Translations under genes and position numbers: made by a program
Assembly: GCF_025370785.1 (NCBI RefSeq)
Contig: NZ_JAMXFA010000017.1
Location: 1-64,000, forward strand
Length of the DNA stretch: 64,000 nucleotides
Origin: Laspinema olomoucense D3b
GTDB taxonomy: Bacteria; Cyanobacteriota; Cyanobacteriia; Cyanobacteriales; Laspinemataceae
Reading direction: 5' to 3'
Part shown: positions 1 to 64,000 of the stretch, piece by piece
Layout of the letters: every line of letters begins with the position of its first letter
Numbering within the stretch: position 1 is the stretch's first letter
Notes under the pieces: model-generated
What the model was told of the DNA's origin: nothing
Databases searched by the model: none
Seen by the model: only the letters and a program-made list of their open reading frames with translations

Positions 1-194
<194 letters not shown>

Positions 195-197
<3 letters not shown>

Positions 198-488
198 CCC
201 CTCCTCAGGCGATCGCCCAAGTGCCTGCCGGAATCCCAAAACAATTAAAATATTAGAGAGGGTCAAAAATACCTCCGCCCCTCCATGTAACAGATCCACA
301 TTTGCTAAGGACTGGTGATAGACTTTGAGGGCATAAATCCCCACTGGAATGGTCACTGCAACAAATACCAACGTGCCGTAAAACCCAATTAATGCTAACC
401 GGGGCATTTTCCCCGAACGAGTCATAAACCATAAAAATCCCAGATAGGGAAATAGGGAAACCGCAAACAAAGTATCTTTAGAAAGCAT
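195..488 (-). CDS. DUF3593 family small membrane protein
   Basis: A 97-residue membrane protein with about three hydrophobic segments (residues roughly 3-20, 30-52, 76-90) and a motif near residue 14 (PYLGFLWFMTRSG) that I associate with DUF3593, a family found in cyanobacteria and plastid-bearing plants. Its function is unknown. It starts at ATG on the minus strand and lies 79 bp downstream of the co-oriented DUF2499 gene; these two families commonly sit side by side in cyanobacteria, which supports both calls and suggests one transcript. The 3' end abuts an inverted minisatellite. The family call is from memory of the motif; that it is a small membrane protein is clear from the sequence. 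Confidence 0.78.
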
Positions 489-567
489 GGGTTTATCTTA
501 AAAAGTTGTTGATTTTATATGGAAATTTCCGGGGAGAGAGTCAACAAATTCGCCCGGGTTGATTGGG

Positions 568-930
568 TTATTTTTGAGGACCGATCGCCGGTTCCTGACT
601 CTCCTCTATTACCGTAGAATCCTGAGATTTTTCCTGAAGTTTTGCCGATCGCCAAATCCACCAAGCGGCTAAACAGAGGGTACAGTTCCCCACCACCGTC
701 ATCGTCGCTTGTAGGGTTACCAACCAGTCTAAGGAGGTGGGATTATCAAAATAGTGCCAGGTACAAGCACACATCGCCCCCACCAATGCCGGAAGCATGG
801 CAAAGGATAATCCTCGCCAATAGCGATCGCCCGTTAGTTCGCCATAGCGCCAAATCAGCCAAATTGCGGCGATCCACTCAATGACGCTGGAAACGTGAAT
901 CATCCAGGTGGGAAGAGAGAGGGCGTGCAT
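568..930 (-). CDS. DUF2499 family membrane protein
   Basis: A 120-residue protein beginning HALSLPTWMIHVSSVIEW, a start I associate with DUF2499, with three predicted membrane spans (residues about 8-26, 40-62, 70-95) and a polar charged C-terminal tail of some 25 residues. The family occurs in cyanobacteria and in plants as plastid-targeted versions; its role is not established. It is the upstream member of a minus-strand pair with the DUF3593 gene. The ATG at 930 is preceded by an AT-rich stretch without a strong ribosome binding site. The neighbouring csaB gene is divergent, so the 170 bp between them should carry promoters for both. Confidence 0.78.
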   Translation of the reverse strand: MHALSLPTWMIHVSSVIEWIAAIWLIWRYGELTGDRYWRGLSFAMLPALVGAMCACTWHYFDNPTSLDWLVTLQATMTVVGNCTLCLAAWWIWRSAKLQEKSQDSTVIEESQEPAIGPQK

Positions 931-1089
931 GAATTTAATCGGTAAAAAATAGACAACACAATAGGCACTTCGCCCTTGTTGTGTTTTATTTTAACCCGAT
1001 TGGGGAGGACTCCAACCTCTTGACAAGGGTGATGGGTTAATCCTGTTATGAGGTAAGCGCAGAAAATTTAATCCATTGCCGAGTTTGAC

Positions 1090-1104
1090 AGGAGGAAGAT
1101 TGTG
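1090..1104 (+). promoter_or_regulatory. Ribosome binding site and GTG start of csaB
   Basis: A strong Shine-Dalgarno (GGAGGAAG, beginning at 1091) lies just before GTG at 1102-1104. There is no in-frame ATG nearby, so this site fixes the start of the pyruvyl transferase at an unusual GTG codon. Confidence 0.75.
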
Positions 1105-2166
1105 GGGCCTATTCGGGCAGTCTGTTGTGGATATTATGGAAAAGGGAATGCCGGGGATGAGGCTCTGTTAGCCTCGTTATTGCAGATGCTGCCTGAAGGT
1201 GTCACCCCAGTGGTGCTCTCGGGCAATCCCCCCCAGACTCGCGATCGCTACCAAGTCTTTGCCTGTAATCGAATGTCTGCATTTTCCGTCTGGCAACTGC
1301 TGCGGCAATCGGATGTGTTTATTTGGGGGGGAGGCAGCTTACTCCAAGATGTCACCAGTGCAGTTAGCCCCTTATATTATGCCGGGTTGATGGGGTTGGC
1401 GCAGGGATTGGGATTGAAAACGATCGCCTGGGGACAAGGGGTCGGTCCTTTAAAACGCCCCTTCACCCGCCAGATTGCCAAACAGACTTTTTCTCGATGC
1501 ACGCGGGTGAGTGTGCGCGATCGCGGTTCTGCTGCTTTACTTGCCGAATGGCAGATTCCCTTTACAATGGCACCGGATCCGGTTTGGGCGTTAGAAGGGA
1601 AACCCGTTCCCGGGTTGTGGGATTTACCCGCCCCTCGGGTTGCGGTAAACTTGCGATCGCATCCTCTCTTGACTCCCGCCCGATTAGACTGTCTCACCCG
1701 TGCCTTAATTTCTTTTCAAAAAGCCACTAATACCTGTCTGTTATTAGTGCCTTTTCAAGCTTCTCAAGATTTGGCGATCGCTCAATCCATTCAAGCTCAA
1801 CTTCCCGGTCCTAATCATCTATTTATGCTTGAAGACCCCCGGGAACTCAAAGGACTCTTTCGCGGGGTAGAAATGACCATCGGAATGCGATTACATAGTT
1901 TAATTATGGCGGCTGCGGAAGGATGTCGCTGTTTCGCCATTAGTTATGATCCGAAAGTCACTCAACTCATGGCTGATTTAGAACTCCCGGGGTGGGAATT
2001 AGCTGACATCCCCGAAGACCCCCATATCATTAGTAAACTTTGGATAGAACACTATGCTAATGGTGACCCGCTTTCTGATATTTCCATTCAAGCCATTGTC
2101 GATCGCGCCTTGATTCATGAAGAACTCTTACATAATTTCTTTGCCAACTTTTTCACCAGTCTCTAG
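1102..2166 (+). CDS. csaB: Polysaccharide pyruvyl transferase CsaB
   Basis: A 354-residue enzyme of the polysaccharide pyruvyl transferase family, predicted to move a pyruvyl group from phosphoenolpyruvate to a sugar of a surface polysaccharide as a ketal. The nucleotide/sugar-binding-like start GYYGKGNAGDEA (residues 10-21), the GGGSLLQDVTS motif (about 77-87), the GQGVGP motif (about 111-116) and the late GMRLHSL motif are characteristic of the family, and the length fits. It uses a GTG start with a strong ribosome binding site. In bacilli CsaB decorates secondary wall polymers that anchor S-layer proteins; the cyanobacterial acceptor is not known from this sequence. It is followed by trmB after about 200 bp containing short repeats. 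Confidence 0.9.
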   Translation: MGPIRAVCCGYYGKGNAGDEALLASLLQMLPEGVTPVVLSGNPPQTRDRYQVFACNRMSAFSVWQLLRQSDVFIWGGGSLLQDVTSAVSPLYYAGLMGLAQGLGLKTIAWGQGVGPLKRPFTRQIAKQTFSRCTRVSVRDRGSAALLAEWQIPFTMAPDPVWALEGKPVPGLWDLPAPRVAVNLRSHPLLTPARLDCLTRALISFQKATNTCLLLVPFQASQDLAIAQSIQAQLPGPNHLFMLEDPRELKGLFRGVEMTIGMRLHSLIMAAAEGCRCFAISYDPKVTQLMADLELPGWELADIPEDPHIISKLWIEHYANGDPLSDISIQAIVDRALIHEELLHNFFANFFTSL

Positions 2167-2189
2167 GGAATTTGCATCCGATGAGATAC

Positions 2190-2270
2190 CCCGGCTCAGA
2201 AACCGGGTTCCTAGCCCAAATTTATGGTGGATTACTCCAGATTTTTTTACAGAAACCCGGTTTTTAATCC
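2190..2270. repeat. Dispersed AAACCGGGTT inverted repeat pair
   Basis: Two copies of an AAACCGGGTT-like palindromic core (about 2200 and 2255) lie between csaB and trmB. Similar cores occur near 29058-29081, 43090-43160 and 49435-49495. They look like a dispersed cyanobacterial repeat; here they could also serve as a transcript-end structure for csaB. Confidence 0.5.
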
Positions 2271-2357
2271 CGACATTTCCGGTCCTGAGCAGATTGTGCC
2301 TCTTGGCAACCTGAAGCAAAATGCGATAAAATTACACTCCCCATTGCCTAACTTTCT

Positions 2358-2374
2358 AGGAGGTCTTTAGATTG
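2358..2374 (+). promoter_or_regulatory. Ribosome binding site and TTG start of trmB
   Basis: AGGAGG at 2358-2363 precedes a TTG codon at 2372-2374 with 8 bases between. The conserved TrmB N-terminal region begins shortly after, and no ATG is available, so TTG is the probable start. Confidence 0.7.
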
Positions 2375-3022
2375 GTCCGAGTACGAGTCCGACAGCACGT
2401 TAATCCCCTCAGTTATGCGTATCAAACCCCAATTGTCCCCCCAACTTGGTCACAAATCTATACCAATCCAGCGAAACCTTTACATTTAGATATTGGCTGT
2501 GCTTGGGGGCGGTTTTTATTACAAATGGCGGCGATGGAACCCGATTGGAATTTTCTGGGAGTCGAAATCCGTGAACCTTTAGTAGAAACTGCAATCGCTG
2601 AACGGGATGAACAGCAATTAAGCAATTTACACTTTATTTTTTGTAATATCAATCACGCCTTGGCGCCCTTGATGGAAAGCTTACCTCCCGGGATTTTGCA
2701 GCGAGTTTCGATTCAATTTCCCGACCCTTGGTTTAAAAAGCGCCATCAAAAACGGCGAGTGGTTCAACCCGAGTTAGTGGAAAAGGTGGCAAAGTATCTC
2801 GTGCCAGGAGGGATGGTTTTTCTGCAATCTGATGTTCATGAGGTGGCGGTAGAAATGCGCGATCGCTTTGCAGAACATCCGGGCTTTGAACGACGAGGGG
2901 ACGGGGAGTGGCTACGGGAAAATCCGCTGCCCGTGGCGACGGAACGAGAACAATCAACCCTAGATAAAGATGAGCCGGTTTACCGGGTTGTCTTTCTCAA
3001 AAAAGGGGAAATTACTGGATAA
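2372..3022 (+). CDS. trmB: tRNA (guanine-N7-)-methyltransferase TrmB
   Basis: A class I SAM-dependent methyltransferase that forms N7-methylguanosine at position 46 of the tRNA variable loop. The SAM-binding motif LDIGCAWGRFL lies at residues 39-49 and the family signature FPDPWFKKRHQKRR at about 116-129; the total of 216 residues is normal for the bacterial monomeric enzyme. Translation most likely begins at a TTG codon behind an AGGAGG sequence. It stands alone between csaB and the purine permease, about 90 bp before the latter, and could be co-transcribed with it. The family assignment is firm. Confidence 0.95.
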   Translation: MVRVRVRQHVNPLSYAYQTPIVPPTWSQIYTNPAKPLHLDIGCAWGRFLLQMAAMEPDWNFLGVEIREPLVETAIAERDEQQLSNLHFIFCNINHALAPLMESLPPGILQRVSIQFPDPWFKKRHQKRRVVQPELVEKVAKYLVPGGMVFLQSDVHEVAVEMRDRFAEHPGFERRGDGEWLRENPLPVATEREQSTLDKDEPVYRVVFLKKGEITG

Positions 3023-3113
3023 AAAGAGGAAAAGTATGGGGAGTTGCAATATCGGATGGGGCGGTCCTTTAGACTGGAAGCTGATTTTCTTTCTTTGAGG
3101 GAGGCTAAAAAAT

Positions 3114-4535
3114 ATGAATCCAGACGATCGCCCTAATCCGATTCCTCCCAACAGGAATCAGAATTTCCGAGTTGCTGTTGCCCGATTTTTCAAATTTCGG
3201 GAAAATCACACGAATTTTCGCACGGAAATCATTGCTGGGGTAACTACGTTTATGACGATGGCTTATATATTAGCCGTCAATCCAGCAATTTTATCCAATG
3301 CGATATTTTTAGAGAGTTCCGGGGATTTGTTTGGGGAGTTAGTCATTGCCACCGCACTGTCGTCAGCGATCGCCACTTTAGTGATGGCAGTGACATCTAA
3401 CTATCCCTTTGCTCTTGCGCCAGGGATGGGATTGAATGCCTTTTTTGCCTTTTCTGTTGTCATCGGATTAGGCATTGAGTGGCGGGTTGCCCTAGCTGCC
3501 ATTTTTATCGAAGGAATTTTGTTCATTCTCCTCACCCTTTCCAATGTGCGAAACCAAATTATTCAAGCGATTCCGGAATGCCTGAAACACGCGACTGCTG
3601 CGGGGATTGGCTTCTTTTTAGCCTATATTGCCCTGTCTGGAGATCCGGCAACGGGAGGGGCGGGAATTATTGTGGCAAACCCGGTGACGATTACAGGATT
3701 GGGAAATTTGAGGGAACCAGCAACTGTAGTGGCGATCGCCGGAATTGTGTTCACCAGTGCAGCAGTGGCGCGTCGCATCACCGGGGCGCTGTTGTGGGGG
3801 ATTCTGGGGACTGCACTCCTGGGCTGGATTTTGGGCATTGTACCGCCTCCCCAAGGAATTGCGGCGTTTCCCCAGTTTCCCACACATTTGTTCGGACAGG
3901 CGATCGCGGGTTTGGCAGGGATTGGGAGTACCAATCTCTGGGATTTTATCGCGGTGACGTTTGTCTTTTTGTTTGTGGATTTGTTTGATACAATCGGTAC
4001 TTTGGCGGGGGTGGGTATCCAGGCGGGATACATTCGGGAAAACGGAGAACTGCCCCGGGCGACAGAAGCCTTGATGGCGGATGCGATCGGCACAACTGCC
4101 GGGGCGATTCTGGGAACTTCTACGGTGACGACTTATATAGAGTCGGCGGCAGGAGTGGCGGAAGGGGGTCGCACAGGGTTTACCGGGGCAATCACAGCGT
4201 TGTTATTTCTCTTATCTATATTTTTTATTCCCTTGTTCCAAGCTATACCGGGGTTTGCCACGGCACCGGCTTTAGTGATTGTGGGGGTGTTGATGGCGGG
4301 AAATGTGAGGCGGATTCGGTGGGATGACCCCGCCGAGTCGATTCCGTCATTTTTAACGATTTTGGTGATGCCGTTGAGCTTTTCCATCGCAGAAGGGTTA
4401 GCGGTGGGGGCGATCGCTTATCCGTTGATCAAGACGTTTCAAGGAAAAGCCCGAGAAACTACTCTCACGCAATGGATTCTAGCCGGTATTTTTGTCTTAC
4501 GCTTTGTTTATATGGCACTCACTCCCTCTCTGTAG
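3114..4535 (+). CDS. NCS2 family nucleobase permease (AzgA/PbuG-like)
   Basis: A 473-residue polytopic membrane protein of the NCS2/AzgA-like branch (COG2252), which imports adenine, guanine or hypoxanthine by proton symport. The N-terminal motif TEIIAGVTTFMTMAYILAVNP (in parts, near residues 37-57) and the LFVDLFDTIGTL motif near 287-298 are typical, and the chain carries about 12-14 hydrophobic segments. The ATG start is preceded by GGGAGG at a suitable distance. The short cytoplasmic N-terminus is Pro/Asn rich. The exact substrate cannot be decided from the sequence. It follows trmB in the same direction. Confidence 0.9.
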   Translation: MNPDDRPNPIPPNRNQNFRVAVARFFKFRENHTNFRTEIIAGVTTFMTMAYILAVNPAILSNAIFLESSGDLFGELVIATALSSAIATLVMAVTSNYPFALAPGMGLNAFFAFSVVIGLGIEWRVALAAIFIEGILFILLTLSNVRNQIIQAIPECLKHATAAGIGFFLAYIALSGDPATGGAGIIVANPVTITGLGNLREPATVVAIAGIVFTSAAVARRITGALLWGILGTALLGWILGIVPPPQGIAAFPQFPTHLFGQAIAGLAGIGSTNLWDFIAVTFVFLFVDLFDTIGTLAGVGIQAGYIRENGELPRATEALMADAIGTTAGAILGTSTVTTYIESAAGVAEGGRTGFTGAITALLFLLSIFFIPLFQAIPGFATAPALVIVGVLMAGNVRRIRWDDPAESIPSFLTILVMPLSFSIAEGLAVGAIAYPLIKTFQGKARETTLTQWILAGIFVLRFVYMALTPSL

Positions 4536-4951
4536 AAATTCCCCTAGAGAGGAGGGGCATGGTATTTTGGTGCATTGAGGACCCGATAAAAGGGTGAGGG
4601 ACTAACTCACCCTGAGTAACCCCCCCTTACTTTGTGTCAATGTCTTAAGAGAGAGGAAATTTTTGATAAATATATCTAAAGATACCTCATCGGATAGATG
4701 CAATTTAGCCGGGAATTAGCTGGAGTGCTGGGGTTCAATCCAGCCTACGGCGCGATCGCGAAGGAAAGAGGTTAAGAATTGACTTGAGCTAAGTAAATTA
4801 ACTCAAAACCTGCTTTTTTTTATTCTTTTAAAAATTCTAAGTTAAATCGTTCAAAAGTTTAAGGAGTAGATCTCCCCGGAGGTAGAGGAATGTTTGGAAC
4901 AATTCTACTTACAATAAAAGCGTAAACCAGAATGCAGGATACATTTTTATC
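4536..4951. other. Intergenic region before the PRC-barrel genes
   Basis: About 416 bp without a credible gene. It contains one HIP1 octamer near 4750 and an A/T-rich segment at 4790-4860. A TACAAT hexamer at 4910-4915, about 37 bp before the PRC-barrel gene, is a plausible -10 element, but I see no good -35 partner at the usual distance. Confidence 0.4.
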
Positions 4952-5839
4952 ATGGCTTTAGTGAAAATTCACGATTTTTATCCAAACTATCGAGACGAAA
5001 TTTTTGGCGGTACAGATATTAAAGGAATGGATATCTATGCCGGTACAACCGATGAGAAAATCGGAACGGTTCACGACATTCTGTTAGATGATACCGGACG
5101 TTTCCGTTATCTGGTTGTCGATACAGGCTTCTGGATCTTCGGTAAAAAAGTTCTGCTTCCTATCGGTTCCGCTCGGATTGATTACGATGCTGGACGGATT
5201 TACGCGATCGGCTTAGTAGACAAGAACCAAGCCGAACAGTTGCCCGAATATGACGAACTGCAACCGATTGATTACGACTATGAAGAGCGGGTGCGGGGTG
5301 TCTACCGCGATCGCACTGCCGGAACTACTGCGGGAACGACCGCAGCAGCTACACCAGCAGTATCCGCTGCTGCTACCCGCAATCGCGATACCTACAACTA
5401 CGATCAAGAACCTCATCTTTACGACCGCAACGATACCGACCACCGCAATATCAAACTCTATGAAGAACGTTTGATTGCCAACAAGAACCGTTACAAAGCT
5501 GGAGAAGTTTCTGTCGGTAAGCGAGTAGAAACTGAAGTTGCTCGCGCTGCGGTTCCCGTCGAGAAAGAGCGGATTGTCATTGAGCGCACCAGTGCTGGCA
5601 TGAGCGGTGCCGAACCTGTGGCTCCCGGAACGGCGAATTTCCAAGAAGGCGAAATCGCCCGCGCCGAAGTTTACGAAGAAACCGCTGACATCCATAAAGA
5701 AGCCTTTGTCCGCGAAAATGTCGAAATCCATAAGGAAGTCGAACGCGACATGGTAGAAGGTCAAGAAACCCTGCGTCGGGAAGAACTGCAAGTCGATACC
5801 GAAGGTAAACCCGTGGTGGAACGACGCCCCCGCCAGTAA
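4952..5839 (+). CDS. PRC-barrel and DUF2382 domain protein (copy 1)
   Basis: A 295-residue hydrophilic protein. Residues 1-95 form a PRC-barrel (motifs IKGMDIYAGTTDEKIGTVHD and FRYLVVDTGFW), a small beta domain found in ribosome-maturation and photosynthetic reaction-centre proteins. Residues 120-150 are an Ala/Thr-rich linker, and residues about 165-285 match the DUF2382 type, rich in Glu, Val and Arg with repeated IHKE segments. Such proteins are often stress-induced in cyanobacteria and deinococci, and their function is unresolved. There is no signal peptide or membrane span, so it is probably cytoplasmic. A related protein lies 256 bp downstream in the same direction. Confidence 0.85.
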   Translation: MALVKIHDFYPNYRDEIFGGTDIKGMDIYAGTTDEKIGTVHDILLDDTGRFRYLVVDTGFWIFGKKVLLPIGSARIDYDAGRIYAIGLVDKNQAEQLPEYDELQPIDYDYEERVRGVYRDRTAGTTAGTTAAATPAVSAAATRNRDTYNYDQEPHLYDRNDTDHRNIKLYEERLIANKNRYKAGEVSVGKRVETEVARAAVPVEKERIVIERTSAGMSGAEPVAPGTANFQEGEIARAEVYEETADIHKEAFVRENVEIHKEVERDMVEGQETLRREELQVDTEGKPVVERRPRQ

Positions 5840-6095
5840 GATCCGGCTTTGCGATCTAACCCTAAACGGGTGCCGGTGAAAATCTCGGCCCGACCCCCTG
5901 AACCGGGGAATCGGGTCGGATACTTATCCGAACAGGTGCTCGTTTAATGAAATGGAAACCCCTCACCAGGGTGGCCTAATCTAACCTGAGTCAAGAGCCA
6001 ATTACACCAAGGCTTTTGGCTCAGGTAGACTGACTAAAAATGGTTTTAAAATTTTGACAAGATTTTTCAAATAACACTAAAGGAATAGTCAAGTT

Positions 6096-7028
6096 ATGAA
6101 TGATCAAGTAAGGGAGAGAGGCGATAACCTTCAGTCGGCTCACAGCCTCGGCGAACTTCCCGCTCGATTGGATAACCTCAAAAGTCAACTCCTAAATTTT
6201 ACCGTCCGAGATTCCGAAGGACAACCACTGGGTCGAGTTACGGATTTAACGGTAGAACCGGAGAACAAACTCAACTTAATTGTCTCCCGGGGAGACGATC
6301 GCCCCAGTGGGTTGGTGAAAGTGAGTAGCGATTTGATTGAAAAAATAGAATATGCCACCAATACAGTCTTTGTCTTACTGACAAGAGAACAGTTAGACGC
6401 CCTACCCGAATATCAAACTTCGCCCTACCGAACCGAAATTGACCCCTCGGAGTTACCCGGAGAGTGGGTAAACCCAGTTTCCTCGCCTCCAAGTCCCGGT
6501 ACACTTGCCCTTGAGGAGCGATCGCATCAAATCGACTCAGCGAGTTCCTTAGCGGACTATAACCAAATCCGCAAAGAAGTGATTGCCAGTAATATTCCCT
6601 TACACGAAGAACGATTAGTGGTGAATCGCCACAAGCGGAAAGTCGGTGAGGTGGTGGTCCGGAAAGAAATTGAAACCCGGATGATTGAAGTCCCCGTGCG
6701 TCGGGAAAAGTTAATTGTTGAGCAAGTCAGCCCCGAGTATAAAAAATTAACTGAAATTATTTTAAGCGAGGCAGAGGGTTATCCCATCCGGTCCGATGAA
6801 GCGCCCGGAATCCTGCCTACCTCGTCAGTTATGCCCCAAGGGCAAGCCCAGAACCGAGTCAGCGGAGAATTTGACTCCCCGGAAATTGCTGCTCGAATTT
6901 TAGAAGAAATTTCCCAGCGACAACCGAACGGTTGTGGAAAAGTGCGGATTGAACTGGTGGTGGAAGAAGAACGGTTTCTCAGTACCTATCAGTCTTGGTT
7001 GGATAGCTATTCCAAGCCGCAATCCTAA
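6096..7028 (+). CDS. PRC-barrel and DUF2382 domain protein (copy 2)
   Basis: A 310-residue relative of the protein at 4952-5839. A PRC-barrel-like domain covers residues about 28-105 (starting near SQLLNFTVRDSEGQPLGRVT), and a DUF2382 segment follows at about 165-220 (IPLHEERLVVNRHKRKVGEV). The last 50 residues (LEEISQRQPNGCGKVRIELV) differ from copy 1 and may be a further small domain. It is soluble with no export signal. The tandem arrangement suggests an old duplication followed by strong divergence. Function is unknown; by analogy with the family, a stress-related cytoplasmic role is an inference only. Confidence 0.8.
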   Translation: MNDQVRERGDNLQSAHSLGELPARLDNLKSQLLNFTVRDSEGQPLGRVTDLTVEPENKLNLIVSRGDDRPSGLVKVSSDLIEKIEYATNTVFVLLTREQLDALPEYQTSPYRTEIDPSELPGEWVNPVSSPPSPGTLALEERSHQIDSASSLADYNQIRKEVIASNIPLHEERLVVNRHKRKVGEVVVRKEIETRMIEVPVRREKLIVEQVSPEYKKLTEIILSEAEGYPIRSDEAPGILPTSSVMPQGQAQNRVSGEFDSPEIAARILEEISQRQPNGCGKVRIELVVEEERFLSTYQSWLDSYSKPQS

Positions 7029-7112
7029 ATTCCCAGGAGTGAGTAATACAGCTAAGAACGGGCGGGGGTTTGAACCTCCGCGCGTTTTTTTTGCGGCTGG
7101 AATGGGGGGGTA

Positions 7113-9923
7113 TTAACTCGCTGGGGTATAATCGGCCATCGCTTCCCCTGAAGGGTTATAGGCGATGATGCGATCGCGACCGGCAGTCTTGGCTTGATAG
7201 AGTGCTTGATCCGCACAGCGATACAAGGTATCCACCGTTTTCCCATCTTCGGGATACTGAGCCACCCCGCCACTAAAGGTTAGGTATAGACGCTCCTCCC
7301 CGATTACAAAGGGTTCTGCATGGAGGATTTGGACGACCTCACTTAGGCGTTTGGTCCCGGACTCCTTGTTAATGCCATACATTCCCACCACAAATTCTTC
7401 CCCACCCCACCGCGCGACGATATCCTCACTCCGAAAGGTGTTCCGTAAGAGCTTGCCAAATTGCCGCAGCACTGCATCTCCCATTGCATGACCGTGGAGA
7501 TCGTTGACTTGCTTAAAGCGATCGAGGTCTAACATCGCCAGACACATCGGTTGTCCATGCAGTTGGCACAGGTGCAGGAACTTGTCAAATTCGGTGATAG
7601 ATTTGCGCCGGTTCGCCACGCCGGTGAGCGGATCAGTTTCGGCCATGTTTCGCAGTAAGTGAATGCGTTCAAGACGGTTGAGGAGGCGGGTAACCAGTTC
7701 CGGGCCGACGATGGGTTTACTAATATAATCATCGGCACCGGCAGCAAACACTTGATGGACAATATCCGGACCCGTGTGGGCGGTCAGAAATAAGACCGGC
7801 AGACTGTTCCATCGCGGATCGTTGCGCACAACCTGACACAGTTCAATCCCGTTGAGGTGGGGTAATTCGATATCCAGAATCAGCAGATCTGGGGATGAGA
7901 CTTCTAGGGTTTCCCAGAAGCGCTCGGAGTCAGAGAGGGTGATGGTTTTCATGCCCCAAGGTTGGAGGAAATGTTTAACCAGGGAGAGGATTTGGGGGTC
8001 ATCATCCACGACCATGATTTTAGCTTCCGTGGTCTGAACTCCCTGCAAAACCTGCACAACCGCTTCCATGATTTGAGCGGGTCTCACAGGTTTTTGTAAA
8101 AAAGCACGGCCTCCGAGTCGAGCGACTTCTAATCGGTCTTCTACCCGACTTTGGTCGGCAACGACCAGAACGGGGAGAGGGGGGAACCCATTGGCGAGTT
8201 CGGAGAGTAAGGTTAATCCCTCTTCTTTATTGTTGGGGTTGATGGTGAGGGTGTCTTGGGCGGATAAATCTAATAAGACGGCATCGGGACGGCGATCGGC
8301 GATCGCCGTTCGGGCGCTGGCGATCGAGTCACTGTTGACCACCTCCATTCCCCACCCTTTGACCTCCAATCCCATCTGTTGGGACAGTTCCTGGTCCCCC
8401 TCAATCATCAGGAGCAGGGGTAGATCGTTGAGGGGAGTTCCCCCCCGGCGCTCGCTCTGGATGGGCGCTTGGTCGATCTGCGATCGCAGGGCCTGAACTA
8501 AGACCGCTAGATGCGCAGATTGGCTGGAATTGAGGGTGGGATTGTGCAGCAACTGCTCCACTTCCCGCGCAATTACTGAACCTTGAGTCAACCCAAAGGT
8601 CCCTAAAGACCCCGCCAATTTGTGCGCTTCCTGTTTTGCCTTAGCGTGCAATTCCTGGGGAAGTTCGCCATCTTCCAGGGCCTGGGTTGCCTGCTCGATC
8701 GCCGTTACTCGGTCCGCAATCCGGTCTTTGAACCGTTCCCAGACTTGGCCAATGGCCGCCACAATAGTCGGATCCTGTTTCGGGGAGCCTTGGGGATCTG
8801 ATAAGTTCAGATGCAGGAGTTTAGCGACTTCACGAGCGAGTTTCTCCGCATCCAGGGGGTGATAGAGAAAGGAGGTAACCCGATCTAGGGTTTCCGACTG
8901 CTGTTGGGTGGTTGAGCTATTTCGGGTTTCGGGCAGTTTTCTCCCTTTGCCCAAGGGGGCGCGGGGGTAGCTGTCTACCCCTTTTACTCCACAGTAAATC
9001 ACCGGAATCGGGGGAGCAGATTGCCCTTTATTGCCGATATGTTTGAGCAGTTCTGCCGGTCCGGGATGGCGCAGGTGTTGATCTAAAATGACTAGGGACC
9101 ATTGGCGATCGCTCAGTTCCGTTCGCGTATCTTCTCCCGTATGAGTCACCCGGACCACCGCATCTCCCAGGCGCTGTTGCAACCAAAACCCCAACTCGTC
9201 CGAGAACCCCCCCATCAGGATGCGAGGCGTTTGTACTACTTTCTCCTCACTCTGGGGTTTGAGTCGATACCCCAACCCATAGACCGTTTCGATCGCATCT
9301 GCCGGAGCCCCACTGCATTTGAGCTTTTGCCGCAACCCTTTGATATGGGCGCGAATCGTATCTTCCGAGGGGGGTTCATCAAAGGACCATAAATGATCCA
9401 GAATCGCACTGCGACTATAAACCCGGGTGCTATTTCGCATGAACAGTTCCAACAGGCGATATTCCGTCGGGGTCAAAGTTACAGGTTGGTTGTTATAGGT
9501 AACGTCACAGTTACTCGGATTAAGTTGTAAAGCTCCCCACTCTAACACGGGGGGTAATGGAGCTGTTCCCCTGCGTAATAAGGCCCGAATTCGGGCTGTA
9601 AGTTCCGGTAAGTCAAAGGGTTTGACGAGATAATCATCGGCCCCGGCATCGAGTCCTTTAACTTTATCTTCTGTGCTGTCTTTTGCCGTAAGCAATAGGA
9701 TGGGCATTTGATAGCTTAAGGTGCGTAACTTCCGGCATAAACTAATTCCATCTAATTTCGGCAGCATGACATCCAGCAACAGCAGGTCATAGTCAAAGGC
9801 TTCCGCTAATTCTAAGCCCAATAGCCCATCAGTGGCTACATCTACTACATGGTTTTGGTGTTTCAATGTAGTGACAAGTGCTTGGGCGATCGCTTCGTCA
9901 TCCTCCACCAGTAAAATTCTCAT
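7113..9923 (-). CDS. Multidomain response regulator: REC-OmpR wHTH-REC-like-HPt-REC-like-REC-GGDEF
   Basis: A 936-residue signalling protein. Domains in order: receiver (1-118, phospho-acceptor Asp51); OmpR/PhoB winged helix (about 128-222, ending VYGLGYRLKP); degenerate receiver-like region (about 235-370, Asp281); HPt domain (about 390-490, His434 in HKLAGSLGTFG); receiver-like domain (about 500-628, Asp552); true receiver (about 635-750, Asp684); and a GGDEF diguanylate cyclase (about 760-925) with an active GGEEF at 840-844 and an RSED product-inhibition site at 831-834. It should receive phosphate at several points, bind DNA, and make cyclic di-GMP. The DNA-binding plus cyclase fusion is unusual. 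It is monocistronic, with an ATG start on the minus strand. Confidence 0.93.
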   Translation of the reverse strand: MRILLVEDDEAIAQALVTTLKHQNHVVDVATDGLLGLELAEAFDYDLLLLDVMLPKLDGISLCRKLRTLSYQMPILLLTAKDSTEDKVKGLDAGADDYLVKPFDLPELTARIRALLRRGTAPLPPVLEWGALQLNPSNCDVTYNNQPVTLTPTEYRLLELFMRNSTRVYSRSAILDHLWSFDEPPSEDTIRAHIKGLRQKLKCSGAPADAIETVYGLGYRLKPQSEEKVVQTPRILMGGFSDELGFWLQQRLGDAVVRVTHTGEDTRTELSDRQWSLVILDQHLRHPGPAELLKHIGNKGQSAPPIPVIYCGVKGVDSYPRAPLGKGRKLPETRNSSTTQQQSETLDRVTSFLYHPLDAEKLAREVAKLLHLNLSDPQGSPKQDPTIVAAIGQVWERFKDRIADRVTAIEQATQALEDGELPQELHAKAKQEAHKLAGSLGTFGLTQGSVIAREVEQLLHNPTLNSSQSAHLAVLVQALRSQIDQAPIQSERRGGTPLNDLPLLLMIEGDQELSQQMGLEVKGWGMEVVNSDSIASARTAIADRRPDAVLLDLSAQDTLTINPNNKEEGLTLLSELANGFPPLPVLVVADQSRVEDRLEVARLGGRAFLQKPVRPAQIMEAVVQVLQGVQTTEAKIMVVDDDPQILSLVKHFLQPWGMKTITLSDSERFWETLEVSSPDLLILDIELPHLNGIELCQVVRNDPRWNSLPVLFLTAHTGPDIVHQVFAAGADDYISKPIVGPELVTRLLNRLERIHLLRNMAETDPLTGVANRRKSITEFDKFLHLCQLHGQPMCLAMLDLDRFKQVNDLHGHAMGDAVLRQFGKLLRNTFRSEDIVARWGGEEFVVGMYGINKESGTKRLSEVVQILHAEPFVIGEERLYLTFSGGVAQYPEDGKTVDTLYRCADQALYQAKTAGRDRIIAYNPSGEAMADYTPAS

Positions 9924-10796
9924 AGCAGTTTATTGTAAGGGTATGAATTGGACTCCTGATGAGTCAGCCGCATAAAAAAGCATCTATTGTTAATCCGGGG
10001 GTTGCTTCCGGCAATTTTAAGTAAAAATTAGTAGTCAATCACCCCCCCTCCCAAAGAGGTCTCAGAATAAAAATCTCCACTGGAGGAGCTTGGCTGAAAG
10101 GGGATCGCACCGTTAAGTTGAGGGCTTACGATTGTCCCGGACGGTTCAAGCCTGGGGCTATTCTCAAGATATACCTGAGACTCTCTAATCCATTCCTGTC
10201 ACTCCTCCAGAAAGATAGCCTCTGCTTCCATTGTAAGCTAAAGTCGCCTCATTTCGAGAAATTACGGGGATAAAATCTATCCCAAGTATCAGAAGAATTT
10301 TGAGTGTCAAGGAAATGAAACAGCAACTTTTAAGGGGAATTACGGAGAGATTTGGAGGAAGCAGTTTAAGGCAATTCACCCTCAGCAATCCTTTCTCCTA
10401 GGGGTTTTCCTTTTATCATTAGGTGATTGCCCCCTCTCTTTCCGGGACTGAGTTCACCCCTTCCCGTGAAATTACTAAGTATTCAACAGCACTGTTCATA
10501 ATTATTAACACTTATCCTGGTCTTTCAAGGGTTGACTTTTAATTCACAATATAGATTTGCCTACATTAAGGGCGTTTATAGCACCTCTTGCAGCAGTTTG
10601 GCCTAAAAAGGGGAGGTAGATGCAAAGCCTGGGGCAGGGCTTGGCTCGACGGTACTCCAAAGCTCTCCTGGCGGGACCGATTGTCCAATCCATTTAGGGT
10701 CGCTATAGACTGGATGGGTAAACCCCGCCGAGGTGACCCGGGCAGACATTGTTCCCTTAATTTAAAGGCTCTGTCTCATATTTTATTGTTAAACAA

Positions 10797-10877
10797 TAGA
10801 CCTCTTGCCAAATTCTTTAAAGCCCCCCTTATTAAGGGGGGGAAAGGGGGATCAATCCTTTTTTTGCAAGAGGTCTA
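10797..10877. repeat. 81-bp MITE-like element with 12-bp terminal inverted repeats
   Basis: Perfect 12-bp termini TAGACCTCTTGC (10797-10808) and GCAAGAGGTCTA (10866-10877) enclose a C-run/G-run hairpin near 10831-10844 and an ATCAATCC segment. The right half recurs at 15341-15398 and, inverted, from 46446. There is no coding capacity, so it would be a non-autonomous or REP-like element. Target duplication is not clear. Confidence 0.75.
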
Positions 10878-11287
10878 ATACTGGGGTTAAGGTTAAAATT
10901 TTTAATAAAATTCACTGCTTAACTGAATGGGAAAGCAGCCCCGAGCGATCGCCCTATTCACCAGAGTTGAGCTGCTATGGGATCAGAGTGCGGTGACGGT
11001 ACTCAGACAGGTCCGGGCATCTTTCTGAGCCTTCTGGTCAAGTTGATGGGGCTACATTCGAGCAATCTCACCTTTAGCCCACTCTGGATCCACAAAATCC
11101 CCGGCAGCCGGAGGCGGTCCTTACAAGAGTAAGTTTTTTACGCTTCACTGCACCTGCGGTCCCCGGACCAAGACATCGGGAAAGGTGAGGGTGGGGTGTC
11201 GGCGGTGAGGGGGCGATCGCCAATCTGCCCAGGGATAGTAGACATTTTAGGTCCCGACTGGATTCCCCGGACCGAACGGAAAAGCGC

Positions 11288-11293
11288 TATAAT
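11288..11293 (+). promoter_or_regulatory. Possible -10 box (TATAAT)
   Basis: A perfect TATAAT lies 66 bp upstream of the ATG of the epsilon-like gene. No convincing -35 hexamer is seen 16-18 bp upstream, so this is only a candidate promoter. Confidence 0.35.
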
Positions 11294-11358
11294 ATCGCCG
11301 TTGACACCCGAGAACGTTGAAATCATTTGCTTATAAATATAATAACCCTCCCAGTCCT

Positions 11359-11841
11359 ATGATTTTGAACGTTTATGTCATCACTCCCTCAAAAACCGTC
11401 TGGAATGCTCCGAGTCCCGAGGTGATTTTGCCCACAAGTACGGGTCAAGTCGGGATTTTGCCCGGTCATGTGGCGATGGTTACTTTTATTAAAGTCGGGG
11501 TCATGAGAATCCGCTATCAAAAAACTTGGATTCCGGTTTTTGTCCAGGCAGGATTTGCAGAAATTGAAGGGGATATTGTGACAGTTTTAGTGAATGATGC
11601 CGAACGGGGCGATCGCATTGGTTTAGAAAGTGCTCACTCTGAGCTAGAAAAAGCAGAGGAACAGTTGAATCAGGCTCAAAATTCCCTAGAAAAAATCCGC
11701 GCCCAACTTTTTCTAAAACAAGCTCGTGCCCGGGATGCTGCCGCCCGAGACTTTCCTTATTCATTGCAACTGGATATCCCGGATCCGATAGCTTTAAAAA
11801 AGGCACCCGTTTCTGCTTTGACAATGATTGAACATTTATAA
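11359..11841 (+). CDS. Orphan F-type ATP synthase epsilon subunit-like protein
   Basis: A 160-residue protein whose first 85 residues match the beta-sandwich of the F1 epsilon subunit (VYVITPSKTVWNA; EVILPTSTGQVGILPGH), followed by the two-helix region (residues about 90-140, Glu/Gln/Ala rich). In F1 this subunit links gamma to the c-ring and limits wasteful ATP hydrolysis. It is longer than usual for the family (about 135 residues) because of a C-terminal tail with the ending SALTMIEHL. No beta-subunit gene is adjacent, whereas cyanobacterial epsilon genes normally follow atpB, so this is probably a second, divergent copy. I placed the start at ATG 11359; an earlier TTG at 11317 is less likely. 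Confidence 0.8.
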   Translation: MILNVYVITPSKTVWNAPSPEVILPTSTGQVGILPGHVAMVTFIKVGVMRIRYQKTWIPVFVQAGFAEIEGDIVTVLVNDAERGDRIGLESAHSELEKAEEQLNQAQNSLEKIRAQLFLKQARARDAAARDFPYSLQLDIPDPIALKKAPVSALTMIEHL

Positions 11842-11872
11842 AGGCTTTCAAAAACCCAGGATTTAGAGACAG

Positions 11873-11903
11873 TAAAAAGCCCACACCCTCAAGGGTGCGG
11901 GCT
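11873..11903 (-). terminator. Hairpin terminator after the EamA gene
   Basis: A 12-bp stem with one mismatch (AGCCCACACCCT at 11878-11889 against AGGGTGCGGGCT at 11892-11903), followed on the minus strand by a run of T (11877-11874). It ends transcription from the EamA gene whose stop is at 11941. The stem also resembles the dispersed ACCCGCACCC hairpin repeat, so a repeat has probably been adopted as a terminator. Confidence 0.65.
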
Positions 11904-11940
11904 AGGCTGAAAATGAGGGCTTTTAAAACTCGATAGGGGA

Positions 11941-12951
11941 TCATCCAGATTTTTGCGAGAATTGGCCCGGTTTTCTAGGAGAATGAGGGCGTTTTCCCAA
12001 GGCGATCGCCACTGAACCACTGACCACTAGCATTGCTCCAATTACGGCTAAAACCGTTAACTCTTCCGGCGTAATCGGCAGGGGAATTCCCCGGGAAATC
12101 ACCCAGACTGCTATTAATGTAACAATGGGAGTGGTTGCCATAACTGCGCTGAGTTTAGAGGCATCCCAATGGGCCAAAGATTCCGCAAAAGCTCCGTAAG
12201 CCACTACGGTATTTACCCCACAGAAAATTAACATTCCCCACTCTAATGGAGTCAGGGTTAACAGGTTGATGGGGCTAGAAAAAGGCAGAAATAAGAGGGC
12301 GCAAATTCCATATAACAACAGCATGATCTCAGAGGAGGATAACTGTTGTAAGAGTTGTTTTTGGGCTAGGGCATAAACTGCCCAAGCTGCGGCGGCTATC
12401 ACCAGAATGATATTGCCGATTAAATAAGTTCTGGGTGCAGCTAGGACGGTTTGTAATTGTTCATGAAAGAACACTGCAAAGCCGAGGGTTAAGATGCCTA
12501 ATCCGGCCCATTGGCGCAGGGTATAGCGTTCCTTGAAAATGGCGATCGCCCCTAATCCCATTAACACGGGTGCTAACTGAATAAAGACTTGAGCATTGGC
12601 GGGAGAAGTTTGGGCTAATCCTTGTAAGTAGAGGGCATAATTAGCCGATAAAAAGCCCGTGGCGATCGCCAGTAATTTCCAGGAAGTTCCTCGCAATTTT
12701 TCCAGGGAGGGAAGTTGCTGACGCAGCCCTAAAATACCAAATAATATCCCAAATGACAAGGAAAACCGAAACCAAGTCACGGTGTAAATATCAAGGGCCT
12801 GAACGGTTATTTTAAGGGCGATCGGTAGCACTCCCCATAAAATGACCGTCACCAGGGACAGACCCAACCCCAACTGCCAACGCCCGGAACTTTCATGGAG
12901 TTTCATAGGGGATTGAGTCGGCAGGGGAGTGGGTTGATTTTCTAAACTCAT
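11941..12951 (-). CDS. EamA/DMT family transporter
   Basis: A 336-residue inner-membrane protein with about ten hydrophobic segments arranged as two EamA repeats (residues about 28-155 and 175-318), the layout of the drug/metabolite transporter superfamily. The first repeat contains GVLPIALKI and the second a TPIVTLI motif in an equivalent helix. Members export amino acids, nucleotides or drugs; the substrate cannot be read from sequence. The N-terminus (about 25 residues, Pro/Ser rich) is polar and cytoplasmic. It starts at ATG on the minus strand and ends before a hairpin with a T-run. It stands apart from ligA, from which a repeat-containing spacer of 182 bp separates it. Confidence 0.88.
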   Translation of the reverse strand: MSLENQPTPLPTQSPMKLHESSGRWQLGLGLSLVTVILWGVLPIALKITVQALDIYTVTWFRFSLSFGILFGILGLRQQLPSLEKLRGTSWKLLAIATGFLSANYALYLQGLAQTSPANAQVFIQLAPVLMGLGAIAIFKERYTLRQWAGLGILTLGFAVFFHEQLQTVLAAPRTYLIGNIILVIAAAAWAVYALAQKQLLQQLSSSEIMLLLYGICALLFLPFSSPINLLTLTPLEWGMLIFCGVNTVVAYGAFAESLAHWDASKLSAVMATTPIVTLIAVWVISRGIPLPITPEELTVLAVIGAMLVVSGSVAIALGKRPHSPRKPGQFSQKSG

Positions 12952-12999
12952 TACGTTGATTTAAGGATGGGAAAAAGATGTCACTCTTCTATTATGCAA

Positions 13000-13056
13000 C
13001 AAAAACCCGCACCCTAAAGGGTCTCGCTATACGGACAAAGCCTGCCTACGCAGGCT
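13000..13056. repeat. Two-hairpin dispersed repeat (minus orientation)
   Basis: Contains ACCCGCACCC paired with AGGGT, then a TATACGGACAAAG linker and an AGCCTGC/GCAGGCT hairpin (13039-13056). Reversed, this matches the element at 51305-51364 almost part for part. It lies between the end of ligA and the start of the EamA gene. Confidence 0.7.
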
Positions 13057-13069
13057 AATCTATATTTAT

Positions 13070-13110
13070 AAAGCCGATTGGCGTTTTTAAGGGGGGTTGG
13101 GGGGATCTCT
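13070..13110. repeat. Fragment of the G-rich dispersed repeat
   Basis: AAGCCGATTGGCGTTTTTAA followed by GGGGGGTTGGGGGGATC. The first part recurs inverted near 46491-46513 and the second near 15359-15371. It lies just after the ligA stop codon and may help end the ligA transcript. Confidence 0.55.
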
Positions 13111-13133
13111 CCTAGAAAATTCTATTTTTTGGA

Positions 13134-15395
<2,262 letters not shown>

Positions 15396-15398
<3 letters not shown>

Positions 15399-16085
15399 TT
15401 CTCTCGTTGTTAGATGTCCATCTTCCATTTTAAAGATGCGATCGGCGTAATGTTCAATGCGGGGGTCGTGGGTGACGATCGCCACGGCTTTTTGATGGGT
15501 TTTGGCAACGTTGCTTAATAGCTGAATCACTGATTGTCCCGTTTGGTAATCTAGGCTGCCGGTGGGTTCATCGGCTAAAAGTAAGGGGGGGTCGTTGGCG
15601 AGGGCGCGGGCGATCGCCACCCGTTGTTTTTCCCCGCCACTTAAGGCGGGGGGAAAGAAATTAGCCCGATGGGCGATGTTTAACTCCTCTAATAAAGTTT
15701 TAGCCCGTTGATGGGCGGCTACTCCCGATTTTCCATCTAAATTTAAAATCAGTTTGACGTTTTCTAGGACCGTTAGAAAATTAAGCAGGCGGAAGGTTTG
15801 AAAAATGAATCCAATGTTTTTCAATCTAAAGTCGGTGAGTTCAGTTTGCCGCAAACAGGTGACTTCGCAATCCAGAATTTTTATAGTGCCTTCTGTGGGT
15901 TTTCCCATACAACCTAACAACGAAAGCAGGGTAGTTTTGCCACTACCATTGGGTCCGCTAATCAGGACGAGTTCCCCGGCTTTTAACTGTAGGCTGACAT
16001 CTTCAACAGCTTGCACAAAGTTAAGATTTTTTTGTCCATATATTTTGTGCAGATGTTCGGCTTTTAAGATAGGAAAATTGGGCAT
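15396..16085 (-). CDS. devA: ABC exporter ATP-binding protein, DevA/MacB-like
   Basis: A 229-residue ATPase of an ABC transporter. Walker [10 protein letters not shown] (residues 44-52), signature [15 protein letters not shown] (about 139-153) and Walker [13 protein letters not shown] (about 160-171) are all intact. It lies two bases after the permease gene at 16088-17188, so the two are translated together as an operon. The pair resembles the DevA and DevC parts of DevBCA, a glycolipid exporter first described for heterocyst envelopes but widespread in filamentous and unicellular cyanobacteria. No DevB adaptor is present nearby. The stop codon coincides with the end of a dispersed repeat. 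The substrate is unknown. Confidence 0.88.
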
Positions 16086-16087
16086 AA

Positions 16088-17188
16088 TTAAGCTCTAAAT
16101 ACTTCTGCGGGATAGATATTTTTCAAAGTTCTAATCGGGGCCAAAGTGCCAATTGCTCCCAGGATTAAGCAGGCAATTAATACTCCAGCCGCATCCTGCC
16201 AGGTAAAGACCAATAATAACGAAGGAATCACTTCACTGAGCAATGGGGCAAAGGTAATATCCACAATTAATCCTAGGGAAAAGCCCAATAATGCGGCTAA
16301 CATGGATTGTTTTAAGACGAGGCTTCCTAAAAAGTTTTGGGAGGCCCCGACGGCTTTTAACATGGCATAGTCTTCGCGTTTTTCGAGGACTGAAGTGTAC
16401 ATCATCAGGACAATTACTGTTCCTCCAGTAATTGCGCCAAATAAGACGATGGTCCAGAGAATAGGAAGGACGCCGATTTCCATTTCTTCCACATTATTTT
16501 CGGCAAATTTAGCTTTAGGAATAAAGACTAAATCAGGGAATTGCGTTTCTAAGCGAGAGAGGATTTCTGGGGAATCCGAGTCAAGATTGAGTAGGAAGAA
16601 GCTGCGGACATTTCGTAAGCCGAGTAAGCGAGGAACATCATCCAGGCGAGTAAAGGCAAATTGGCCGACAATTAAGTTGGTGCCTCGACTAATTCCAACA
16701 ATTTTAAAGGGATAGCCTTGGAGGGAAATAGAATCACCGAGTTTGAGGTTATGGGTAGCGGTAAACGCTCGGTCTAAAATAATTTCTTGGGGTTGGAGAT
16801 TGGAGGTTCCGGAACTAATTTCCGGTGCGCCCATTTGACTTTGAGGGTCAAAGCCGAAGAGATATAAGGTAACTGTTTTATCGGGAAATTCGGCGGGAGC
16901 AATGGCGCGCAGGAGACTATCCACGCTTTTGACTCCCTCTACTTGTAGCAGGGAATTGCCGAAGTTTTCGGGTAAAAAGGAAGAGGTTTTAATTAAATTT
17001 CGAGTGTTACGTTGACTGACCCAAAGTTCAGCTTGGGTGTGTAACACATAACTTTTGGAGCCAAATTTTACCCCTTGGTAAACCCCAAGTAAAAAGAGCA
17101 TCAGCATGACGCTAAAGGCAATCCCCAGAACGGCGATCGCAAAGCGTCCTTTCGCTTCCCAAATCATTCGCAGAGCAACGGGAACCAT
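16088..17188 (-). CDS. devC: ABC exporter permease, DevC/FtsX-like
   Basis: A 366-residue permease of the MacB/FtsX type: one N-terminal membrane span (residues about 14-36), a large periplasmic domain (about 40-235), and three C-terminal spans (about 240-262, 285-315, 328-350), with PAEVFRA near the end as in DevC proteins. It provides the membrane part for the ATPase DevA encoded two bases downstream. DevC works with DevB and a TolC-like outer-membrane channel to export envelope lipids or other substrates; those partners are not in the window. It starts at ATG, and its promoter should lie in the 333-bp spacer shared with the divergent ribBA gene. Confidence 0.86.
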   Translation of the reverse strand: MVPVALRMIWEAKGRFAIAVLGIAFSVMLMLFLLGVYQGVKFGSKSYVLHTQAELWVSQRNTRNLIKTSSFLPENFGNSLLQVEGVKSVDSLLRAIAPAEFPDKTVTLYLFGFDPQSQMGAPEISSGTSNLQPQEIILDRAFTATHNLKLGDSISLQGYPFKIVGISRGTNLIVGQFAFTRLDDVPRLLGLRNVRSFFLLNLDSDSPEILSRLETQFPDLVFIPKAKFAENNVEEMEIGVLPILWTIVLFGAITGGTVIVLMMYTSVLEKREDYAMLKAVGASQNFLGSLVLKQSMLAALLGFSLGLIVDITFAPLLSEVIPSLLLVFTWQDAAGVLIACLILGAIGTLAPIRTLKNIYPAEVFRA

Positions 17189-17521
17189 AATCGAGTATCC
17201 TATCTAATCGCTGAAGTATTTATAACTCACCCGTGAAGGCTATCATAACGCGATCGCCCCGGAAATCCGACTCTCTCCCCAATAGCGCCCCCCCTTGCCC
17301 CTAATTTAAACCCGGAAGAACCCGCCTGATTTGCCCCCAATCCTGCTCAATCCGCACCGAGTCAGGGATTGACAGGGATTCAAAATCATGCTTAACCCTC
17401 CATCGCCCCAAACCATTCCGGTTTAATCCAAATCAGTCCAAAATTTCCGGTCGGGAAACGGGCTACAATAAACTTAGCTTGCCTAAATCAAAACATTACA
17501 TTTACGCGAAAGATTTTATCT
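17189..17521. other. Divergent promoter region between devC and ribBA
   Basis: 333 bp separating two divergent genes. A TACAAT at about 17463-17468, some 54 bp before ribBA, is a possible -10 box. I looked for the conserved FMN riboswitch boxes (AGGATATG, GGCAGGGTG, CCGACCGGCGG) and saw none, so ribBA does not appear to be riboswitch-controlled. Confidence 0.45.
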
Positions 17522-19219
17522 GTGGAATTGCCAGAAACCGCCGCAAAACAATCGTTTGAGTTTGACTCGATAGAAGACGCCCTTGCTGAAATTGGAGCAG
17601 GACGCTCAATTATCGTGGTCGATGATGAAAACCGGGAAAATGAAGGGGATCTGATCTGTGCGGCTCAGTTTGTAACACCGGAAATCGTCAATTTTATGGC
17701 GGTGCATGGTCGAGGGTTGATTTGTCTGGCGATGACCGGCGATCGCCTCGATCAGCTCGACCTCCCCTTAATGGTAACCACCAACACCGACACCAATCAA
17801 ACCGCCTTCACCGTCAGTATCGATGCCTCTCCTCAGCAAGGAGTCACCACGGGCATTTCTGCCGAGGACCGCGCCCGAACCATCCAGGTTGCCATAAATC
17901 CCAACACCAAACCCAAGGATTTGCGCCGTCCCGGGCATATTTTTCCCCTGCGGGCCCGGTCTGGGGGCGTCCTGAAACGGGCGGGCCATACGGAAGCAGC
18001 CGTAGACTTAAGTGAACTCGCTGGACTCTATCCTGCCGGGGTGATCTGCGAAATTCAGAATCCCGATGGCTCAATGGCACGATTGCCCGAACTCATCGAA
18101 TATGCGGCCAAATATAACCTAAAAATCATCAGCATCGCTGATTTAATCGCCTATCGCCTTCAACATGAGCGGTTTGTGATTCGGGAAACCGTGGCGGCAT
18201 TACCCACGGAATTCGGCCAGTTCCAAATCTACGCCTATCGCAATACCCTGGACAATAAAGACCATGTGGCGATCGTCAAGGGAGACCCAGCCAATTTTAC
18301 CGATAAAGCGGTGATGGTGCGGGTCCATTCCGAATGCTTGACCGGGGATGCCCTCGGTTCCCTCCGCTGTGACTGCCGAATGCAACTCCAAGCCGCCCTC
18401 AAAATGATTGAAAATGCTGGGGAGGGGGTGGTGGTGTATCTACGTCAGGAAGGCCGGGGAATTGGCCTAATTAATAAACTCAAAGCTTATTCTCTGCAAG
18501 ATATGGGCTTGGATACGGTGGAAGCCAATGAGCGCTTAGGCTTTCCTGCGGACTTGCGCAATTATGGCGTAGGGGCGCAAATTCTCAATGATTTGGGGGT
18601 CAGCAAAATCCGCCTGATTACCAATAATCCACGTAAAATTGCGGGATTAAAGGGATATGGCTTAGAGATGGTCGATCGCGTTCCTCTGCTGATCGAGTCC
18701 AATCCGTTTAATTGCACCTATTTGGCAACCAAAGCAGAAAAATTAGGGCATATGCTCTTACAAACCTATTTGGTCACCGTGGCAATCCACTGGCAAGAAT
18801 CGGAGCTAGAGGAGGGTCCTCCAGCCCAGGTCCAAGCCCGGTATGAACATTTAGAAAAAATCCGCCAACTCGCCGATGAGCACCATTTGGTGCTACAGGA
18901 GGAAAAACGCCCGGTCACGGTGGCCTTATTTGGCAAACCCCAGTTAACGTTTCACCTGGGATTTGACCAAGCGCATTTAGCGACAACGGATTGGTTTACC
19001 CATGCCGAACATCCATACATCCAGGCCACATTTCGGATTCTCGATCGCCTGATCCTCTGGGCAGATATTGACCAACTCCAGTTCCTCGTCTCCACCGGCG
19101 TCGATCCCCTGACCAATCTGGGGGTGCAACTCCAACGCCAGTCTTTTCCCTTGAGCAAAATGCCTTCGGAATTGTGCGATAGCTTACATCCTCAAGTGAT
19201 CTATTGCTTTAAGGGGTAA
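17522..19219 (+). CDS. ribBA: Bifunctional RibBA: DHBP synthase and GTP cyclohydrolase II
   Basis: A 565-residue enzyme catalysing both committed steps of riboflavin synthesis. The N-terminal half (about 18-212) is 3,4-dihydroxy-2-butanone-4-phosphate synthase, with [12 protein letters not shown] and [11 protein letters not shown] motifs. The middle (about 215-415) is GTP cyclohydrolase II, with the zinc-binding [18 protein letters not shown] region and [12 protein letters not shown] further C-terminal region of about 150 residues is unrelated to either catalytic domain; such tails occur in cyanobacterial RibBA and their role is unknown. It starts at GTG, without a clear ribosome binding site. 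Transcribed alone, divergent from the devCA pair. Confidence 0.95.
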
Positions 19220-19541
19220 GAGTAAAAACTGCCGGAATTAGGCGGGAGAAATGAGGGCGCAAATGAGTGAGGTTTCATTTTTAAAATGGAACTCGAATTG
19301 ATGCGCAATCATGTAGTGGTCGCTACAATTAGGGGAATAAATCTCCCAGGTTTTCTGGAGGTGATTAAAGGGCTTTCCAAATTCTCACCTTCCTCCTGCA
19401 TCAGCCGGTTGGGCGGAAGTCTTGATCATTGGGCAAGCCGTGGGTTGAACCTCAAAAAAGATTTGGGTAAAAATGCACGCTTTTCTTGTTACTTTAAAAC
19501 TATAAGTTTTTGAGTAAACTTCCTTTATCCGAGTGTAAAGA
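19220..19541. other. Intergenic region before the six-PAS kinase
   Basis: 322 bp. An open frame of 75 codons (19286-19513) has no ribosome binding site or recognisable features, and I do not regard it as a gene. Nothing else is seen. Confidence 0.4.
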
Positions 19542-22500
19542 GTGTCAATGGTGCGACCCATCCGACGATCGCCGATTTTCTTCTATAGCGTAGCTGTCTT
19601 AACTGTCATCATTGCCTTACTCCTGACCCTAGTCTTTAAACCCCTCCTGGCTTCAACTCTGTTTGTGTTCTTTTTTGTAGCCGTGACGGGGATGACATGG
19701 TATGGAGGAATTGGTCCAGGACTGGTGACAATGGCACTCTCTGTGTTAGCCCTGGACTATTTTGTACTCCTTCCCCTCCAGAGCTTAACACTGTTCAGTG
19801 GCAGCAACCTGTTGCGAATGGGGTTGTTTGTCTTAGTGACCCTGGCGATCGCCCAGCTAAATACCAAACTCCATCAAACAAAACGGCAGTTAGAAATTAG
19901 CTTGAATCAGCTTCAACAGAGTGAGGAACGGTATCGCCGGATTGTAGAAACCGCCTCGGAAGGCATCTGGATTTTGGATGAAGCAGGGCGAACCCGCTAT
20001 GTGAATCAGCGAATGGCTCAAATGTTAGGCTGTTCTCCCGAGGCGATGCTCGATCGCTCCTTTTTTGACTGGTTTGACCAAGGCGATCGCCCCGAGGGAT
20101 ACAAGACCCTGACCCAACCCTATCCCGGATACGCCGAGCAATGGGATGGGCGATTTCGTCGTTCAGATCAGTCCTTGCTCTGGGCGATCGTCTCCATGAA
20201 TTCCATTTTTGATGACCAGGGTCAATTTCAAGGGACCCATCTGATGCTCACCGATGTTACCGATCGCCAACAAACCCAAGAACGTCTGCAACTCTCTTTA
20301 GAAGCCGGAAGGATGGGATTTTGGGATTGGAATCTTCTCACCAACGAACTCGTGAGATCAGACAATCTGGAAGAAATTTATGGGGTGAGTCCGACTCAGG
20401 TAAAGGAGACATTGGAGGGGTCTTTAAACCTGGTTCATCCCGAGGACCGAGAACGAGTCAAAGCGGCGATCGCCCAGGCTGTGGCAGAAACCACCCCCTA
20501 CAGCCTGGAATTTCGGATTCAGCCCTCACCCGACCAGATTCGCTGGATCTTAGGCAAAGGACGAGTCTTTAAAGATGCTCAAGGCAGAGCACTGCGAATA
20601 ACCGGAATTGCGATGGACATCAGCGATCGCAAGCAAACTGAAGAGTCCCTGAAGCAGACTCAACAGCGCTTCGAGACCTTTATGAACTATAGCCCCGTTG
20701 CCGCTTACTTTAAAGACGAAGCGGGACGCTATATTTACGTCAATCCCATACTAGAACGGCTGTGGGACCGTCCCGAGGAGGAATGGCTGGGTCAAACTGA
20801 CGCGGACCTCTTTCCCCAGGCGATCGCCCAGGAACTACAAGCCCATGACCGGGCAGTATTAGAAACTGACCAGGCCCTGGAATTTGTAGAAACCACCGAA
20901 CAGCGCGACGGGATACATTATTGGATTTCCTGGAAATTCCCCATGCGCGAACCCTCCGGCAGACGGTTGGTGGCCGGAATTTCCCTAGATATCACCGATC
21001 GCAAGCGCACTCAAGAAGAACGGGACCTCCTCCTAGCGGACCTCGAATCCCAACAACAACTCCTGAGTGCCGTGTTGCAGCAAATGCCTGCCGGGGCGAT
21101 CGTTGCTGAAGCCCCCTCCGGGCAGTTAGTCTTAATGAATCAGCAAGTTCGAGAAATTTTAGGCATTTCCGTCACTCCCCTAAACACGATCCCGGATTAT
21201 CTCCATACTTCCTATCAAATTTTTCACCCCGACGGTAAACCATATAACCCTGCAGCATTACCCTTAGCCCGATCCATCTCTACCGGCGAGATGGTGGTTG
21301 AAGAAGAAATGGAAATCACCCGCACCGATGGGACCCGGGTCACTGTCCTCGCCAACTCCGGCCCGATTCGCAACGCCGAGGGCAAAATTGTCGCCGCAGT
21401 GGTGACCTTTTATGATATCACCGCACAAAAATACGCCCAAGCTGAAATCAACGGCTATGCCGATATAGTCAAAAATATTCAAGTCGGCTTAACAGTCTGG
21501 CAACTCACCCCCGGAGAAGAACTCCCTTCCTTTGAGCTGATTAGTGCTAATCCTGCCGCCAGTCAAGTGGCCGGAAGAGATTTAAACCGTGCTGTAGGAA
21601 TGCGCATTGAGACTTTATTTCCCCATCTGGTGAAAACCTCACGACTTTTCGAGTTAAGAGAGGTTTTAAATAGCTCATCGGCGCGGGATTTTCCCGAAGT
21701 CATCTACAGGGACGATGCCGGAGGGGAACGCTATTGTTCCTTGAAAGCTTTTCCTCTCTCTAGTCGCTGCCTGGGGATAGCCTATGAAGATATCACCGAT
21801 CGCAAACAAGCACAATTTGCCCTCCGCGAAAGTGAACAACGGTTTCGGACGATGGCCGATGCCGCCCCGGTTTATATTTGGTTATCCGGAATCGATCAGC
21901 AGTATTATTACTTTAATCAACCCTGGTTGGAGTTTACAGGGAGGACTTTAGAACAAGAAATTGGCAAAGGTTGGCTTCAAGGAGTACATCCCGAGGACCG
22001 GCAATTTTGCATTGATACTTATTGTCAAGCTTTTGAACTTCACCAATCCTTTGAGATAGAATATCGCCTGCGTCGGTATGATGGGAAATACCGTTGGATG
22101 TTAGATCGAGCAGTGCCTCGCTTTTCCCCGGATGGCCGATTTGAAGGCTATGTAGGTTCTTCTATTGATATTAGCGATCGCAAAATTTACGAAAGTGAAA
22201 TTAAGCGTCTGAATGCCACTCTGGAACGCCGGGTAAGTGACCGAACCGCCCAACTGGAAGCCGCCAATCAGGAACTCGAATCCTTTGCCTATTCGGTATC
22301 CCATGATTTGCGTGCGCCCCTGCGACATATTAGCGGATTTGTGAACTTGCTCCGCAAACGGATCGAACCCTCTCTGGATGAAAATAGTCAGCGCTATCTC
22401 AATATTATTGTCCAGAGTACCCACCAAGCTGAAGAGCTGATTGATAATTTGTTAGCCTTTTCACGCATGGCCCGTTCTCAGATGCGCTTCATCAAAATTG

Positions 22501-22991
22501 ATACGAATCAACTGGTGAAAGAGGTCTGGCAGAGTTTGGAGATGCAAAGAGGCGATCGTAAAATTATCTGGGAAGTTGCCTTCTTACCCCCCGTGAAAGG
22601 GGAACCCACCATGTTAAGACTGGTGTTCCAAAATCTCCTAGATAATGCCATTAAGTACAGCCAACGACGACAACGGGCTGAAATCACCGTCGGGTTCAAT
22701 GAAAGTGACCTCGAATTTATCTTTTTTGTGCGAGATAATGGCATTGGATTTGATATGCGCTATGCTCACAAACTCTTCGGGGTTTTTCAACGCTTGCATA
22801 GCAATCCCGATTATGCGGGAACGGGCATCGGGCTGGCCAATGTTCGCCGAATTATCCATCGTCATGGAGGCCGCACTTGGGCCGAAGGTGAGGTAGATTT
22901 CGGTGCAACCTTTTATTTTTCTCTTCCTAAAGAACCCGAACAAGAGCAATTGGAATCCCCCTTTAATCCTCTCGGGTCAACCTCATCCTAG
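19542..22991 (+). CDS. Membrane-bound multi-PAS histidine kinase
   Basis: A 1149-residue sensor kinase. The N-terminus has about four membrane helices (residues 10-107) of the KdpD-like DUF4118 type. Six PAS/PAC domains follow (approximately 125-245, 248-370, 372-495, 500-632, 640-765, 770-893), then a coiled segment, a HisKA domain with phospho-acceptor His in SYSVSHDLRAPLRH (about residue 930), and a HATPase domain (about 1020-1130; N box NLLDNAIKY, G box GTGIGLA). The HisKA/HATPase part resembles that of cyanobacterial phytochrome-type kinases. GTG 19542 and ATG 19548 are both possible starts. The receiver gene 383 bp downstream is its likely phosphate acceptor. Confidence 0.93.
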   Translation: MSMVRPIRRSPIFFYSVAVLTVIIALLLTLVFKPLLASTLFVFFFVAVTGMTWYGGIGPGLVTMALSVLALDYFVLLPLQSLTLFSGSNLLRMGLFVLVTLAIAQLNTKLHQTKRQLEISLNQLQQSEERYRRIVETASEGIWILDEAGRTRYVNQRMAQMLGCSPEAMLDRSFFDWFDQGDRPEGYKTLTQPYPGYAEQWDGRFRRSDQSLLWAIVSMNSIFDDQGQFQGTHLMLTDVTDRQQTQERLQLSLEAGRMGFWDWNLLTNELVRSDNLEEIYGVSPTQVKETLEGSLNLVHPEDRERVKAAIAQAVAETTPYSLEFRIQPSPDQIRWILGKGRVFKDAQGRALRITGIAMDISDRKQTEESLKQTQQRFETFMNYSPVAAYFKDEAGRYIYVNPILERLWDRPEEEWLGQTDADLFPQAIAQELQAHDRAVLETDQALEFVETTEQRDGIHYWISWKFPMREPSGRRLVAGISLDITDRKRTQEERDLLLADLESQQQLLSAVLQQMPAGAIVAEAPSGQLVLMNQQVREILGISVTPLNTIPDYLHTSYQIFHPDGKPYNPAALPLARSISTGEMVVEEEMEITRTDGTRVTVLANSGPIRNAEGKIVAAVVTFYDITAQKYAQAEINGYADIVKNIQVGLTVWQLTPGEELPSFELISANPAASQVAGRDLNRAVGMRIETLFPHLVKTSRLFELREVLNSSSARDFPEVIYRDDAGGERYCSLKAFPLSSRCLGIAYEDITDRKQAQFALRESEQRFRTMADAAPVYIWLSGIDQQYYYFNQPWLEFTGRTLEQEIGKGWLQGVHPEDRQFCIDTYCQAFELHQSFEIEYRLRRYDGKYRWMLDRAVPRFSPDGRFEGYVGSSIDISDRKIYESEIKRLNATLERRVSDRTAQLEAANQELESFAYSVSHDLRAPLRHISGFVNLLRKRIEPSLDENSQRYLNIIVQSTHQAEELIDNLLAFSRMARSQMRFIKIDTNQLVKEVWQSLEMQRGDRKIIWEVAFLPPVKGEPTMLRLVFQNLLDNAIKYSQRRQRAEITVGFNESDLEFIFFVRDNGIGFDMRYAHKLFGVFQRLHSNPDYAGTGIGLANVRRIIHRHGGRTWAEGEVDFGATFYFSLPKEPEQEQLESPFNPLGSTSS

Positions 22992-23374
22992 TCGGGTTAT
23001 ATAGCATTTTCCATCGTTAAGAGGTACATTTTTGGAGTGCATTAGTGAAGCCTGTAGTCACGTACAGGCTTCACTAACGCACTCCTTTAACTATCTGGAC
23101 CTCATCGGAGTTGCTTGCGCTAACTGCCCCGGAAACCGAGTTTCGGCTCAGAAGCAGCCGGAACGGAAACCTGCGTAAATTTGAGAGAAGACCGCTGAGC
23201 TATCGGCAGAAACCCTTGGTAATATCTGGAGCGGACTCAGGGAACGAATTTGGGTAAAATTTTCAATCTTCTATAATAAAACACAATCATTGATTATTGT
23301 CTTCCCGGCAAAATCAGATAAAATTCGAGCGTCATATACCACTTAAACCCATCATGAACAAAGGAGAAAAAACG
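22992..23374. other. Intergenic region between kinase and receiver gene
   Basis: 383 bp. Apart from the 52-nt hairpin at 23034-23085 it contains a GAAACCGAGTTTC palindrome near 23130, of a type found elsewhere in the window. The promoter of the receiver/hybrid-kinase pair probably lies in the A/T-rich part at 23250-23300, but no clear boxes can be named. Confidence 0.4.
23034..23085. terminator. Long 23-bp-stem hairpin after the six-PAS kinase
   Basis: Left arm 23034-23056 (starts GGAGTGC, ends GCCTGTA) and right arm 23063-23085 pair over 23 bp with a single A-C mismatch and a 6-base loop GTCACG. TTTAACT follows on the plus strand, which is a weak T tract. It could terminate the kinase mRNA, protect its 3' end, or be a dispersed palindromic repeat. 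Confidence 0.6.
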
Positions 23375-23833
23375 ATGGACATCAAACGTATTCTACTGGT
23401 AGAAGATAATGCCAATGATATAGAGCTAATTTTAACGGGACTGGCGGAAAATAATCTAGCCAATGAAGTCATCGTTGTGCGCGATGGCGAGGAAGCGTTA
23501 GATTATCTCTTTCGGCGGGGTATCTTTAGATTGAGGCGAGAAGGGCATCCCATCCTCGTGATGCTCGACCTCAAACTGCCCAAAATCGATGGACTGGAAG
23601 TGCTGGCACAAATGAAGTCTACCCCGGATTTGCGGCAGATTCCCGTGGTGATTTTGACCGCTTCTCGTGAAGAATCGGACCTGATTGGCAGCTACAATCT
23701 AGGGGTGAATGGCTATGTCATCAAGCCCTTAGACTTCCACGAGTTTGTGGATGCTATCAAAAGCCTAGGACTATTCTGGGCCGTAGTCAATCAACCGCCT
23801 CCAGGCTCTTTGCCTGCGGTAGTGCGAGAATGA
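23375..23833 (+). CDS. Rcp1-type single-domain response regulator
   Basis: A 152-residue stand-alone receiver of the type paired with cyanobacterial phytochromes (Rcp1). It starts RILLVEDNANDIELI, has the phospho-acceptor Asp in VMLDLKLPKIDG, a switch Thr in VILTAS, and Lys in VIKPLDFHEF; the short RLRREGHPILV insert before the acceptor Asp is typical of this subfamily. I chose ATG 23375 because AAGGAG lies 8 bases before it; an upstream in-frame start at 23297 is possible but lacks such a site. It has no output domain, so it should act as a phosphate shuttle between the kinases on either side. The hybrid kinase begins 34 bp later. Confidence 0.92.
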   Translation: MDIKRILLVEDNANDIELILTGLAENNLANEVIVVRDGEEALDYLFRRGIFRLRREGHPILVMLDLKLPKIDGLEVLAQMKSTPDLRQIPVVILTASREESDLIGSYNLGVNGYVIKPLDFHEFVDAIKSLGLFWAVVNQPPPGSLPAVVRE

Positions 23834-23867
23834 GTAACCCAACTAAACATAAAGATGGACGGTTAAA

Positions 23868-26549
23868 GTGCTGCATATCCTACTGCTAGAAGATAGTCTG
23901 CTGGATGCAGAGCTAATTGAGGCCCACTTGCAGGAGAGTGGTCTCAAGGTGGCCTTGAAGCGGGTAGACACCTGTGAAGCCTTCCAAGATGCTCTGGAAA
24001 GCGGGCCGTTTGACGTAATTTTGGCGGATTATTCCCTCCCCTCTTTCGATGGATTTTCAGCCCTGAAAATGGCGCAAATGAGATGTCCGGACCTGCCTTT
24101 TATCTTTGTGTCGGCGACGTTGGGGGAGGAAGTTGCCCTAGAAACCCTGAAAAGTGGGGCTACGGATTATGTGCTTAAGCAGCGGTTAGAACGATTGGTT
24201 CCCTCGGTGCAGCGAGCAATTCGAGAGGCGAGAGAACATCGCGATCGCCTCAAGGCTGAAGCAGCCCTCCAAGAAAGCGATCGCCGGTTTAGAATGGCCC
24301 TGAAAAATTCATTTATCTGCATTTTTCAACAAGACCGGGACCTGAAATACCAATGGATTCACAATCCCCAGGGAACCCAAACAGCAGAGGAAATCGTTGG
24401 GGAAACCGACTACTTCTTATTTCCCGAAGCGGATGCGGACTACCTCAGCGCCCTCAAACGAGAGGTGATTGCCACGAGAACTCCCACTCGCGTCGAAGTC
24501 TCGGTCACCGTGTTGGGCGAACTCCGGGACTACGACTTAATTTTAGAACCTGTATTTGACCAGCAGCCAAATCAGGACAATCCCCAGGTGGTGGCGTTGA
24601 TGGGTACCGCCTTGAATATTACCGAACGCAAGCGATCGGAACGAGAACTGTATCGTCGGGAACAACAATTCCGAGCTTTAGCAGAAAATGCACCAGATAT
24701 TATCACCCGCTTTGATCGACAACTCCGCCACATTTACATCAATCCGGCGATCGAAAAAGCCACCGGAATCCCTCCCCAGGAGTTTATCGGCAAAACCAAT
24801 GCCGAGTTAGGATTTCCTGAAAAACTTTACTTACAGTGGTCCGGACATTTAGAACAGATTTTTGCCACCGGAGAACCGGGTTTTCTGGAATTTAATTTTC
24901 CCTCGGCAACAGGAACCCGAACGTATCAATCCCAGGCGGTTCCAGAATTTGACTTAGAGGGCAATGTGGAGTCTTTACTATGCATTAGTCGGGATGTGAC
25001 GGAAAGCAAGAAAGCCGAGCAAGTGCTGCGAGAAAGTGAGGCCCGGTTCCGACGCTTGATGGATTCCAATACCATTGGCATGGGATTCTGGCAGGGGAAT
25101 TGCATTACGGTTGCTAATGATGCCTTTTTGGAAATGATGGGTTATTCCCAAGAGGATTTGCAAAGGGAACCGTTGAATTGGCGCACTATCACGCCGCCGG
25201 AATATGCCCATCTGGATGAAAACGCTAGTCGGCAAGCGCGTCAAAGGGGCTATACCGAACCCTTTGAAAAGGAATTGTTTCACAAAAATGGCACCCGGAT
25301 TCCGGTGATTTTGGGAGGGGCGATTTTTGACAATAATGCTGATGCGGGGGTCTTTTTTACCCTGGATTTGACCGATCGCAAACGGATGGAAGAGGCGCTA
25401 CAGCAACAAGCGGAGGCGTTAGAACGGGCGAATCAGGTCAAGGATGAGTTTTTAGCGGTCCTCTCCCATGAGTTGCGATCGCCCCTGAATGCGATTCTAG
25501 GATGGTCTCAGTTACTGCTGACTCGCAAATTTGACGAAGCTACGACTCGCCGTGCTTTGGAGACAATCGAACGGAATGCGCGATTTCAAACCCAACTGAT
25601 TGAGGATTTGCTAGATGTCTCTCGCATCCTCCGTGGCAAGCTGACTCTGAAAGTCACGCGGGTGAATTTAGCGACCCCAATCTACGCGGCGATCGAAAGT
25701 TTGCGTCTGGCGATCGATGCCAAATCCCTTCAACTGGACTATTCCCCAGATCCCACTGTCCCCCCGGTGATGGGAGACTCCAGCCGCTTGCAGCAAGTGG
25801 TGTGGAATCTGCTGTCTAATGCGGTGAAATTTACCGAACCCGGGGGTCAAGTCCGCCTCCGCCTCACCGGAGACGATCGCTGGGTGATTCTCCAACTCCA
25901 GGATACCGGAGTCGGCATTTTGCCGGAATTTCTCCCCCATTTATTTGAATATTTCCGCCAAGCGGATGCTTCTAGTACGCGCAATCATGGGGGTCTGGGG
26001 ATTGGTTTAGGACTGGTGCGCCATCTGGTGGAACTGCATGGGGGAACGGTGAGTGCAGAAAGTCCGGGGGTAGGACAGGGGGCGACTTTTACCGTAAAAC
26101 TCCCGGCGATCGCCCTCAAACCCAACACTGAAACCCCCTTGCCGCAGTCCTCTCCCCAGGGGGAACTCACTGGAGTGCGGGTCCTAGTGGTGGATGACGA
26201 TGACGACTCCTTGGAGTTTATGCAGTTTGTCTTAGAACAGTCGGGGTGCCAAGTCCGGGCGATCGCCTCCACTATGGAAGCCCTCGCTGTGTTTTCTGAC
26301 TGGCAACCGGATCTGGTAATTAGCGATATTGCCATGCCAGAGGAGGATGGGTATAGTTTTATCCGCAAAATTCGGGCAATGGAGAGAAACGCCGGAGGAC
26401 AAATTCCTGCTGTAGCCTTGACAGCTTATGCCCGAGAAGAAGACCGCAATGCGGCATTTTTAGCCGGATTTCAAGAGCATTTAAGTAAACCCATCGACCC
26501 CAAAGCATTAATGGCGGCGATCGAATTGTTAACCCGACCTATTGAATAG
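23868..26549 (+). CDS. Hybrid histidine kinase with two receivers and three PAS domains
   Basis: An 893-residue soluble hybrid kinase. Order: receiver (1-120, Asp54 in ILADYSLPSFDG); three PAS/PAC domains (approximately 135-262, 265-390, 392-510); a short coiled segment; HisKA (His in VLSHELRSPLNAI, about residue 535); HATPase (about 635-750, N box NLLSNAVKF); and a C-terminal receiver (about 775-890, Asp in LVISDIAMPEEDG). It has no membrane span. It begins at GTG 34 bp after the Rcp1-like gene, so the two are probably co-transcribed. The group forms a phosphorelay with the upstream six-PAS kinase. Signal and target are not evident. Confidence 0.93.
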   Translation: MLHILLLEDSLLDAELIEAHLQESGLKVALKRVDTCEAFQDALESGPFDVILADYSLPSFDGFSALKMAQMRCPDLPFIFVSATLGEEVALETLKSGATDYVLKQRLERLVPSVQRAIREAREHRDRLKAEAALQESDRRFRMALKNSFICIFQQDRDLKYQWIHNPQGTQTAEEIVGETDYFLFPEADADYLSALKREVIATRTPTRVEVSVTVLGELRDYDLILEPVFDQQPNQDNPQVVALMGTALNITERKRSERELYRREQQFRALAENAPDIITRFDRQLRHIYINPAIEKATGIPPQEFIGKTNAELGFPEKLYLQWSGHLEQIFATGEPGFLEFNFPSATGTRTYQSQAVPEFDLEGNVESLLCISRDVTESKKAEQVLRESEARFRRLMDSNTIGMGFWQGNCITVANDAFLEMMGYSQEDLQREPLNWRTITPPEYAHLDENASRQARQRGYTEPFEKELFHKNGTRIPVILGGAIFDNNADAGVFFTLDLTDRKRMEEALQQQAEALERANQVKDEFLAVLSHELRSPLNAILGWSQLLLTRKFDEATTRRALETIERNARFQTQLIEDLLDVSRILRGKLTLKVTRVNLATPIYAAIESLRLAIDAKSLQLDYSPDPTVPPVMGDSSRLQQVVWNLLSNAVKFTEPGGQVRLRLTGDDRWVILQLQDTGVGILPEFLPHLFEYFRQADASSTRNHGGLGIGLGLVRHLVELHGGTVSAESPGVGQGATFTVKLPAIALKPNTETPLPQSSPQGELTGVRVLVVDDDDDSLEFMQFVLEQSGCQVRAIASTMEALAVFSDWQPDLVISDIAMPEEDGYSFIRKIRAMERNAGGQIPAVALTAYAREEDRNAAFLAGFQEHLSKPIDPKALMAAIELLTRPIE

Positions 26550-26554
26550 TTTTA

Positions 26555-26653
26555 GATGGGGGGGATAGGGGAGATGGGGAGGATGGGGAGGATGGGGGTG
26601 ATGGGGGTGATGGGGGTGATGGGGGTGATTAAGGCGATTGGGGAGATTGGGTG
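26555..26653. repeat. 9-bp minisatellite, G-rich strand
   Basis: About ten 9-bp units of GGGGAGGAT and GGGGGTGAT type run between the hybrid kinase stop codon and the start of the four-helix-bundle gene, reaching to its ATG. The complementary array follows the same gene at 27046-27119, so the small gene sits inside an inverted pair of arrays. Confidence 0.9.
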
Positions 26654-27040
26654 ATGGGGAAAGAATTTATTAGGAGTCATGAAGATGTCGTTGTGTATCA
26701 AATGTCATTTGAGGCGGCAATGAGAATTTTTGAATTATCAAAGAGCTTTCCGGTAGAAGAACGGTACTCTCTGACGGACCAAATCCGTCGTTCTTCACGT
26801 TCTGTTTGTGCAAATTTAGCTGAAGCTTGGCGAAAAAGAAGATATAAAGCTGCTTTTCTTGCCAAACTTAGCGATTGCGAGGCAGAGGCCGCCGAAACTC
26901 AGGTATGGTTGAAATTTGCCGTCAAATGCCGATATTTAGAGATAGAGCAAGGAAGAGAACTCTACAGAATCTACAATCAAGTTCTAAGCGGATTAGTTAA
27001 TATGATTAACAATCCCAATCCCTGGCTAATAGGCAAGTAA
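26654..27040 (+). CDS. Four-helix-bundle protein (S23/bAvd-like)
   Basis: A 128-residue all-alpha protein of the family first noticed as open frames in 23S rRNA intervening sequences; relatives include the accessory Avd protein of diversity-generating retroelements. The segments YQMSFEAAMRIFELSKSFP, DQIRRSSRSVCANLAEAW and LSDCEAEAAETQVWL mark the helices and the conserved family pattern. Such proteins form pentameric, positively charged barrels and may bind nucleic acid. No reverse transcriptase is nearby. The start could be ATG 26654 or the overlapping GTG 26651. Minisatellite arrays of opposite orientation flank it on both sides, hinting that gene and repeats move or amplify together. Confidence 0.88.
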   Translation: MGKEFIRSHEDVVVYQMSFEAAMRIFELSKSFPVEERYSLTDQIRRSSRSVCANLAEAWRKRRYKAAFLAKLSDCEAEAAETQVWLKFAVKCRYLEIEQGRELYRIYNQVLSGLVNMINNPNPWLIGK

Positions 27041-27045
27041 AGAAA

Positions 27046-27119
27046 CTCCCCATCCTCCCCATCCTCCCCATCCTCCCCATCCTCCCCATCCTCCCCATCC
27101 TCCCCATCCTCCCCATCTC
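27046..27119. repeat. 9-bp minisatellite (CTCCCCATC)8
   Basis: Eight nearly perfect head-to-tail copies of CTCCCCATC. They start five bases after the four-helix-bundle stop codon and end at the stop codon of the convergent TPR-methyltransferase gene. This is the reverse complement of the array type at 26555-26653 and at 1-86. Confidence 0.92.
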
Positions 27120-28850
27120 CTAATGAGAGAGTTTCTCTAGAAAAATCTGCCGATCATCGCGGTAGATGACTTTGAGTTTTTCCTGGAAAACTGTCATGAA
27201 GGCATCAATCCCTCGTCCGGTATTACAGTGGGGGCGATCGGGAAATTCAAAGTGATAGTCATCAAAAATAATCATGCCGCCTTCCTTGATAAGTCCCCAA
27301 CTTAACACGGCATCTTGGAGGACATCAATGGCAAAATGAGAGCCATCAATATAGACGATATGATAGGAATTTAAGGGGAGCGATCGCAATACTTCTTGGG
27401 AGAATCCCACTCGTTTATCGACTTTGTGTTTGGCTCCACTTTTTTCGATGTTTCCGTCAAATCTCTCTTCTACTGATTTCTGTACCGTTGGGTCATTCTT
27501 TTTACTGTCCACTACCCCTTCAAAATTATCAATACAGGTAATCCGCGCCGTTTCATGGGTCAGAATATTATCCAACAACCAACAACTCGCCATGCCTTCA
27601 AAACAGCCCACTTCTATCACTCTCAAGTTAGGCGTATTCGCATATTTCCGGAAATTCTGTTCCCATATTGGCATGACTCCAGTAAAACAATCGGCGCTGA
27701 TGTTATAGCCTTTTTGAGCAAATTTGAGGGTATAGGGAATCGTAGATAGTTTTTTCAGGAGTATTTCGTTATTGGGCTTAAATTCTAGGGCTTTCTTTAA
27801 AGCAATTTCAGCTTGATAAACTTTTTCGACGTTACTGGTAAATAAGCCTTGATAGTACAGGGACATCCCCAGGTTATAATGAGCATGACTGGAACTTGGC
27901 TCAAGTTCTACCATTTTTTTTGCGGCATTGGCGGCTTGGGCATATTTGCAATTCGCCCAACTTTTTTCAATAACACGCTGGTAAATGGTGCGGATTACTT
28001 CCTCAGATTGGGGGGTATAAATGGCGGATAAAATATAACGAGCGGAACCATATTCTGGATGATGGGGGGGGATTTGGCTTAAGAGTTCGGCGGCTTCTCT
28101 CAATTGCCCTTGGGCCAAAAATGCCATTCCTAGGGGGTAGGTGATAGAAATTTCAGGAACGAGTTCTTGAGCTTTATAGAAGCAGAAAATTGCGTCTTGA
28201 AATTCTCCATAATCGCAATGTTTTTGGGCTTTATTGCGATAATAATTTCCATAGGTTTCTTGGAGGGTAATATTCTGGTTCCAGTGGGGATGGTTTAAGA
28301 GGTTTTGGGTTAAAGCTGCTTCTAATAGGTTGAGGGATTTAACATGAAATATGGGGGTTAAAGCGAGTTGGCGTAAGACTTCGATGAGCAGGGGTTGGTT
28401 GAGGTTAGAAGAGTTGGAGGAGGCGAGTAATTCGGCAGTGGTGATTAACCGTTCGCTGAGGGTTGAGTCCAGGATGCCGAGGTGCAGGTAAAGTTGCAGA
28501 CGGGCGAGGTGGTTATTGATATCATTGGGGGCGATCGCACTGATGCGATCGCGCAAGACTAAGGCACTTTGCCAGTCCCTGACGGATTCCTGCTGGGTGG
28601 CGATCGCCCCTAAAAGCTCATAAATCTGCTGTGCCCATTGTTGAACTTGAGGCGGTGTTCCCTGGGACAATACCGCATTCCAACACTGTTCGGCTTCTGT
28701 TTGCTTTCCTTGCAGTAACAAGGCAATCCCTAAATACCAGTAATTGACAATTACCTGGGGCTGCGCTTGAATGTTTTGTCGGGATATGGCAATTGCACCC
28801 TCATAGTCTTGCTTTGCGAAATATTCCGTAACCATCGGTTGGACTTGCAT
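27120..28850 (-). CDS. TPR protein fused to class I SAM methyltransferase
   Basis: A 576-residue two-part protein. Residues 1-370 hold about eight tetratricopeptide repeats (for example MAFLAQGQLREAAELL and SSHAHYNLGMSLYYQGLF), a protein-binding scaffold. Residues about 385-565 are a class I methyltransferase-like domain of the Methyltransf_24 kind: LRVIEVGCFEGMASCWLL forms the SAM-binding loop, ITCIDNFEG the second strand, and YIDGSHFAIDVLQDA plus MIIFDDY the later strands. Such domains sit among glycan and secondary-product genes, but no substrate can be named. It starts at ATG on the minus strand and ends against a minisatellite. Confidence 0.88.
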   Translation of the reverse strand: MQVQPMVTEYFAKQDYEGAIAISRQNIQAQPQVIVNYWYLGIALLLQGKQTEAEQCWNAVLSQGTPPQVQQWAQQIYELLGAIATQQESVRDWQSALVLRDRISAIAPNDINNHLARLQLYLHLGILDSTLSERLITTAELLASSNSSNLNQPLLIEVLRQLALTPIFHVKSLNLLEAALTQNLLNHPHWNQNITLQETYGNYYRNKAQKHCDYGEFQDAIFCFYKAQELVPEISITYPLGMAFLAQGQLREAAELLSQIPPHHPEYGSARYILSAIYTPQSEEVIRTIYQRVIEKSWANCKYAQAANAAKKMVELEPSSSHAHYNLGMSLYYQGLFTSNVEKVYQAEIALKKALEFKPNNEILLKKLSTIPYTLKFAQKGYNISADCFTGVMPIWEQNFRKYANTPNLRVIEVGCFEGMASCWLLDNILTHETARITCIDNFEGVVDSKKNDPTVQKSVEERFDGNIEKSGAKHKVDKRVGFSQEVLRSLPLNSYHIVYIDGSHFAIDVLQDAVLSWGLIKEGGMIIFDDYHFEFPDRPHCNTGRGIDAFMTVFQEKLKVIYRDDRQIFLEKLSH

Positions 28851-29049
28851 GATTTCTCTTCCTATCTGTTCTTAATCAAGGGTTCAGGTTTCTACGATGA
28901 AATTTCCCCTATCCTCCAGGGATTTTTTTGAGGTCCTTTTTTTTAAGGGAACGATGTTCTGGCAGATTCAGGAAACACCCGCCTCCAAAAAATGGCCTTT
29001 AGTGAATTTTGGGGAATTCTCTAGGATACAAAATAATCCCAAAGAATCC

Positions 29050-29081
29050 AAAAAAAAACCGGGCTTTTGGCAAAACCCGGT
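29050..29081 (-). terminator. Rho-independent terminator of the aminotransferase gene
   Basis: Stem ACCGGG (29058-29063) with CCCGGT (29076-29081), extended by inner TTTTG/CAAAA pairing. On the minus strand it is followed by eight T (29057-29050). It lies 24 bp beyond the stop codon of the minus-strand aminotransferase gene. Confidence 0.8.
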
Positions 29082-29104
29082 GGATTCAAAACCTGGATCA
29101 GCCC

Positions 29105-30271
29105 TTACAAATGTTGCTGCAAGAATTTTTCCAATCTATCCAACCCCTTCTCAATGGTGGGTAAATCAGTGGCATAAGATAAGCGGATGCAGTCATCATC
29201 CCCGAAGGCAATTCCGGGAATGGCAGCAACCTGGTGAGATTCCAGTAAGGCATCACAGAATTTCAGGGATTTCATCCCGGTTTTAGTGATATTGAGAAAC
29301 ACATAAAAGGCACCTTCGGGTTCGGGACAACTGATATTGGACATCCCCCGAATTCGTTCTAAAACCGCTACCCGGCGCAGGGCAAAGGCTTGGAGCATTT
29401 CTTGGACACAATCTTGCGGGGATTCCAAGGCGGCGATCGCCCCATATTGAGCAAAGGTACAGACATTGGAGGTGCTGTGACTTTGAATGGTACTCGTTGC
29501 CTGAATCAGTTCCGCATCCCCCGCCAAATACCCAATCCGCCAACCCGTCATTGAGTATGCCTTGGCGAACCCATTACTGATAATGGTGCGTTTGAAGACT
29601 TCTTCGGAAACCTCACCGATACTCAAATGCTGGACATTGTTGTAGAGGATTTTCTCGTAAATCTCGTCGGAAACCACTAAAATATCCTGCTCAACCACCA
29701 CAGCAGCTAAGGCACGAATCTCGTCGGGGGAATAGACCATTCCCGTGGGATTAGAAGGGGAATTGAGAATAAATAGCTTGGTTTTTGGGGTGCAAGCGCT
29801 TCGCAGTTGGTCAGGGGTAATTTTATACCCACTTTCGGCAGTGGTGGAGACGATCACCGGGCTACCCCCGGCTAAGGTGACCATTTCTGGATAACTCAAC
29901 CAGAAGGGGGCTGGGATAATCACCTCATCCCCGGGGTCGAGAAGGGCCAGCATGAGGTTAAAGAGAGAATGCTTGCCGCCATTGGTAACGATGACATTTT
30001 TGGCGGAATAGTTAAGATGATTATCGGTTTTGAGCTTCTGGGCGATCGCTTCTCGTAACTGGGGTTCACCGGCAGCGGGTCCATATTTGGTTTTCCCGGC
30101 ATTCAATGCTTTTTCTGCTGCAATTTTGATATGGTTTGGGGTATCAAAATCCGGTTCACCCGCACTAAAACTACAAACATCTATCCCATCGGCTTTCATC
30201 GCCTTAGCTTTGGCGGCGATGGCCAAGGTCAGGGATGGCGTTACCTGTCCAACTCTTGCTGCCAGCTTCAT
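29105..30271 (-). CDS. aspC: Aspartate/class I aminotransferase
   Basis: A 388-residue PLP-dependent aminotransferase of the Ib (thermophile/cyanobacterial AspC) group, which interconverts aspartate and 2-oxoglutarate with oxaloacetate and glutamate; some members also use prephenate. Visible motifs are [11 protein letters not shown] (about 34-44), the aromatic-containing GKHSLFNL region, NSPSNPTG (about 170-177), and the PLP lysine in [16 protein letters not shown] (Lys about 237). Length and motifs are complete. It reads leftward, is 83 bp from the class I aldolase gene in the same direction, and ends in its own terminator. It links carbon and nitrogen metabolism. Confidence 0.92.
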
Positions 30272-30354
30272 TTGCCTACTTCAACTGAGAATAAATTTAA
30301 GGATATGCTTCAAAGCTCAGAATATCCTACTCTACCCACTCTGAGGCAAGGATG

Positions 30355-31440
30355 TCAGGCGATCGTGACATCGGAGGACAGATAAACTTCTTGGATGGCA
30401 TGAAACAATTTGACGCCTTCCTCAAAGGGTCGTTGGAAGGCTTTGCGTCCGGAAATTAACCCACAGCCCCCAGCCCGCTTGTTAATCACGGCGGTTCGCA
30501 CGGCTTGGGCGAAGTCGTTGTCCCCGGCAGAACTGCCTCCGGAATTAATCAATCCGGCACGTCCAGCATAGCAGTTGAGCAGTTGGTATCGGGTCATGTC
30601 AATGGGATGGTTTGAGGTTAAATCGGTCTCGACTCGCTGATCGGTGCGTCCGTATTTTTCGCCCAAGGCTTGGGAAACTGCCCCATATCCGCCATTGCAT
30701 TCCGGTTGTTTCTGTTTGATGATATCGGCTTGGATGGTGACTCCGAGGTGATTGGCTTGTCCGGTGAGGTCAGCGGCGAGATGATAGTCTTGGTCTTGTT
30801 TAAAGGCGCTATTTCGCAGGTAACACCAGAGGATGGTTGCCATGCCATATTCGTGCGCTTGGGCGAAGGCGGCGCTAACTTCCTGGATCTGCCGGGTGGA
30901 TTCCGGGGACCCAAAGTAAATGGTTGCGCCGACGGCAACGGCCCCTAAGTTCCAAGCTTGTTCGACGCTGGCAAACATGATTTGGTCATATTGGTTGGGA
31001 ACGGTGAGCAGTTCGTTATGGTTGAGTTTGAGGATAAAGGGGATTTTGTGGGCGTATTTGCGGGAGACGCTGCCGAGGACGCCTAGGGTGGTGGCAACGG
31101 CGTTACAGCCTCCGGCGACTGCTAATTTAATAATGTTTTCGGGATCAAAGTAGATCGGGTTGGGGGCAAAGGAGGCGGCGGCAGAATGTTCGATGCCTTG
31201 ATCGACGGGGAGAATGGAGAGGTAGCCGGTATGGGCGAGATTTCCGTGGGAATACAGTTGCTGCAGCGATCGCAATACGGGCACTGGGCGATCGCTACTG
31301 GCTGCCACTCGGTCAATCCAATCCGGTCCCGGCAACTGAAACATCTGTTTGGGAAGTTTGGCCTGATATGTGAGCAAATCTTCTGCTTCATCTCCCAGGA
31401 TCGAGGCGATCGCCGAGGGTGTTGATAGGGTAGTTATCAT
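30355..31440 (-). CDS. fda: Class I fructose-bisphosphate aldolase
   Basis: A 361-residue aldolase of the bacterial/archaeal DhnA-like class I type, forming fructose-1,6-bisphosphate from triose phosphates through a Schiff-base lysine rather than a metal. [12 protein letters not shown] (about 93-104), [11 protein letters not shown], and [15 protein letters not shown] with the downstream [15 protein letters not shown] are typical phosphate-binding and catalytic regions. Cyanobacteria often have this enzyme besides the class II enzyme of the Calvin cycle; the class I enzyme is usually less abundant and stress- or sugar-responsive. Starts at ATG. The aspartate aminotransferase gene follows in the same direction, but each has its own spacer. 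Confidence 0.93.
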
Positions 31441-32014
31441 GGTATTTTACCTCACAATTTTCTAAACTCCACTGTTTTATCCTATCGTTTCCTTCTGGAG
31501 ACTGTGGCCTGATGCAGTCATTAATAAGGCAGATTTTTCTGTTAATAAATCCTCTTTTTTGCCGCAACTGTAGCAACTTCATCCGGTCTGATCCGAGGAT
31601 TGAGTCGGTGCTGATTTATGTCATTAGATAGAACACAACTCCCCAAGGTGAGGGGTAAGATGGACCCTGTTATCCAGCTAAAACCAGCCAAATTTAAGAA
31701 GATTTAGGCATGGAATTAAGGCAAGGAAGGTTAAGCGGACTTGTGCAAATATCGGGGGAAATCACTTATTAAAATCGGGAAAACTCAGGGGCGATCGCCA
31801 ACTTACCGGGGCACATTTTAGCCACCCTAAAACAATTGGCCAATTATATCATAAGCTGCCCAAGAGCGCCCCAGGAAAGGTAATGGGCTACCCAGTGAAA
31901 AGACAATCCCTTGGGGGGATTACTTCCCGAGAAAAGGTCCTATTGATTTAGACCCCTTCGGAAAATAAATCAACCCTCACAGAACAACAATCAAAGATAA
32001 ATCAGGAGAAGATA
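31441..32014. other. Intergenic region between fda and stress-type gene
   Basis: 574 bp between two divergent genes. It contains a HIP1 site near 31792 and promoter regions for both genes but no recognisable gene or RNA. AGGAGAA at 32004-32010 is the ribosome binding site of the next gene. Confidence 0.45.
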
Positions 32015-32560
32015 ATGGCTTTAGCATTACAAAAACGGGCGATCGGTGTATTTGAAGATAGCCAAACCACAGAAAATGCCTTGAATGCTCTCCGGGAGTC
32101 AGGGTTCTCAATGGAAAACATTTTAGTTGCTACACAAGATAATATCCCCGATGATATGGAGAGTCCCGATAGTGAATTTTTGGAAAATCGCACTGTTGAA
32201 GGATTAGGAAAGGGGGTCTTGAATGGAACGGTTTTCGGGGCGATCGCTGGTTTATTTAGTGGCCTGACTACCTTATTTCTCCCGGGACTTGGGCCGATCG
32301 CCATCGTCGGTCCAGTTGCCACCATCGCCGGTTTGACCGCCGCAGGCAGCTTTTATGGGGCGCTAGGGGGTGCGATCGTCGGGACGGTTGCCGGAGACAA
32401 ATTGACCACAGGTCAGGCCAATATTTATCACCAACATTTGACCCAAGGACATTATTTAGTCCGGCTAGAAGGGACTGATGAAGAAATTAGTCAAGCTGAA
32501 GCTATTTTGAGCCAGCATGATATTCAAGAATGGCAACGGTATCAATCCAACGACACTTGA
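32015..32560 (+). CDS. General stress-type protein with glycine-zipper hydrophobic core
   Basis: A 181-residue protein. Residues 1-50 look like a small ferredoxin-like domain (KRAIGVFEDSQTTENALNAL), the arrangement of the B. subtilis general stress protein 17M family. Residues about 65-125 are Gly/Ala-rich hydrophobic segments (VFGAIAGLFSG, GALGGAIVGTVAG), forming a glycine-zipper membrane or oligomer segment. A second small alpha/beta region follows (HYLVRLEGTDEEISQAEAIL). A good ribosome binding site lies upstream. The family is common in cyanobacteria, often several copies per genome; direct functional data are lacking. A cytoplasmic-membrane or thylakoid association is an inference from the glycine zipper. 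Confidence 0.75.
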   Translation: MALALQKRAIGVFEDSQTTENALNALRESGFSMENILVATQDNIPDDMESPDSEFLENRTVEGLGKGVLNGTVFGAIAGLFSGLTTLFLPGLGPIAIVGPVATIAGLTAAGSFYGALGGAIVGTVAGDKLTTGQANIYHQHLTQGHYLVRLEGTDEEISQAEAILSQHDIQEWQRYQSNDT

Positions 32561-32781
32561 TGATTTTTGAGTCAAGCCCCACTTTCATTTTTTTCAAATT
32601 ATCGTTCCCTTTTTTGTTACTACAAAGGCTTTGGTTTTGTAAAATTTTCTCTATCAAAAGTTGAAAAAAAAAGGAAAGGAAAATCATAGTATCTCTTTCA
32701 TCTGATAGAGGATGAACTCTCAAATTTGCTCGACCATGTTCATTAATTCAAGAGAGCTTAAATATCAAAGGAGAATAACTC

Positions 32782-33648
32782 ATGAGCAGCACACCGATAA
32801 ATAATATCCAGAAAATCCTCGGCCTAGGTGCCGCCGTATCATTAGGCGCAGCGGTACTTCCTGTAACCTCGATCGCAGCCCCAGAGGGTGCACCCCTTGA
32901 CCAGACGCAAGCTCAAATTGCGCAATCCCCCGCTTGCCGTGCAGTCGATGCAGACCCCGGTTTAAACATTCGCTCCCAACCTGGGGGAGAAATCATCGGG
33001 AGTGTCGAGAATAACAACCTGATTGCTCTACAAAACCCGAATCCCCAAGGTCAAGACTGGGTAGAGATTCAAGCGCCTATGAATGGCTATGTGGCCGCCG
33101 CTTATCTGAACTACTGTTCAGAAGCAGCAGCTCAACAGCAACCCATTGCGAGAGTTGACCAGCAAGGAACAATGAGTCAACAACCCGCACAAACCCAACC
33201 GGTACAAATGAATCAACCGGGTCAAATGAATCAACCCGCACAAACCCAACCGGGTCAAATGAATCAACCGGCACAAATGAACCAACCCATGAACCAACCG
33301 GGTCAAATGAACCAACCCATGAACCAACCGGCACAAATGAACCAACCGGGTCAAATGAACCAACCCATGAACCAATCGGGTCAAATGAATCAACCGGATC
33401 AAATGAACCAACCGGGTCAGACTCAAGAATCCCGGACCCAGACGGAAGGTGAGAGTTGTCGGGCAATCAGTTCCGATGATGGATTGAACGTGCGATCGCA
33501 ACCCGAGGTGGAAAGCGAAGTCATCACCACCTTGCCTGATGACACCCAAGTGCAAATTCAAAATTCCGGTGAAGATGGATGGGTGCCGATTTCCGAACCC
33601 ATTCAAGGGTATGTTGCCGCCGAAAACCTCATTATGTGCGGTCAGTAG
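32782..33648 (+). CDS. Exported protein with two SH3b domains and MNQP repeats
   Basis: A 288-residue protein. Residues 1-33 resemble a signal peptide (hydrophobic core ILGLGAAVSLGAAVLPV, then SIAAPEG). Two bacterial SH3-like domains occupy about 50-112 (DADPGLNIRSQPGGEIIG) and 222-286 (SSDDGLNVRSQPEVESEV), each ending in a motif with GYVAA and a Cys; each domain has a Cys pair that could form a disulfide. Between them a low-complexity linker of about 95 residues repeats QMNQP and PMNQP units. SH3b domains commonly bind cell-wall peptides. It starts at ATG behind AGGAG and is likely periplasmic or cell-wall associated; its specific function is unknown. Confidence 0.82.
   Translation: MSSTPINNIQKILGLGAAVSLGAAVLPVTSIAAPEGAPLDQTQAQIAQSPACRAVDADPGLNIRSQPGGEIIGSVENNNLIALQNPNPQGQDWVEIQAPMNGYVAAAYLNYCSEAAAQQQPIARVDQQGTMSQQPAQTQPVQMNQPGQMNQPAQTQPGQMNQPAQMNQPMNQPGQMNQPMNQPAQMNQPGQMNQPMNQSGQMNQPDQMNQPGQTQESRTQTEGESCRAISSDDGLNVRSQPEVESEVITTLPDDTQVQIQNSGEDGWVPISEPIQGYVAAENLIMCGQ
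33200..33425 (+). repeat. In-frame tandem repeats coding for MNQP units
   Basis: Short repeats built from CAAATGAATCAACCG and ATGAACCAACCG units (15 and 12 bp), always multiples of three, encode the linker between the two SH3b domains. This structure is prone to copy-number change by slippage without breaking the frame. Confidence 0.85.
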
Positions 33649-33931
33649 AGGTAGATTTTCAAATCCCTGACTAAATATAACTAAACTCGGGGAAAGAGCG
33701 AGTATAAATCCCCAATGTTATCTCATTCTTTCCCCGCAAAATGCCCCTTTCTGTTTGCAGAAGGGGGTAATTTGCCGTCATTGCAGAGGGCTTTCCAGAA
33801 AGGGGCGAAAACGCCGTTTCTGGCCCCTGAACGCTAAAACCATACCCGCATCCTAGTCCAGAAGGAGCAAACCGCCTACTATAGTTAAGAACCATTCAGT
33901 AAATCTCAACCTAACCTAAAACCTAAAGCTT

Positions 33932-34858
33932 ATGAAAATTGCGATCGCGGGTGCGACAGGATTCGTCGGCAGTCGATTAGTGGAGAGACTCCAACAAGCG
34001 GGTGATCAAGTCTTGATATTAACCCGCAATCCGACCAAAGCCAAGCGCGTCTTTCCCGATGCCGCCTTCCCCAATTTAGAAATCGTTGCCTATACCCCCA
34101 CGGAATCCGGTCCCTGGCAACAAGCACTCAGCGGGTGTGATGGGGTGGTGAATCTTGCCGGTGCTCCCATCGCGGACGAACGCTGGACCCCCGAACGCAA
34201 ACAGGAGATTCTCCACAGTCGCAAACTCGGAACGCGCAAAATTGTCGAGGCGATCGCCGCTGCCAATCCTAAACCCTCGGTCCTCGTCAATTCTTCCGCC
34301 ATTGGATACTACGGTAGCAGCGAAACCGCCACCTTTGAGGAAACCAGCGCATCCGGTAACGATTTTCTCGCCCAAGTCTGTCAGGAGTGGGAAAACGAGG
34401 CGCAGCAGGTGAAGCAATCCGGGACTCGTTTGGCGATTATTCGGACCGGCATCGTGGTTGGCAACGGGGGGGCGATCGCCAAAATGCTCACACCCTTTCG
34501 ACTCCTCGCCGGAGGCCCTCTAGGCAGCGGTCATCAATGGTTTTCCTGGATTCATCGTGAAGACTTGGTAAACCTGATTCTCTTAACCTTACAACGGTCC
34601 GATATCCAAGGCATCCTCAACGGAACCGCCCCCAACCCCGTTCGCATGAACGAATTATGCCACATTCTCGGACAAGTCCTCCATCGCCCCTCCTGGCTAC
34701 CCGTCCCCGATTTTGCCCTTCACCTTATCCTCGGGGAAGCCGCACAAGTCGTCCTTGAAGGACAGCAAGTGTTACCCAAACGCCCCCTAGAATACGGCTT
34801 CGAGTACCGCTATCCCACAGTAAAACCGGCTTTAGAAGAGGTTGTATCTCACGGGTAA
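33932..34858 (+). CDS. TIGR01777 family NAD(P)-dependent oxidoreductase/epimerase-like protein
   Basis: A 308-residue protein of the extended short-chain dehydrogenase fold. The nucleotide-binding GATGFVG motif sits at residues 7-13. [19 protein letters not shown] (about 72-90) and [10 protein letters not shown] (about 116-125; Tyr of the catalytic YxxxK-like site replaced by the family's own pattern) are diagnostic for TIGR01777, the YfcH/SulA-annotated group. The C-terminus has a DUF1731-like segment ([27 protein letters not shown]). In cyanobacteria it is annotated as a thylakoid/cell-division-related epimerase, but no reaction is established. Complete length, ATG start, transcribed alone. 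Confidence 0.9.
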
Positions 34859-35410
34859 CAGCAAGGACAAGAATAAAAGCTAAAATTCTTCGAGGGTTTG
34901 TAGTAACGACTGAAGTCTTTATCCCCTGTTCGTCGGATAGATCAGGACTTACCCAGCTTTTGAGAATCTACCCTAAATTGTAGAGGCGATTCGTTTGGAT
35001 GCCTCTACATTTAGCGCAGTTCTTGATAAATTAAAGCCGTCTCAACCTCTGGGAGTAAAATGTTTGGGTAGATGGACTTATATTACAAAAACGACGCAGG
35101 CGAGTGGTTGATTATCAACTACAAAGCAGGGGACAGAATCAAACTCAAAAGCATTAACTTAAGTTTCTCGATTGAACAAGTCTATCGCGGGCTTGATCTA
35201 ACCCTAGACCTAAAAACTTGAGTTCAAACGATCACCCTCAACGAACTAACCCCAGACCTCAAATTCAGGAACCAGAAAAAATAGCCAAATTTTTAATTAT
35301 GATTGACCCAAATTCCCAGCCCTCTCTCGCCCAATGGAGCAAAGCGAAATATTTAAAAAATTCTTACTCCAAAAACTGTTGATGTAGGTACTAAAATAAA
35401 GGCCAAATTT
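34859..35410. other. Intergenic region with a repeat and gene remnant
   Basis: 552 bp. At about 34897-34917 it carries GTTTGTAGTAACGACTGAAG, a repeat that recurs inverted at about 50539-50562. At 35072-35221 there is a short remnant that reads like the end of a Uma2 family protein. The rest shows nothing recognisable. Confidence 0.5.
35072..35221 (+). pseudogene. Probable Uma2-family C-terminal remnant
   Basis: A 49-codon frame (LYYKNDAGEWLIINYKAGD, then IKLKSINLSFSIEQVYRGL) resembles the C-terminal end of cyanobacterial Uma2 (DUF820) proteins, nuclease-fold proteins that occur in many copies. An in-frame TAG lies immediately before the only ATG, and no N-terminal catalytic part is present upstream, so it looks like the tail of a decayed gene. 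The assignment is from pattern memory and is tentative. Confidence 0.4.
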
Positions 35411-35599
35411 ATGGAAAAAGTTATTCACAAAACCACGAAGAAACAACAAACTAGCGACTTTCAATACTGGCAAAATCAGCCCCCCCTTAAACGCCTCGAA
35501 GCCCTAGAACAAATCCGCCGAGAATACCATCAATATAAATACAATGCTGAACCCCGACTTCAAAGAGTTTATACAATTATTAAACGCCAATCAAGTTAA
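35411..35599 (+). CDS. Small protein upstream of nucleotidyltransferase (antitoxin-like)
   Basis: A 62-residue charged protein (FQYWQNQPPLKRLEALEQIRREYHQ and PRLQRVYTIIKRQ, given in parts) with no membrane span. Small genes of this type precede a nucleotidyltransferase gene in many cyanobacteria, like a toxin-antitoxin pair. The nucleotidyltransferase starts at 35544, inside this gene in another frame, so the two overlap by 56 bp and must be translated in a coupled way. I recognise the arrangement but no named family for the small protein; which partner, if any, is the toxin is not shown. Confidence 0.68.
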   Translation: MEKVIHKTTKKQQTSDFQYWQNQPPLKRLEALEQIRREYHQYKYNAEPRLQRVYTIIKRQSS

Positions 35600-35981
35600 C
35601 TATTTGATTATTGGGGGTTATGCCGTTGCCATTCATGGACACCCTCGCTACACCAAAGATATAGATATTTGGGTAGAAATGTCATCAGAAAACGCCGATA
35701 AAATCATAACGGCCCTTGAGCAATTCGGCTTTGGTAGCCTGGGCTTATCTGCCCAAGACTTTCAAACCCCGGATCAAATCATTCAACTGGGTTACCCCCC
35801 CAATCGCATTGATCTCATTACCACCCCTGACGGCATTGATTTTGAAACCTGCTATCGTTCAAAAACTGAGGTTATTGTTGACGATATTCCGGTTCAATTT
35901 ATCGATCTGGACAATCTAAAAAAGAATAAAAAAGCATCTGGCAGACTACAGGATCTAGCCGATCTAGAAAATCTGGAATAA
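35544..35981 (+). CDS. Nucleotidyltransferase (AbiEii/DUF6036-like), TA-module type
   Basis: A 145-residue minimal nucleotidyltransferase of the pol-beta fold. The GGYAVAIHGHPRYTKDIDIWVE motif (in two parts, about residues 23-44) carries the GG loop and the DxD metal-binding acids, and NRIDLIT (about 93-99) carries the third acidic position. It is shorter than full AbiEii toxins and resembles the small antitoxin/transferase partners seen in cyanobacterial modules. It overlaps the preceding small gene by 56 bp. The target (tRNA, protein or another) is unknown. Gene and partner lie in an accessory stretch with gene remnants, consistent with a mobile history. Confidence 0.82.
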   Translation: MLNPDFKEFIQLLNANQVNYLIIGGYAVAIHGHPRYTKDIDIWVEMSSENADKIITALEQFGFGSLGLSAQDFQTPDQIIQLGYPPNRIDLITTPDGIDFETCYRSKTEVIVDDIPVQFIDLDNLKKNKKASGRLQDLADLENLE

Positions 35982-36153
35982 TATTGAGCGAGTCAAGGAT
36001 ACTGCTTGCTAAAAACGGCTCTATCTAGCATAACAGGGTCTCAGACAAAACCCTCACCTCGTTCTTTCCAAATACAACCCCTTGATCTACCCCGATCGCC
36101 CTTACCCCACTGCAACCCCACCCACAACCCCCAAGAAAGAGTTGTTACCCCCC

Positions 36154-36189
36154 AAAAAAAATGTGGCTGTACCTGAATTCAGGACAGCC
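36154..36189 (-). terminator. Terminator of the 63-residue gene
   Basis: A near-perfect palindrome, GGCTGT/ACAGCC outside CCTGAATTCAGG with one bulged base (36165-36189). On the minus strand it is followed by a run of T (36161-36154). It lies about 50 bp past the stop of the small minus-strand gene and supports that gene being real. Confidence 0.75.
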
Positions 36190-36238
36190 GCCCAAGCTTA
36201 CTATTCTGGGTAGAATGTGAAGTTTTCTTAACTTCCTA

Positions 36239-36430
36239 CTAATCGAGGGCGTCCCCTAATTCGGGATCCGCTTCCAAATTATCCGGATCGACATAGTGGC
36301 AGGAATTTTCGACGCAAATCAGCGCCCAGCCAGAATCTTCAATGCCCATCAGCTTATAGGAGGCTTCTTGAACGAAAAATCCTTTATGATTACGGGTTTC
36401 GGGTTTGACAGTAACGTTATCCATAGTCAT
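36239..36430 (-). CDS. Small acidic protein of unknown function
   Basis: A 63-residue soluble protein ending ADPELGDALD, acidic overall, with one Cys pair region (ALICVENSCHYVDP). I do not recognise a family. Support comes from the gene's setting: an AAGGAG-type ribosome binding site upstream of ATG 36430 on the minus strand, and a well-formed terminator about 50 bp downstream. It may begin at the second ATG two codons later. The 540 bp to the right form a long divergent promoter region shared with the exported-protein cluster. Confidence 0.6.
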   Translation of the reverse strand: MTMDNVTVKPETRNHKGFFVQEASYKLMGIEDSGWALICVENSCHYVDPDNLEADPELGDALD

Positions 36431-36972
36431 TTCTACTCAACTCCTTGTTTAAAATGCAGATTTGCGATTAACCTGTTTTTAAAGGTTTATCGCTAAGTTC
36501 ATCAAATCTTATCATTAAAATAACCTTTTTTTTATTAAGTTTTTCAAAAAAACATTAATAAATATAAATACTCATCGGGTCCGGGGTTTAGATAACTTGA
36601 GGTTGATTACCCAAACTTAGGGATATAGAACAAAAGTGATCGATTAAAGGGACATTTCCGTTCCACTCTGGGCCGATCGCCGGGGCTTATCGGAAATCTT
36701 AAAACTTTGTTAAAACTTGAATGAGCATTGTCCAGGGGCTGAACTGGCAAAGGGTTGTCACCCTTTCTTGGGGTCACGTGCTTCAGGGGAGTGGTCCTCA
36801 ATTTGTCCGGAAAAAATCGCCGTGGGAACGAGTTGGGAGGCGGGGGAGTCGGGAATGCTCCAGAGGGGGAACTATTGGAGTCACATCCGTGATTACGAAC
36901 TTAAGTCACAAGGGTATCATTTCATGTTAAACCTAAAATTAAGATCGTGCAGGAGAGGGGATGCCGTAACTG
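36431..36972. other. Intergenic region upstream of the exported protease cluster
   Basis: 542 bp, strongly A/T-rich at 36480-36600, then mixed. Open frames within it (such as 36717-37013) lack ribosome binding sites and overlap the COP23-like gene in another frame, so I reject them. AGGAGAGG near 36953-36960 probably serves the COP23-like gene. The promoter of the cluster should be here, but boxes are not clear. Confidence 0.45.
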
Positions 36973-37626
36973 ATGAAGAGGCCATTATTAACAGTAGTAA
37001 TCCGAGGGAGTAAGGTCAGGACGATCGCACCCTTGCAAACCCTGACCACTCAAGCATTAATACCTGTCATCCGAGGGAGTCAAGTTGGGGCGATCGCCCT
37101 CTTGCAGACCCTGACTGCTGCGACCCTGACCCTCGCACAACCTCAACCCCCGGTAGAAACGACTAGCTTTTTCTGTGGGACCGTTGAAGGAATTCCCGCC
37201 ACAATGGCACGTACCCCTAACGGGGAAATGCCGATGGTGATTTGGGATAAAAATGCCATCAAAGACCCGGAGATTAACGCGCAACAACAGTGTGAGGAAG
37301 TCTCCAATCGCTTCCAAACCTACTATGACAACGGGACCCTAAACTATATCACCAGTGGGATTATGAATGGGGAACTGGTCGCCTGTGTTGCACCGGGAGA
37401 AAATGCACCCTGTAGCGGGATCTTGTTTCCCCTCAGCGGTGGCAGCAATCCCCGAGGAATGTTGCAACGGATGTTCCGAATTCGGGTGGCATCCGCCGGA
37501 CCGATCGCGGAAACGACCGATCGCCTGTACATCAGCTTTGATAAGTATTTAAACGGGGAATATCCTCAACTTCCTTCCTTGGGAAGTCGGACCCCCCCAG
37601 TCCCCCGTCGAGATGTTCCCCAATAA
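36973..37626 (+). CDS. COP23-domain-like exported protein
   Basis: A 217-residue protein. After an N-terminal hydrophobic leader, residues 55-195 fit the COP23 pattern: FFCGTVEGIPATMART, a WDKNAI stretch, QQCEEVSNRFQTYYDNGTLNYI, and VACVAPGENAPCSGILFPL. COP23 is named after a 23-kDa rhythmic membrane protein of a marine cyanobacterium; function is unknown. Four Cys suggest disulfides and an oxidising compartment. The leader is oddly repeated: two 23-residue copies of VIRGS...LQTLT. The Pro-rich tail ends the chain. The protease-WD40 gene begins 17 bp after the stop codon, so the two are co-transcribed, and COP23 may serve as a partner of that protease. Confidence 0.82.
   Translation: MKRPLLTVVIRGSKVRTIAPLQTLTTQALIPVIRGSQVGAIALLQTLTAATLTLAQPQPPVETTSFFCGTVEGIPATMARTPNGEMPMVIWDKNAIKDPEINAQQQCEEVSNRFQTYYDNGTLNYITSGIMNGELVACVAPGENAPCSGILFPLSGGSNPRGMLQRMFRIRVASAGPIAETTDRLYISFDKYLNGEYPQLPSLGSRTPPVPRRDVPQ
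36997..37134 (+). repeat. 69-bp tandem duplication of the leader-coding segment
   Basis: GTAATCCGAGGGAGT at 36997 recurs as GTCATCCGAGGGAGT at 37066, and the similarity continues through CTTGCAAACCCTGAC and CTTGCAGACCCTGAC. The period of 69 bp equals 23 codons and keeps the frame, doubling part of the leader of the COP23-like protein. Confidence 0.8.
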
Positions 37627-37643
37627 CCGGGAGGCAAAACAGT

Positions 37644-39305
37644 ATGCAATGGTCTAAGGCGGGTCTATCAGCGGCAATCCTGGGGGTAGGGGCCGTAATT
37701 TTAGTAGCACAGGCCCCCATTTCCCTACCCCAAACTCAGGGCATGGAAGAACAGGCGATCGCCGCAATGGGTCGCGATGTGTCGGTAGTGATTAATGGCC
37801 AAAATCCTGGTTCTGGGGTGATTATAGCCCGCAATGGCAATACTTACACCGTACTGACGGCCAAACACGCGATCGCCACCCCGGATGAATATGCCATTCT
37901 CACTAGCGATGCTCAAACCCATCCGGTCGATTATGGCACGGTCAAAAAACTGCCCGGGGTTGATTTAGCAGTGGTGGAATTCACCAGTCCCAACCGCTAC
38001 CGAGTCGCACATTTCGGCAATTCTGATGAGGCAATGGAAGGGGCGACCATTTATGTGTCGGGTTGGCCCCATCCGGGACGAGTGATTACAGAACGGATTT
38101 ATCAGGTGGCAAAAGGGACGATTTCCGGTCGTCCTCTCACGGCATTAGAGGATGGGTATGGGTTGATTTATACCAATATCACCCGTTCGGGAATGAGTGG
38201 CGGTCCGGTGTTTGACAATCAGGGCCGGTTAATTGGCATTCATGGACGTGCAGAAGGGGAACCGATTTACAATCCGGATACGGGAGATACGGTGGATGTC
38301 AAATCCGGGTTTAATGTGGGGATTCCGATTAATACCTTTGTGAGTCTGGCGGGGGAAGCAGGGATAAATTCACCTCACTTAGGAGATAATTTTGCCCCGG
38401 CAAGTCTGACTCTCCCGGCACATTCGTCTTTGGTTTTGACGGTGGCGGTGGCCCCGGACAATCAGACGATCGCCAGTGGGAGTAAAGATGGCATCATCAA
38501 ACTTTCCAATGGAAATACCGGCGCAGAAATCCGCACCCTTACCGGCCATACCAATGCAGTAACGGCTCTCACGTTTAGTCCCGATGGGCAAATTTTAGTG
38601 AGTGGGAGTGAGGATGGAACGGTCAAACTGTGGAACCGGCAGTCTGGGGAACTGGTGAGAAGTTTCCAAGGCGATCGCTCCTTTGTGAGGGCAGTGGCCT
38701 TTAGTCCCGATGGCACTCTCTTGGCGTCCGGCAGTGCGGAAGATACAGACATTAAACTTTGGAATCCCCAAACCGGAGAGTTAATTCGCACCCTCCCCGG
38801 ACATGGGGACTATGTGAATAGCGTGGTCTTTAGTAACGATGGCAAACTCCTAGTGAGTGGCAGTACGGATAAAACCATCAAACTCTGGAATCCCGACTCG
38901 GGAGAAACAATCCAGACTCTCACGGGGAATGCCAACCGGATTACATCCGTTGCCACGACGTCTTATGGCAACCTCCTCGCTGCCGCCAGTGCAGAAGATG
39001 GACTGATTAAAGTGTGGAATCTTCGTACCGGGGAATTGCTACAGACGTTAACGGGTCATACGGGAACCGTTTATAGTATTGCTATTGACCCCTACGGTCA
39101 TATTCTCGCCAGTGGCGGAATTGATGGGACGATCCAGATGTGGAACCTTTATACGGGGAACCGGGTGCGAAATCTGGAGGTGAGAAATTCAGGGATTAGC
39201 AATCCAATTCCGGTGTTTTCCGTCACCTTTTCTAGGGATGGTAAAACCCTGGTCAGTGGTGCAGAGGATGGCACGGTTCAAGTGTGGCAAATTCCCCAAC
39301 GTTAA
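37644..39305 (+). CDS. Exported trypsin-like serine protease with WD40 propeller
   Basis: A 553-residue protein. Residues 1-32 look like a signal peptide (SAAILGVGAVILVAQAP). A chymotrypsin-fold protease follows (about 40-235) with the full triad: His75 in LTAKHAIA, Asp107 in PGVDLAVVEF, Ser185 in RSGMSGGPVF. Residues about 255-550 contain seven WD40 repeats (for example TALTFSPDGQILVSGSEDG, TVKLW), enough for one closed propeller. The export signal and propeller suggest a periplasmic protease guided by bound partners. It sits 17 bp after the COP23-like gene and 359 bp before a related protease-TPR-WD40 gene with clearly similar protease sequence. Confidence 0.92.
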   Translation: MQWSKAGLSAAILGVGAVILVAQAPISLPQTQGMEEQAIAAMGRDVSVVINGQNPGSGVIIARNGNTYTVLTAKHAIATPDEYAILTSDAQTHPVDYGTVKKLPGVDLAVVEFTSPNRYRVAHFGNSDEAMEGATIYVSGWPHPGRVITERIYQVAKGTISGRPLTALEDGYGLIYTNITRSGMSGGPVFDNQGRLIGIHGRAEGEPIYNPDTGDTVDVKSGFNVGIPINTFVSLAGEAGINSPHLGDNFAPASLTLPAHSSLVLTVAVAPDNQTIASGSKDGIIKLSNGNTGAEIRTLTGHTNAVTALTFSPDGQILVSGSEDGTVKLWNRQSGELVRSFQGDRSFVRAVAFSPDGTLLASGSAEDTDIKLWNPQTGELIRTLPGHGDYVNSVVFSNDGKLLVSGSTDKTIKLWNPDSGETIQTLTGNANRITSVATTSYGNLLAAASAEDGLIKVWNLRTGELLQTLTGHTGTVYSIAIDPYGHILASGGIDGTIQMWNLYTGNRVRNLEVRNSGISNPIPVFSVTFSRDGKTLVSGAEDGTVQVWQIPQR

Positions 39306-39664
39306 CTGTATTTTAGAATTGTTTTAATCTCATGGTTGAAAATGGGTATTCGGTCATTTATTTAGTTTTATTAAGGTATGCAATTGTAGCAATTTTTCCT
39401 AATTTGTTGAACTCCAAACGGTGGCGAAACGAGGGAGAGTCTCGTTGCCAAATCCATGAATTATCTGTGGTAATGGGGAATGGGCAAACGGGCAATCGAC
39501 TGTTTTTACACCAGGGAAAACCCTTAGCGGCATCCAGTCCTGACGGCTAAACTTTTGTGACAGGTAGCTACGTTCCAGGGGGTTCTGGTGGGGGTGGTCA
39601 ATTTTTGAGCGGTTGGCGATCGCCTCCTTAAATCCTTAAATTCAACTCGCTTACAAAGGAAAAC
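39306..39664. other. Spacer between the two protease genes
   Basis: 359 bp. A 72-codon frame (39332-39550) has no ribosome binding site and no recognisable features; I do not call it a gene. AAAGGAAAAC just before 39665 acts as ribosome binding site for the second protease. Confidence 0.4.
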
Positions 39665-42187
39665 ATGAGTCGCACTTTTAGTCTGCATTTTCATCAAACC
39701 ACAGCAGCAATTATCATTCCCGCTGTGATGTTCAGTGTCATTCCGATCGCCTTGAGTCAAGTTACGCAAGCTGACATTGCCACCCCTACGCAGGAAGTTA
39801 CAGTAGTCATCAACGGCCAAAATCCCGGGTCGGGAGTGCTGATTGGCAAGCAGGGTAATACCTATACGGTATTGACTGCAAATCATGTGGTTGCCAGTCC
39901 TGATGAGTATCAAATTGTCACGGCAGATGGGAAACAATATCCGCTCAATTATACCACAGTTCGCAGATTGCCGAATTTAGATTTAGCCTTGGTTGAGTTT
40001 ACCAGTGACCAACAATATGCGATCGCCCAGATGGGAGATTCCCATATCGCTCAACCGGGAACTTCCGTGTATATTGCAGGATGGCCCCATCCGGGAATTG
40101 CCATTACAGAACGGATTTTTCAAATGACACCGGGTCAAATTTCCGGGCGATCACCGTCGGAAACCGAGTCCGGATATGAATTGATTTATACTAATATTAC
40201 GCGATCGGGCATGAGTGGCGGTCCCGTTTTAGATACTTTGGGGCGTCTGATTGGGATTCATGGACGCGCTGAGGGACAAGCAATTTATAATCCCGATACG
40301 GGAGATACGGTGGATATCAAATCCGGGTTTAATTTAGGCATTCCCCTGGATACTTTTATAGAATCGATTGAAGCGATGGACTCCACGGTTTTATCCACCA
40401 ACCCTTCCTTTGCTTATCCCCTTTCTAAACAGGGCGATCGCCTGTTAGCTGCTAACCAAATTCAACCGGCAATCGCCCAATATCAAAGAGTTTTAGCCCT
40501 AGATCCGAATTATCTACCGGCGGTATTAGGGATGGGACAAGGGCAGTATGAAGCGGGAGACAGTTCAGGGGCGATCGCCCAATTTCAGAAAGCCATTAAT
40601 TTAGCAACGGAGGCGATTTCCCAAGTTCAATCCAATCCTAACTCCTCCCCTCAAGAGCAACTCTTATTAGTACAACTCAACGAAGTCCTAGGGAACGCCC
40701 AAGTTGCACTAGCGAGTGCCTTATATGCCAGTGGCGAGCAGGAAACAGCCCTTTCCCTCGTCTTTGAACTGTTGAAAAGCCCAGAAAATTGGCAGGGGAG
40801 AGTAACCTTGTTGCAACCCAATTTTACCGGGTCTCGCCTCCAAGCTGATGCCCAAGCTGTTGCCGCTGCGGGGCAACAAATTGTCACCCAAGGAGTAGAT
40901 TATTTACCCACAAAATTCAACCTTGCCCAAGCGCTTTATGAGCGGGGTCAAGTGCAAGAGGCGATTCCGTATTTAGAAACTTTATTTCAGGAAAACCCCC
41001 AGGACGCGCCTGGAAAAATAGCTTTAGCAGCAGCATTAAATGCTACGGGAAATCGGGAACAGGCAAACCGTTTGGTTTCTGAGTTGCAATCGGAATATGG
41101 GGGTCAATTTCGAGATGAAAATTTCGAGTTTTTGTTGATGGGACTGTGGAGTAGTCGCCTCCGGGAAGATGTCACAGAAATTTTAGCGTACTATCGCCCC
41201 AGTGGAACCCGCGCAACTTCTCCCGAATTTTCTAACAGTACCCTGTTACATTCTGCCGAAGATAGCGATCGCGCTTATATTGAGTTTCTATCCCTCTCGC
41301 GCGATGGAAAAATCCTCGTCAGTACCAATGGCGAAGGCACGATTAACGTCTGGGACATTGAAAAAGGAACCATTCGTCATACATTCTCCTGGACAGGCAA
41401 CATCCGGGATGCGATCGCCCTGAGTCCTGATGGAAGGTTGCTTGCTGCGGGCATCTGGGACGATACCGATAATACACCGAAAATTCAACTGTGGGATACT
41501 GACACCGGCGAAGCAGTGCGAACCCTCACTCACCCCGGCACTGACGGAATTAGCGCAGTCGCCTTCAGTCCCAACAGTCAAACCCTTGCCAGTAGCGGCA
41601 AGAACATCATTTTATGGAATGCGAATACCGGACAAGTGCTAAACACCTTGGCGGGGAACTCACCTTACTCTAGCTATTCCCTCGCCTTCAGTCCCGATGG
41701 CGAGATGATCGCCAGCAGCAGTGTAGAACTGATTCAACTTTGGAATTCCAGCAGCGGCGAAGAGGTGAACCGAATCGAACTCTTAGGGGAACATATCGTC
41801 AATGGACTGATATTTAGTTCCCAGGGTAATCTCCTCCTCAGTCAGACGGATAGCGGGATTCAGTTTTGGAATCCCAGCAACGGGAGTGCAGTCACTCGCA
41901 TCCCCCAGGGTCAAAAATACGCTTTGAGTCCTGATGGGCAAACGTTGGCCCTTTGTGCGGGAAGCGAAATTTCCCTCGTCAATGTCGCCTCAACCCAGGT
42001 GGTTCGGACCTTGCTGGCCCCCTCAAGTTGTTACCAACTGGTGTTTTTACCCGACGGCAAAACCCTCGTCAGTGGCGGAGATGGCGGTAAAATTGAGCTA
42101 TGGGATCTCAATACCCCAACCACCCGGAACCCCACCCTAACCCTCCCCAACGCACAGGGGAGAGGACCCCAGGGAATTGTATCTTAA
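39665..42187 (+). CDS. Exported serine protease-TPR-WD40 protein
   Basis: An 840-residue protein with a signal-like start (residues 12-31 hydrophobic, IALSQVTQA). The protease domain (about 43-235) keeps His74, Asp106 and Ser184 in the same contexts as the upstream paralog and shares NPDTGDTVD and KSGFN motifs. Unlike that paralog, it has a TPR region between protease and propeller (about 250-480; AIAQYQRVLALDPNYLPAVL, ALYERGQVQEAIPYLETLF). WD40 repeats (about 530-825) complete the chain, some imperfect. It is probably periplasmic. The paralogs differ mainly by the inserted TPR block, showing modular growth. The pentapeptide gene follows after 46 bp. Confidence 0.92.
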   Translation: MSRTFSLHFHQTTAAIIIPAVMFSVIPIALSQVTQADIATPTQEVTVVINGQNPGSGVLIGKQGNTYTVLTANHVVASPDEYQIVTADGKQYPLNYTTVRRLPNLDLALVEFTSDQQYAIAQMGDSHIAQPGTSVYIAGWPHPGIAITERIFQMTPGQISGRSPSETESGYELIYTNITRSGMSGGPVLDTLGRLIGIHGRAEGQAIYNPDTGDTVDIKSGFNLGIPLDTFIESIEAMDSTVLSTNPSFAYPLSKQGDRLLAANQIQPAIAQYQRVLALDPNYLPAVLGMGQGQYEAGDSSGAIAQFQKAINLATEAISQVQSNPNSSPQEQLLLVQLNEVLGNAQVALASALYASGEQETALSLVFELLKSPENWQGRVTLLQPNFTGSRLQADAQAVAAAGQQIVTQGVDYLPTKFNLAQALYERGQVQEAIPYLETLFQENPQDAPGKIALAAALNATGNREQANRLVSELQSEYGGQFRDENFEFLLMGLWSSRLREDVTEILAYYRPSGTRATSPEFSNSTLLHSAEDSDRAYIEFLSLSRDGKILVSTNGEGTINVWDIEKGTIRHTFSWTGNIRDAIALSPDGRLLAAGIWDDTDNTPKIQLWDTDTGEAVRTLTHPGTDGISAVAFSPNSQTLASSGKNIILWNANTGQVLNTLAGNSPYSSYSLAFSPDGEMIASSSVELIQLWNSSSGEEVNRIELLGEHIVNGLIFSSQGNLLLSQTDSGIQFWNPSNGSAVTRIPQGQKYALSPDGQTLALCAGSEISLVNVASTQVVRTLLAPSSCYQLVFLPDGKTLVSGGDGGKIELWDLNTPTTRNPTLTLPNAQGRGPQGIVS

Positions 42188-42233
42188 ATAAACTGAAATA
42201 AAAATGGATCTATCGGAGGTATAATGATTAGTC

Positions 42234-43016
42234 ATGAGCAGAAAAGTGAAACCAAAACTATTCGTTTTGACGGTTCTGTTCCTATCCCTGGGGTGGATGG
42301 GACTCACTCGCGCCGAAAATGCGACTCACCTCCAGCAATTGCGGCAAACAAATCAATGTCCCAATTGTGATTTGCGCGGAGTCAATTTGTCTCGGGTTCA
42401 ACTCAGAGGGGTGAATCTCACGGGGAGCAATCTCACCGGGGCCGATTTCAGCAATGCTGACTTAGAAAATAGTGATTTACGCGGGGCGAATCTCACCGAA
42501 GTTAATTTTAACGGAACTATTCTCTCCGGTGCTCGCCTCGATAGCACTACCCAAATTGATCGTAAATGGCGAATGGTGTGGGAAATCGTCTCTCAAGGGG
42601 CGCGGGAACGGGATATTTCCGGGGCAGACTTATCCTATGCCTATCTCCAAAATGTCAATTTCAGTGGGGCAAATTTGGCGGGGTCTAACTTAACTCAGGC
42701 TGAATTAAATGGCTGTAACTTAAATAGTGCGAATTTAAGCCATGCTAACCTCACCAACACCAATTTAAGCCGCGCTAATCTCACGAATGTCAACTTAAAA
42801 GGGGCAAATTTACAGAATGCCAATTTACAGGGGGCTGATCTAAGTGCGACAGACTTAAGCGATGCGGATTTGCGGGGGGCTGATTTAACCCGTGCCGACT
42901 TGCGAATGGATTCGGTTTGGGGATATACTCGGTTACGCGGGGCCAATCTGGATGGGGTGAATGTCTGTGATGCGGTGATGGATGATGGGCTGAAAGTTGA
43001 GTTAAATTGTCGGTAA
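42234..43016 (+). CDS. Exported pentapeptide-repeat protein
   Basis: A 260-residue protein with a signal peptide (KLFVLTVLFLSLGWMGLTRA) followed by pentapeptide repeats of the A(D/N)LXX type in two blocks (about 45-98 and 125-240: GANLTEVNF, SADLSYAYL-like units, ANLQNANLQGADLSATDL), separated by a 30-residue non-repeat stretch (DRKWRMVWEIVSQGARERDI). These form a right-handed square beta-helix. A CPNC Cys pair near residues 37-40 and a Cys near each end could be disulfide bonded outside the cytoplasm. GGAGGT at 42215-42220 gives a 13-base spacing to ATG 42234. Function is unknown; it lies 46 bp after the protease gene and is probably co-transcribed. Confidence 0.9.
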   Translation: MSRKVKPKLFVLTVLFLSLGWMGLTRAENATHLQQLRQTNQCPNCDLRGVNLSRVQLRGVNLTGSNLTGADFSNADLENSDLRGANLTEVNFNGTILSGARLDSTTQIDRKWRMVWEIVSQGARERDISGADLSYAYLQNVNFSGANLAGSNLTQAELNGCNLNSANLSHANLTNTNLSRANLTNVNLKGANLQNANLQGADLSATDLSDADLRGADLTRADLRMDSVWGYTRLRGANLDGVNVCDAVMDDGLKVELNCR

Positions 43017-43221
43017 GGTCATTGAGGGGCGATCGACGCTATAACAGAATAACCGAAATAGAATAGACGAGGAGGGCGGTACAAGATTGGGAAGAAAAAC
43101 GGGTTTTTTTTACAAAATTTCTGCCAATCTCCACCCCAGACAGGGCCAAAAACCCGGGTTATTGTCCCTGAGATCTGATACTATCCCGATGCTCTAGTCA
43201 TGTTAACCTCAAGGTAGCGAA

Positions 43222-46200
43222 ATGCATTTCCCATTCAGTCGTCTCACTCTCATTCCGGCGATCGCCTTGCTGTCGGTCCCTGCATCTGGATTCTCTGCGC
43301 CTCTGTGGGCGCAAATCCCCCCAGTGAACAGGTCCGAACCCTCCAGCGAACTTCTCAATGATACCCCGCGCCTCCTGGAACAGGGAATCGAGCAATTTCG
43401 CCAGGGAGACTTTCAAACCGCCTTGCAAACCTATCAACAAGTCTTACAGCGACATTCCCTCGAAGGCGATCGCCTCCAGATGGCGGCTGCCATGACTCAG
43501 ATCGGGGAAGTTTATACTGCCTTGAGTGATTATACTAAAGCCTTAGAACAATTAGAAGCTGCCTTAACCATTCGCCAGGAATTGAACGATCGCCCCGGGG
43601 TGGGAGAAACCCTCAACCATATCGGTTTTGTGTACAGTCGCTTAGGAGACTATCCCCAAGCACTACAACAGCATGAACAAGCGTTAGAAATTGCCCGAAC
43701 CTTGAACCAGCGCTCCATTGAAGGGGAAGCATTACATCACATCGCGGCAGTGTATGCCGCAACGGGAGAGTATCAAAAAGCCGTGCAATTGTATCAAGAA
43801 GCCCTCGTGATTCGCCAGGAAGTCGGAGACAAACGAGATGAAGGACGGACTTTGAATAATCTCGGTGGCGTGTATTATAGCCTGGGAGAAGCCCAACGTG
43901 CTTTAGACTTGTATGAACAAGCGCTAAAATTGCGAGAAGAAGTTGGCGATCGCGCGGGAGTAGCTCGGTTATTAAGTAATATAGGACTGTTATATCGACA
44001 ATTTGGCCAAGGCGATCGGGCCTTGTCTTACTATGAACAAGCCTTACCTATTTTAACAGAAATTGGCGATAAATCTAGCTTAGGCAATACCTTAAATGGA
44101 TTAGGGGTACTCTATGAAGAACGAGGAGAGTATCAACAAGCCTTGTCCGTTTACAATCAATCTTTAGCCCTTGCCGAAGAAATAGGCGATCGCCCCGGCA
44201 TGAGTAAAACCCTCGATAATGTAGGGGGAATTTATTATAGCCTCGGGCAGTATCCCCAGGCTTTAACTTTCTATGAACGGTCCTTAAGCCTCCGCCAAAG
44301 CCTGGGCGATCGTCCCGGCATGGGAACGATTTTAAATAATTTAGGCGGGCTTTATTACAGTTTAGGAGAGTATCCCCAAGCCTTAGAATTATTGCAACAA
44401 GCCTTAACTATTCGCCAAGAAATTGGGGATAAATCAGGAGAAAGCCGTAACCTAGATGCCATTGCGATCGTCCATGAAAAGCTCGGTCAATATACCGAAG
44501 CCTTAGACAGCTATCAACAAGCCTTAGAGATTGCCAACGCTATTGGCGACCCCACCGCCCAAGGCAATGCTTTAGAACATATTGGCGGTGTTTACCTGAG
44601 TTTAGGACAAACTGCCCAATCCCTAGAATTTTTACAACAAGCCCTACAAACCTTTCAACGCATTGGCGATCGCGTCGCCATCGGACGGACCCTCAATGGC
44701 ATTGCTTCCGTCTATTATCGCCTGAAACAATATCCCCAATCCTTGGAATTTCTGCAACAAAGTCTCAAAATTTTAAGAGAGACGGGAGATAAAGCAGGAG
44801 AAGCGATCGCCCTGGCTAATTTAGGGAGAATTTTCCAAGAACAAGAAGATATACTTTTAGCCACCGCTTTTTATAAAAAAGCAGTTAACCTTCATGAATC
44901 CACCCGTCAAAACCTCAGAGTTCTGTCCATAGAACGGCAACAATCCTTTACCGAAACCGTGGCCGATACCTATCGTCATTTATCCGATTTATTGCTGCGC
45001 CAAAATCGTATCCTTGAAGCACAACAAGTTTTAGACTTATTAAAAATTCAAGAACTTGACGAATACCTCCAAAATGTACAAGGTAACGAACAAACCGCCT
45101 CCGGAGTCCAGTTTTTACCGGAAGAAGAAAAACTCGCTGAGGAATATCTCACCCTTCAAGAACAGGCGATCGAACTCGGGCAAGAATTAAGTCAATTAAA
45201 AACTATTCCCGAAACTGAACGCACCCCCCAACAGCAAGAACGAATTGCTGAACTTGAGGGCATCCTGCAAACCCTGCGCCAAAAGTTTGACCGCTTTATC
45301 GAAAGTCCCGAAATCATCGAAATTGCCGATGAAATTGCTCGCCAAACCAGTGGAGAGAACCTGGACTTAACCAATATAGCCCAATTGCAAACGGCATTGC
45401 AGCAGTTAAATCAAAAGGCAGTCTTACTCTATCCCCTCATTTTGGAAGACCGCATCGAACTAATTTTAATTACTCCTGATACTCCTCCGATTCATCGCTC
45501 AGTTGCCGTGAATAAAGCCAATTTAAGCCGGGGTATTACCGAGTTTAGAACCGCCCTCACCGTTCCCTCTAAACGAGCTAATTCGGGTATCCCTAAAATA
45601 GCAGGAAAGCAGTTATATAATTGGTTAATTCAACCCTTTCAAAGTGAACTCGATCGCCTAGAAGTCGAGACCATTATTTATGCTCCTGATGGACTTTTAC
45701 GTTATATTCCATTAGCCGCATTGTATGATGGAGAAAAGTGGCTGGCCCAGCGGTATCAAATTAATAATATTACGGCAGCTTCATTAACCAACTTCAATGT
45801 TGCTCCTCCAGAACAACTCAAAATTTTAGCCGGTGCATTTACCCAAGGAACTTATAGCGTTGAAGTGGGAACGCGACAATTAGCCTTTTCGGGGTTACCT
45901 TTTGCCGGAAAAGAAGTAGAAAATTTGGCGGCGACTATTCCCGGGACAATGAAACTCATTGATTTGGACTTTAACCGAAGTGCTACCACATCGGGAATGA
46001 GCGATCGCAATGTGATCCATTTAGCCACTCACGCCGCCTTTGTCAACGGGCAACCGGAAGATTCATTTATCATGTTAGGCGATGGCGATCGCATCACCTT
46101 GCGCGACTTAGAACAGTGGTCCTTACCCAACGTCGATTTAATCGTCCTCAGTGCCTGTCAAACCGCAATGGGAGGACAAATGGGCGACGGAACAGAAATC

Positions 46201-46431
46201 CTCGGATTTGGCTATCAAATGCAAAAAGTCGGTGCCAAAGCTGCAATCGCCTCTTTATGGTCCGTCGATGATGGCGGAACCCAAGCCCTCATGACCGCTT
46301 TTTATAATAGCTTAAAAACAGGAGAAAACAAAACCGCCGCCCTTCAAAAAGCTCAACTCGCGTTACTCGAAAGTGATTATAGTCATCCTTATTACTGGGC
46401 TTCTTTCATTCTAATTGGTAATGGATTTTAA
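43222..46431 (+). CDS. Exported TPR-CHAT caspase-like protease
   Basis: A 1069-residue protein with a signal-like N-terminus (LIPAIALLSVPASGFSAPLWA). Residues about 50-560 hold a dozen 40-residue TPRs of kinesin-light-chain type (GDRPGMGTILNNLGGLYYSL is representative), a helical linker follows (about 590-720), and a CHAT domain occupies about 760-1065 with catalytic His937 in HLATHAAF and Cys979 in LSACQTAMGG. CHAT is a caspase/separase-like cysteine peptidase (peptidase clan CD). CHAT proteins with TPRs are frequent in multicellular cyanobacteria; some CHAT enzymes act in cell-death defence (for example TPR-CHAT of type III-E CRISPR). No CRISPR genes are present. It is the last gene of the co-oriented cluster. 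Confidence 0.93.
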   Translation: MHFPFSRLTLIPAIALLSVPASGFSAPLWAQIPPVNRSEPSSELLNDTPRLLEQGIEQFRQGDFQTALQTYQQVLQRHSLEGDRLQMAAAMTQIGEVYTALSDYTKALEQLEAALTIRQELNDRPGVGETLNHIGFVYSRLGDYPQALQQHEQALEIARTLNQRSIEGEALHHIAAVYAATGEYQKAVQLYQEALVIRQEVGDKRDEGRTLNNLGGVYYSLGEAQRALDLYEQALKLREEVGDRAGVARLLSNIGLLYRQFGQGDRALSYYEQALPILTEIGDKSSLGNTLNGLGVLYEERGEYQQALSVYNQSLALAEEIGDRPGMSKTLDNVGGIYYSLGQYPQALTFYERSLSLRQSLGDRPGMGTILNNLGGLYYSLGEYPQALELLQQALTIRQEIGDKSGESRNLDAIAIVHEKLGQYTEALDSYQQALEIANAIGDPTAQGNALEHIGGVYLSLGQTAQSLEFLQQALQTFQRIGDRVAIGRTLNGIASVYYRLKQYPQSLEFLQQSLKILRETGDKAGEAIALANLGRIFQEQEDILLATAFYKKAVNLHESTRQNLRVLSIERQQSFTETVADTYRHLSDLLLRQNRILEAQQVLDLLKIQELDEYLQNVQGNEQTASGVQFLPEEEKLAEEYLTLQEQAIELGQELSQLKTIPETERTPQQQERIAELEGILQTLRQKFDRFIESPEIIEIADEIARQTSGENLDLTNIAQLQTALQQLNQKAVLLYPLILEDRIELILITPDTPPIHRSVAVNKANLSRGITEFRTALTVPSKRANSGIPKIAGKQLYNWLIQPFQSELDRLEVETIIYAPDGLLRYIPLAALYDGEKWLAQRYQINNITAASLTNFNVAPPEQLKILAGAFTQGTYSVEVGTRQLAFSGLPFAGKEVENLAATIPGTMKLIDLDFNRSATTSGMSDRNVIHLATHAAFVNGQPEDSFIMLGDGDRITLRDLEQWSLPNVDLIVLSACQTAMGGQMGDGTEILGFGYQMQKVGAKAAIASLWSVDDGGTQALMTAFYNSLKTGENKTAALQKAQLALLESDYSHPYYWASFILIGNGF

Positions 46432-46445
46432 GGGAATTCAATAAT

Positions 46446-46520
46446 TAGACCTCTTGCAAAAAAAAGGATTGATTTCTCCAACCTCCCTTGAAAACGCCCA
46501 ATCGGCTTTTTAGAATTTTT
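46446..46520. repeat. Inverted copy of the GCAAGAGGTCTA element
   Basis: Starts TAGACCTCTTGC (46446-46457) and continues AAAAGGATTGAT, then AACCTCCCTTG and AAAACGCCCAATCGGC. This is the reverse complement of the right half of the element at 10797-10877 joined to the sequence seen at 13070-13092. It lies just after the CHAT gene and could contribute to its 3' end. Confidence 0.7.
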
Positions 46521-46642
46521 CAACTCGGTGTAAGTCCTGAAAGTGTCCAGTTTTACAGACAGAATGATGACCTTAATGGGTATAATTTTAGACCCGATAT
46601 AGATTACACTGACTGAATCAAACTTACAACCGGGATAAAGAT

Positions 46643-47521
46643 ATGACCAGTGCCGTAGAAACTTGGACTCACAACACGATCGCCGTCAATGGAATCACCC
46701 TGCATTACGTCACCCAAGGGGAAGGACCCTTGATGCTAATGCTCCACGGCTTTCCCGAATTTTGGTATTCCTGGCGACATCAAATCCCCGAATTTGCTCA
46801 AGATTATAAAGTCGTTGCCGTGGATATGCGCGGCTACAACGATAGCGATAAACCGCAAGATTTATCAGCCTATCAAATCCAAGAATTAATCCAAGATATT
46901 GAGGGAATTATTACTGGATTGGGGTATGAAAGCTGCGTCTTAGTCGGTCATGATTGGGGAGGGGCGATCGCCTGGTATTTTGCCTACAGTTATCCCCAGT
47001 TAGTCCAAAAACTCATCGTCCTTAATATTCCCCATCCTGCCAAATTTGGCGAAGGACTCCGCAGCAACCCCCAGCAAGTCTTCAAAAGTTCTTATGCTTT
47101 TTTCTTTCAGCTTCCCCTTGTCCCCGAATTGCTCATTCAATTCAATGATTATCAGGCCATTGAAACAGCATTTCAAAGCATGGCTGTGAATAAAAACGCC
47201 TTTTCCCCCGCTGATATTACCGCCTATAAAAATGCCGCCGCCAAACCCGGTGCCCTGACTGCCATGCTCAACTATTACCGTAAAACCTTATGGGAATTAG
47301 TCTCTGATAAAGAGTGGAACCTCTTAGAAGTACCCACCCTAATGATTTGGGGGGAAGATGATACCGCCCTCGGGAAAGAATTAACCTATGGGACTGAATC
47401 CTACGTTCGGAACTTACAAATTCGTTATATTCCCAATTGTAGCCATTGGGTACAACAAGAACAACCCGAACGGGTGAATCAGTATATGCGGGCATTTTTA
47501 TCCGAAAGCCTGGAAAAATAA
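46643..47521 (+). CDS. Alpha/beta hydrolase, epoxide hydrolase/dehalogenase type
   Basis: A 292-residue alpha/beta hydrolase. The oxyanion-loop motif HGFPEFWYSW sits at about 35-44, the nucleophile elbow is VGHDWGG with Asp104 (an Asp rather than Ser, as in soluble epoxide hydrolases and haloalkane dehalogenases), the acid lies in WGEDDTALG, and the base His in NCSHWVQQEQPE near the C-terminus. A cap domain lies between (about 140-215), with Tyr residues that may activate an epoxide. It is cytoplasmic with no signal. It is a single gene, between the CHAT gene and the divergent DUF6930-like gene. Substrate unknown. Confidence 0.93.
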   Translation: MTSAVETWTHNTIAVNGITLHYVTQGEGPLMLMLHGFPEFWYSWRHQIPEFAQDYKVVAVDMRGYNDSDKPQDLSAYQIQELIQDIEGIITGLGYESCVLVGHDWGGAIAWYFAYSYPQLVQKLIVLNIPHPAKFGEGLRSNPQQVFKSSYAFFFQLPLVPELLIQFNDYQAIETAFQSMAVNKNAFSPADITAYKNAAAKPGALTAMLNYYRKTLWELVSDKEWNLLEVPTLMIWGEDDTALGKELTYGTESYVRNLQIRYIPNCSHWVQQEQPERVNQYMRAFLSESLEK

Positions 47522-47629
47522 CAGTTCAAACCACTCCCATCAGTTTAGGGTTAAAGCATCCCCTAGAAGGATATAACCCCAGGGATAGGGGAAGTACAGC
47601 CACTGCCCCTATCCAGGTGTAAGACCCAT

Positions 47630-49282
47630 TTAAAAGGGCATAGGCATCAATTGTAGGGTTCCCAGATTGATATCTTTTGGGGAGAGCGATCGCACCTCAA
47701 ACAATGCCAACATATCCTTCTGTTGAGGATTGCCACGGCTTGCTCCCGTCAACCCCATTGCAATCACCAAACCACAATATCCCTTTGTTTTCTTACAGCG
47801 CCCATCCCATTTTTTGCGCGCCGCCACGTGAACCGGGTCATCTTCCATAAACTCCCCAAACAGATGGAGATCCCCATTTTCAGTTTGTAAAATGCCCAAA
47901 TCAAAGCGATTACCGCCCATAGGGTCTTCACCCGGATTAAACCCGATTCCCCTCACTCCCCCAGCTTTTTTTAAGGTTTCAATCATCGTTTTAGCCTTCG
48001 GTCGAGAGGTTTGAATCAAGATAATCGGCAAGCCATCTCCACTGGCATGAACTTGAGCTGATTGATAATAAGAAGCGGAAGCCTCTAGGTCTTTCAAAAC
48101 TTCCCAAGGAACCACCCCGAGACTGAGAAACGAGTTCGGTGGCACCAAATCATCGCGTAACAAGGGTTCATCATCATCCTCGTCATCCTCGTCATCCTCG
48201 TCATCCTCGTAGTCCCTGGCACTAACACTCATCTCAAACAGTTTGGCAGCCAGTTCCGGCATGGTACTCACCGTCACTGCCACATTCTCGGGACCCTGGC
48301 GAGCGCCCCCTTCGGGAACCGGAATTTGATAGCGTTGACTTAAGTTAGGGAACTTTCCGCCAGTCAGCTTGCGGCGGACACTGCGGAAGAAGCGAGCAAA
48401 CGCATCCAGGGCCAGAATCGTCAGCAGCGCCTCCTCATCATAGAGAATCGCTCGCATTCCTTCTAAGGGATGAAGATTGCCAAACGTCGGCTTGATCTCG
48501 CTGGGGGGGAGGTCCGAGAGGTCGATCTCGTCATCTTCTTCAGCGCTTTCAAAGGTAATAAACAGACAATCTTGGGATAAAAAGGCTTCTTCTAACCGTT
48601 CCGGGGAGTCATTGGCAATCACCCGCTTTCTAAACTGCGTGAGGGATTCTAGGGACCGATATAAGAGAATTCCATAATCTAATCCCAGCATACCCATGAC
48701 ACAGGCATACAGGGTTCCCATGTCCCACCCTTCCAGTTCAATCGAGATAATTTGATGATCCGCCAGAGATTGCCAGGGACCTGCCTGCCAGACTTGATGG
48801 GCTTTTTCTTCTAAACTCTCCACATACTGGGGGGGTAACAGAGGCGGTTTGCGATCGACCACATCCTGAAACCCGCGAAACAGTTCATCAATCAGGGGTA
48901 GGTCCGGCACATACTCAATGGAAATGCCAAGGTCCTTAAGGGCCCCCCTCAGAAAAAACTGGATTTCCCGGTCCTTGACTACGATTTTCTGGGGCCGCCC
49001 CGGAAGGGCGGGACTGTGAGGGTGTTCCATTGCCCTAAGCAAGGTGCGCACCACCGCTTCGGGACCCGTATCGGGGGATACCACATCCATCGAACGAACC
49101 ATTCCTTGGGATCCATCCACCCACATAATGCAGTCCCCGCCGTTTTCTGAATCAAAATCCGATAAAGCCGAGGAGCCAATGGGAAGAGGTTCGGACATCG
49201 GACGGCGATCGCCTTCCCAGACCGAGGGAATTTGTTGAAGTTTTTGTAAGCGACGAAAGGTAGAGGGGTTTAAACCTGCCAT
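47630..49282 (-). CDS. DUF6930-like cyanobacterial protein
   Basis: A large soluble protein of about 550 residues with no membrane span or export signal, beginning AGLNPSTFRRLQKLQQIPSVWEGDRR, a start I associate with a cyanobacterial family carrying the DUF6930 domain. Function is unknown. A run of Asp/Glu residues (DYEDDEDDEDDEDD type) near residue 370 is encoded by 9-bp TCATCCTCG repeats at about 48173-48211. I chose the ATG at 49282 on the minus strand; a GTG at 49309 would add nine residues. It is convergent with the hydrolase gene and separated from sufA by a long spacer. Confidence 0.75.
   Translation of the reverse strand: MAGLNPSTFRRLQKLQQIPSVWEGDRRPMSEPLPIGSSALSDFDSENGGDCIMWVDGSQGMVRSMDVVSPDTGPEAVVRTLLRAMEHPHSPALPGRPQKIVVKDREIQFFLRGALKDLGISIEYVPDLPLIDELFRGFQDVVDRKPPLLPPQYVESLEEKAHQVWQAGPWQSLADHQIISIELEGWDMGTLYACVMGMLGLDYGILLYRSLESLTQFRKRVIANDSPERLEEAFLSQDCLFITFESAEEDDEIDLSDLPPSEIKPTFGNLHPLEGMRAILYDEEALLTILALDAFARFFRSVRRKLTGGKFPNLSQRYQIPVPEGGARQGPENVAVTVSTMPELAAKLFEMSVSARDYEDDEDDEDDEDDDEPLLRDDLVPPNSFLSLGVVPWEVLKDLEASASYYQSAQVHASGDGLPIILIQTSRPKAKTMIETLKKAGGVRGIGFNPGEDPMGGNRFDLGILQTENGDLHLFGEFMEDDPVHVAARKKWDGRCKKTKGYCGLVIAMGLTGASRGNPQQKDMLALFEVRSLSPKDINLGTLQLMPMPF
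48173..48211 (-). repeat. In-frame 9-bp repeat coding for an acidic tract
   Basis: Four units of TCATCCTCG (plus-strand reading) preserve the frame of the minus-strand DUF6930-like gene and give alternating Asp/Glu. Copy number may vary between strains. Confidence 0.8.
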
Positions 49283-50019
49283 AAACAATTCAGTATAGGG
49301 TGTACACACAGAGGGTTAAAATAGCCACTTAACAGGTCAATCAGTGAATCTAAATCAATTTAAAACGAGCTTGAATTCTCTAATCCCCGGCCCTAGGGCT
49401 TCGGTAGAGTCTTCCATAAAATCGGACAAAAAACCCGGTCTCTGGCTCTAATTGCCTGCTAAATACTACAGAGGAGGACAAGAAACCCGGTTGTCTTTCC
49501 TCTACTGTACCGACCTCTTCAGATAGGGGCAGCGTGAGCAATTCCCTCCTTCCCGTCAAGATATTTCTTCCTGATTCCCCGCCTAGGTAAGGGAGAGATG
49601 GGGAGGGGAGTTAGGGGGTTTAAGTCCATCTGATGGTTAATTCTCTTCACCAACTTCCTATCATTCAAAACAATTCAAAACAACAATAAAAACTCCTTGA
49701 ATGTCTCAATACCCTACAAAAATTAGGGGGGAGGTGGGAACATAGGCAGGACTAGGCATCCATTCGGAATTCACACCACATTGAGAACACTTCCCAGCTT
49801 GTTAGGAACAGGCTGATTTTGTCTTTTTTATCCTTGCTCCTTTCTCCGGTGTGTTATCCCATAGTTACCCTATCCCTAGGTTCCCCTACTGCCATGCTGC
49901 ATTCCTCGCTACAATGAACTCAGAAGAGACTAAAGCCCTCTCAGTATAGAACAGCAACACAGACAACAGCATAGCTAGAACAGCACAGTTAGAACCGGAA
50001 TAAGGAGACCAGTAAACTC
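49283..50019. other. Long intergenic region upstream of sufA
   Basis: About 737 bp without a convincing gene. Holds AAACCCGG-type repeats near 49435-49495, pyrimidine-rich stretches at 49540-49600, and a TACAAT at 49910-49915 that is a weak -10 candidate. The long leader leaves room for regulators of iron or redox response, but I cannot identify a known operator. Confidence 0.45.
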
Positions 50020-50382
50020 ATGACACAAGCAACACAACCTCAACAACGCGGAATTCTCGTCACCGATTCTGCCATCAAGCACATTAAGTCCCTGCAAAGC
50101 CAACAAGGGGGGGAAAACCTTTGTCTACGAGTTGGGGTGCGCGGGGGTGGCTGCTCAGGGATGTCCTACACGATGGATTTTGAACAGCTCGATAATATTC
50201 AACCCAACGATGAAGTCTTCGAGTATGAAGAAGGCTTCAAAGTGGTTTGCGATCCCAAGAGCTTGCTTTATATCTATGGCATGGCCCTTGACTACAGCAA
50301 TGCCCTGATCGGTGGTGGTTTCCAATTCACCAACCCCAACGCCACTCAAACCTGTGGCTGTGGCAAATCATTTTCTGCCTAA
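50020..50382 (+). CDS. sufA: A-type iron-sulfur assembly protein SufA
   Basis: A 120-residue A-type carrier that holds and transfers iron-sulfur clusters during cofactor assembly, important for photosystem I and ferredoxins. The three cluster-binding cysteines are present: Cys45 in [10 protein letters not shown], and Cys112 and Cys114 in [10 protein letters not shown]. The [21 protein letters not shown] region is typical of the cyanobacterial SufA (Slr1417-like) rather than the IscA type. ATG start with an AAGGAG at 50001-50006. It ends in a strong terminator at 50453-50486 and is transcribed on its own. Confidence 0.95.
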
Positions 50383-50452
50383 CTGGCACCTCCCCATTTT
50401 AACTTCTTTTGCAATCGCCACCGTCGCTCCTCATTCTCGTAGACTCTAAGCA

Positions 50453-50486
50453 CCCAGGTCAGCCTTCTGACCTGGGTTTACTATTT
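50453..50486 (+). terminator. Rho-independent terminator of sufA
   Basis: A perfect 10-bp stem CCCAGGTCAG (50453-50462) / CTGACCTGGG (50467-50476) with a 4-base loop, followed by TTTACTATTTT. It lies 70 bp after the sufA stop codon. Confidence 0.85.
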
Positions 50487-50494
50487 TCGGGCTT

Positions 50495-50665
50495 CAGTCG
50501 TCTCCTTGTCAAAGGCAGAATCAACCCAGCACAGAGAAACGACTAAAGTCGTTACTACAAACATCTCCCCAATCTCCCAATCCTCCCCCATCCCGATGGC
50601 GGTCCACCCAGGACCAAGGACATAAGACCAATGACATAAGACCAATGACCTCTCCCCGGAATTGA
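50495..50665. repeat. Composite repeat: GTAACGACT inverted copy, CCCCATC minisatellite and ACCAATGAC units
   Basis: CGACTAAAGTCGTTACTACAAAC (in parts, near 50540-50562) is followed by a short CTCCCCAATC-type minisatellite (50565-50592) and by GGACCAAGGACATAAG with two ACCAATGAC units (50611-50655). A similar order of minisatellite, GCGGTC and ACCAATGAC occurs at 61610-61705. The two share an ordered composite structure. Confidence 0.75.
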
Positions 50666-50719
50666 AAAACCAGGCGGCCTTTTGGATACAATCGAACAAC
50701 TGCATGAAAAGAACCGCTT

Positions 50720-51139
50720 ATGACTGAAACCGTTGAATCTCAATTTACCAGTGGCGTGGAACGCTACAAAGCTGGTGAAGGCCCAGACACCCTGATTCCG
50801 GTGTTCCGGGATATCTGCGATCGCGCCCCGAAAAATAGTCCCGCTTGGACTTGTTTGGCGTGGCTGTATTTATTAGCCGATAAACCGACTCCGGCATATA
50901 AGGCAGCTCAAAAAGCGGTCAAACTCAATCCCCAAGATGCTCAAGCTCAGGTTAACTTGGCCGTGGCGATGCTCGATAGCGGTCAAAAAGGCGTCCGCAC
51001 TCACATCGAAATCGTCCAACAACTGATGATGGTTGCCGCTGAGTTGCGCGATGAGGTGAAGGACAATATCGAGGAGGGATTGAACCGAAAACCGGATTGG
51101 AAGAGTTTACAACGGGTCAAAAACTGGCTGTTTGAATAA
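50720..51139 (+). CDS. Small TPR protein
   Basis: A 139-residue soluble protein with about two tetratricopeptide repeats (residues 44-110: PAWTCLAWLYLLADKPTPAY, AAQKAVKLNPQDAQAQVNLA) flanked by helical segments. Homologs of this size stand near sufA in other cyanobacteria according to my recollection, which would hint at a role around cluster assembly, but this is weak. No catalytic motif. ATG start; the codon use resembles that of the neighbours. Function unknown. Confidence 0.8.
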   Translation: MTETVESQFTSGVERYKAGEGPDTLIPVFRDICDRAPKNSPAWTCLAWLYLLADKPTPAYKAAQKAVKLNPQDAQAQVNLAVAMLDSGQKGVRTHIEIVQQLMMVAAELRDEVKDNIEEGLNRKPDWKSLQRVKNWLFE

Positions 51140-51747
51140 GCTTCCCTTTTGGACTGAAGTGCTAAAGGCGATCGCACTATCCTAGACCCTTCATTTAATT
51201 TTTAACCTTCAATGCCTGCATGAGAACCCTCTCCAATCTTCATGCAGGCTTATTTATTTTTACCCCACTCCTCATCCGGGTAGGAAAAGTCGTTTTGAGC
51301 CAGTAGCCTGCGCTTCTCAGGCTTTGTCTGTATAGACCCACCCTTGAGGGTGTGGGTTTTTGCAGACCTTTGACTACTGGATTTAGTATGAAGTCTTCAC
51401 TACGAACAAAAGAAGGCATTTCTTCCCCTCTAACGTTTGTAGAACTGACTCAAGCTTGATGGTGCTTCACTCCCGTGGGAAATCAACCCTCCCCCACATC
51501 CTCCTCAAGGGACCTAGGCTATTTTCCTTTTTTCCCCCCTAAAAAACTGTCCACTACCCTGGTTTTTAACCGGATATCTTTCTTTTGTAGAGTAGAACAA
51601 TTAATAACCCTCAACCCAGGCTGAATTTTCGGTTAAAGAATCCTATGAACTAATTCTTTAACTCAGTCTTTGCCCTCCTGGATTAACCTCCCTCATGGAG
51701 TTTATAAACTTTTCGGAAAATTTAGGTCAGATTAAAAAGGTTTTTCC
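51140..51747. other. Intergenic region with one two-hairpin repeat
   Basis: 608 bp without a credible gene. It contains the two-hairpin element at 51305-51364 and a GTATGAAGTCTTCACTACGAAC segment (in parts) near 51386-51408, related in sense to the GTAACGACT repeats. The promoter for the next gene should lie at the right end. Confidence 0.45.
51305..51364 (+). repeat. Two-hairpin dispersed repeat (plus orientation)
   Basis: AGCCTG...CAGGCTTTGTC followed by TGTATAG and ACCCACCCTTGAGGGTGTGGGT with a T-run after it. Same architecture as 13000-13056 in the opposite orientation. The second hairpin with its T-run could act as a terminator, probably for the TPR gene. Confidence 0.72.
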
Positions 51748-53862
51748 GTGCATCATTTCCTTCAAACTGCCCTAAATCACTCCCATCGATATCACTTCAT
51801 CAGCATTTACCCCCTTTATCTTATGATTCTTTCTCGCCAATATAGTGATTTGCCCTTGACTTGGGATACAAAATCCTCAGAAACTTTACAAAATGACTGT
51901 CAGTGGCTTGAATCCCTTGTTAAAAATTCGCCTCCTTTTTCCGACGGATGGGTGAAAGCCCGAATCGTGCAGCTGGCCTATAATTGCCCGAACTTTCTGG
52001 ATTTTCCGGTACCGAAAAACCGGGTAAACTCTTCCCAGCGCCCGACCATGACAACGGCCCAGCTTTTGGCCTACGGCGGCAAGCTTTCAGAAAAAGAAAT
52101 TGTTGAGGCGTTACAGTGGGAATGTCTTCAATACTGCCAAACTCACCCCGTCGCCGACTTTCCTTGTTTTCGGGCAACGGTGGATGAAAACTATGTGATT
52201 GCCACGCTCAATAGCTGGTGCGATCGCCATTTTTCAGAAAAGTCGGCTCGTAATTTTGAGGTCTACCAAGACTTAGTTTACCCTAATGTCTTTTTAGTCA
52301 TTAGCACGGCTCCCATTTCCCTCTATGTAGACCGTCAATTACCTCCCCCCGACCGATTCCGGGCCTTATTTAATGTGGATGAATTCGCGGAAATTGTCGG
52401 GGAGGGATTTTGCGATCGCATGACTCTGCGCACCCACGGATATGCCACCTCTGCCGCCACGTTTTATGATTTATTCATGAAAGAGGCCAGTGCCTTAAAT
52501 CGCGAAGAGTCTGCCCGAAATAGCCGATTAAAAGACAATCATTTTTATATCGGATATCATTGGCCAAGTGAACAACCCTTTACCAGTCCGGGATTATGGA
52601 GTGATTTCTCCAAAAATTGGGGCGTTGTTTTGAAATTCTCCTTTGTGCTTTCCGGATTTGCTGGCATTATTGGCACCGGATTATATGGGATGGTCAAACT
52701 GCTGGGCCTTCCGTTGTTTAAAGGGTTAGAATTCCTCCCCCTGATTGGTCCTATTTGGAAGGGGATTCAGTTGAGTGCGATCGCCCTGCAATGGTATTGG
52801 GTGGTTCCTCCCCTGTTTATCCTCTGGGTCATTTTGATGCAGTGTTTGCGGGTGCTGGTTTATCAGCGCGATCGCTACCGGGCGATTCACTATGGTGCCC
52901 CGGATTTAGCCGAATTCTTTTGGCGCTTAGACCGCGCTCTGAATCGAAAAGCTGAAAAAACAAAGCAAACTCCCAAAAACGGAGCATTCACGCCGGTACT
53001 AGGCTCGATGGAAACGGAAAATCAGGGTTCTCTCTCCCTGCCGAATCAGGCTGTTTCCGGGTCTCCCTCTGGGATTGCGGTGAATTTGGTGGGTCACAGC
53101 ATGGGGGGACTGCTGCTGGTCAATACCTTGCGAATTTTGTCCGATCGCTTTGGCAAGGATGACGGGGACATTGAGGATCCAGATGGGTTAGAGTTTAGCA
53201 AGATTGGCGATCGCCTCCGCCTGGATAAATTAATTTTGGCCTCCCCAGATATCCCCCTAGAATTCCTCCGCGAGGGTCGCAACAACTACGTGCGGTCCGC
53301 CATACGTCGTTGCCGTCAAATTTACCTGATGTCGAGCGATCGCGATATTATCCTGCGCTATATGCCAACCCTCGGCAACTGGTTTAGTGAACCCAGTATC
53401 GAAATGTCCGCCTATCGTCTGGGAAATGTCTACCTCAAACCCTTAGACGATCGCTACCCTAACAGCAATTACCGCCCTTACATTCGCAATGTCTTGGTCT
53501 CCCACGAAGCGGCAAGTCCCACTTCCGCTTATGACCTATTTGAGCGCTTTAACTATATCGACTGTTCCGAGACCATTGGCGTGAATGGCATCTTTTGGGC
53601 GCTTAAGTCTCATCGAGGGTTGGCGATCGACCTGATCAATACCCTGATGTTTGTACTCAGTCTGAGTTATAGTCGTCTCTTCGGCGAACTGGATTTACAT
53701 GGCGGCTACTTTTTAACCCACACGGACACCTTCAAAATTTTGAAGCTGCTGATCAGTGTCAATGGCGAGTCTGAAGCAGAAATCGCAGCGGGGATTGAGG
53801 AGTTGATTCAAGGTACCCGAATCCGGTTTTTACCCCGTCAACCCTTTTTGACGAAGGATTAA
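51748..53862 (+). CDS. Membrane-anchored serine hydrolase (alpha/beta fold)
   Basis: A 704-residue protein of unclear family. The middle region has two to three hydrophobic segments (about residues 290-318, 325-345 and 350-372), and the GHSMGG nucleophile elbow with Ser451 follows in a Val-Asn-Leu-Val-containing strand; a DxxLEFL region and a conserved His near SHEAASPTSAY suggest a lipase/PGAP1-like alpha/beta hydrolase. The first 280 residues have no recognised domain. It starts at GTG 51748 or at ATG 51823; neither has a good ribosome binding site. Probably a membrane lipase or thioesterase-type enzyme, but the substrate is not known. Confidence 0.75.
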   Translation: MHHFLQTALNHSHRYHFISIYPLYLMILSRQYSDLPLTWDTKSSETLQNDCQWLESLVKNSPPFSDGWVKARIVQLAYNCPNFLDFPVPKNRVNSSQRPTMTTAQLLAYGGKLSEKEIVEALQWECLQYCQTHPVADFPCFRATVDENYVIATLNSWCDRHFSEKSARNFEVYQDLVYPNVFLVISTAPISLYVDRQLPPPDRFRALFNVDEFAEIVGEGFCDRMTLRTHGYATSAATFYDLFMKEASALNREESARNSRLKDNHFYIGYHWPSEQPFTSPGLWSDFSKNWGVVLKFSFVLSGFAGIIGTGLYGMVKLLGLPLFKGLEFLPLIGPIWKGIQLSAIALQWYWVVPPLFILWVILMQCLRVLVYQRDRYRAIHYGAPDLAEFFWRLDRALNRKAEKTKQTPKNGAFTPVLGSMETENQGSLSLPNQAVSGSPSGIAVNLVGHSMGGLLLVNTLRILSDRFGKDDGDIEDPDGLEFSKIGDRLRLDKLILASPDIPLEFLREGRNNYVRSAIRRCRQIYLMSSDRDIILRYMPTLGNWFSEPSIEMSAYRLGNVYLKPLDDRYPNSNYRPYIRNVLVSHEAASPTSAYDLFERFNYIDCSETIGVNGIFWALKSHRGLAIDLINTLMFVLSLSYSRLFGELDLHGGYFLTHTDTFKILKLLISVNGESEAEIAAGIEELIQGTRIRFLPRQPFLTKD

Positions 53863-54201
53863 TCCACAATCCGGTTGTGATCGGGCTATAAAAACCCGCA
53901 CCCTGTTCGCGCAGCGTTCCGTAAGGAAAGGGTGGGTCTACACGGACGTAGACGCGCTAGCGGCTTCGGTGAAGGGTAGCCTGCCTAAGCGCTATCGCGC
54001 AGGCTGCGCCAAACGCAGGCTAAAAGCGAAAACCACCTTTTGACAACCGGATTTGAAATTAGCCCGCGCAGGCGGGCTTTGTACGCTTTCCTCCCCACCC
54101 TTCAGGGTGCGGGTTTCTTTTGACAACCGGATTTGGAATTAGCCCGCGCAGGCGGGCTTTGTACGCTTTCCTCCCCACCCTTCAGGGTGCGGGTTTCTAT
54201 G
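53863..54201. other. Convergent intergenic region filled by repeats
   Basis: 339 bp between two convergent genes (membrane hydrolase and ispD), taken up almost entirely by copies of the two-hairpin dispersed repeat, including an exact tandem duplication of 80 bp. Confidence 0.8.
53890..54198. repeat. Nested two-hairpin repeats with an 80-bp tandem duplication
   Basis: Contains ACCCGCACCC (53894), GCGCAGCGTTCC, GACGCGCTAGCGGCTTC, AGCCTGC and GCAGGCT stems (53979-54021). An 80-bp unit at 54038-54117 is repeated at 54118-54197 with a single difference (TTTGAAATT against TTTGGAATT). Each unit has the AGCCCGC/GCGGGCT and ACCC/GGGT hairpins. It ends four bases before the ispD stop codon. Confidence 0.9.
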
Positions 54202-54897
54202 TTATTTGAGTTCAGGACGTTGTTGACGCAGGATAAATTCAGCGATCGCCAAATCCATTGGAGTGGTCACTTTCAAATTAGTCTCTTCCCCCGGGACAAT
54301 TTGCACCGGCAAGTCACATTTTTCAAATAATGCCGCATCGTCGGTAACCTCCCATCCCAGGGATTTTCCGCGATCGTGGCACTGTTTTAATAAGGCGACG
54401 TTAAATCCCTGGGGAGTTTGGGCGGCCCAAAGTTGCTCGCGATCGGGGGTCTGTTCAATGGTTTGGGAGTCCCGGGCGACGATTTTAATGGTGTCTTTGA
54501 CCGGAATCGCGGCAATTAACCCGGGACAATGGCGAAGGGACTCGGCACAGCGATCGAACAGGTCTGGGGTTGCCAGACATCTGGCCCCATCATGAATTAA
54601 CACATGGGTGGCTTCTGGGGGAAGTCCCTGTAACCCGTTATAAACCGATTCTTGGCGGGTACTGCCGCCTTGGATGAATTGGACAGGTTTGCTGAGGGGA
54701 TTGGCGGCTAAAATCGCTTCAAAGTCGGGCCAGTCTTCCGGTTGACCGATTAACCCAATCCAATGAATTTCGCGGGAGGCATCCGCCGCCTCTAGGGTCC
54801 AGGCAATCAAGGGGCGATCGAGCAATGACAGGAGGAGTTTATTGCGGTTGCTGCCCATTCGTCGCCCCATGCCAGCGGCGGGTATCAATAAATGCAC
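54202..54897 (-). CDS. ispD: 2-C-methyl-D-erythritol 4-phosphate cytidylyltransferase
   Basis: A 231-residue enzyme of the MEP isoprenoid pathway, joining MEP with [21 protein letters not shown] (residues 4-21) is the CTP-binding loop, HDGARC is present near residue 110, and TDDAALFE with the C-terminal [14 protein letters not shown] completes the family. I set the start at GTG 54897 (VHLLIPAAG): GAGGA lies just before it, and the extra 51 residues of the longer frame do not look like IspD. It supplies precursors of carotenoids, chlorophyll phytol and quinones. The divergent GT9 gene begins 193 bp to the right. Confidence 0.93.
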
Positions 54898-55090
54898 GGT
54901 GGTTCCTCTAAAGCGTTTGGTTACAAAAATGGCGCGTGAATCATAATAACTAGAGTAGAGGCGTAGGGGCGATCGCGACGTTTTTTTAGGCAGTTTCTGG
55001 CCGGTGGTAGGGTTGAGTCCGAAGATTGCGGATCGGATTAGGTCTCTCATCGCGTAGAATGAGTCTGTTTAGTAAGCTCAATCAATTGAG

Positions 55091-56065
55091 ATGCGAATAT
55101 TGGCCCTTGTCCCCGGCGGAATCGGCGACCAAATTTTATTTTTCCCGACGTTGGATAGCCTGAAACGGTTATATCCCAACGCTTACATAGATGTTGTTGT
55201 GGAGCCACGGTCGAAAGGTGCCTACCGGGTATCCAAGTTTTTTCATGACAAGTCCCTCCAGGTGCTGCCGTTTGATTTTAAGGATCGCAACGGGTTGGCG
55301 GATTGGGGGAATTTGCTGGGGATCATGCGCGATCGCGAGTATGATGCGGTGATTTCCCTTGGACAGCGTTGGGTGGTGGGGTTATTGCTCTGGTTAACAG
55401 GCATCCCCATCCGGATTAGCTACTCGGATCTGGGCAACTCCTGGTTGCTCACCAACCCAGTCCCCCTGAAAACTGAGCAATATGCTGCCGGTATGTACCA
55501 CGACTTGTTGCAGGGTTTTGGGGCATCTATGCCTTGTCCGGAACTCTCGGTTACCCTGCTCAAGGAGGATTTACGCTGGTCCGATGACGAACAGCAAAGA
55601 TTGGGCGTCAAAGACAGCGGTTACATTCTGATTCATGGGGGGGCCAGTCAACTCTCCCAAATCAAAGGATTGGATAAAATCTATCCCGTTGAAAAATGGC
55701 AGCAGATTATCCAGGACCTGCAAACCCGTCAGCCCCAATTGCCGGTGGTCTTGATCCAAGGGCCCGAGGATAAACCCTTATGCGAGCAATTGGTTAGGTC
55801 CTGTCCGGGCATTAAGGTGACTTCCCCCCCAGATGTGGGTAAATTGGCCGCAACGATCGCGGCGGCGAATTTAATGCTCTGTACAGACAGTGCGCCGATG
55901 CATCTGGCGGTGGCGGTACAAACCTATACCATTGCCTTGTTCGGCCCCACGGACCCGGCCAAACTGCTACCTCCGGGCGATCGCTATATCGGCATTCAAT
56001 CTTCTACGGGCAGAATTGCTGATATTTCACCTGATAAAGTCCTAGAAAAAGTTTGGGGAGGCTAA
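55091..56065 (+). CDS. Glycosyltransferase family 9 (heptosyltransferase-like)
   Basis: A 324-residue GT9 enzyme with the ADP-heptose:LPS heptosyltransferase fold: PGGIGDQILFFPTL (8-21) is the N-terminal loop, IHGGASQLSQIKG near 185 and the late CTDSAPMHLAVAVQTYTIALFGPTDP (in parts, near 272-297) form the nucleotide-sugar site. It would add a sugar to lipid A core or another surface glycan; the lack of other core genes and the variable cyanobacterial LPS make the donor uncertain. Same strand as the GmhB-like gene that follows, which fits a heptose-type substrate. No membrane span. Confidence 0.9.
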   Translation: MRILALVPGGIGDQILFFPTLDSLKRLYPNAYIDVVVEPRSKGAYRVSKFFHDKSLQVLPFDFKDRNGLADWGNLLGIMRDREYDAVISLGQRWVVGLLLWLTGIPIRISYSDLGNSWLLTNPVPLKTEQYAAGMYHDLLQGFGASMPCPELSVTLLKEDLRWSDDEQQRLGVKDSGYILIHGGASQLSQIKGLDKIYPVEKWQQIIQDLQTRQPQLPVVLIQGPEDKPLCEQLVRSCPGIKVTSPPDVGKLAATIAAANLMLCTDSAPMHLAVAVQTYTIALFGPTDPAKLLPPGDRYIGIQSSTGRIADISPDKVLEKVWGG

Positions 56066-56260
56066 ACCAAAGATTCAAAATGGGGAATTAAGAATTAATA
56101 ATCTTTCATAACCAGGTCTGACCCATAACCACCGAGGGTAGGGGCAGTTCATATACTGCCTCTACCCTCTACAGTTACATCCCCCTATGTAAGCCTCAGT
56201 CCTGATAAAATTCGGATTGATTAACTTTTAATTCTTGTGGACTCTTTTCAAACATCCCTG

Positions 56261-56848
56261 ATGAAACCCGCAGTATTCCTGGACCGAGATGGCGTTTTAA
56301 ACCAAGAAGTTGGATATATTCACCGCGTTGAAGACCTGAATTTGATTCCGGGTGTGGCCGCTGCGGTCCGCCACTTAAATGACCGAAATCTCTTCTGTTG
56401 TCTGGTTTCAAACCAATCGGGTCCGGCGCGAGGATATTATCCCGCTAGTCATGTGGAAGCGCTACACGATCGCCTGTGTTACTTATTGGACCAAGAAGCG
56501 GGTGCCCGATTGGATGCCCTTTATTATTGTCCCTATCTGAGTCCTCCGGAAGGGGGGACAGATCCCGAGTTTACCCGGTGGACCACCTGGCGTAAACCTA
56601 ATACGGGAATGTTAGTGGCAGCAGCTTGGGAACATGATTTAGACCTGAGTCAGAGTTTTATGGTGGGAGATAAAGCAACCGATGTAGATATGGCCCATAA
56701 TGCCGGTTGTACAGGGATTTTGGTGAAAACGGGCTATGGCGATCGCGTGTTGGGGGGAAAATATCAACACCACACCCATCCCGATTTCATCGCCTCCGAT
56801 TTAGCCGAAGCGGTGGATTGGATCGCTCAGCATCCGCCCAAATCTTGA
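56261..56848 (+). CDS. gmhB: GmhB-like HAD-IIIA phosphatase (D-glycero-D-manno-heptose bisphosphatase)
   Basis: A 195-residue HAD phosphatase. The nucleophile motif FLDRDGVLN (6-14) has both catalytic Asp; VSNQSGPARG is motif II; Lys in TTWRKPNTGM and VGDKATDVDMAHNAG provide motifs III and IV. Three zinc-binding positions appear around YYCPYLSPPEGG. It would remove the C7 phosphate of heptose-1,7-bisphosphate on the way to ADP-heptose, although histidinol-phosphatase-type activity is an alternative for this group. I prefer ATG 56261 (KPAVFLDRDG); a GTG at 56237 is possible. Together with the preceding GT9 gene it suggests a heptose-type glycan. Confidence 0.88.
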   Translation: MKPAVFLDRDGVLNQEVGYIHRVEDLNLIPGVAAAVRHLNDRNLFCCLVSNQSGPARGYYPASHVEALHDRLCYLLDQEAGARLDALYYCPYLSPPEGGTDPEFTRWTTWRKPNTGMLVAAAWEHDLDLSQSFMVGDKATDVDMAHNAGCTGILVKTGYGDRVLGGKYQHHTHPDFIASDLAEAVDWIAQHPPKS

Positions 56849-56896
56849 AGTAAAGAGGGTTGAACTGTCCGGGGTTTATCCGGCGGTTCCCCTTTT

Positions 56897-58324
56897 TTAA
56901 TAGGCCCCCTCTTTGGCAAACACCACCTTCACCGTCTGGAATAAAATCTGAAAATCCAGAGAAACAGACCAATTTTGAATGTAGGTCATATCCAGGCGGA
57001 AGACTTCCTCAAAATCGACAATATCCGATCGCCCAGAAACCTGCCATAATCCCGTAATACCCGGTAGGACTTCATGGCGCATAAAGTGATGTTCCGAAAA
57101 GCGTTCCACATCTCGCAGGGGGAACGGACGAGGACCCACTAAACTCATCTCCCCATTTAAAACATTAATAATTTGTGGCAGTTCATCCAAACTGTAGCGC
57201 CGAATAAACTTGCCCACTCTGGTGATCCGGGGGTCATCCTTCATTTTGAACATAATGCCCCCGGCCATTTCATTCTTCGCTTCCAAATCCTTTTGTAACT
57301 GTTCGGCATTCGTGACCATTGTCCGAAACTTCCACACTTGGAAATGACGGCCTTTTAATCCCATCCGCACTTGTTTATAAAAAATTGGACCGGGTGAATC
57401 CACCTTAATCAGTATTGCCAACAACAGCAACCCCGGACTAATTAAAAAGATGATGATCCCCGCCGCGACTAAATCAAATCCCCGTTTGATCCAATAATCC
57501 CCCCCCACAATCGGCGGTGATCTAAATCTCATACTGGGGATGCCGTTGACCATCTTAATCTCAGACCACTGAATCGGCAGTTCCAGTCCCAAGGGCAGAA
57601 TTCTCAGGTGAATCCCGGCGCGTTTCAATTCCCAATAGAGGTAAATTTGGTCTCGGACTGAGAGTTCAGAACAGACAAACACTTCGCTGACGCCTTTTTC
57701 CCGGAGTCGTTGAATCATCTCCGACCAATCGTGGCTTTTTTCTCGGGTCGAGAGGTCTTCTACATCACAAATCTTATATCGTTTACTTTTAACAATAAAT
57801 CGTTTAGCGGTTTCAATATCTTTCGGTTTACAAACTAAGCCAATGCGCGGACGGATTGCACCTCTCTGCCGTAAATACACAATGCTTAAATGGAGGATTA
57901 ACCGCTCACTCAGCACAAAGGCTATGACAAATACCCAAGATAACAAGAACGTCGAACGAGAAATAACTGCTTCGGGTTCGTAGAGATAGCCAATAAATAA
58001 TAAAACACACTGGGCAAAGCTGAGAGATTTGATGAGATTAAAAAAATCTCGCCGCCGATCATCAGTGCCATAAAGTCCCGCTGAAGCAACAATCCCCAAG
58101 GTAATTACCAGAATTGGAATTAAAAATCCTGGGTTCTCATTTTGAGTAGCTATTAAGCTAAAGGCTCCAACTGGCGTGCCTAACTTGTCTGCTAGTAGCC
58201 ACGCATAGCTCAACATCAAACTATCCAGGGTAATTAACAGGATAATCCGGAGGGAGCCAATGCCAGTCCCGCGACTGAGTTTTGCAATGAGTGGAGCACG
58301 TATATCAAGTTTTCTTTTATCCAT
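56897..58324 (-). CDS. Exopolysaccharide priming glycosylphosphotransferase
   Basis: A 475-residue membrane enzyme of the polyprenyl-phosphate sugar-1-phosphate transferase family (WbaP/CpsE type), which loads the first sugar on undecaprenyl phosphate. It has four to five membrane helices in residues 20-135, a Rossmann-like region (about 145-240), and the catalytic C-terminal domain (about 275-470): a hydrophobic helix, FYKQVRMGLKGRHFQVWKFR, the SLVGPRPF motif and GITGLWQVSGRSD. ATG start at 58324 on the minus strand. It would initiate a capsule, slime or sheath polysaccharide, consistent with csaB and the GT genes in the window. The spacer upstream is long (829 bp). Confidence 0.94.
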   Translation of the reverse strand: MDKRKLDIRAPLIAKLSRGTGIGSLRIILLITLDSLMLSYAWLLADKLGTPVGAFSLIATQNENPGFLIPILVITLGIVASAGLYGTDDRRRDFFNLIKSLSFAQCVLLFIGYLYEPEAVISRSTFLLSWVFVIAFVLSERLILHLSIVYLRQRGAIRPRIGLVCKPKDIETAKRFIVKSKRYKICDVEDLSTREKSHDWSEMIQRLREKGVSEVFVCSELSVRDQIYLYWELKRAGIHLRILPLGLELPIQWSEIKMVNGIPSMRFRSPPIVGGDYWIKRGFDLVAAGIIIFLISPGLLLLAILIKVDSPGPIFYKQVRMGLKGRHFQVWKFRTMVTNAEQLQKDLEAKNEMAGGIMFKMKDDPRITRVGKFIRRYSLDELPQIINVLNGEMSLVGPRPFPLRDVERFSEHHFMRHEVLPGITGLWQVSGRSDIVDFEEVFRLDMTYIQNWSVSLDFQILFQTVKVVFAKEGAY

Positions 58325-59153
58325 TGTCTTTTCGGATGCACCGAACCGAGGTTAATACTCTTTGTTTTAGGATGTCTATTCTTGACGCGATATTCTTTAG
58401 AGTAGATGCCCCCCTCGACGACGCAAGTTTGGGATTTGCCATCGCTCAGACAAAAATAAATAGATCGCTTAGTCTGTCGTATGCACCGACATCATTCCTG
58501 GCTTAATTAACATAAATTGATACCCTATATTTTTGAACGACCTGAGCTAAAGCCGAGGGAATATTCCGGGGAATTAATGAACTCTATTATAATCAACTCT
58601 GGAGTCGTCCATACTAAACTGGACAAAAGAGTTCAGCTTGTCATTCTGTTGCTGGTTTGAAGGATACCCTAATTGGCAATTTAGGGAGTGGTGGAACTGA
58701 ACCTTGGAAGTGGGCACAGGAGGTTAGATGCTCTCATCCCGATATTATCAAAGGTGTACCGTGATTTAGGTATTGTTCACTATGGGAACGTGATTTTGGC
58801 CGATCGCAACAGAGATCTGCGGATGGGTTGAGTTAAATATGCACCTATCCCCTTGATTATCTCAAAGCTTATTCACACCGAACATGGGCAATTAGACTCA
58901 ATTTATAAAAAGTATTTATAGTTAAGGTCGCCAATGTTAAAAAAAGGTGCAAACCGAGAGGTTATATATCATAATTTGCTTTCGTTGTCAACCCTCAAAT
59001 GACTGGGATGAATGTTCCAGGGAGTTCTGTCTCGGAGGTGGTGCGCCGGTTCACGCGGGGAGGGGCCACCTAAGTTAGCCCCAGGGACACGGAAAGCAAC
59101 ACCAGTAGATGGAGTCGTCACTCCCCGGGTTCCTACATTTCCCCGTTGCGGGA
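58325..59153. other. Intergenic region of 829 bp
   Basis: No convincing gene. The left two thirds are mixed to A/T-rich and should carry the promoter of the priming transferase. The right end (about 58995-59150) is clearly GC-richer and full of complementary G-runs and C-runs. No tRNA or well-known riboswitch motif was found. Confidence 0.5.
58995..59150. ncRNA. Possible structured RNA, uncertain strand
   Basis: A GC-rich stretch next to A/T-rich DNA. GGTGG (59037) can pair with CCACC (59067), GGGGC with GCCCC around 59063-59083, and CCCGGG occurs near 59137. The open frame over it is not codon-like. It lies downstream of the PSI accumulation factor gene. I cannot match it to 6S, SRP, tmRNA or RNase P RNA. 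Confidence 0.25.
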
Positions 59154-59699
59154 TTAGCGAGAGAGCTCGACACTCACCTCATTCGGAGCACGCCGTTTGA
59201 GTTCAATTGATTCCGATCGCGGCAGCAAGTCGTAAACCTGTCGCAACACATCATCAATGGACTCATAAGAAACTTGTCCCTTGCCGTCATAAACGACTTT
59301 ACCCTTTAAATCCAGGACAACGGTTTGAGGCACAACCCCAGAATAATAGTACCCCGGTTCCGTGGGTGCATATTTATCCTTGACGGGAATGGCATCGACG
59401 TTAATGGGTAAAATATCAGCGGCCCGTCCGTAGAATGCCTGAATCTGCGAAACAACGGCGGTGTATTGCTTGCAATCGCTGCTGTCATCGAGAAAAAACA
59501 CTAGCACCGTAGCGCGATCGTCCCGAGAGAGGGACTGTTCTAGGGAGACTCTCGGCGGTACTAAGGAACCATTGCCGCCATAGAGGGCGTAAATATTGCC
59601 ATCAAAGTTATCATCGTTGAGACCGGCGATCGCCCCTGGGGTAAGCATCAACCACAGACAACTCACCATTACGATCGCCACAACCAGTCGTTTTGCCAT
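59154..59699 (-). CDS. Thylakoid photosystem I accumulation factor (Slr1796-like)
   Basis: A protein of about 181 residues from the likely ATG at 59699 (AKRLVVAIVMVSCLWLMLTP is a signal or anchor segment of some 20 residues). The rest is a thioredoxin-like domain: VLVFFLDDSSDCKQYTAV has one Cys where thioredoxins have two, then QTVVLDLKGKVVYDG. This resembles Slr1796, a thioredoxin-fold thylakoid protein affecting photosystem I amounts. The frame can be read upstream to 59813, but the 38 extra residues look unlike a leader. It acts in the lumen or at the thylakoid membrane. It lies next to glycerate kinase and Ycf20 genes, all minus strand. Confidence 0.85.
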   Translation of the reverse strand: MAKRLVVAIVMVSCLWLMLTPGAIAGLNDDNFDGNIYALYGGNGSLVPPRVSLEQSLSRDDRATVLVFFLDDSSDCKQYTAVVSQIQAFYGRAADILPINVDAIPVKDKYAPTEPGYYYSGVVPQTVVLDLKGKVVYDGKGQVSYESIDDVLRQVYDLLPRSESIELKRRAPNEVSVELSR

Positions 59700-59963
59700 C
59701 ACTCGACATAAGTCAACGGCTAAATTTAGACCTTTCTTGACACGGATGCTACCAGCAGGCAACCCAAAATAAAACATAGAATACAACATCAACTCTCGGG
59801 GAGACTCCTGCACTTGACTCTATCAAGTTTTGCCGGTTCTTGACGTACTTGATTCAATCTCATCTTAGCCATTGGCAATCCTCAACTCGGGAATCCTTCC
59901 GCGACTCATCCCTGATATCCGAGGAGAAGGGTAAAAAATGTTCCGCAACCCCCTGAAACAAAA

Positions 59964-61040
59964 TCAAGGGATGCCTGAGTTTCCCCCAGTCTGCCGGGGA
60001 CTGTAAACCGTGATAATACGGCGATCGCCTCCAATCTGGATCACCAAGTCCACCTCGGAACCCGGACGCAACAGGGGCCTGACAAACAACTCTGGATGCA
60101 ACGCCTTCCAAAAATATTCTACAAATTCCCCAATTTCCCCATCACTCATTCCCCCCTTACCCTGGGCCTTCATTTCCCATTCCGCCTGCATCCGCCACTG
60201 CAAACTAAGGCGATAATCCTCGGGATACAACACCATCAACCCATCTAATCGGTCCCACAAGGGCAAATAATCCCGCAATCGCTGATTCATATCTCGGGCA
60301 AAACTGCGGTCTGCTGCGGTGATAATGGGCCAAGGGGGAGTCTCAAACACTGCCGGATCCACCGGACGCACTCCCACAAACCATCCTTCCAATAACAGGA
60401 TATCTACACCCTCAACGAGGGAAGGTTCTGTGCGATCGCCTTGTCCCTCCCACAAGGATTTATCAAATCGGGGAACAGCAATAGTTTGTCCATCGGGATT
60501 GCGCAAGCGATCGAGGAGGTTAATCCCTAACTCGACATCGTGAGTCCCTGGAGGTCCTCGCCAAATCAGACGCGGGTCCTCCTCCCGCAACTGCTGTCGT
60601 TCTAAATAGGTTTTATAAAGGTCATCGATAGAAAGGGCCAAGGTAGAATAGCCCAGATGGGTCAAAATCCAGGTTAAAATTCTCCCCAGGGTGGTTTTCC
60701 CTGTTCCCTGTCCCCCTAAAATCCCTTGCATCCAGGGTCGTCCTAATTCCTGGTGAGAGGCGATCAGTTTCATCCCTAAGGGTAACCACAATTGCCATAA
60801 CGGTTCGAGTATTTTATTTCCCTGTAAGGGAAATTGCTCCAGGTGGGGTAGAATCACCGCTAATGCCTGCGATCGCTCCTGGAGTTTGGAGTGTACCGTT
60901 TCCGGGGAAATCCCATACCCCTGAGCACGAAGGGGGTCGGCGAGTTCTTGTTGGATTAACGCTTCCCAAGTGGATCCGGTGGGCGGACCTCCCTGCTGCC
61001 ACTCCTCCAGAATAGAGGCGATCGCCCACTCTTTCTCCAT
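59964..61040 (-). CDS. D-glycerate 3-kinase, plant/cyanobacterial type
   Basis: A 358-residue kinase of the P-loop fold related to uridine and phosphoribulokinase. The P-loop GGQGTGKTT is at 109-117, LALSIDDLYKTY (about 132-143) carries the Walker-B-like acid, and LLEGWFVGVRP is typical of the plant GLYK group. It phosphorylates glycerate to 3-phosphoglycerate, the last reaction of photorespiration, returning carbon to the Calvin cycle. The first 100 residues are a helical N-terminal domain. ATG start at 61040, minus strand. Length is near that of plant GLYK without its transit peptide. Acts in the cytoplasm. Confidence 0.92.
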   Translation of the reverse strand: MEKEWAIASILEEWQQGGPPTGSTWEALIQQELADPLRAQGYGISPETVHSKLQERSQALAVILPHLEQFPLQGNKILEPLWQLWLPLGMKLIASHQELGRPWMQGILGGQGTGKTTLGRILTWILTHLGYSTLALSIDDLYKTYLERQQLREEDPRLIWRGPPGTHDVELGINLLDRLRNPDGQTIAVPRFDKSLWEGQGDRTEPSLVEGVDILLLEGWFVGVRPVDPAVFETPPWPIITAADRSFARDMNQRLRDYLPLWDRLDGLMVLYPEDYRLSLQWRMQAEWEMKAQGKGGMSDGEIGEFVEYFWKALHPELFVRPLLRPGSEVDLVIQIGGDRRIITVYSPRQTGGNSGIP

Positions 61041-61095
61041 GAATCAATCTCCCTTGAATTCGGTGAAAATGGCGTTTAATCCGATTAACAATCCA

Positions 61096-61428
61096 TTAAG
61101 AACCGAGGGTAAAGGCAAGGACGAATAGACTGTAAATCATGCCAATTTTAAAAGAATTGATTCCCTGGGCCAACAGCGATCGCTTCATTTGGCCGTGAAT
61201 CCGATAGAAAAAAAAGCTATAGAGTTCTGTTAATACAATTAAAATAGCGGCTACCATCACATCTAAGTTGGCATTTTGTCCGGCGATCGTACTAATTGCC
61301 GTTCCCAGAAAATTACCCATTAAAAAGCTAATCAGCAGTACGGATATCCGTCGCCACGGATTGCGTAAGGATTGCCTCAGTTCAGAAGCGGCACCATCAA
61401 ACAGACTGTTCAGACGGGTATTCTGCAT
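61096..61428 (-). CDS. ycf20: Ycf20-like DUF565 membrane protein
   Basis: A 110-residue protein with three hydrophobic segments (about 28-46, 55-73 and 92-108) and a start (TRLNSLFDGAASELRQSLRNPWRR) that matches the DUF565/Ycf20 family of cyanobacteria and algal plastids. In plants and green algae Ycf20 is linked to non-photochemical quenching; the cyanobacterial role is unknown. ATG start at 61428. It lies 55 bp upstream of the glycerate kinase gene and could be co-transcribed with it and with the PSI factor gene. Confidence 0.85.
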   Translation of the reverse strand: MQNTRLNSLFDGAASELRQSLRNPWRRISVLLISFLMGNFLGTAISTIAGQNANLDVMVAAILIVLTELYSFFFYRIHGQMKRSLLAQGINSFKIGMIYSLFVLAFTLGS

Positions 61429-61742
61429 AGCTTATATCATTTTCAATCAAACATGGCTCTCGAACCCTGACCCCTTCAGTCACAGACCCGATTCTGACCT
61501 CGGCGATCGCGCGGCACGATGGCGACCCTAAAAATCTCCTCTCCCTCCCGCATTTCCATCCAGGAAGCAGCATCCGCCGGTTTGTTAGATACAATAGCAT
61601 ATTCCAACCCTCTCCCCCATCTACCCCCTATCCCCCACCTCCCCCATCCCCATAGCGGTCAACCAAGGACCAATGACCAAGGACCAATGACATAAGACCA
61701 ATGACTGTAAACCATAACAGACCCTAGATACACAAACAACTG
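61429..61742. other. Intergenic region with composite repeat
   Basis: 314 bp between divergent genes (ycf20 and the GT39 gene). Most of its right half is the composite repeat at 61610-61705. The remaining DNA should hold both promoters; no clear boxes. Confidence 0.4.
61610..61705. repeat. Composite repeat: CCCCCATC minisatellite plus ACCAATGAC units
   Basis: A short CCCCCATC-type minisatellite (61612-61650) joined to GCGGTC, then three copies of GGACCAATGAC or AGACCAATGAC. Similar order and sequence occur at 50565-50655, including the GCGGTC link, so this is one repeated composite and not chance. Confidence 0.8.
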
Positions 61743-63641
61743 ATGAAACTTCAAATGAATCGCTTTTGGGATACTGAGAGTCAAATAAGCGTACCGCCTA
61801 AGTTAGCTTTAATATTATCAATTTTGGGGCTATTAGGGATTGGCTGGATTGCATTTTTATGGAAATTAGGCAGCGTCGGGTTAGTGGATGAAACGGAACC
61901 TTTGTTTGCCGAAGCAGCCCGACAAATGGTGGTCACGGGGGATTGGATTACGCCTTATTTTAACCAAGAAACGCGATTTGATAAACCGCCTTTAATTTAT
62001 TGGTTGATGGCGATCGCCTACCAAATTTTTGGGGTAAATGAATGGGCAGTGCGTCTGCCTTCCGCATTATCAGCCATTGCTTTGATGGGTATCGTCTTCT
62101 TTACCCTGCTATATTTTACCGTTCCTCACCCCGCCATTCCATCGGAACTTAAAGAATCAGAAAGATGGCAAAATATCCCTCGAAAAGCCTGGTTTTGTGC
62201 GGGACTCGGAGGGGCGATCGCTGCTTTGAATTTCCAAACCATTGCTTGGGGAAGAATTGGCGTTTCTGATATGTTATTAAGTGCTTGCATGGGAATCGCT
62301 CTCCTGGCTTTTTTTTGGGGATATGCCACTTCCCAGCCTTTACAAAATACAGAAAATCAATTCAAAAATTCTCTACCATCAACCGTCTTAACTGCCGATG
62401 CCTGGTATGTCATTTTTTACAGTTTTATCGCCTTAGCCATTCTGGCTAAAGGCCCCGTCGGGATTGTGTTACCGGGATTAATTATTGGCGCTTTTGCAAT
62501 TTATCTGGGACAGGTGAAAGAATTATGGAGGGAAATAAAACCCCTGCGCGGTATTTTAATCATCACGACTATCGCCTTGCCTTGGTATATTTTAGTTATT
62601 TTAGCCAATGGCCAAACCTATATCGATACATTTTTTGGGTATCATAATTTTGAACGGTTTACGCAGGTCGTGAACAATCATAGTGGAACCTGGTATTTTT
62701 ACTTTTTAGTGCTGTTAGCAGGATTTTCCCCTTGGTCGATTTATTTACCTATTTCAATAGCCCGGTTACGCTTCTGGAAATGCAGTCGCTGGCGGAATCA
62801 ACCCCGGACTAATCATCTGGGTTTATTTGCTTTATTTTGGTTAGGCGGTATCTTTATATTCTTTACCGTTGCCGTCACCAAACTCCCCAGTTATATTCTT
62901 CCGGCCCTCCCTGCTGCTGCCATATTAGTCAGTTTGTTTTGGAGTGAAGAAAGCTTTAAATTGGACCGCGATCGTAAACCTAATCGCTTCAGTTTATTTG
63001 TTGGAGTTTCCGTCATCGGTAACTTAATCTTATTCTTACTCATGGCGACTGCCATTCTTTCGGTTCCCCAAATCATAGACCAAGACCCAGCCATGCCGGA
63101 ATTTCCCAGAATATTAACAAATTCGGGTTTAATTGAACGCGGTGCTTTAGTTTTAATGACTACTGCATTAGTGGGATTAATTTTAGTCTTAAAACGCCAG
63201 TGGCGATGGATTATGGCGGTGAATCTCGCGGGATTTGTGGCCTTTTTTATGTTAGCGGTAATGCCGGTTTATTTTATTTTTGATAGCGAACGGCAATTGC
63301 CGATCCGCCAACTGGCTGAAATTATTGAACAGGTGAAACAACCGGAACAAGAGGTCGTGATGGTTGCCTTTGAAAAACCTAGTTTAGTTTTTTACAGTCA
63401 TCAACGGATTAAATTTTTTAGGCGTTCCAATAATGCCCGAGAATATTTGCAACAATTATCCGCAAAAAATTCCAATCGGCTGCCGTTTTTAGTTTTAGGA
63501 TATCCTGACAAAATTAAGGGCCTGGAAATTCCTAATCCTGAAGCGTATCAACTGATTGCCAAGCGGGGGAATTATTGGCTACTGGAAATGCCGCAACAGT
63601 TGTTTTTGCCAGACGGAACAGGGCGCAAGGATGAAGGATGA
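61743..63641 (+). CDS. GT39-family membrane glycosyltransferase (ArnT-like)
   Basis: A 632-residue membrane protein with about 12 hydrophobic helices. LVDETEPLFAEAARQM (about 48-63) with the catalytic-type Asp and Glu in the first extracytoplasmic loop, then RFDKPPLIYWL (about 79-89) are the signature of the PMT/ArnT (GT39) family, which uses polyprenyl-phosphate sugars as donors on the outer face of the cytoplasmic membrane. The last 100 residues form a periplasmic region (KPSLVFYSHQRIKFF). It could modify lipid A, a glycoprotein or a lipid-linked glycan; it is not adjacent to other glycan genes. ATG at 61743, with no strong ribosome binding site. Confidence 0.92.
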   Translation: MKLQMNRFWDTESQISVPPKLALILSILGLLGIGWIAFLWKLGSVGLVDETEPLFAEAARQMVVTGDWITPYFNQETRFDKPPLIYWLMAIAYQIFGVNEWAVRLPSALSAIALMGIVFFTLLYFTVPHPAIPSELKESERWQNIPRKAWFCAGLGGAIAALNFQTIAWGRIGVSDMLLSACMGIALLAFFWGYATSQPLQNTENQFKNSLPSTVLTADAWYVIFYSFIALAILAKGPVGIVLPGLIIGAFAIYLGQVKELWREIKPLRGILIITTIALPWYILVILANGQTYIDTFFGYHNFERFTQVVNNHSGTWYFYFLVLLAGFSPWSIYLPISIARLRFWKCSRWRNQPRTNHLGLFALFWLGGIFIFFTVAVTKLPSYILPALPAAAILVSLFWSEESFKLDRDRKPNRFSLFVGVSVIGNLILFLLMATAILSVPQIIDQDPAMPEFPRILTNSGLIERGALVLMTTALVGLILVLKRQWRWIMAVNLAGFVAFFMLAVMPVYFIFDSERQLPIRQLAEIIEQVKQPEQEVVMVAFEKPSLVFYSHQRIKFFRRSNNAREYLQQLSAKNSNRLPFLVLGYPDKIKGLEIPNPEAYQLIAKRGNYWLLEMPQQLFLPDGTGRKDEG

Positions 63642-63673
63642 ATGGAAACGACAGCAAGTCGGGATGTTGAACT

Positions 63674-63719
63674 TCCCCATCTTCCCCATCTCCCCCATCC
63701 ACCCCATCCACCCCATCTC
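63674..63719. repeat. CCCCATC minisatellite
   Basis: Five to six 8-9-bp units of CTTCCCCATC, TCCCCCATCC and CACCCCATC after the GT39 gene and before the stop of the convergent receiver-like gene. Same family as the arrays at 1-197, 26555-27119 and 61612-61650. Confidence 0.85.
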
Positions 63720-63723
63720 GGAT

Positions 63724-64000
63724 TCAAATTTTCAACGCTTGGTTAATCGAATCAAGTAACTCCTCCATTGATAAAGAAGGGGGTAACAGTTGGGTGGCGA
63801 TCGCCTTTAAACTGGACCGAAATTCTCCGGGACTGTCTGTTTCAGAGGTTTCCAAGGAGCGATCGACGATTAAAATAGCGGGGCGTTCCGGAAGCTGTTC
63901 CAACAGATTCAGCGCGTCAATCGGGAACTGAGAGGGGACAGAATCTGGAACATAAATTAACAGCAAATCCACACTATGATGTTGCAATTGCTGCCAAACT
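63724..64000 (-). CDS. Receiver-like response regulator fragment (runs off the window)
   Basis: A frame on the minus strand open through the right window edge; the visible end covers 92 residues. The pattern VDLLLIYVPDSVPSQFPIDA, PAILIVD and the C-terminal SMEELLDSINQALKI resembles a receiver domain without the usual Asp acceptor, so it may be a degenerate or pseudo-receiver at the C-terminus of a larger protein. The true start and total length are outside the window. The apparent start at a TTG (63987) is an artefact of the window edge. Confidence 0.6.
   Translation of the reverse strand, partial: VWQQLQHHSVDLLLIYVPDSVPSQFPIDALNLLEQLPERPAILIVDRSLETSETDSPGEFRSSLKAIATQLLPPSLSMEELLDSINQALKI

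Follow-up and report, generated by a model that had tools for sequence, protein, structure and literature searches.

We found that the filamentous cyanobacterium Laspinema olomoucense D3b possesses one F-type ATP synthase and two epsilon genes. The second of these stands alone and encodes a real, conserved variant of a known subunit, one that carries a C-terminal tail and is probably old. The gene lies in a 64,000-nucleotide stretch of DNA (hereafter the window) from a genome of 7.02 Mb that is 99.99% complete, and the features that matter here are as follows, in window coordinates.

11359–11841, + strand: solitary second F-type epsilon gene (open reading frame with Pfam and TIGR01216 matches; orthologues in all eight Laspinema genomes examined)
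11365–11601, + strand: N-terminal beta-sandwich domain, residues 3–81 (PF02823)
11617–11745, + strand: two C-terminal helices, about residues 87–129 (PF00401; low-confidence model)
11746–11838, + strand: C-terminal tail, residues 130–160 (alignments; absent from the ordinary epsilons aligned)
11279–11358, + strand: conserved leader of 80 bp, candidate promoter and 5' UTR (alignment of 8 genomes)
7113–9923, − strand: divergent neighbour, a response regulator with three receiver domains, a Trans_reg_C DNA-binding domain, Hpt and GGDEF
11941–12951, − strand: EamA transporter gene, the other neighbour

The open reading frame begins with an ATG and encodes an F-type ATP synthase epsilon of 160 residues. 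Both domains place the protein among the F-type epsilons by sequence, as each scored above its curated cut-off: PF02823 was matched along the entire profile (1–80 of 80; E 3.3e-22, 78.7 bits against a cut-off of 27), the epsilon equivalog model TIGR01216 matched residues 3–125 (111.1 bits against 67.25), and PF00401 was marginal, barely above its threshold (24.7 bits against 24.6). The closest solved chain by sequence was 2rq7, an ATP synthase epsilon (E 8e-36, residues 1–129). An AlphaFold2 model placed helices at residues 89–105 and 109–131, the model being a poor one (4 sequences, mean pLDDT 44). An initial annotation made from the DNA letters had called this an orphan epsilon-like gene, and that is what we observed: it lies alone between the response regulator/GGDEF and EamA genes, away from beta, and a separate gene in the genome occupies the place behind beta. 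Such placement is usual for epsilon genes and is no defining property of the protein. The annotation was also right that the protein is about 25 residues longer than the ordinary copy (160 versus 135 residues, the latter counted from its ATG) and that it ends in a tail absent from ordinary epsilon, which alignment resolved as about 31 extra residues past the usual end. The two epsilons of this genome are 49% identical and can be aligned over residues 1–129.

We looked for the standard beta–epsilon pair elsewhere in the genome, as the annotation had advised, and located it on contig C30. PF02823 matched in two places, the solitary gene and an ordinary 135-residue epsilon (C30:12532) whose ATG lies 104 bases behind beta, and PF00006 matched in two places only, at C18:109633 (alpha) and C30:11396 (beta). 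The alpha gene ends 114 bases before gamma, which gave the single gamma match in the genome, and profile searches of this 99.99%-complete assembly returned no third epsilon, no second alpha/beta set and no second gamma. Because the ordinary epsilon sits behind beta, the solitary gene is not a relocated housekeeping copy; the annotation had allowed that, if it were the only epsilon in the genome, it would simply be the housekeeping subunit moved away from beta, and this explanation was rejected. With alpha, beta and gamma each single, the housekeeping F1 is therefore the one F1 with which the solitary protein could pair in this cell.

The same gene complement contradicts the annotation's other suggestion, that the gene is part of a second, Na+-type enzyme (N-ATPase), which we now hold to be extremely improbable. 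What speaks for such an origin is that N-type epsilons exist elsewhere in the order (e.g. G009, G024, G031 and G037). The solitary protein, however, scored 20.7 bits with the N-ATPase epsilon model TIGR03166 against a cut-off of 100.1, no N-type epsilon or N-ATPase subunit was found in this genome, and only an unassembled operon could rescue the idea in so complete an assembly. As a yardstick, six of eight N-type epsilon loci in other genomes had a beta-like gene (flagged by P-loop text) directly before epsilon, while L050, L051 and a ninth locus, L111, had none within the stretch seen. Two N-type epsilons occur in G009 besides its ordinary and tailed ones, in two separate N-ATPase-looking operons (L042 and L043), each with a beta-like gene directly before epsilon. 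At L111 (G538, 106–1887), the N-type epsilon does not follow beta; it comes immediately after what we take, from reading the sequence, to be a NiFe-hydrogenase-large-subunit-like gene and precedes a Kef-like antiporter gene, also named by reading.

An alternative in-frame TTG at 11317 is open and would lengthen the protein by 14 residues to 174. This start was rejected: a one-base gap at this place in the relative L040 breaks the TTG frame, and the ATG at 11359 is therefore the likely start. The 80 bases upstream of the ATG are strongly conserved in 8/8 Laspinema genomes, with conservation dropping further upstream, and a TATAAT at 11288–11293 is identical in all eight. Since a consensus scan gave no promoter-like pair on the + strand, we regard the leader as a candidate promoter only. 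Upstream of it, the approximately 1.4 kb that separate it from the response regulator/GGDEF gene (9924–11278) hold short frames only. Regulator and epsilon gene lie 1243–1435 bases apart in six of the Laspinema genomes; the distance is 951 bases in G009, where a response regulator/GGDEF gene of 59% identity is also divergent from the epsilon paralogue; the association of this regulator with the epsilon gene is one of position only. Between the epsilon and EamA genes, the − strand has a hairpin of 11 pairs that resembles a terminator (11878–11903).

The solitary epsilon gene was present and intact in all eight Laspinema genomes examined. In a comparison of neighbours made without nine reading frames that run off a locus edge, six of the seven relatives shared window neighbours on both sides and L034, whose contig begins 1.3 kb before the epsilon gene, shared them on the downstream side only. 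Median pairwise dN/dS was 0.272 for the whole gene (28 pairs, non-independent) and 0.226 for residues 1–129, compared with 0.138 for the ordinary epsilon, and the solitary epsilon is under purifying selection. Of six further genomes in the same family, one has the gene (G009, 49% identity, full length including the tail). A non-functional or recent duplicate might be expected to show sequence constraint below that of the ordinary copy, as seen here; its intact state in 8/8 genomes at a dN/dS of 0.27, the conservation of its tail across genera, and the lack of any grouping with its own genome's ordinary epsilon leave that reading next to no credence.

The full-length profile matched a second time in 17 of 388 genomes of the order, counts that are a lower bound as at most nine candidates were scored per genome. 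Eight of the 17 are Laspinema, and seven have second F-type copies away from beta, which puts the carriers at no fewer than 7 among the 380 genomes sampled from the order outside Laspinema (G009, G018, G030, G410, G473, G538 and G567; the G410 and G567 genomes are incomplete, at 75% and 67%). Left uncounted were the second match of G488, which looks like a piece of a split ordinary epsilon, and that of G535, truncated where its contig ends. The contig-edge piece in G535 (L109) lies near an atpF-like gene in a 63%-complete genome and is possibly plastid or foreign DNA. In a sample of 386 genomes from across the phylum (E 1e-6), a second F-type copy was detected in the window's own genome only; the two matches of G240 come from a single ordinary epsilon interrupted by a frame break and were likewise left uncounted. 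Neither the 8 genomes in the family of G473 nor the 27 in that of G538 included a further carrier; the family of G410 consists of one genome. Carriage as plasmid or phage cargo was rejected: tblastn of the solitary protein gave 3 plasmid and 8 phage records, all below 60% identity and none covering 80% of the query, and none of these records is labelled cyanobacterial.

For phylogenetic analysis, we truncated the tailed rows at residue 130, L079 at 132 and L105 at 131, and starts were trimmed for the 174-residue frames, L007, L010, L013 and L108, so that neither tails nor false starts could group rows. A second tree was built from the 64 rows of the first by dropping eleven (near duplicates, two picocyanobacterial-looking rows and L007) and then adding six. 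The 46 beta-linked ordinary epsilons formed one side of the tree (96/90, with the tail left out), seven tailed rows grouped in a clade of their own (99/92), and the remaining five solitary copies, which have no such tail, belonged to neither. The grouping of all solitary copies in a single clade was not rejected (p-AU 0.393). In seven lineages no solitary copy grouped with its own genome's ordinary epsilon (the ordinary copy of G538 is absent from the tree), and a recent local duplicate is unsupported by the trees. This suggests that the solitary epsilons represent an old paralogue that has been kept patchily, the depth of the split being uncertain because the solitary copies outside Laspinema have long branches.

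In alignments the tail shows AA-x-[DE]-FP followed by [IL]P, S, [MV], and L towards its end. It is carried by the eight Laspinema genomes, G009 and G473, and thus by three genera; among solitary copies outside Laspinema it is common to G009 and G473 only, and G567 has a different, shorter tail. Within Laspinema the median dN/dS of the tail was 0.349 (28 non-independent pairs), with one pair of this short stretch reaching up to 2.9. A search with the tail alone in the phylum sample (386 genomes) gave a full match in the window's own genome only, along with five weak partial matches that all overlap ordinary epsilon genes.

Across the eight lineages that have a solitary epsilon (Laspinema counted once), the adjoining gene belongs to glycolysis or glycogen breakdown in four. 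Laspinema, G018, G030 and G567 have no such neighbour within the stretch seen. The neighbours outside Laspinema are listed here.

G009: gpmA, tail to tail with the epsilon gene, 36 bases away
G473: pgk, same strand, 317 bases away; glucokinase three genes before pgk
G410: pfkA, divergent, 183 bases away; typA on the other side
G538: glgP, same strand, 100 bases away
G018: an SDR gene and what we take, from reading the sequence, to be a serpin-like gene
G030: presumably msrA-like and ABC-type genes, named by reading the sequence
G567: a GNAT gene, on a 3.9-kb contig

This pattern was noticed post hoc, among eight lineages and with one gene category picked by eye. The chance of finding such a neighbour in at least four of eight lineages came to between 3e-6 and 4e-4 before correction for the post hoc category, on gene counts that were assumed rather than measured (40–100 carbohydrate genes among 4000–5500 genes). 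The phylum and family searches supplied no independent solitary copies for testing the pattern.

To compare the tailed proteins with ordinary epsilon, we defined as constant the 66 positions at which at least 90% of 48 ordinary epsilons agree (rows L007, L064 and L065 omitted). All ten tailed proteins are identical to ordinary epsilon at 29 of these 66 positions, including G29, G32, I33, L34 and H37; the loop around 29–37 is the one that faces the c-ring in E. coli. The remaining 37 are altered in one or more tailed proteins, and these include the run 38–45 (HAPLLTALD to HVAMVTFIK), a change that could weaken binding to gamma or c. D11, Q110 and Q127 are changed in 10/10, and the final helix retains its basic residues in most of the proteins (K120 in 9/10, R123 in 7/10 and R125 in 9/10).

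Taking the evidence together, we consider the chances about evenly balanced that the solitary gene encodes an old epsilon-2 isoform of the single FoF1, employed conditionally and altering the latency of ATP hydrolysis; a conditional regulator of F1 is a plausible role for it. Epsilon-2 would be expressed under conditions other than those of ordinary epsilon, most likely during dark life on stored carbon, and would occupy the same site on gamma and the c-ring, displacing ordinary epsilon from some of the enzymes. A different latency level for ATP hydrolysis would result, and the tail would supply a contact missing from ordinary epsilon. The very patchy distribution counts against the isoform reading, and the lack of a glycolytic neighbour in Laspinema counts against the link to carbon storage. 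A fuller version of the isoform reading is a tentative possibility: an ancient epsilon-2 lineage in the order, mostly lost and often found beside glycogen or glycolysis genes, would take the place of ordinary epsilon in the single FoF1 at night and so provide two regulatory settings, with the tail in Laspinema and two other genera acting as a further control element.

As to the direction of the effect, section 4.2 of a review describes the N-terminal domain of cyanobacterial epsilon as itself inhibiting hydrolysis and the C-terminal domain as not regulatory (PMC11124002). Because that inhibitory domain alone suffices there (PMC11124002) and is kept in the solitary protein, stronger braking of hydrolysis seems more likely than release; and since the C-terminal domain is given no regulatory part in that section (PMC11124002), the tail need not affect hydrolysis, which argues against its taking part in inhibition. 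A brake could also work in trans, with the protein binding free F1, gamma or an assembly intermediate as a soluble brake or reserve and never as a stable subunit, and with the tail targeting it or keeping it off Fo. The retained N-terminal domain, the inhibitory action ascribed to it in the review (PMC11124002), and the altered run 38–45, which would fit changed docking, favour this somewhat unlikely reading, whereas the unchanged G29, G32–L34 and H37 lean towards normal docking; sequence alone does not tell the two modes apart. The review's point on cyanobacterial epsilon domains reportedly goes back to a primary paper, Inabe 2019.

The opposite outcome, an isoform that relieves inhibition so that FoF1 runs in reverse and the proton gradient is kept during dark fermentation in mats, would have the same anatomy and the same glycolytic neighbours. 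The loss of Q110 and Q127 in all ten tailed proteins would suit it, as would an analogy with Arabidopsis gamma-2 (ATPC2), which one paper describes as a redox-insensitive rotor paralogue whose enzymes retain dark ATP hydrolysis (PMC5522872). The largely retained basic residues of the last helix point the other way, and we think release unlikely. Similarly unlikely is a moonlighting role, in which an old epsilon paralogue would have lost its contact with ATP synthase and would serve another protein. Patchy distribution, the extra tail, long branches, a dN/dS of 0.27 versus 0.14 for ordinary epsilon and change in at least one row at 37 of 66 constant positions could all be read in this way, but three genera have kept the epsilon arrangement of two domains together with 29 of the constant positions. 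The epsilon-2 isoform of the single FoF1 is the reading that we prefer.

Two isoforms for one motor in the same cell offer a natural, direct test of epsilon's part in regulation. The nine ATP synthase genes are described as typically single-copy in the review (PMC11124002), and a tailed second epsilon departs from this norm. Among the literature matches listed, covering titles and the starts of abstracts, we saw no description of an additional epsilon in cyanobacteria, whether second, duplicated or orphan, and none of such a gene under N-ATPase and atpC in cyanobacteria; a search for Laspinema with ATP synthase found no literature.

With regard to known systems, the solitary protein resembles the ordinary F1 epsilon of cyanobacteria and chloroplasts (TIGR01216; 2rq7, 2rq6/5zwl) in its beta-sandwich and two helices. 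It differs from ordinary epsilon in that its gene is unlinked to beta, in its conserved tail and 25 additional residues, in lying off the canonical side of the tree, and in evolving faster. With N-ATPase epsilon (TIGR03166) it shares the superfamily PF02823, but it falls far under the cut-off of that model and its genome is one in which N-ATPase subunits were not found. The likeness to AtpTheta lies in the proposed role, conditional dark control of ATP hydrolysis, and to our knowledge AtpTheta is not an epsilon homologue. The AtpTheta paper presents it (gene atpT) as a dark-induced regulator of cyanobacterial FoF1 and, unlike a second epsilon, as a small protein in its own right (its coding region given as 144; PMC9241938). 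Arabidopsis ATPC1/ATPC2 likewise shows one organism holding two versions of a rotor subunit that differ in their regulation, although that subunit is gamma rather than epsilon and the plant keeps its two copies apart chiefly by tissue (PMC5522872).

Follow-up and report, generated by a model that had tools for sequence, protein, structure and literature searches.

What holds together a row of genes for apparently exported proteins, several of them peptidases, and which of its members serve a common task? This question is raised by the locus at 36973-46431 of Laspinema olomoucense D3b, which was analysed here within a 64,000-nt stretch of the genome (the window). The answer is sought in the integrity of the genes, in the company that they keep in other genomes, in gene fusions and in comparison with known protease systems.

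Gene content, integrity and putative export

The row consists of five intact open reading frames, all on the plus strand. The first (36973-37626) encodes a 217-aa protein that is, by its Pfam score, a clear member of the COP23 family (PF14218; E 7e-35; 120.2 bits versus a curated cutoff of 27), i.e., of the circadian oscillating protein of 23 kDa, which the literature consulted describes only as strongly oscillating or highly expressed and of unknown function (PMC6315102, PMC11131595). Next come a 553-aa Trypsin_2-WD40 protein (37644-39305) and an 840-aa protein (39665-42187) in which TPRs sit between Trypsin_2 and WD40 (PF13365; 75.6 and 91.3 bits, respectively; cutoff 27.6). A 260-aa pentapeptide-repeat protein (42234-43016; E 3.5e-53 in Pfam) and a 1069-aa TPR-CHAT protein (43222-46431; CHAT PF12770, E 8.5e-62; 209.6 bits versus a cutoff of 24), both with leader-like N termini, complete the set. 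The preliminary description had read two trypsin triads joined to WD40 and one TPR-CHAT dyad from the sequence, and this was borne out: the triads H75/D107/S185 and H74/D106/S184 and the CHAT dyad H937/C979 are complete, and Pfam returned the expected domains. The genes are also co-oriented as claimed, but the spacers, said to be short, had to be corrected to 17, 359, 46 and 205 bp, in this order. Values of dN/dS of 0.08 to 0.27 against three congeners (two in the case of CHAT) indicate purifying selection on all five genes, and judged by these features the row is a predicted conserved protease operon. The region upstream of COP23 (36430-36972, plus strand), which includes the 5' region of this gene, has a mean column identity of 92% among seven Laspinema-group genomes, and Rfam gave no RNA match in the window. 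Divergent from COP23, the minus strand holds an open reading frame of about 63 aa (36240-36431; MTMDNVTVKPETRNHKGFFVQEASYKLMGIEDSGW...) in a stretch that is 85 to 91% identical within the genus.

Among named organisms, Laspinema, Phormidium pseudopriestleyi and Oscillatoria sp. HE19RPO are the most closely related. Within the genus, six further genomes contain the locus with the same flanks and two to four tandem trypsin genes; it was not located in another one, G005. TPR-CHAT follows the trypsins in G003 and G006 and extends past the stretch read in G004 and G007; the G001 contig stops short of CHAT, which in G002 is found on a separate contig. The 359-bp spacer (39306-39664, plus strand) was recognized by comparison with these relatives as a deletion scar, the remnant of a second trypsin-WD40 gene: its left ~154 bp match the start and its right ~209 bp the end of a trypsin-WD40 gene that is still kept in G002, G004 and G007, with an overlap of ~4 bp at the junction. 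The scar and the varying number of trypsins thus indicate an array that gains and loses members between a constant COP23 head and a constant CHAT tail.

The signal-peptide-like starts noticed earlier were assessed with a heuristic for a positive n-region, an uncharged hydrophobic core and a small-x-small cleavage-like site. All five proteins were positive, while 20 of the 30 other genes in the window scored zero, and the leaders look real, even to the point of having been exchanged in one relative (see below). COP23 has a leader of about 55 residues (1-55) and four invariant cysteines (C68, C107, C138 and C147), which would fit an exported, disulphide-bonded protein. About 24 aa of this leader (36973-37137) are duplicated in tandem and in frame (VIRGSKVRTIAPLQTLT... 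/ VIRGSQVGAIALLQTLT...), whereas G001 carries them once. The leaders of the trypsin-WD40 proteins share the motif G[LI]SAA..G across families (GLSAA in the 553-aa protein). At locus L180 (genome G066) the leader of TPR-CHAT (8438-11707) is nearly identical to that of the adjacent trypsin (6676-8400), which suggests gene conversion or leader exchange; because of this likeness, the two proteases may well be sent to the same place. The five proteins are thus putatively exported; they are not mentioned in the main text of the localization papers on Anabaena and Synechococcus. Export had also been taken as a special trait that, together with the lack of an NTPase, sets the row apart from cytoplasmic conflict systems. 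The lack of an NTPase stood up, but putative export is not peculiar to the CHAT protein of this locus, since of the 20 CHAT proteins of D3b that were examined (L195-L214; 43 CHAT matches in the genome), about 14 have leader-like N termini. Several of these begin with what we take to be filamentous-haemagglutinin-like starts.

Linkage of COP23, trypsin-like proteases and CHAT proteins

The strongest link, that of COP23 with trypsin, was missed in the preliminary description and is found far beyond the locus. Our survey covered 78 COP23 genes outside the genus, 54 short and 24 long ones (235 to 340 aa). A same-strand Trypsin_2 gene lies within 1.5 kb downstream of 36 of the 54 short genes and within 3 kb of 42, and two more are fused to Trypsin_2; at a density of 2.1 Trypsin_2 genes per Mb, 0.0016 per gene or about 0.1 of 54 would be expected by chance. 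The long class is linked to trypsin in 4 of 24 cases, and since it is mostly unlinked, COP23 would have other roles too. A second sample of 20 new loci, drawn from unused genomes of other families and orders, yielded 18 clear cases, one partial and one absent, the COP23 loci of both samples having been picked by Pfam score and convenience and not at random. This class-wide linkage also holds within the D3b genome, where four of five COP23 loci adjoin Trypsin_2 although its 7 Mb contain no more than 13 Trypsin_2 matches, and the copy numbers of COP23 and Trypsin_2 are strongly correlated (rho 0.89 over one genome from each genus; partial r 0.86 after correction for genome size). Most of the COP23-trypsin pairs have no adjacent CHAT gene. 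An RNA-seq study of Arthrospira platensis reported 21 differentially expressed genes in total, with COP23 (RS07465) and the serine proteases RS07460 and RS07455 about 4-fold down (PMC13114239); judged by their consecutive tags, the three are probably neighbours. The pairing is apparently new, as no earlier report of it was found in the literature searched.

Some COP23 loci have features of their own. Three COP23-trypsin clusters (L055, L111 and L137) contain a putative exported M48-like metallopeptidase with a HEIAH motif, as read from the sequence, and L223 has three adjacent COP23 genes that are mutually closest relatives with no trypsin nearby. Neighbouring COP23 copies are mutually closest, as has been reported for effector-associated domains (EADs), also in L053, L101 and L118, and they are not in L065, L138 and L140.

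With respect to CHAT, the full TPR-CHAT protein was searched against 148 genomes of the order. Close relatives, with 53 to 60% identity, belong to the families f32 and f14. In five f32 genomes (L176-L180), COP23 is followed on the same strand by one or two trypsin(-WD40) genes and these by TPR-CHAT, as in D3b, and in L175 trypsin-CHAT is present on the portion of the contig that was read. The same components are rearranged in two more families, in L181 of f14 and in L188 of Oscillatoria princeps (also in L129). The gene order proposed as a module therefore recurs in six genus genomes and, as COP23-trypsin-CHAT, in f32, and with regard to gene order and leaders the module passed the refutation test set in the preliminary description, but the pentapeptide gene was seen in module loci of the genus only. 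The outer neighbours scanned in f32 (an invertase, a Cys/Met PLP enzyme, GmrSD and DUF4336) are unrelated, and the module is for this reason bounded by the trio of COP23, trypsin and CHAT. More distant CHAT relatives (L182-L187 and L189-L194) lack the trio; in L187, trypsin and a partial COP23 lie ~6 kb from CHAT. In a tree of CHAT domains the trio-linked members do not form one clade (five label changes, at least two of them forced), so that CHAT may have been recruited several times or frequently lost.

The scattered position of the linked CHATs, like the apparent confinement of the pentapeptide gene to module loci of the genus, would be expected if COP23 and trypsin were the functional pair and CHAT and the pentapeptide protein mere neighbours with no common task. 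Some adjacency is indeed to be expected, given the large number of CHAT genes (the D3b genome has 43 matches). The f32 loci, however, repeat order and strand with short gaps, a CHAT identity of 53 to 60% and unrelated outer flanks, and a COP23-CHAT fusion exists, so that we regard mere neighbourhood as an unlikely explanation.

A candidate role for COP23

Three fusion proteins, with all domains above the Pfam cutoffs, join COP23 directly to protease domains: a Trypsin_2-COP23 protein of 412 aa (P0004, L076), a trypsin-beta-helix-COP23 protein in the D3b genome itself (P0003, L053) and a COP23-CHAT protein of 619 aa in Argonema antarcticum (P0001, L133). A second assembly (L134; 92% identity) reads across the COP23-CHAT junction as far as the end of its contig. 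Since the CHAT domain of the fusion falls on a different branch from the CHAT of the module, COP23 and CHAT have probably become associated at least twice. At L053 (240-4283), two adjacent beta-helix (DUF1565/NosD) proteins have a C-terminal COP23, and one of them also has an N-terminal trypsin.

The explanation that we favour, and to which we give somewhat better than an even chance, is an operon for exported proteolysis that is regulated or directed by COP23. COP23 would be a small, secreted, disulphide-stabilized partner of trypsin-like (S1, Trypsin_2) proteases, and both would be exported to the same place, i.e., the periplasm or the cell surface. In this lineage and in some others, the set would also include an exported caspase-like TPR-CHAT protease, and the WD40 and TPR parts would probably offer surfaces for substrate binding or assembly. 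The most probable task of COP23 itself would be to bind the protease domain or its substrate and in this way to regulate or direct cleavage. We infer such a binding or regulating role because its gene directly precedes that of a protease and because it also occurs fused to trypsin or CHAT; joint action of trypsin and CHAT would be a further step.

The main rival, which seems to us rather unlikely, is that COP23 acts as a dedicated inhibitor in the manner of an antitoxin or a propeptide and silences the exported proteases until their site is reached or COP23 is degraded. A small protein, predicted to be secreted and cysteine-bonded, whose gene opens the operon directly ahead of a protease gene and whose copy number follows that of the proteases would suit this role well. 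Yet COP23 is C-terminal in both trypsin fusions, where a propeptide would be N-terminal, another fusion joins it to CHAT, a protease class with no relation to trypsin, and no inhibitor fold was recognized for its structure model. This model has a mean pLDDT of 76; Foldseek found no match at E<=0.001, which is not evidence of a new fold. A VIA-align relative was rejected (best Z of 4.2 over 57 residues), as were the PDB sequence matches to the COP23 profile, which were antibody-like noise only. For the CHAT half, the AlphaFold model reached a pLDDT of 57 with only four sequences, and no CHAT structure was among the PDB entries matched by sequence to the CHAT part.

Another alternative, raised in the preliminary description with either the trypsins or WD40 surfaces as possible activators, is a periplasmic proteolytic cascade in which the trypsins cleave and thereby activate TPR-CHAT, which would then cleave envelope targets or cause cell death. 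Cascades of trypsin-like proteases have been suggested in other multi-peptidase systems of bacteria (PMC7159879), and the co-localization of trypsin and CHAT across families, the intact catalytic residues in both trypsins and CHAT and the leader common to both in L180 are all in line with it. No substrate or activation site was identified, however, and activation of CHAT cannot be the general purpose because most COP23-trypsin pairs occur without an adjacent CHAT gene; we therefore think a cascade distinctly improbable. For regulated or directed proteolysis, in turn, the linkage, the fusions and the co-regulation make the role of COP23 directly testable, as it should bind or regulate the secreted protease encoded beside it.

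Relation to known protease systems

The trypsins of the module share the protease fold, by profile, and a leader-like N terminus with the periplasmic HtrA/Deg-type S1 proteases (PF13365), and their best PDB sequence matches are DegQ/DegP-like proteases. They differ from these in having WD40 or TPR in place of PDZ, of which there is none among the matches listed, and in adjoining COP23; with 48.1 and 54.1 bits they stay far below the cutoff of 416.2 for the NCBIfam model of the Do/HtrA subfamily, TIGR02037. The CHAT protein shares with Csx29 of Craspase (type III-E CRISPR) the arrangement of TPR repeats ahead of a CHAT domain that has a His/Cys dyad, but it bears a leader-like N terminus and stands beside COP23-trypsin, and neither Cas7-11 (gRAMP) nor another Cas effector was present among the window neighbours examined.

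The NTPase-controlled peptidase conflict systems of multicellular bacteria likewise combine peptidases with repeat scaffolds (PMC7159879, PMC10907252). As in these systems, the multi-peptidase NucA system among them, several peptidase types and repeat scaffolds are here encoded in one operon, and a small domain is fused to or placed beside several effectors, as is COP23 (PMC7159879). The module could thus be a degenerate or variant system of this kind whose NTPase is encoded elsewhere, given the match in kinds of effector (trypsin-like and caspase-like peptidases, WD40 and TPR) and the position of COP23 as if it were a common adaptor. The earlier statement that there is no NTPase nevertheless held for the module and the flanks examined: scans of the five proteins and of neighbouring genes detected no STAND, MoxR or FtsH-type NTPase, no NucA was seen, and no EAD was matched among the families listed for the five proteins, COP23 being similarly placed but a different domain. 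PADLOC gave only partial matches, owing to shared protease and repeat domains, and the leaders point to a site outside the cytoplasm. Since neither an NTPase nor an EAD match came to light in the module or in the flanks examined, we did not assign the module to the conflict systems, and we consider such a derivation very improbable.

Within the favoured frame of exported proteolysis, a bolder reading is possible, although we think that it will more probably fail than hold: COP23 may be an exported adaptor that links trypsin-like and CHAT peptidases in the cyanobacterial periplasm or at the cell surface without any NTPase. If true, this would also assign a first function to COP23, which is under strong clock control. 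Caspase-like CHAT proteases, which are usually discussed as cytoplasmic effectors of death and immunity, would according to their predicted leaders often be extracytoplasmic in filamentous cyanobacteria, and the COP23 module may represent an extracytoplasmic counterpart of the cytoplasmic adaptor-coupled systems.
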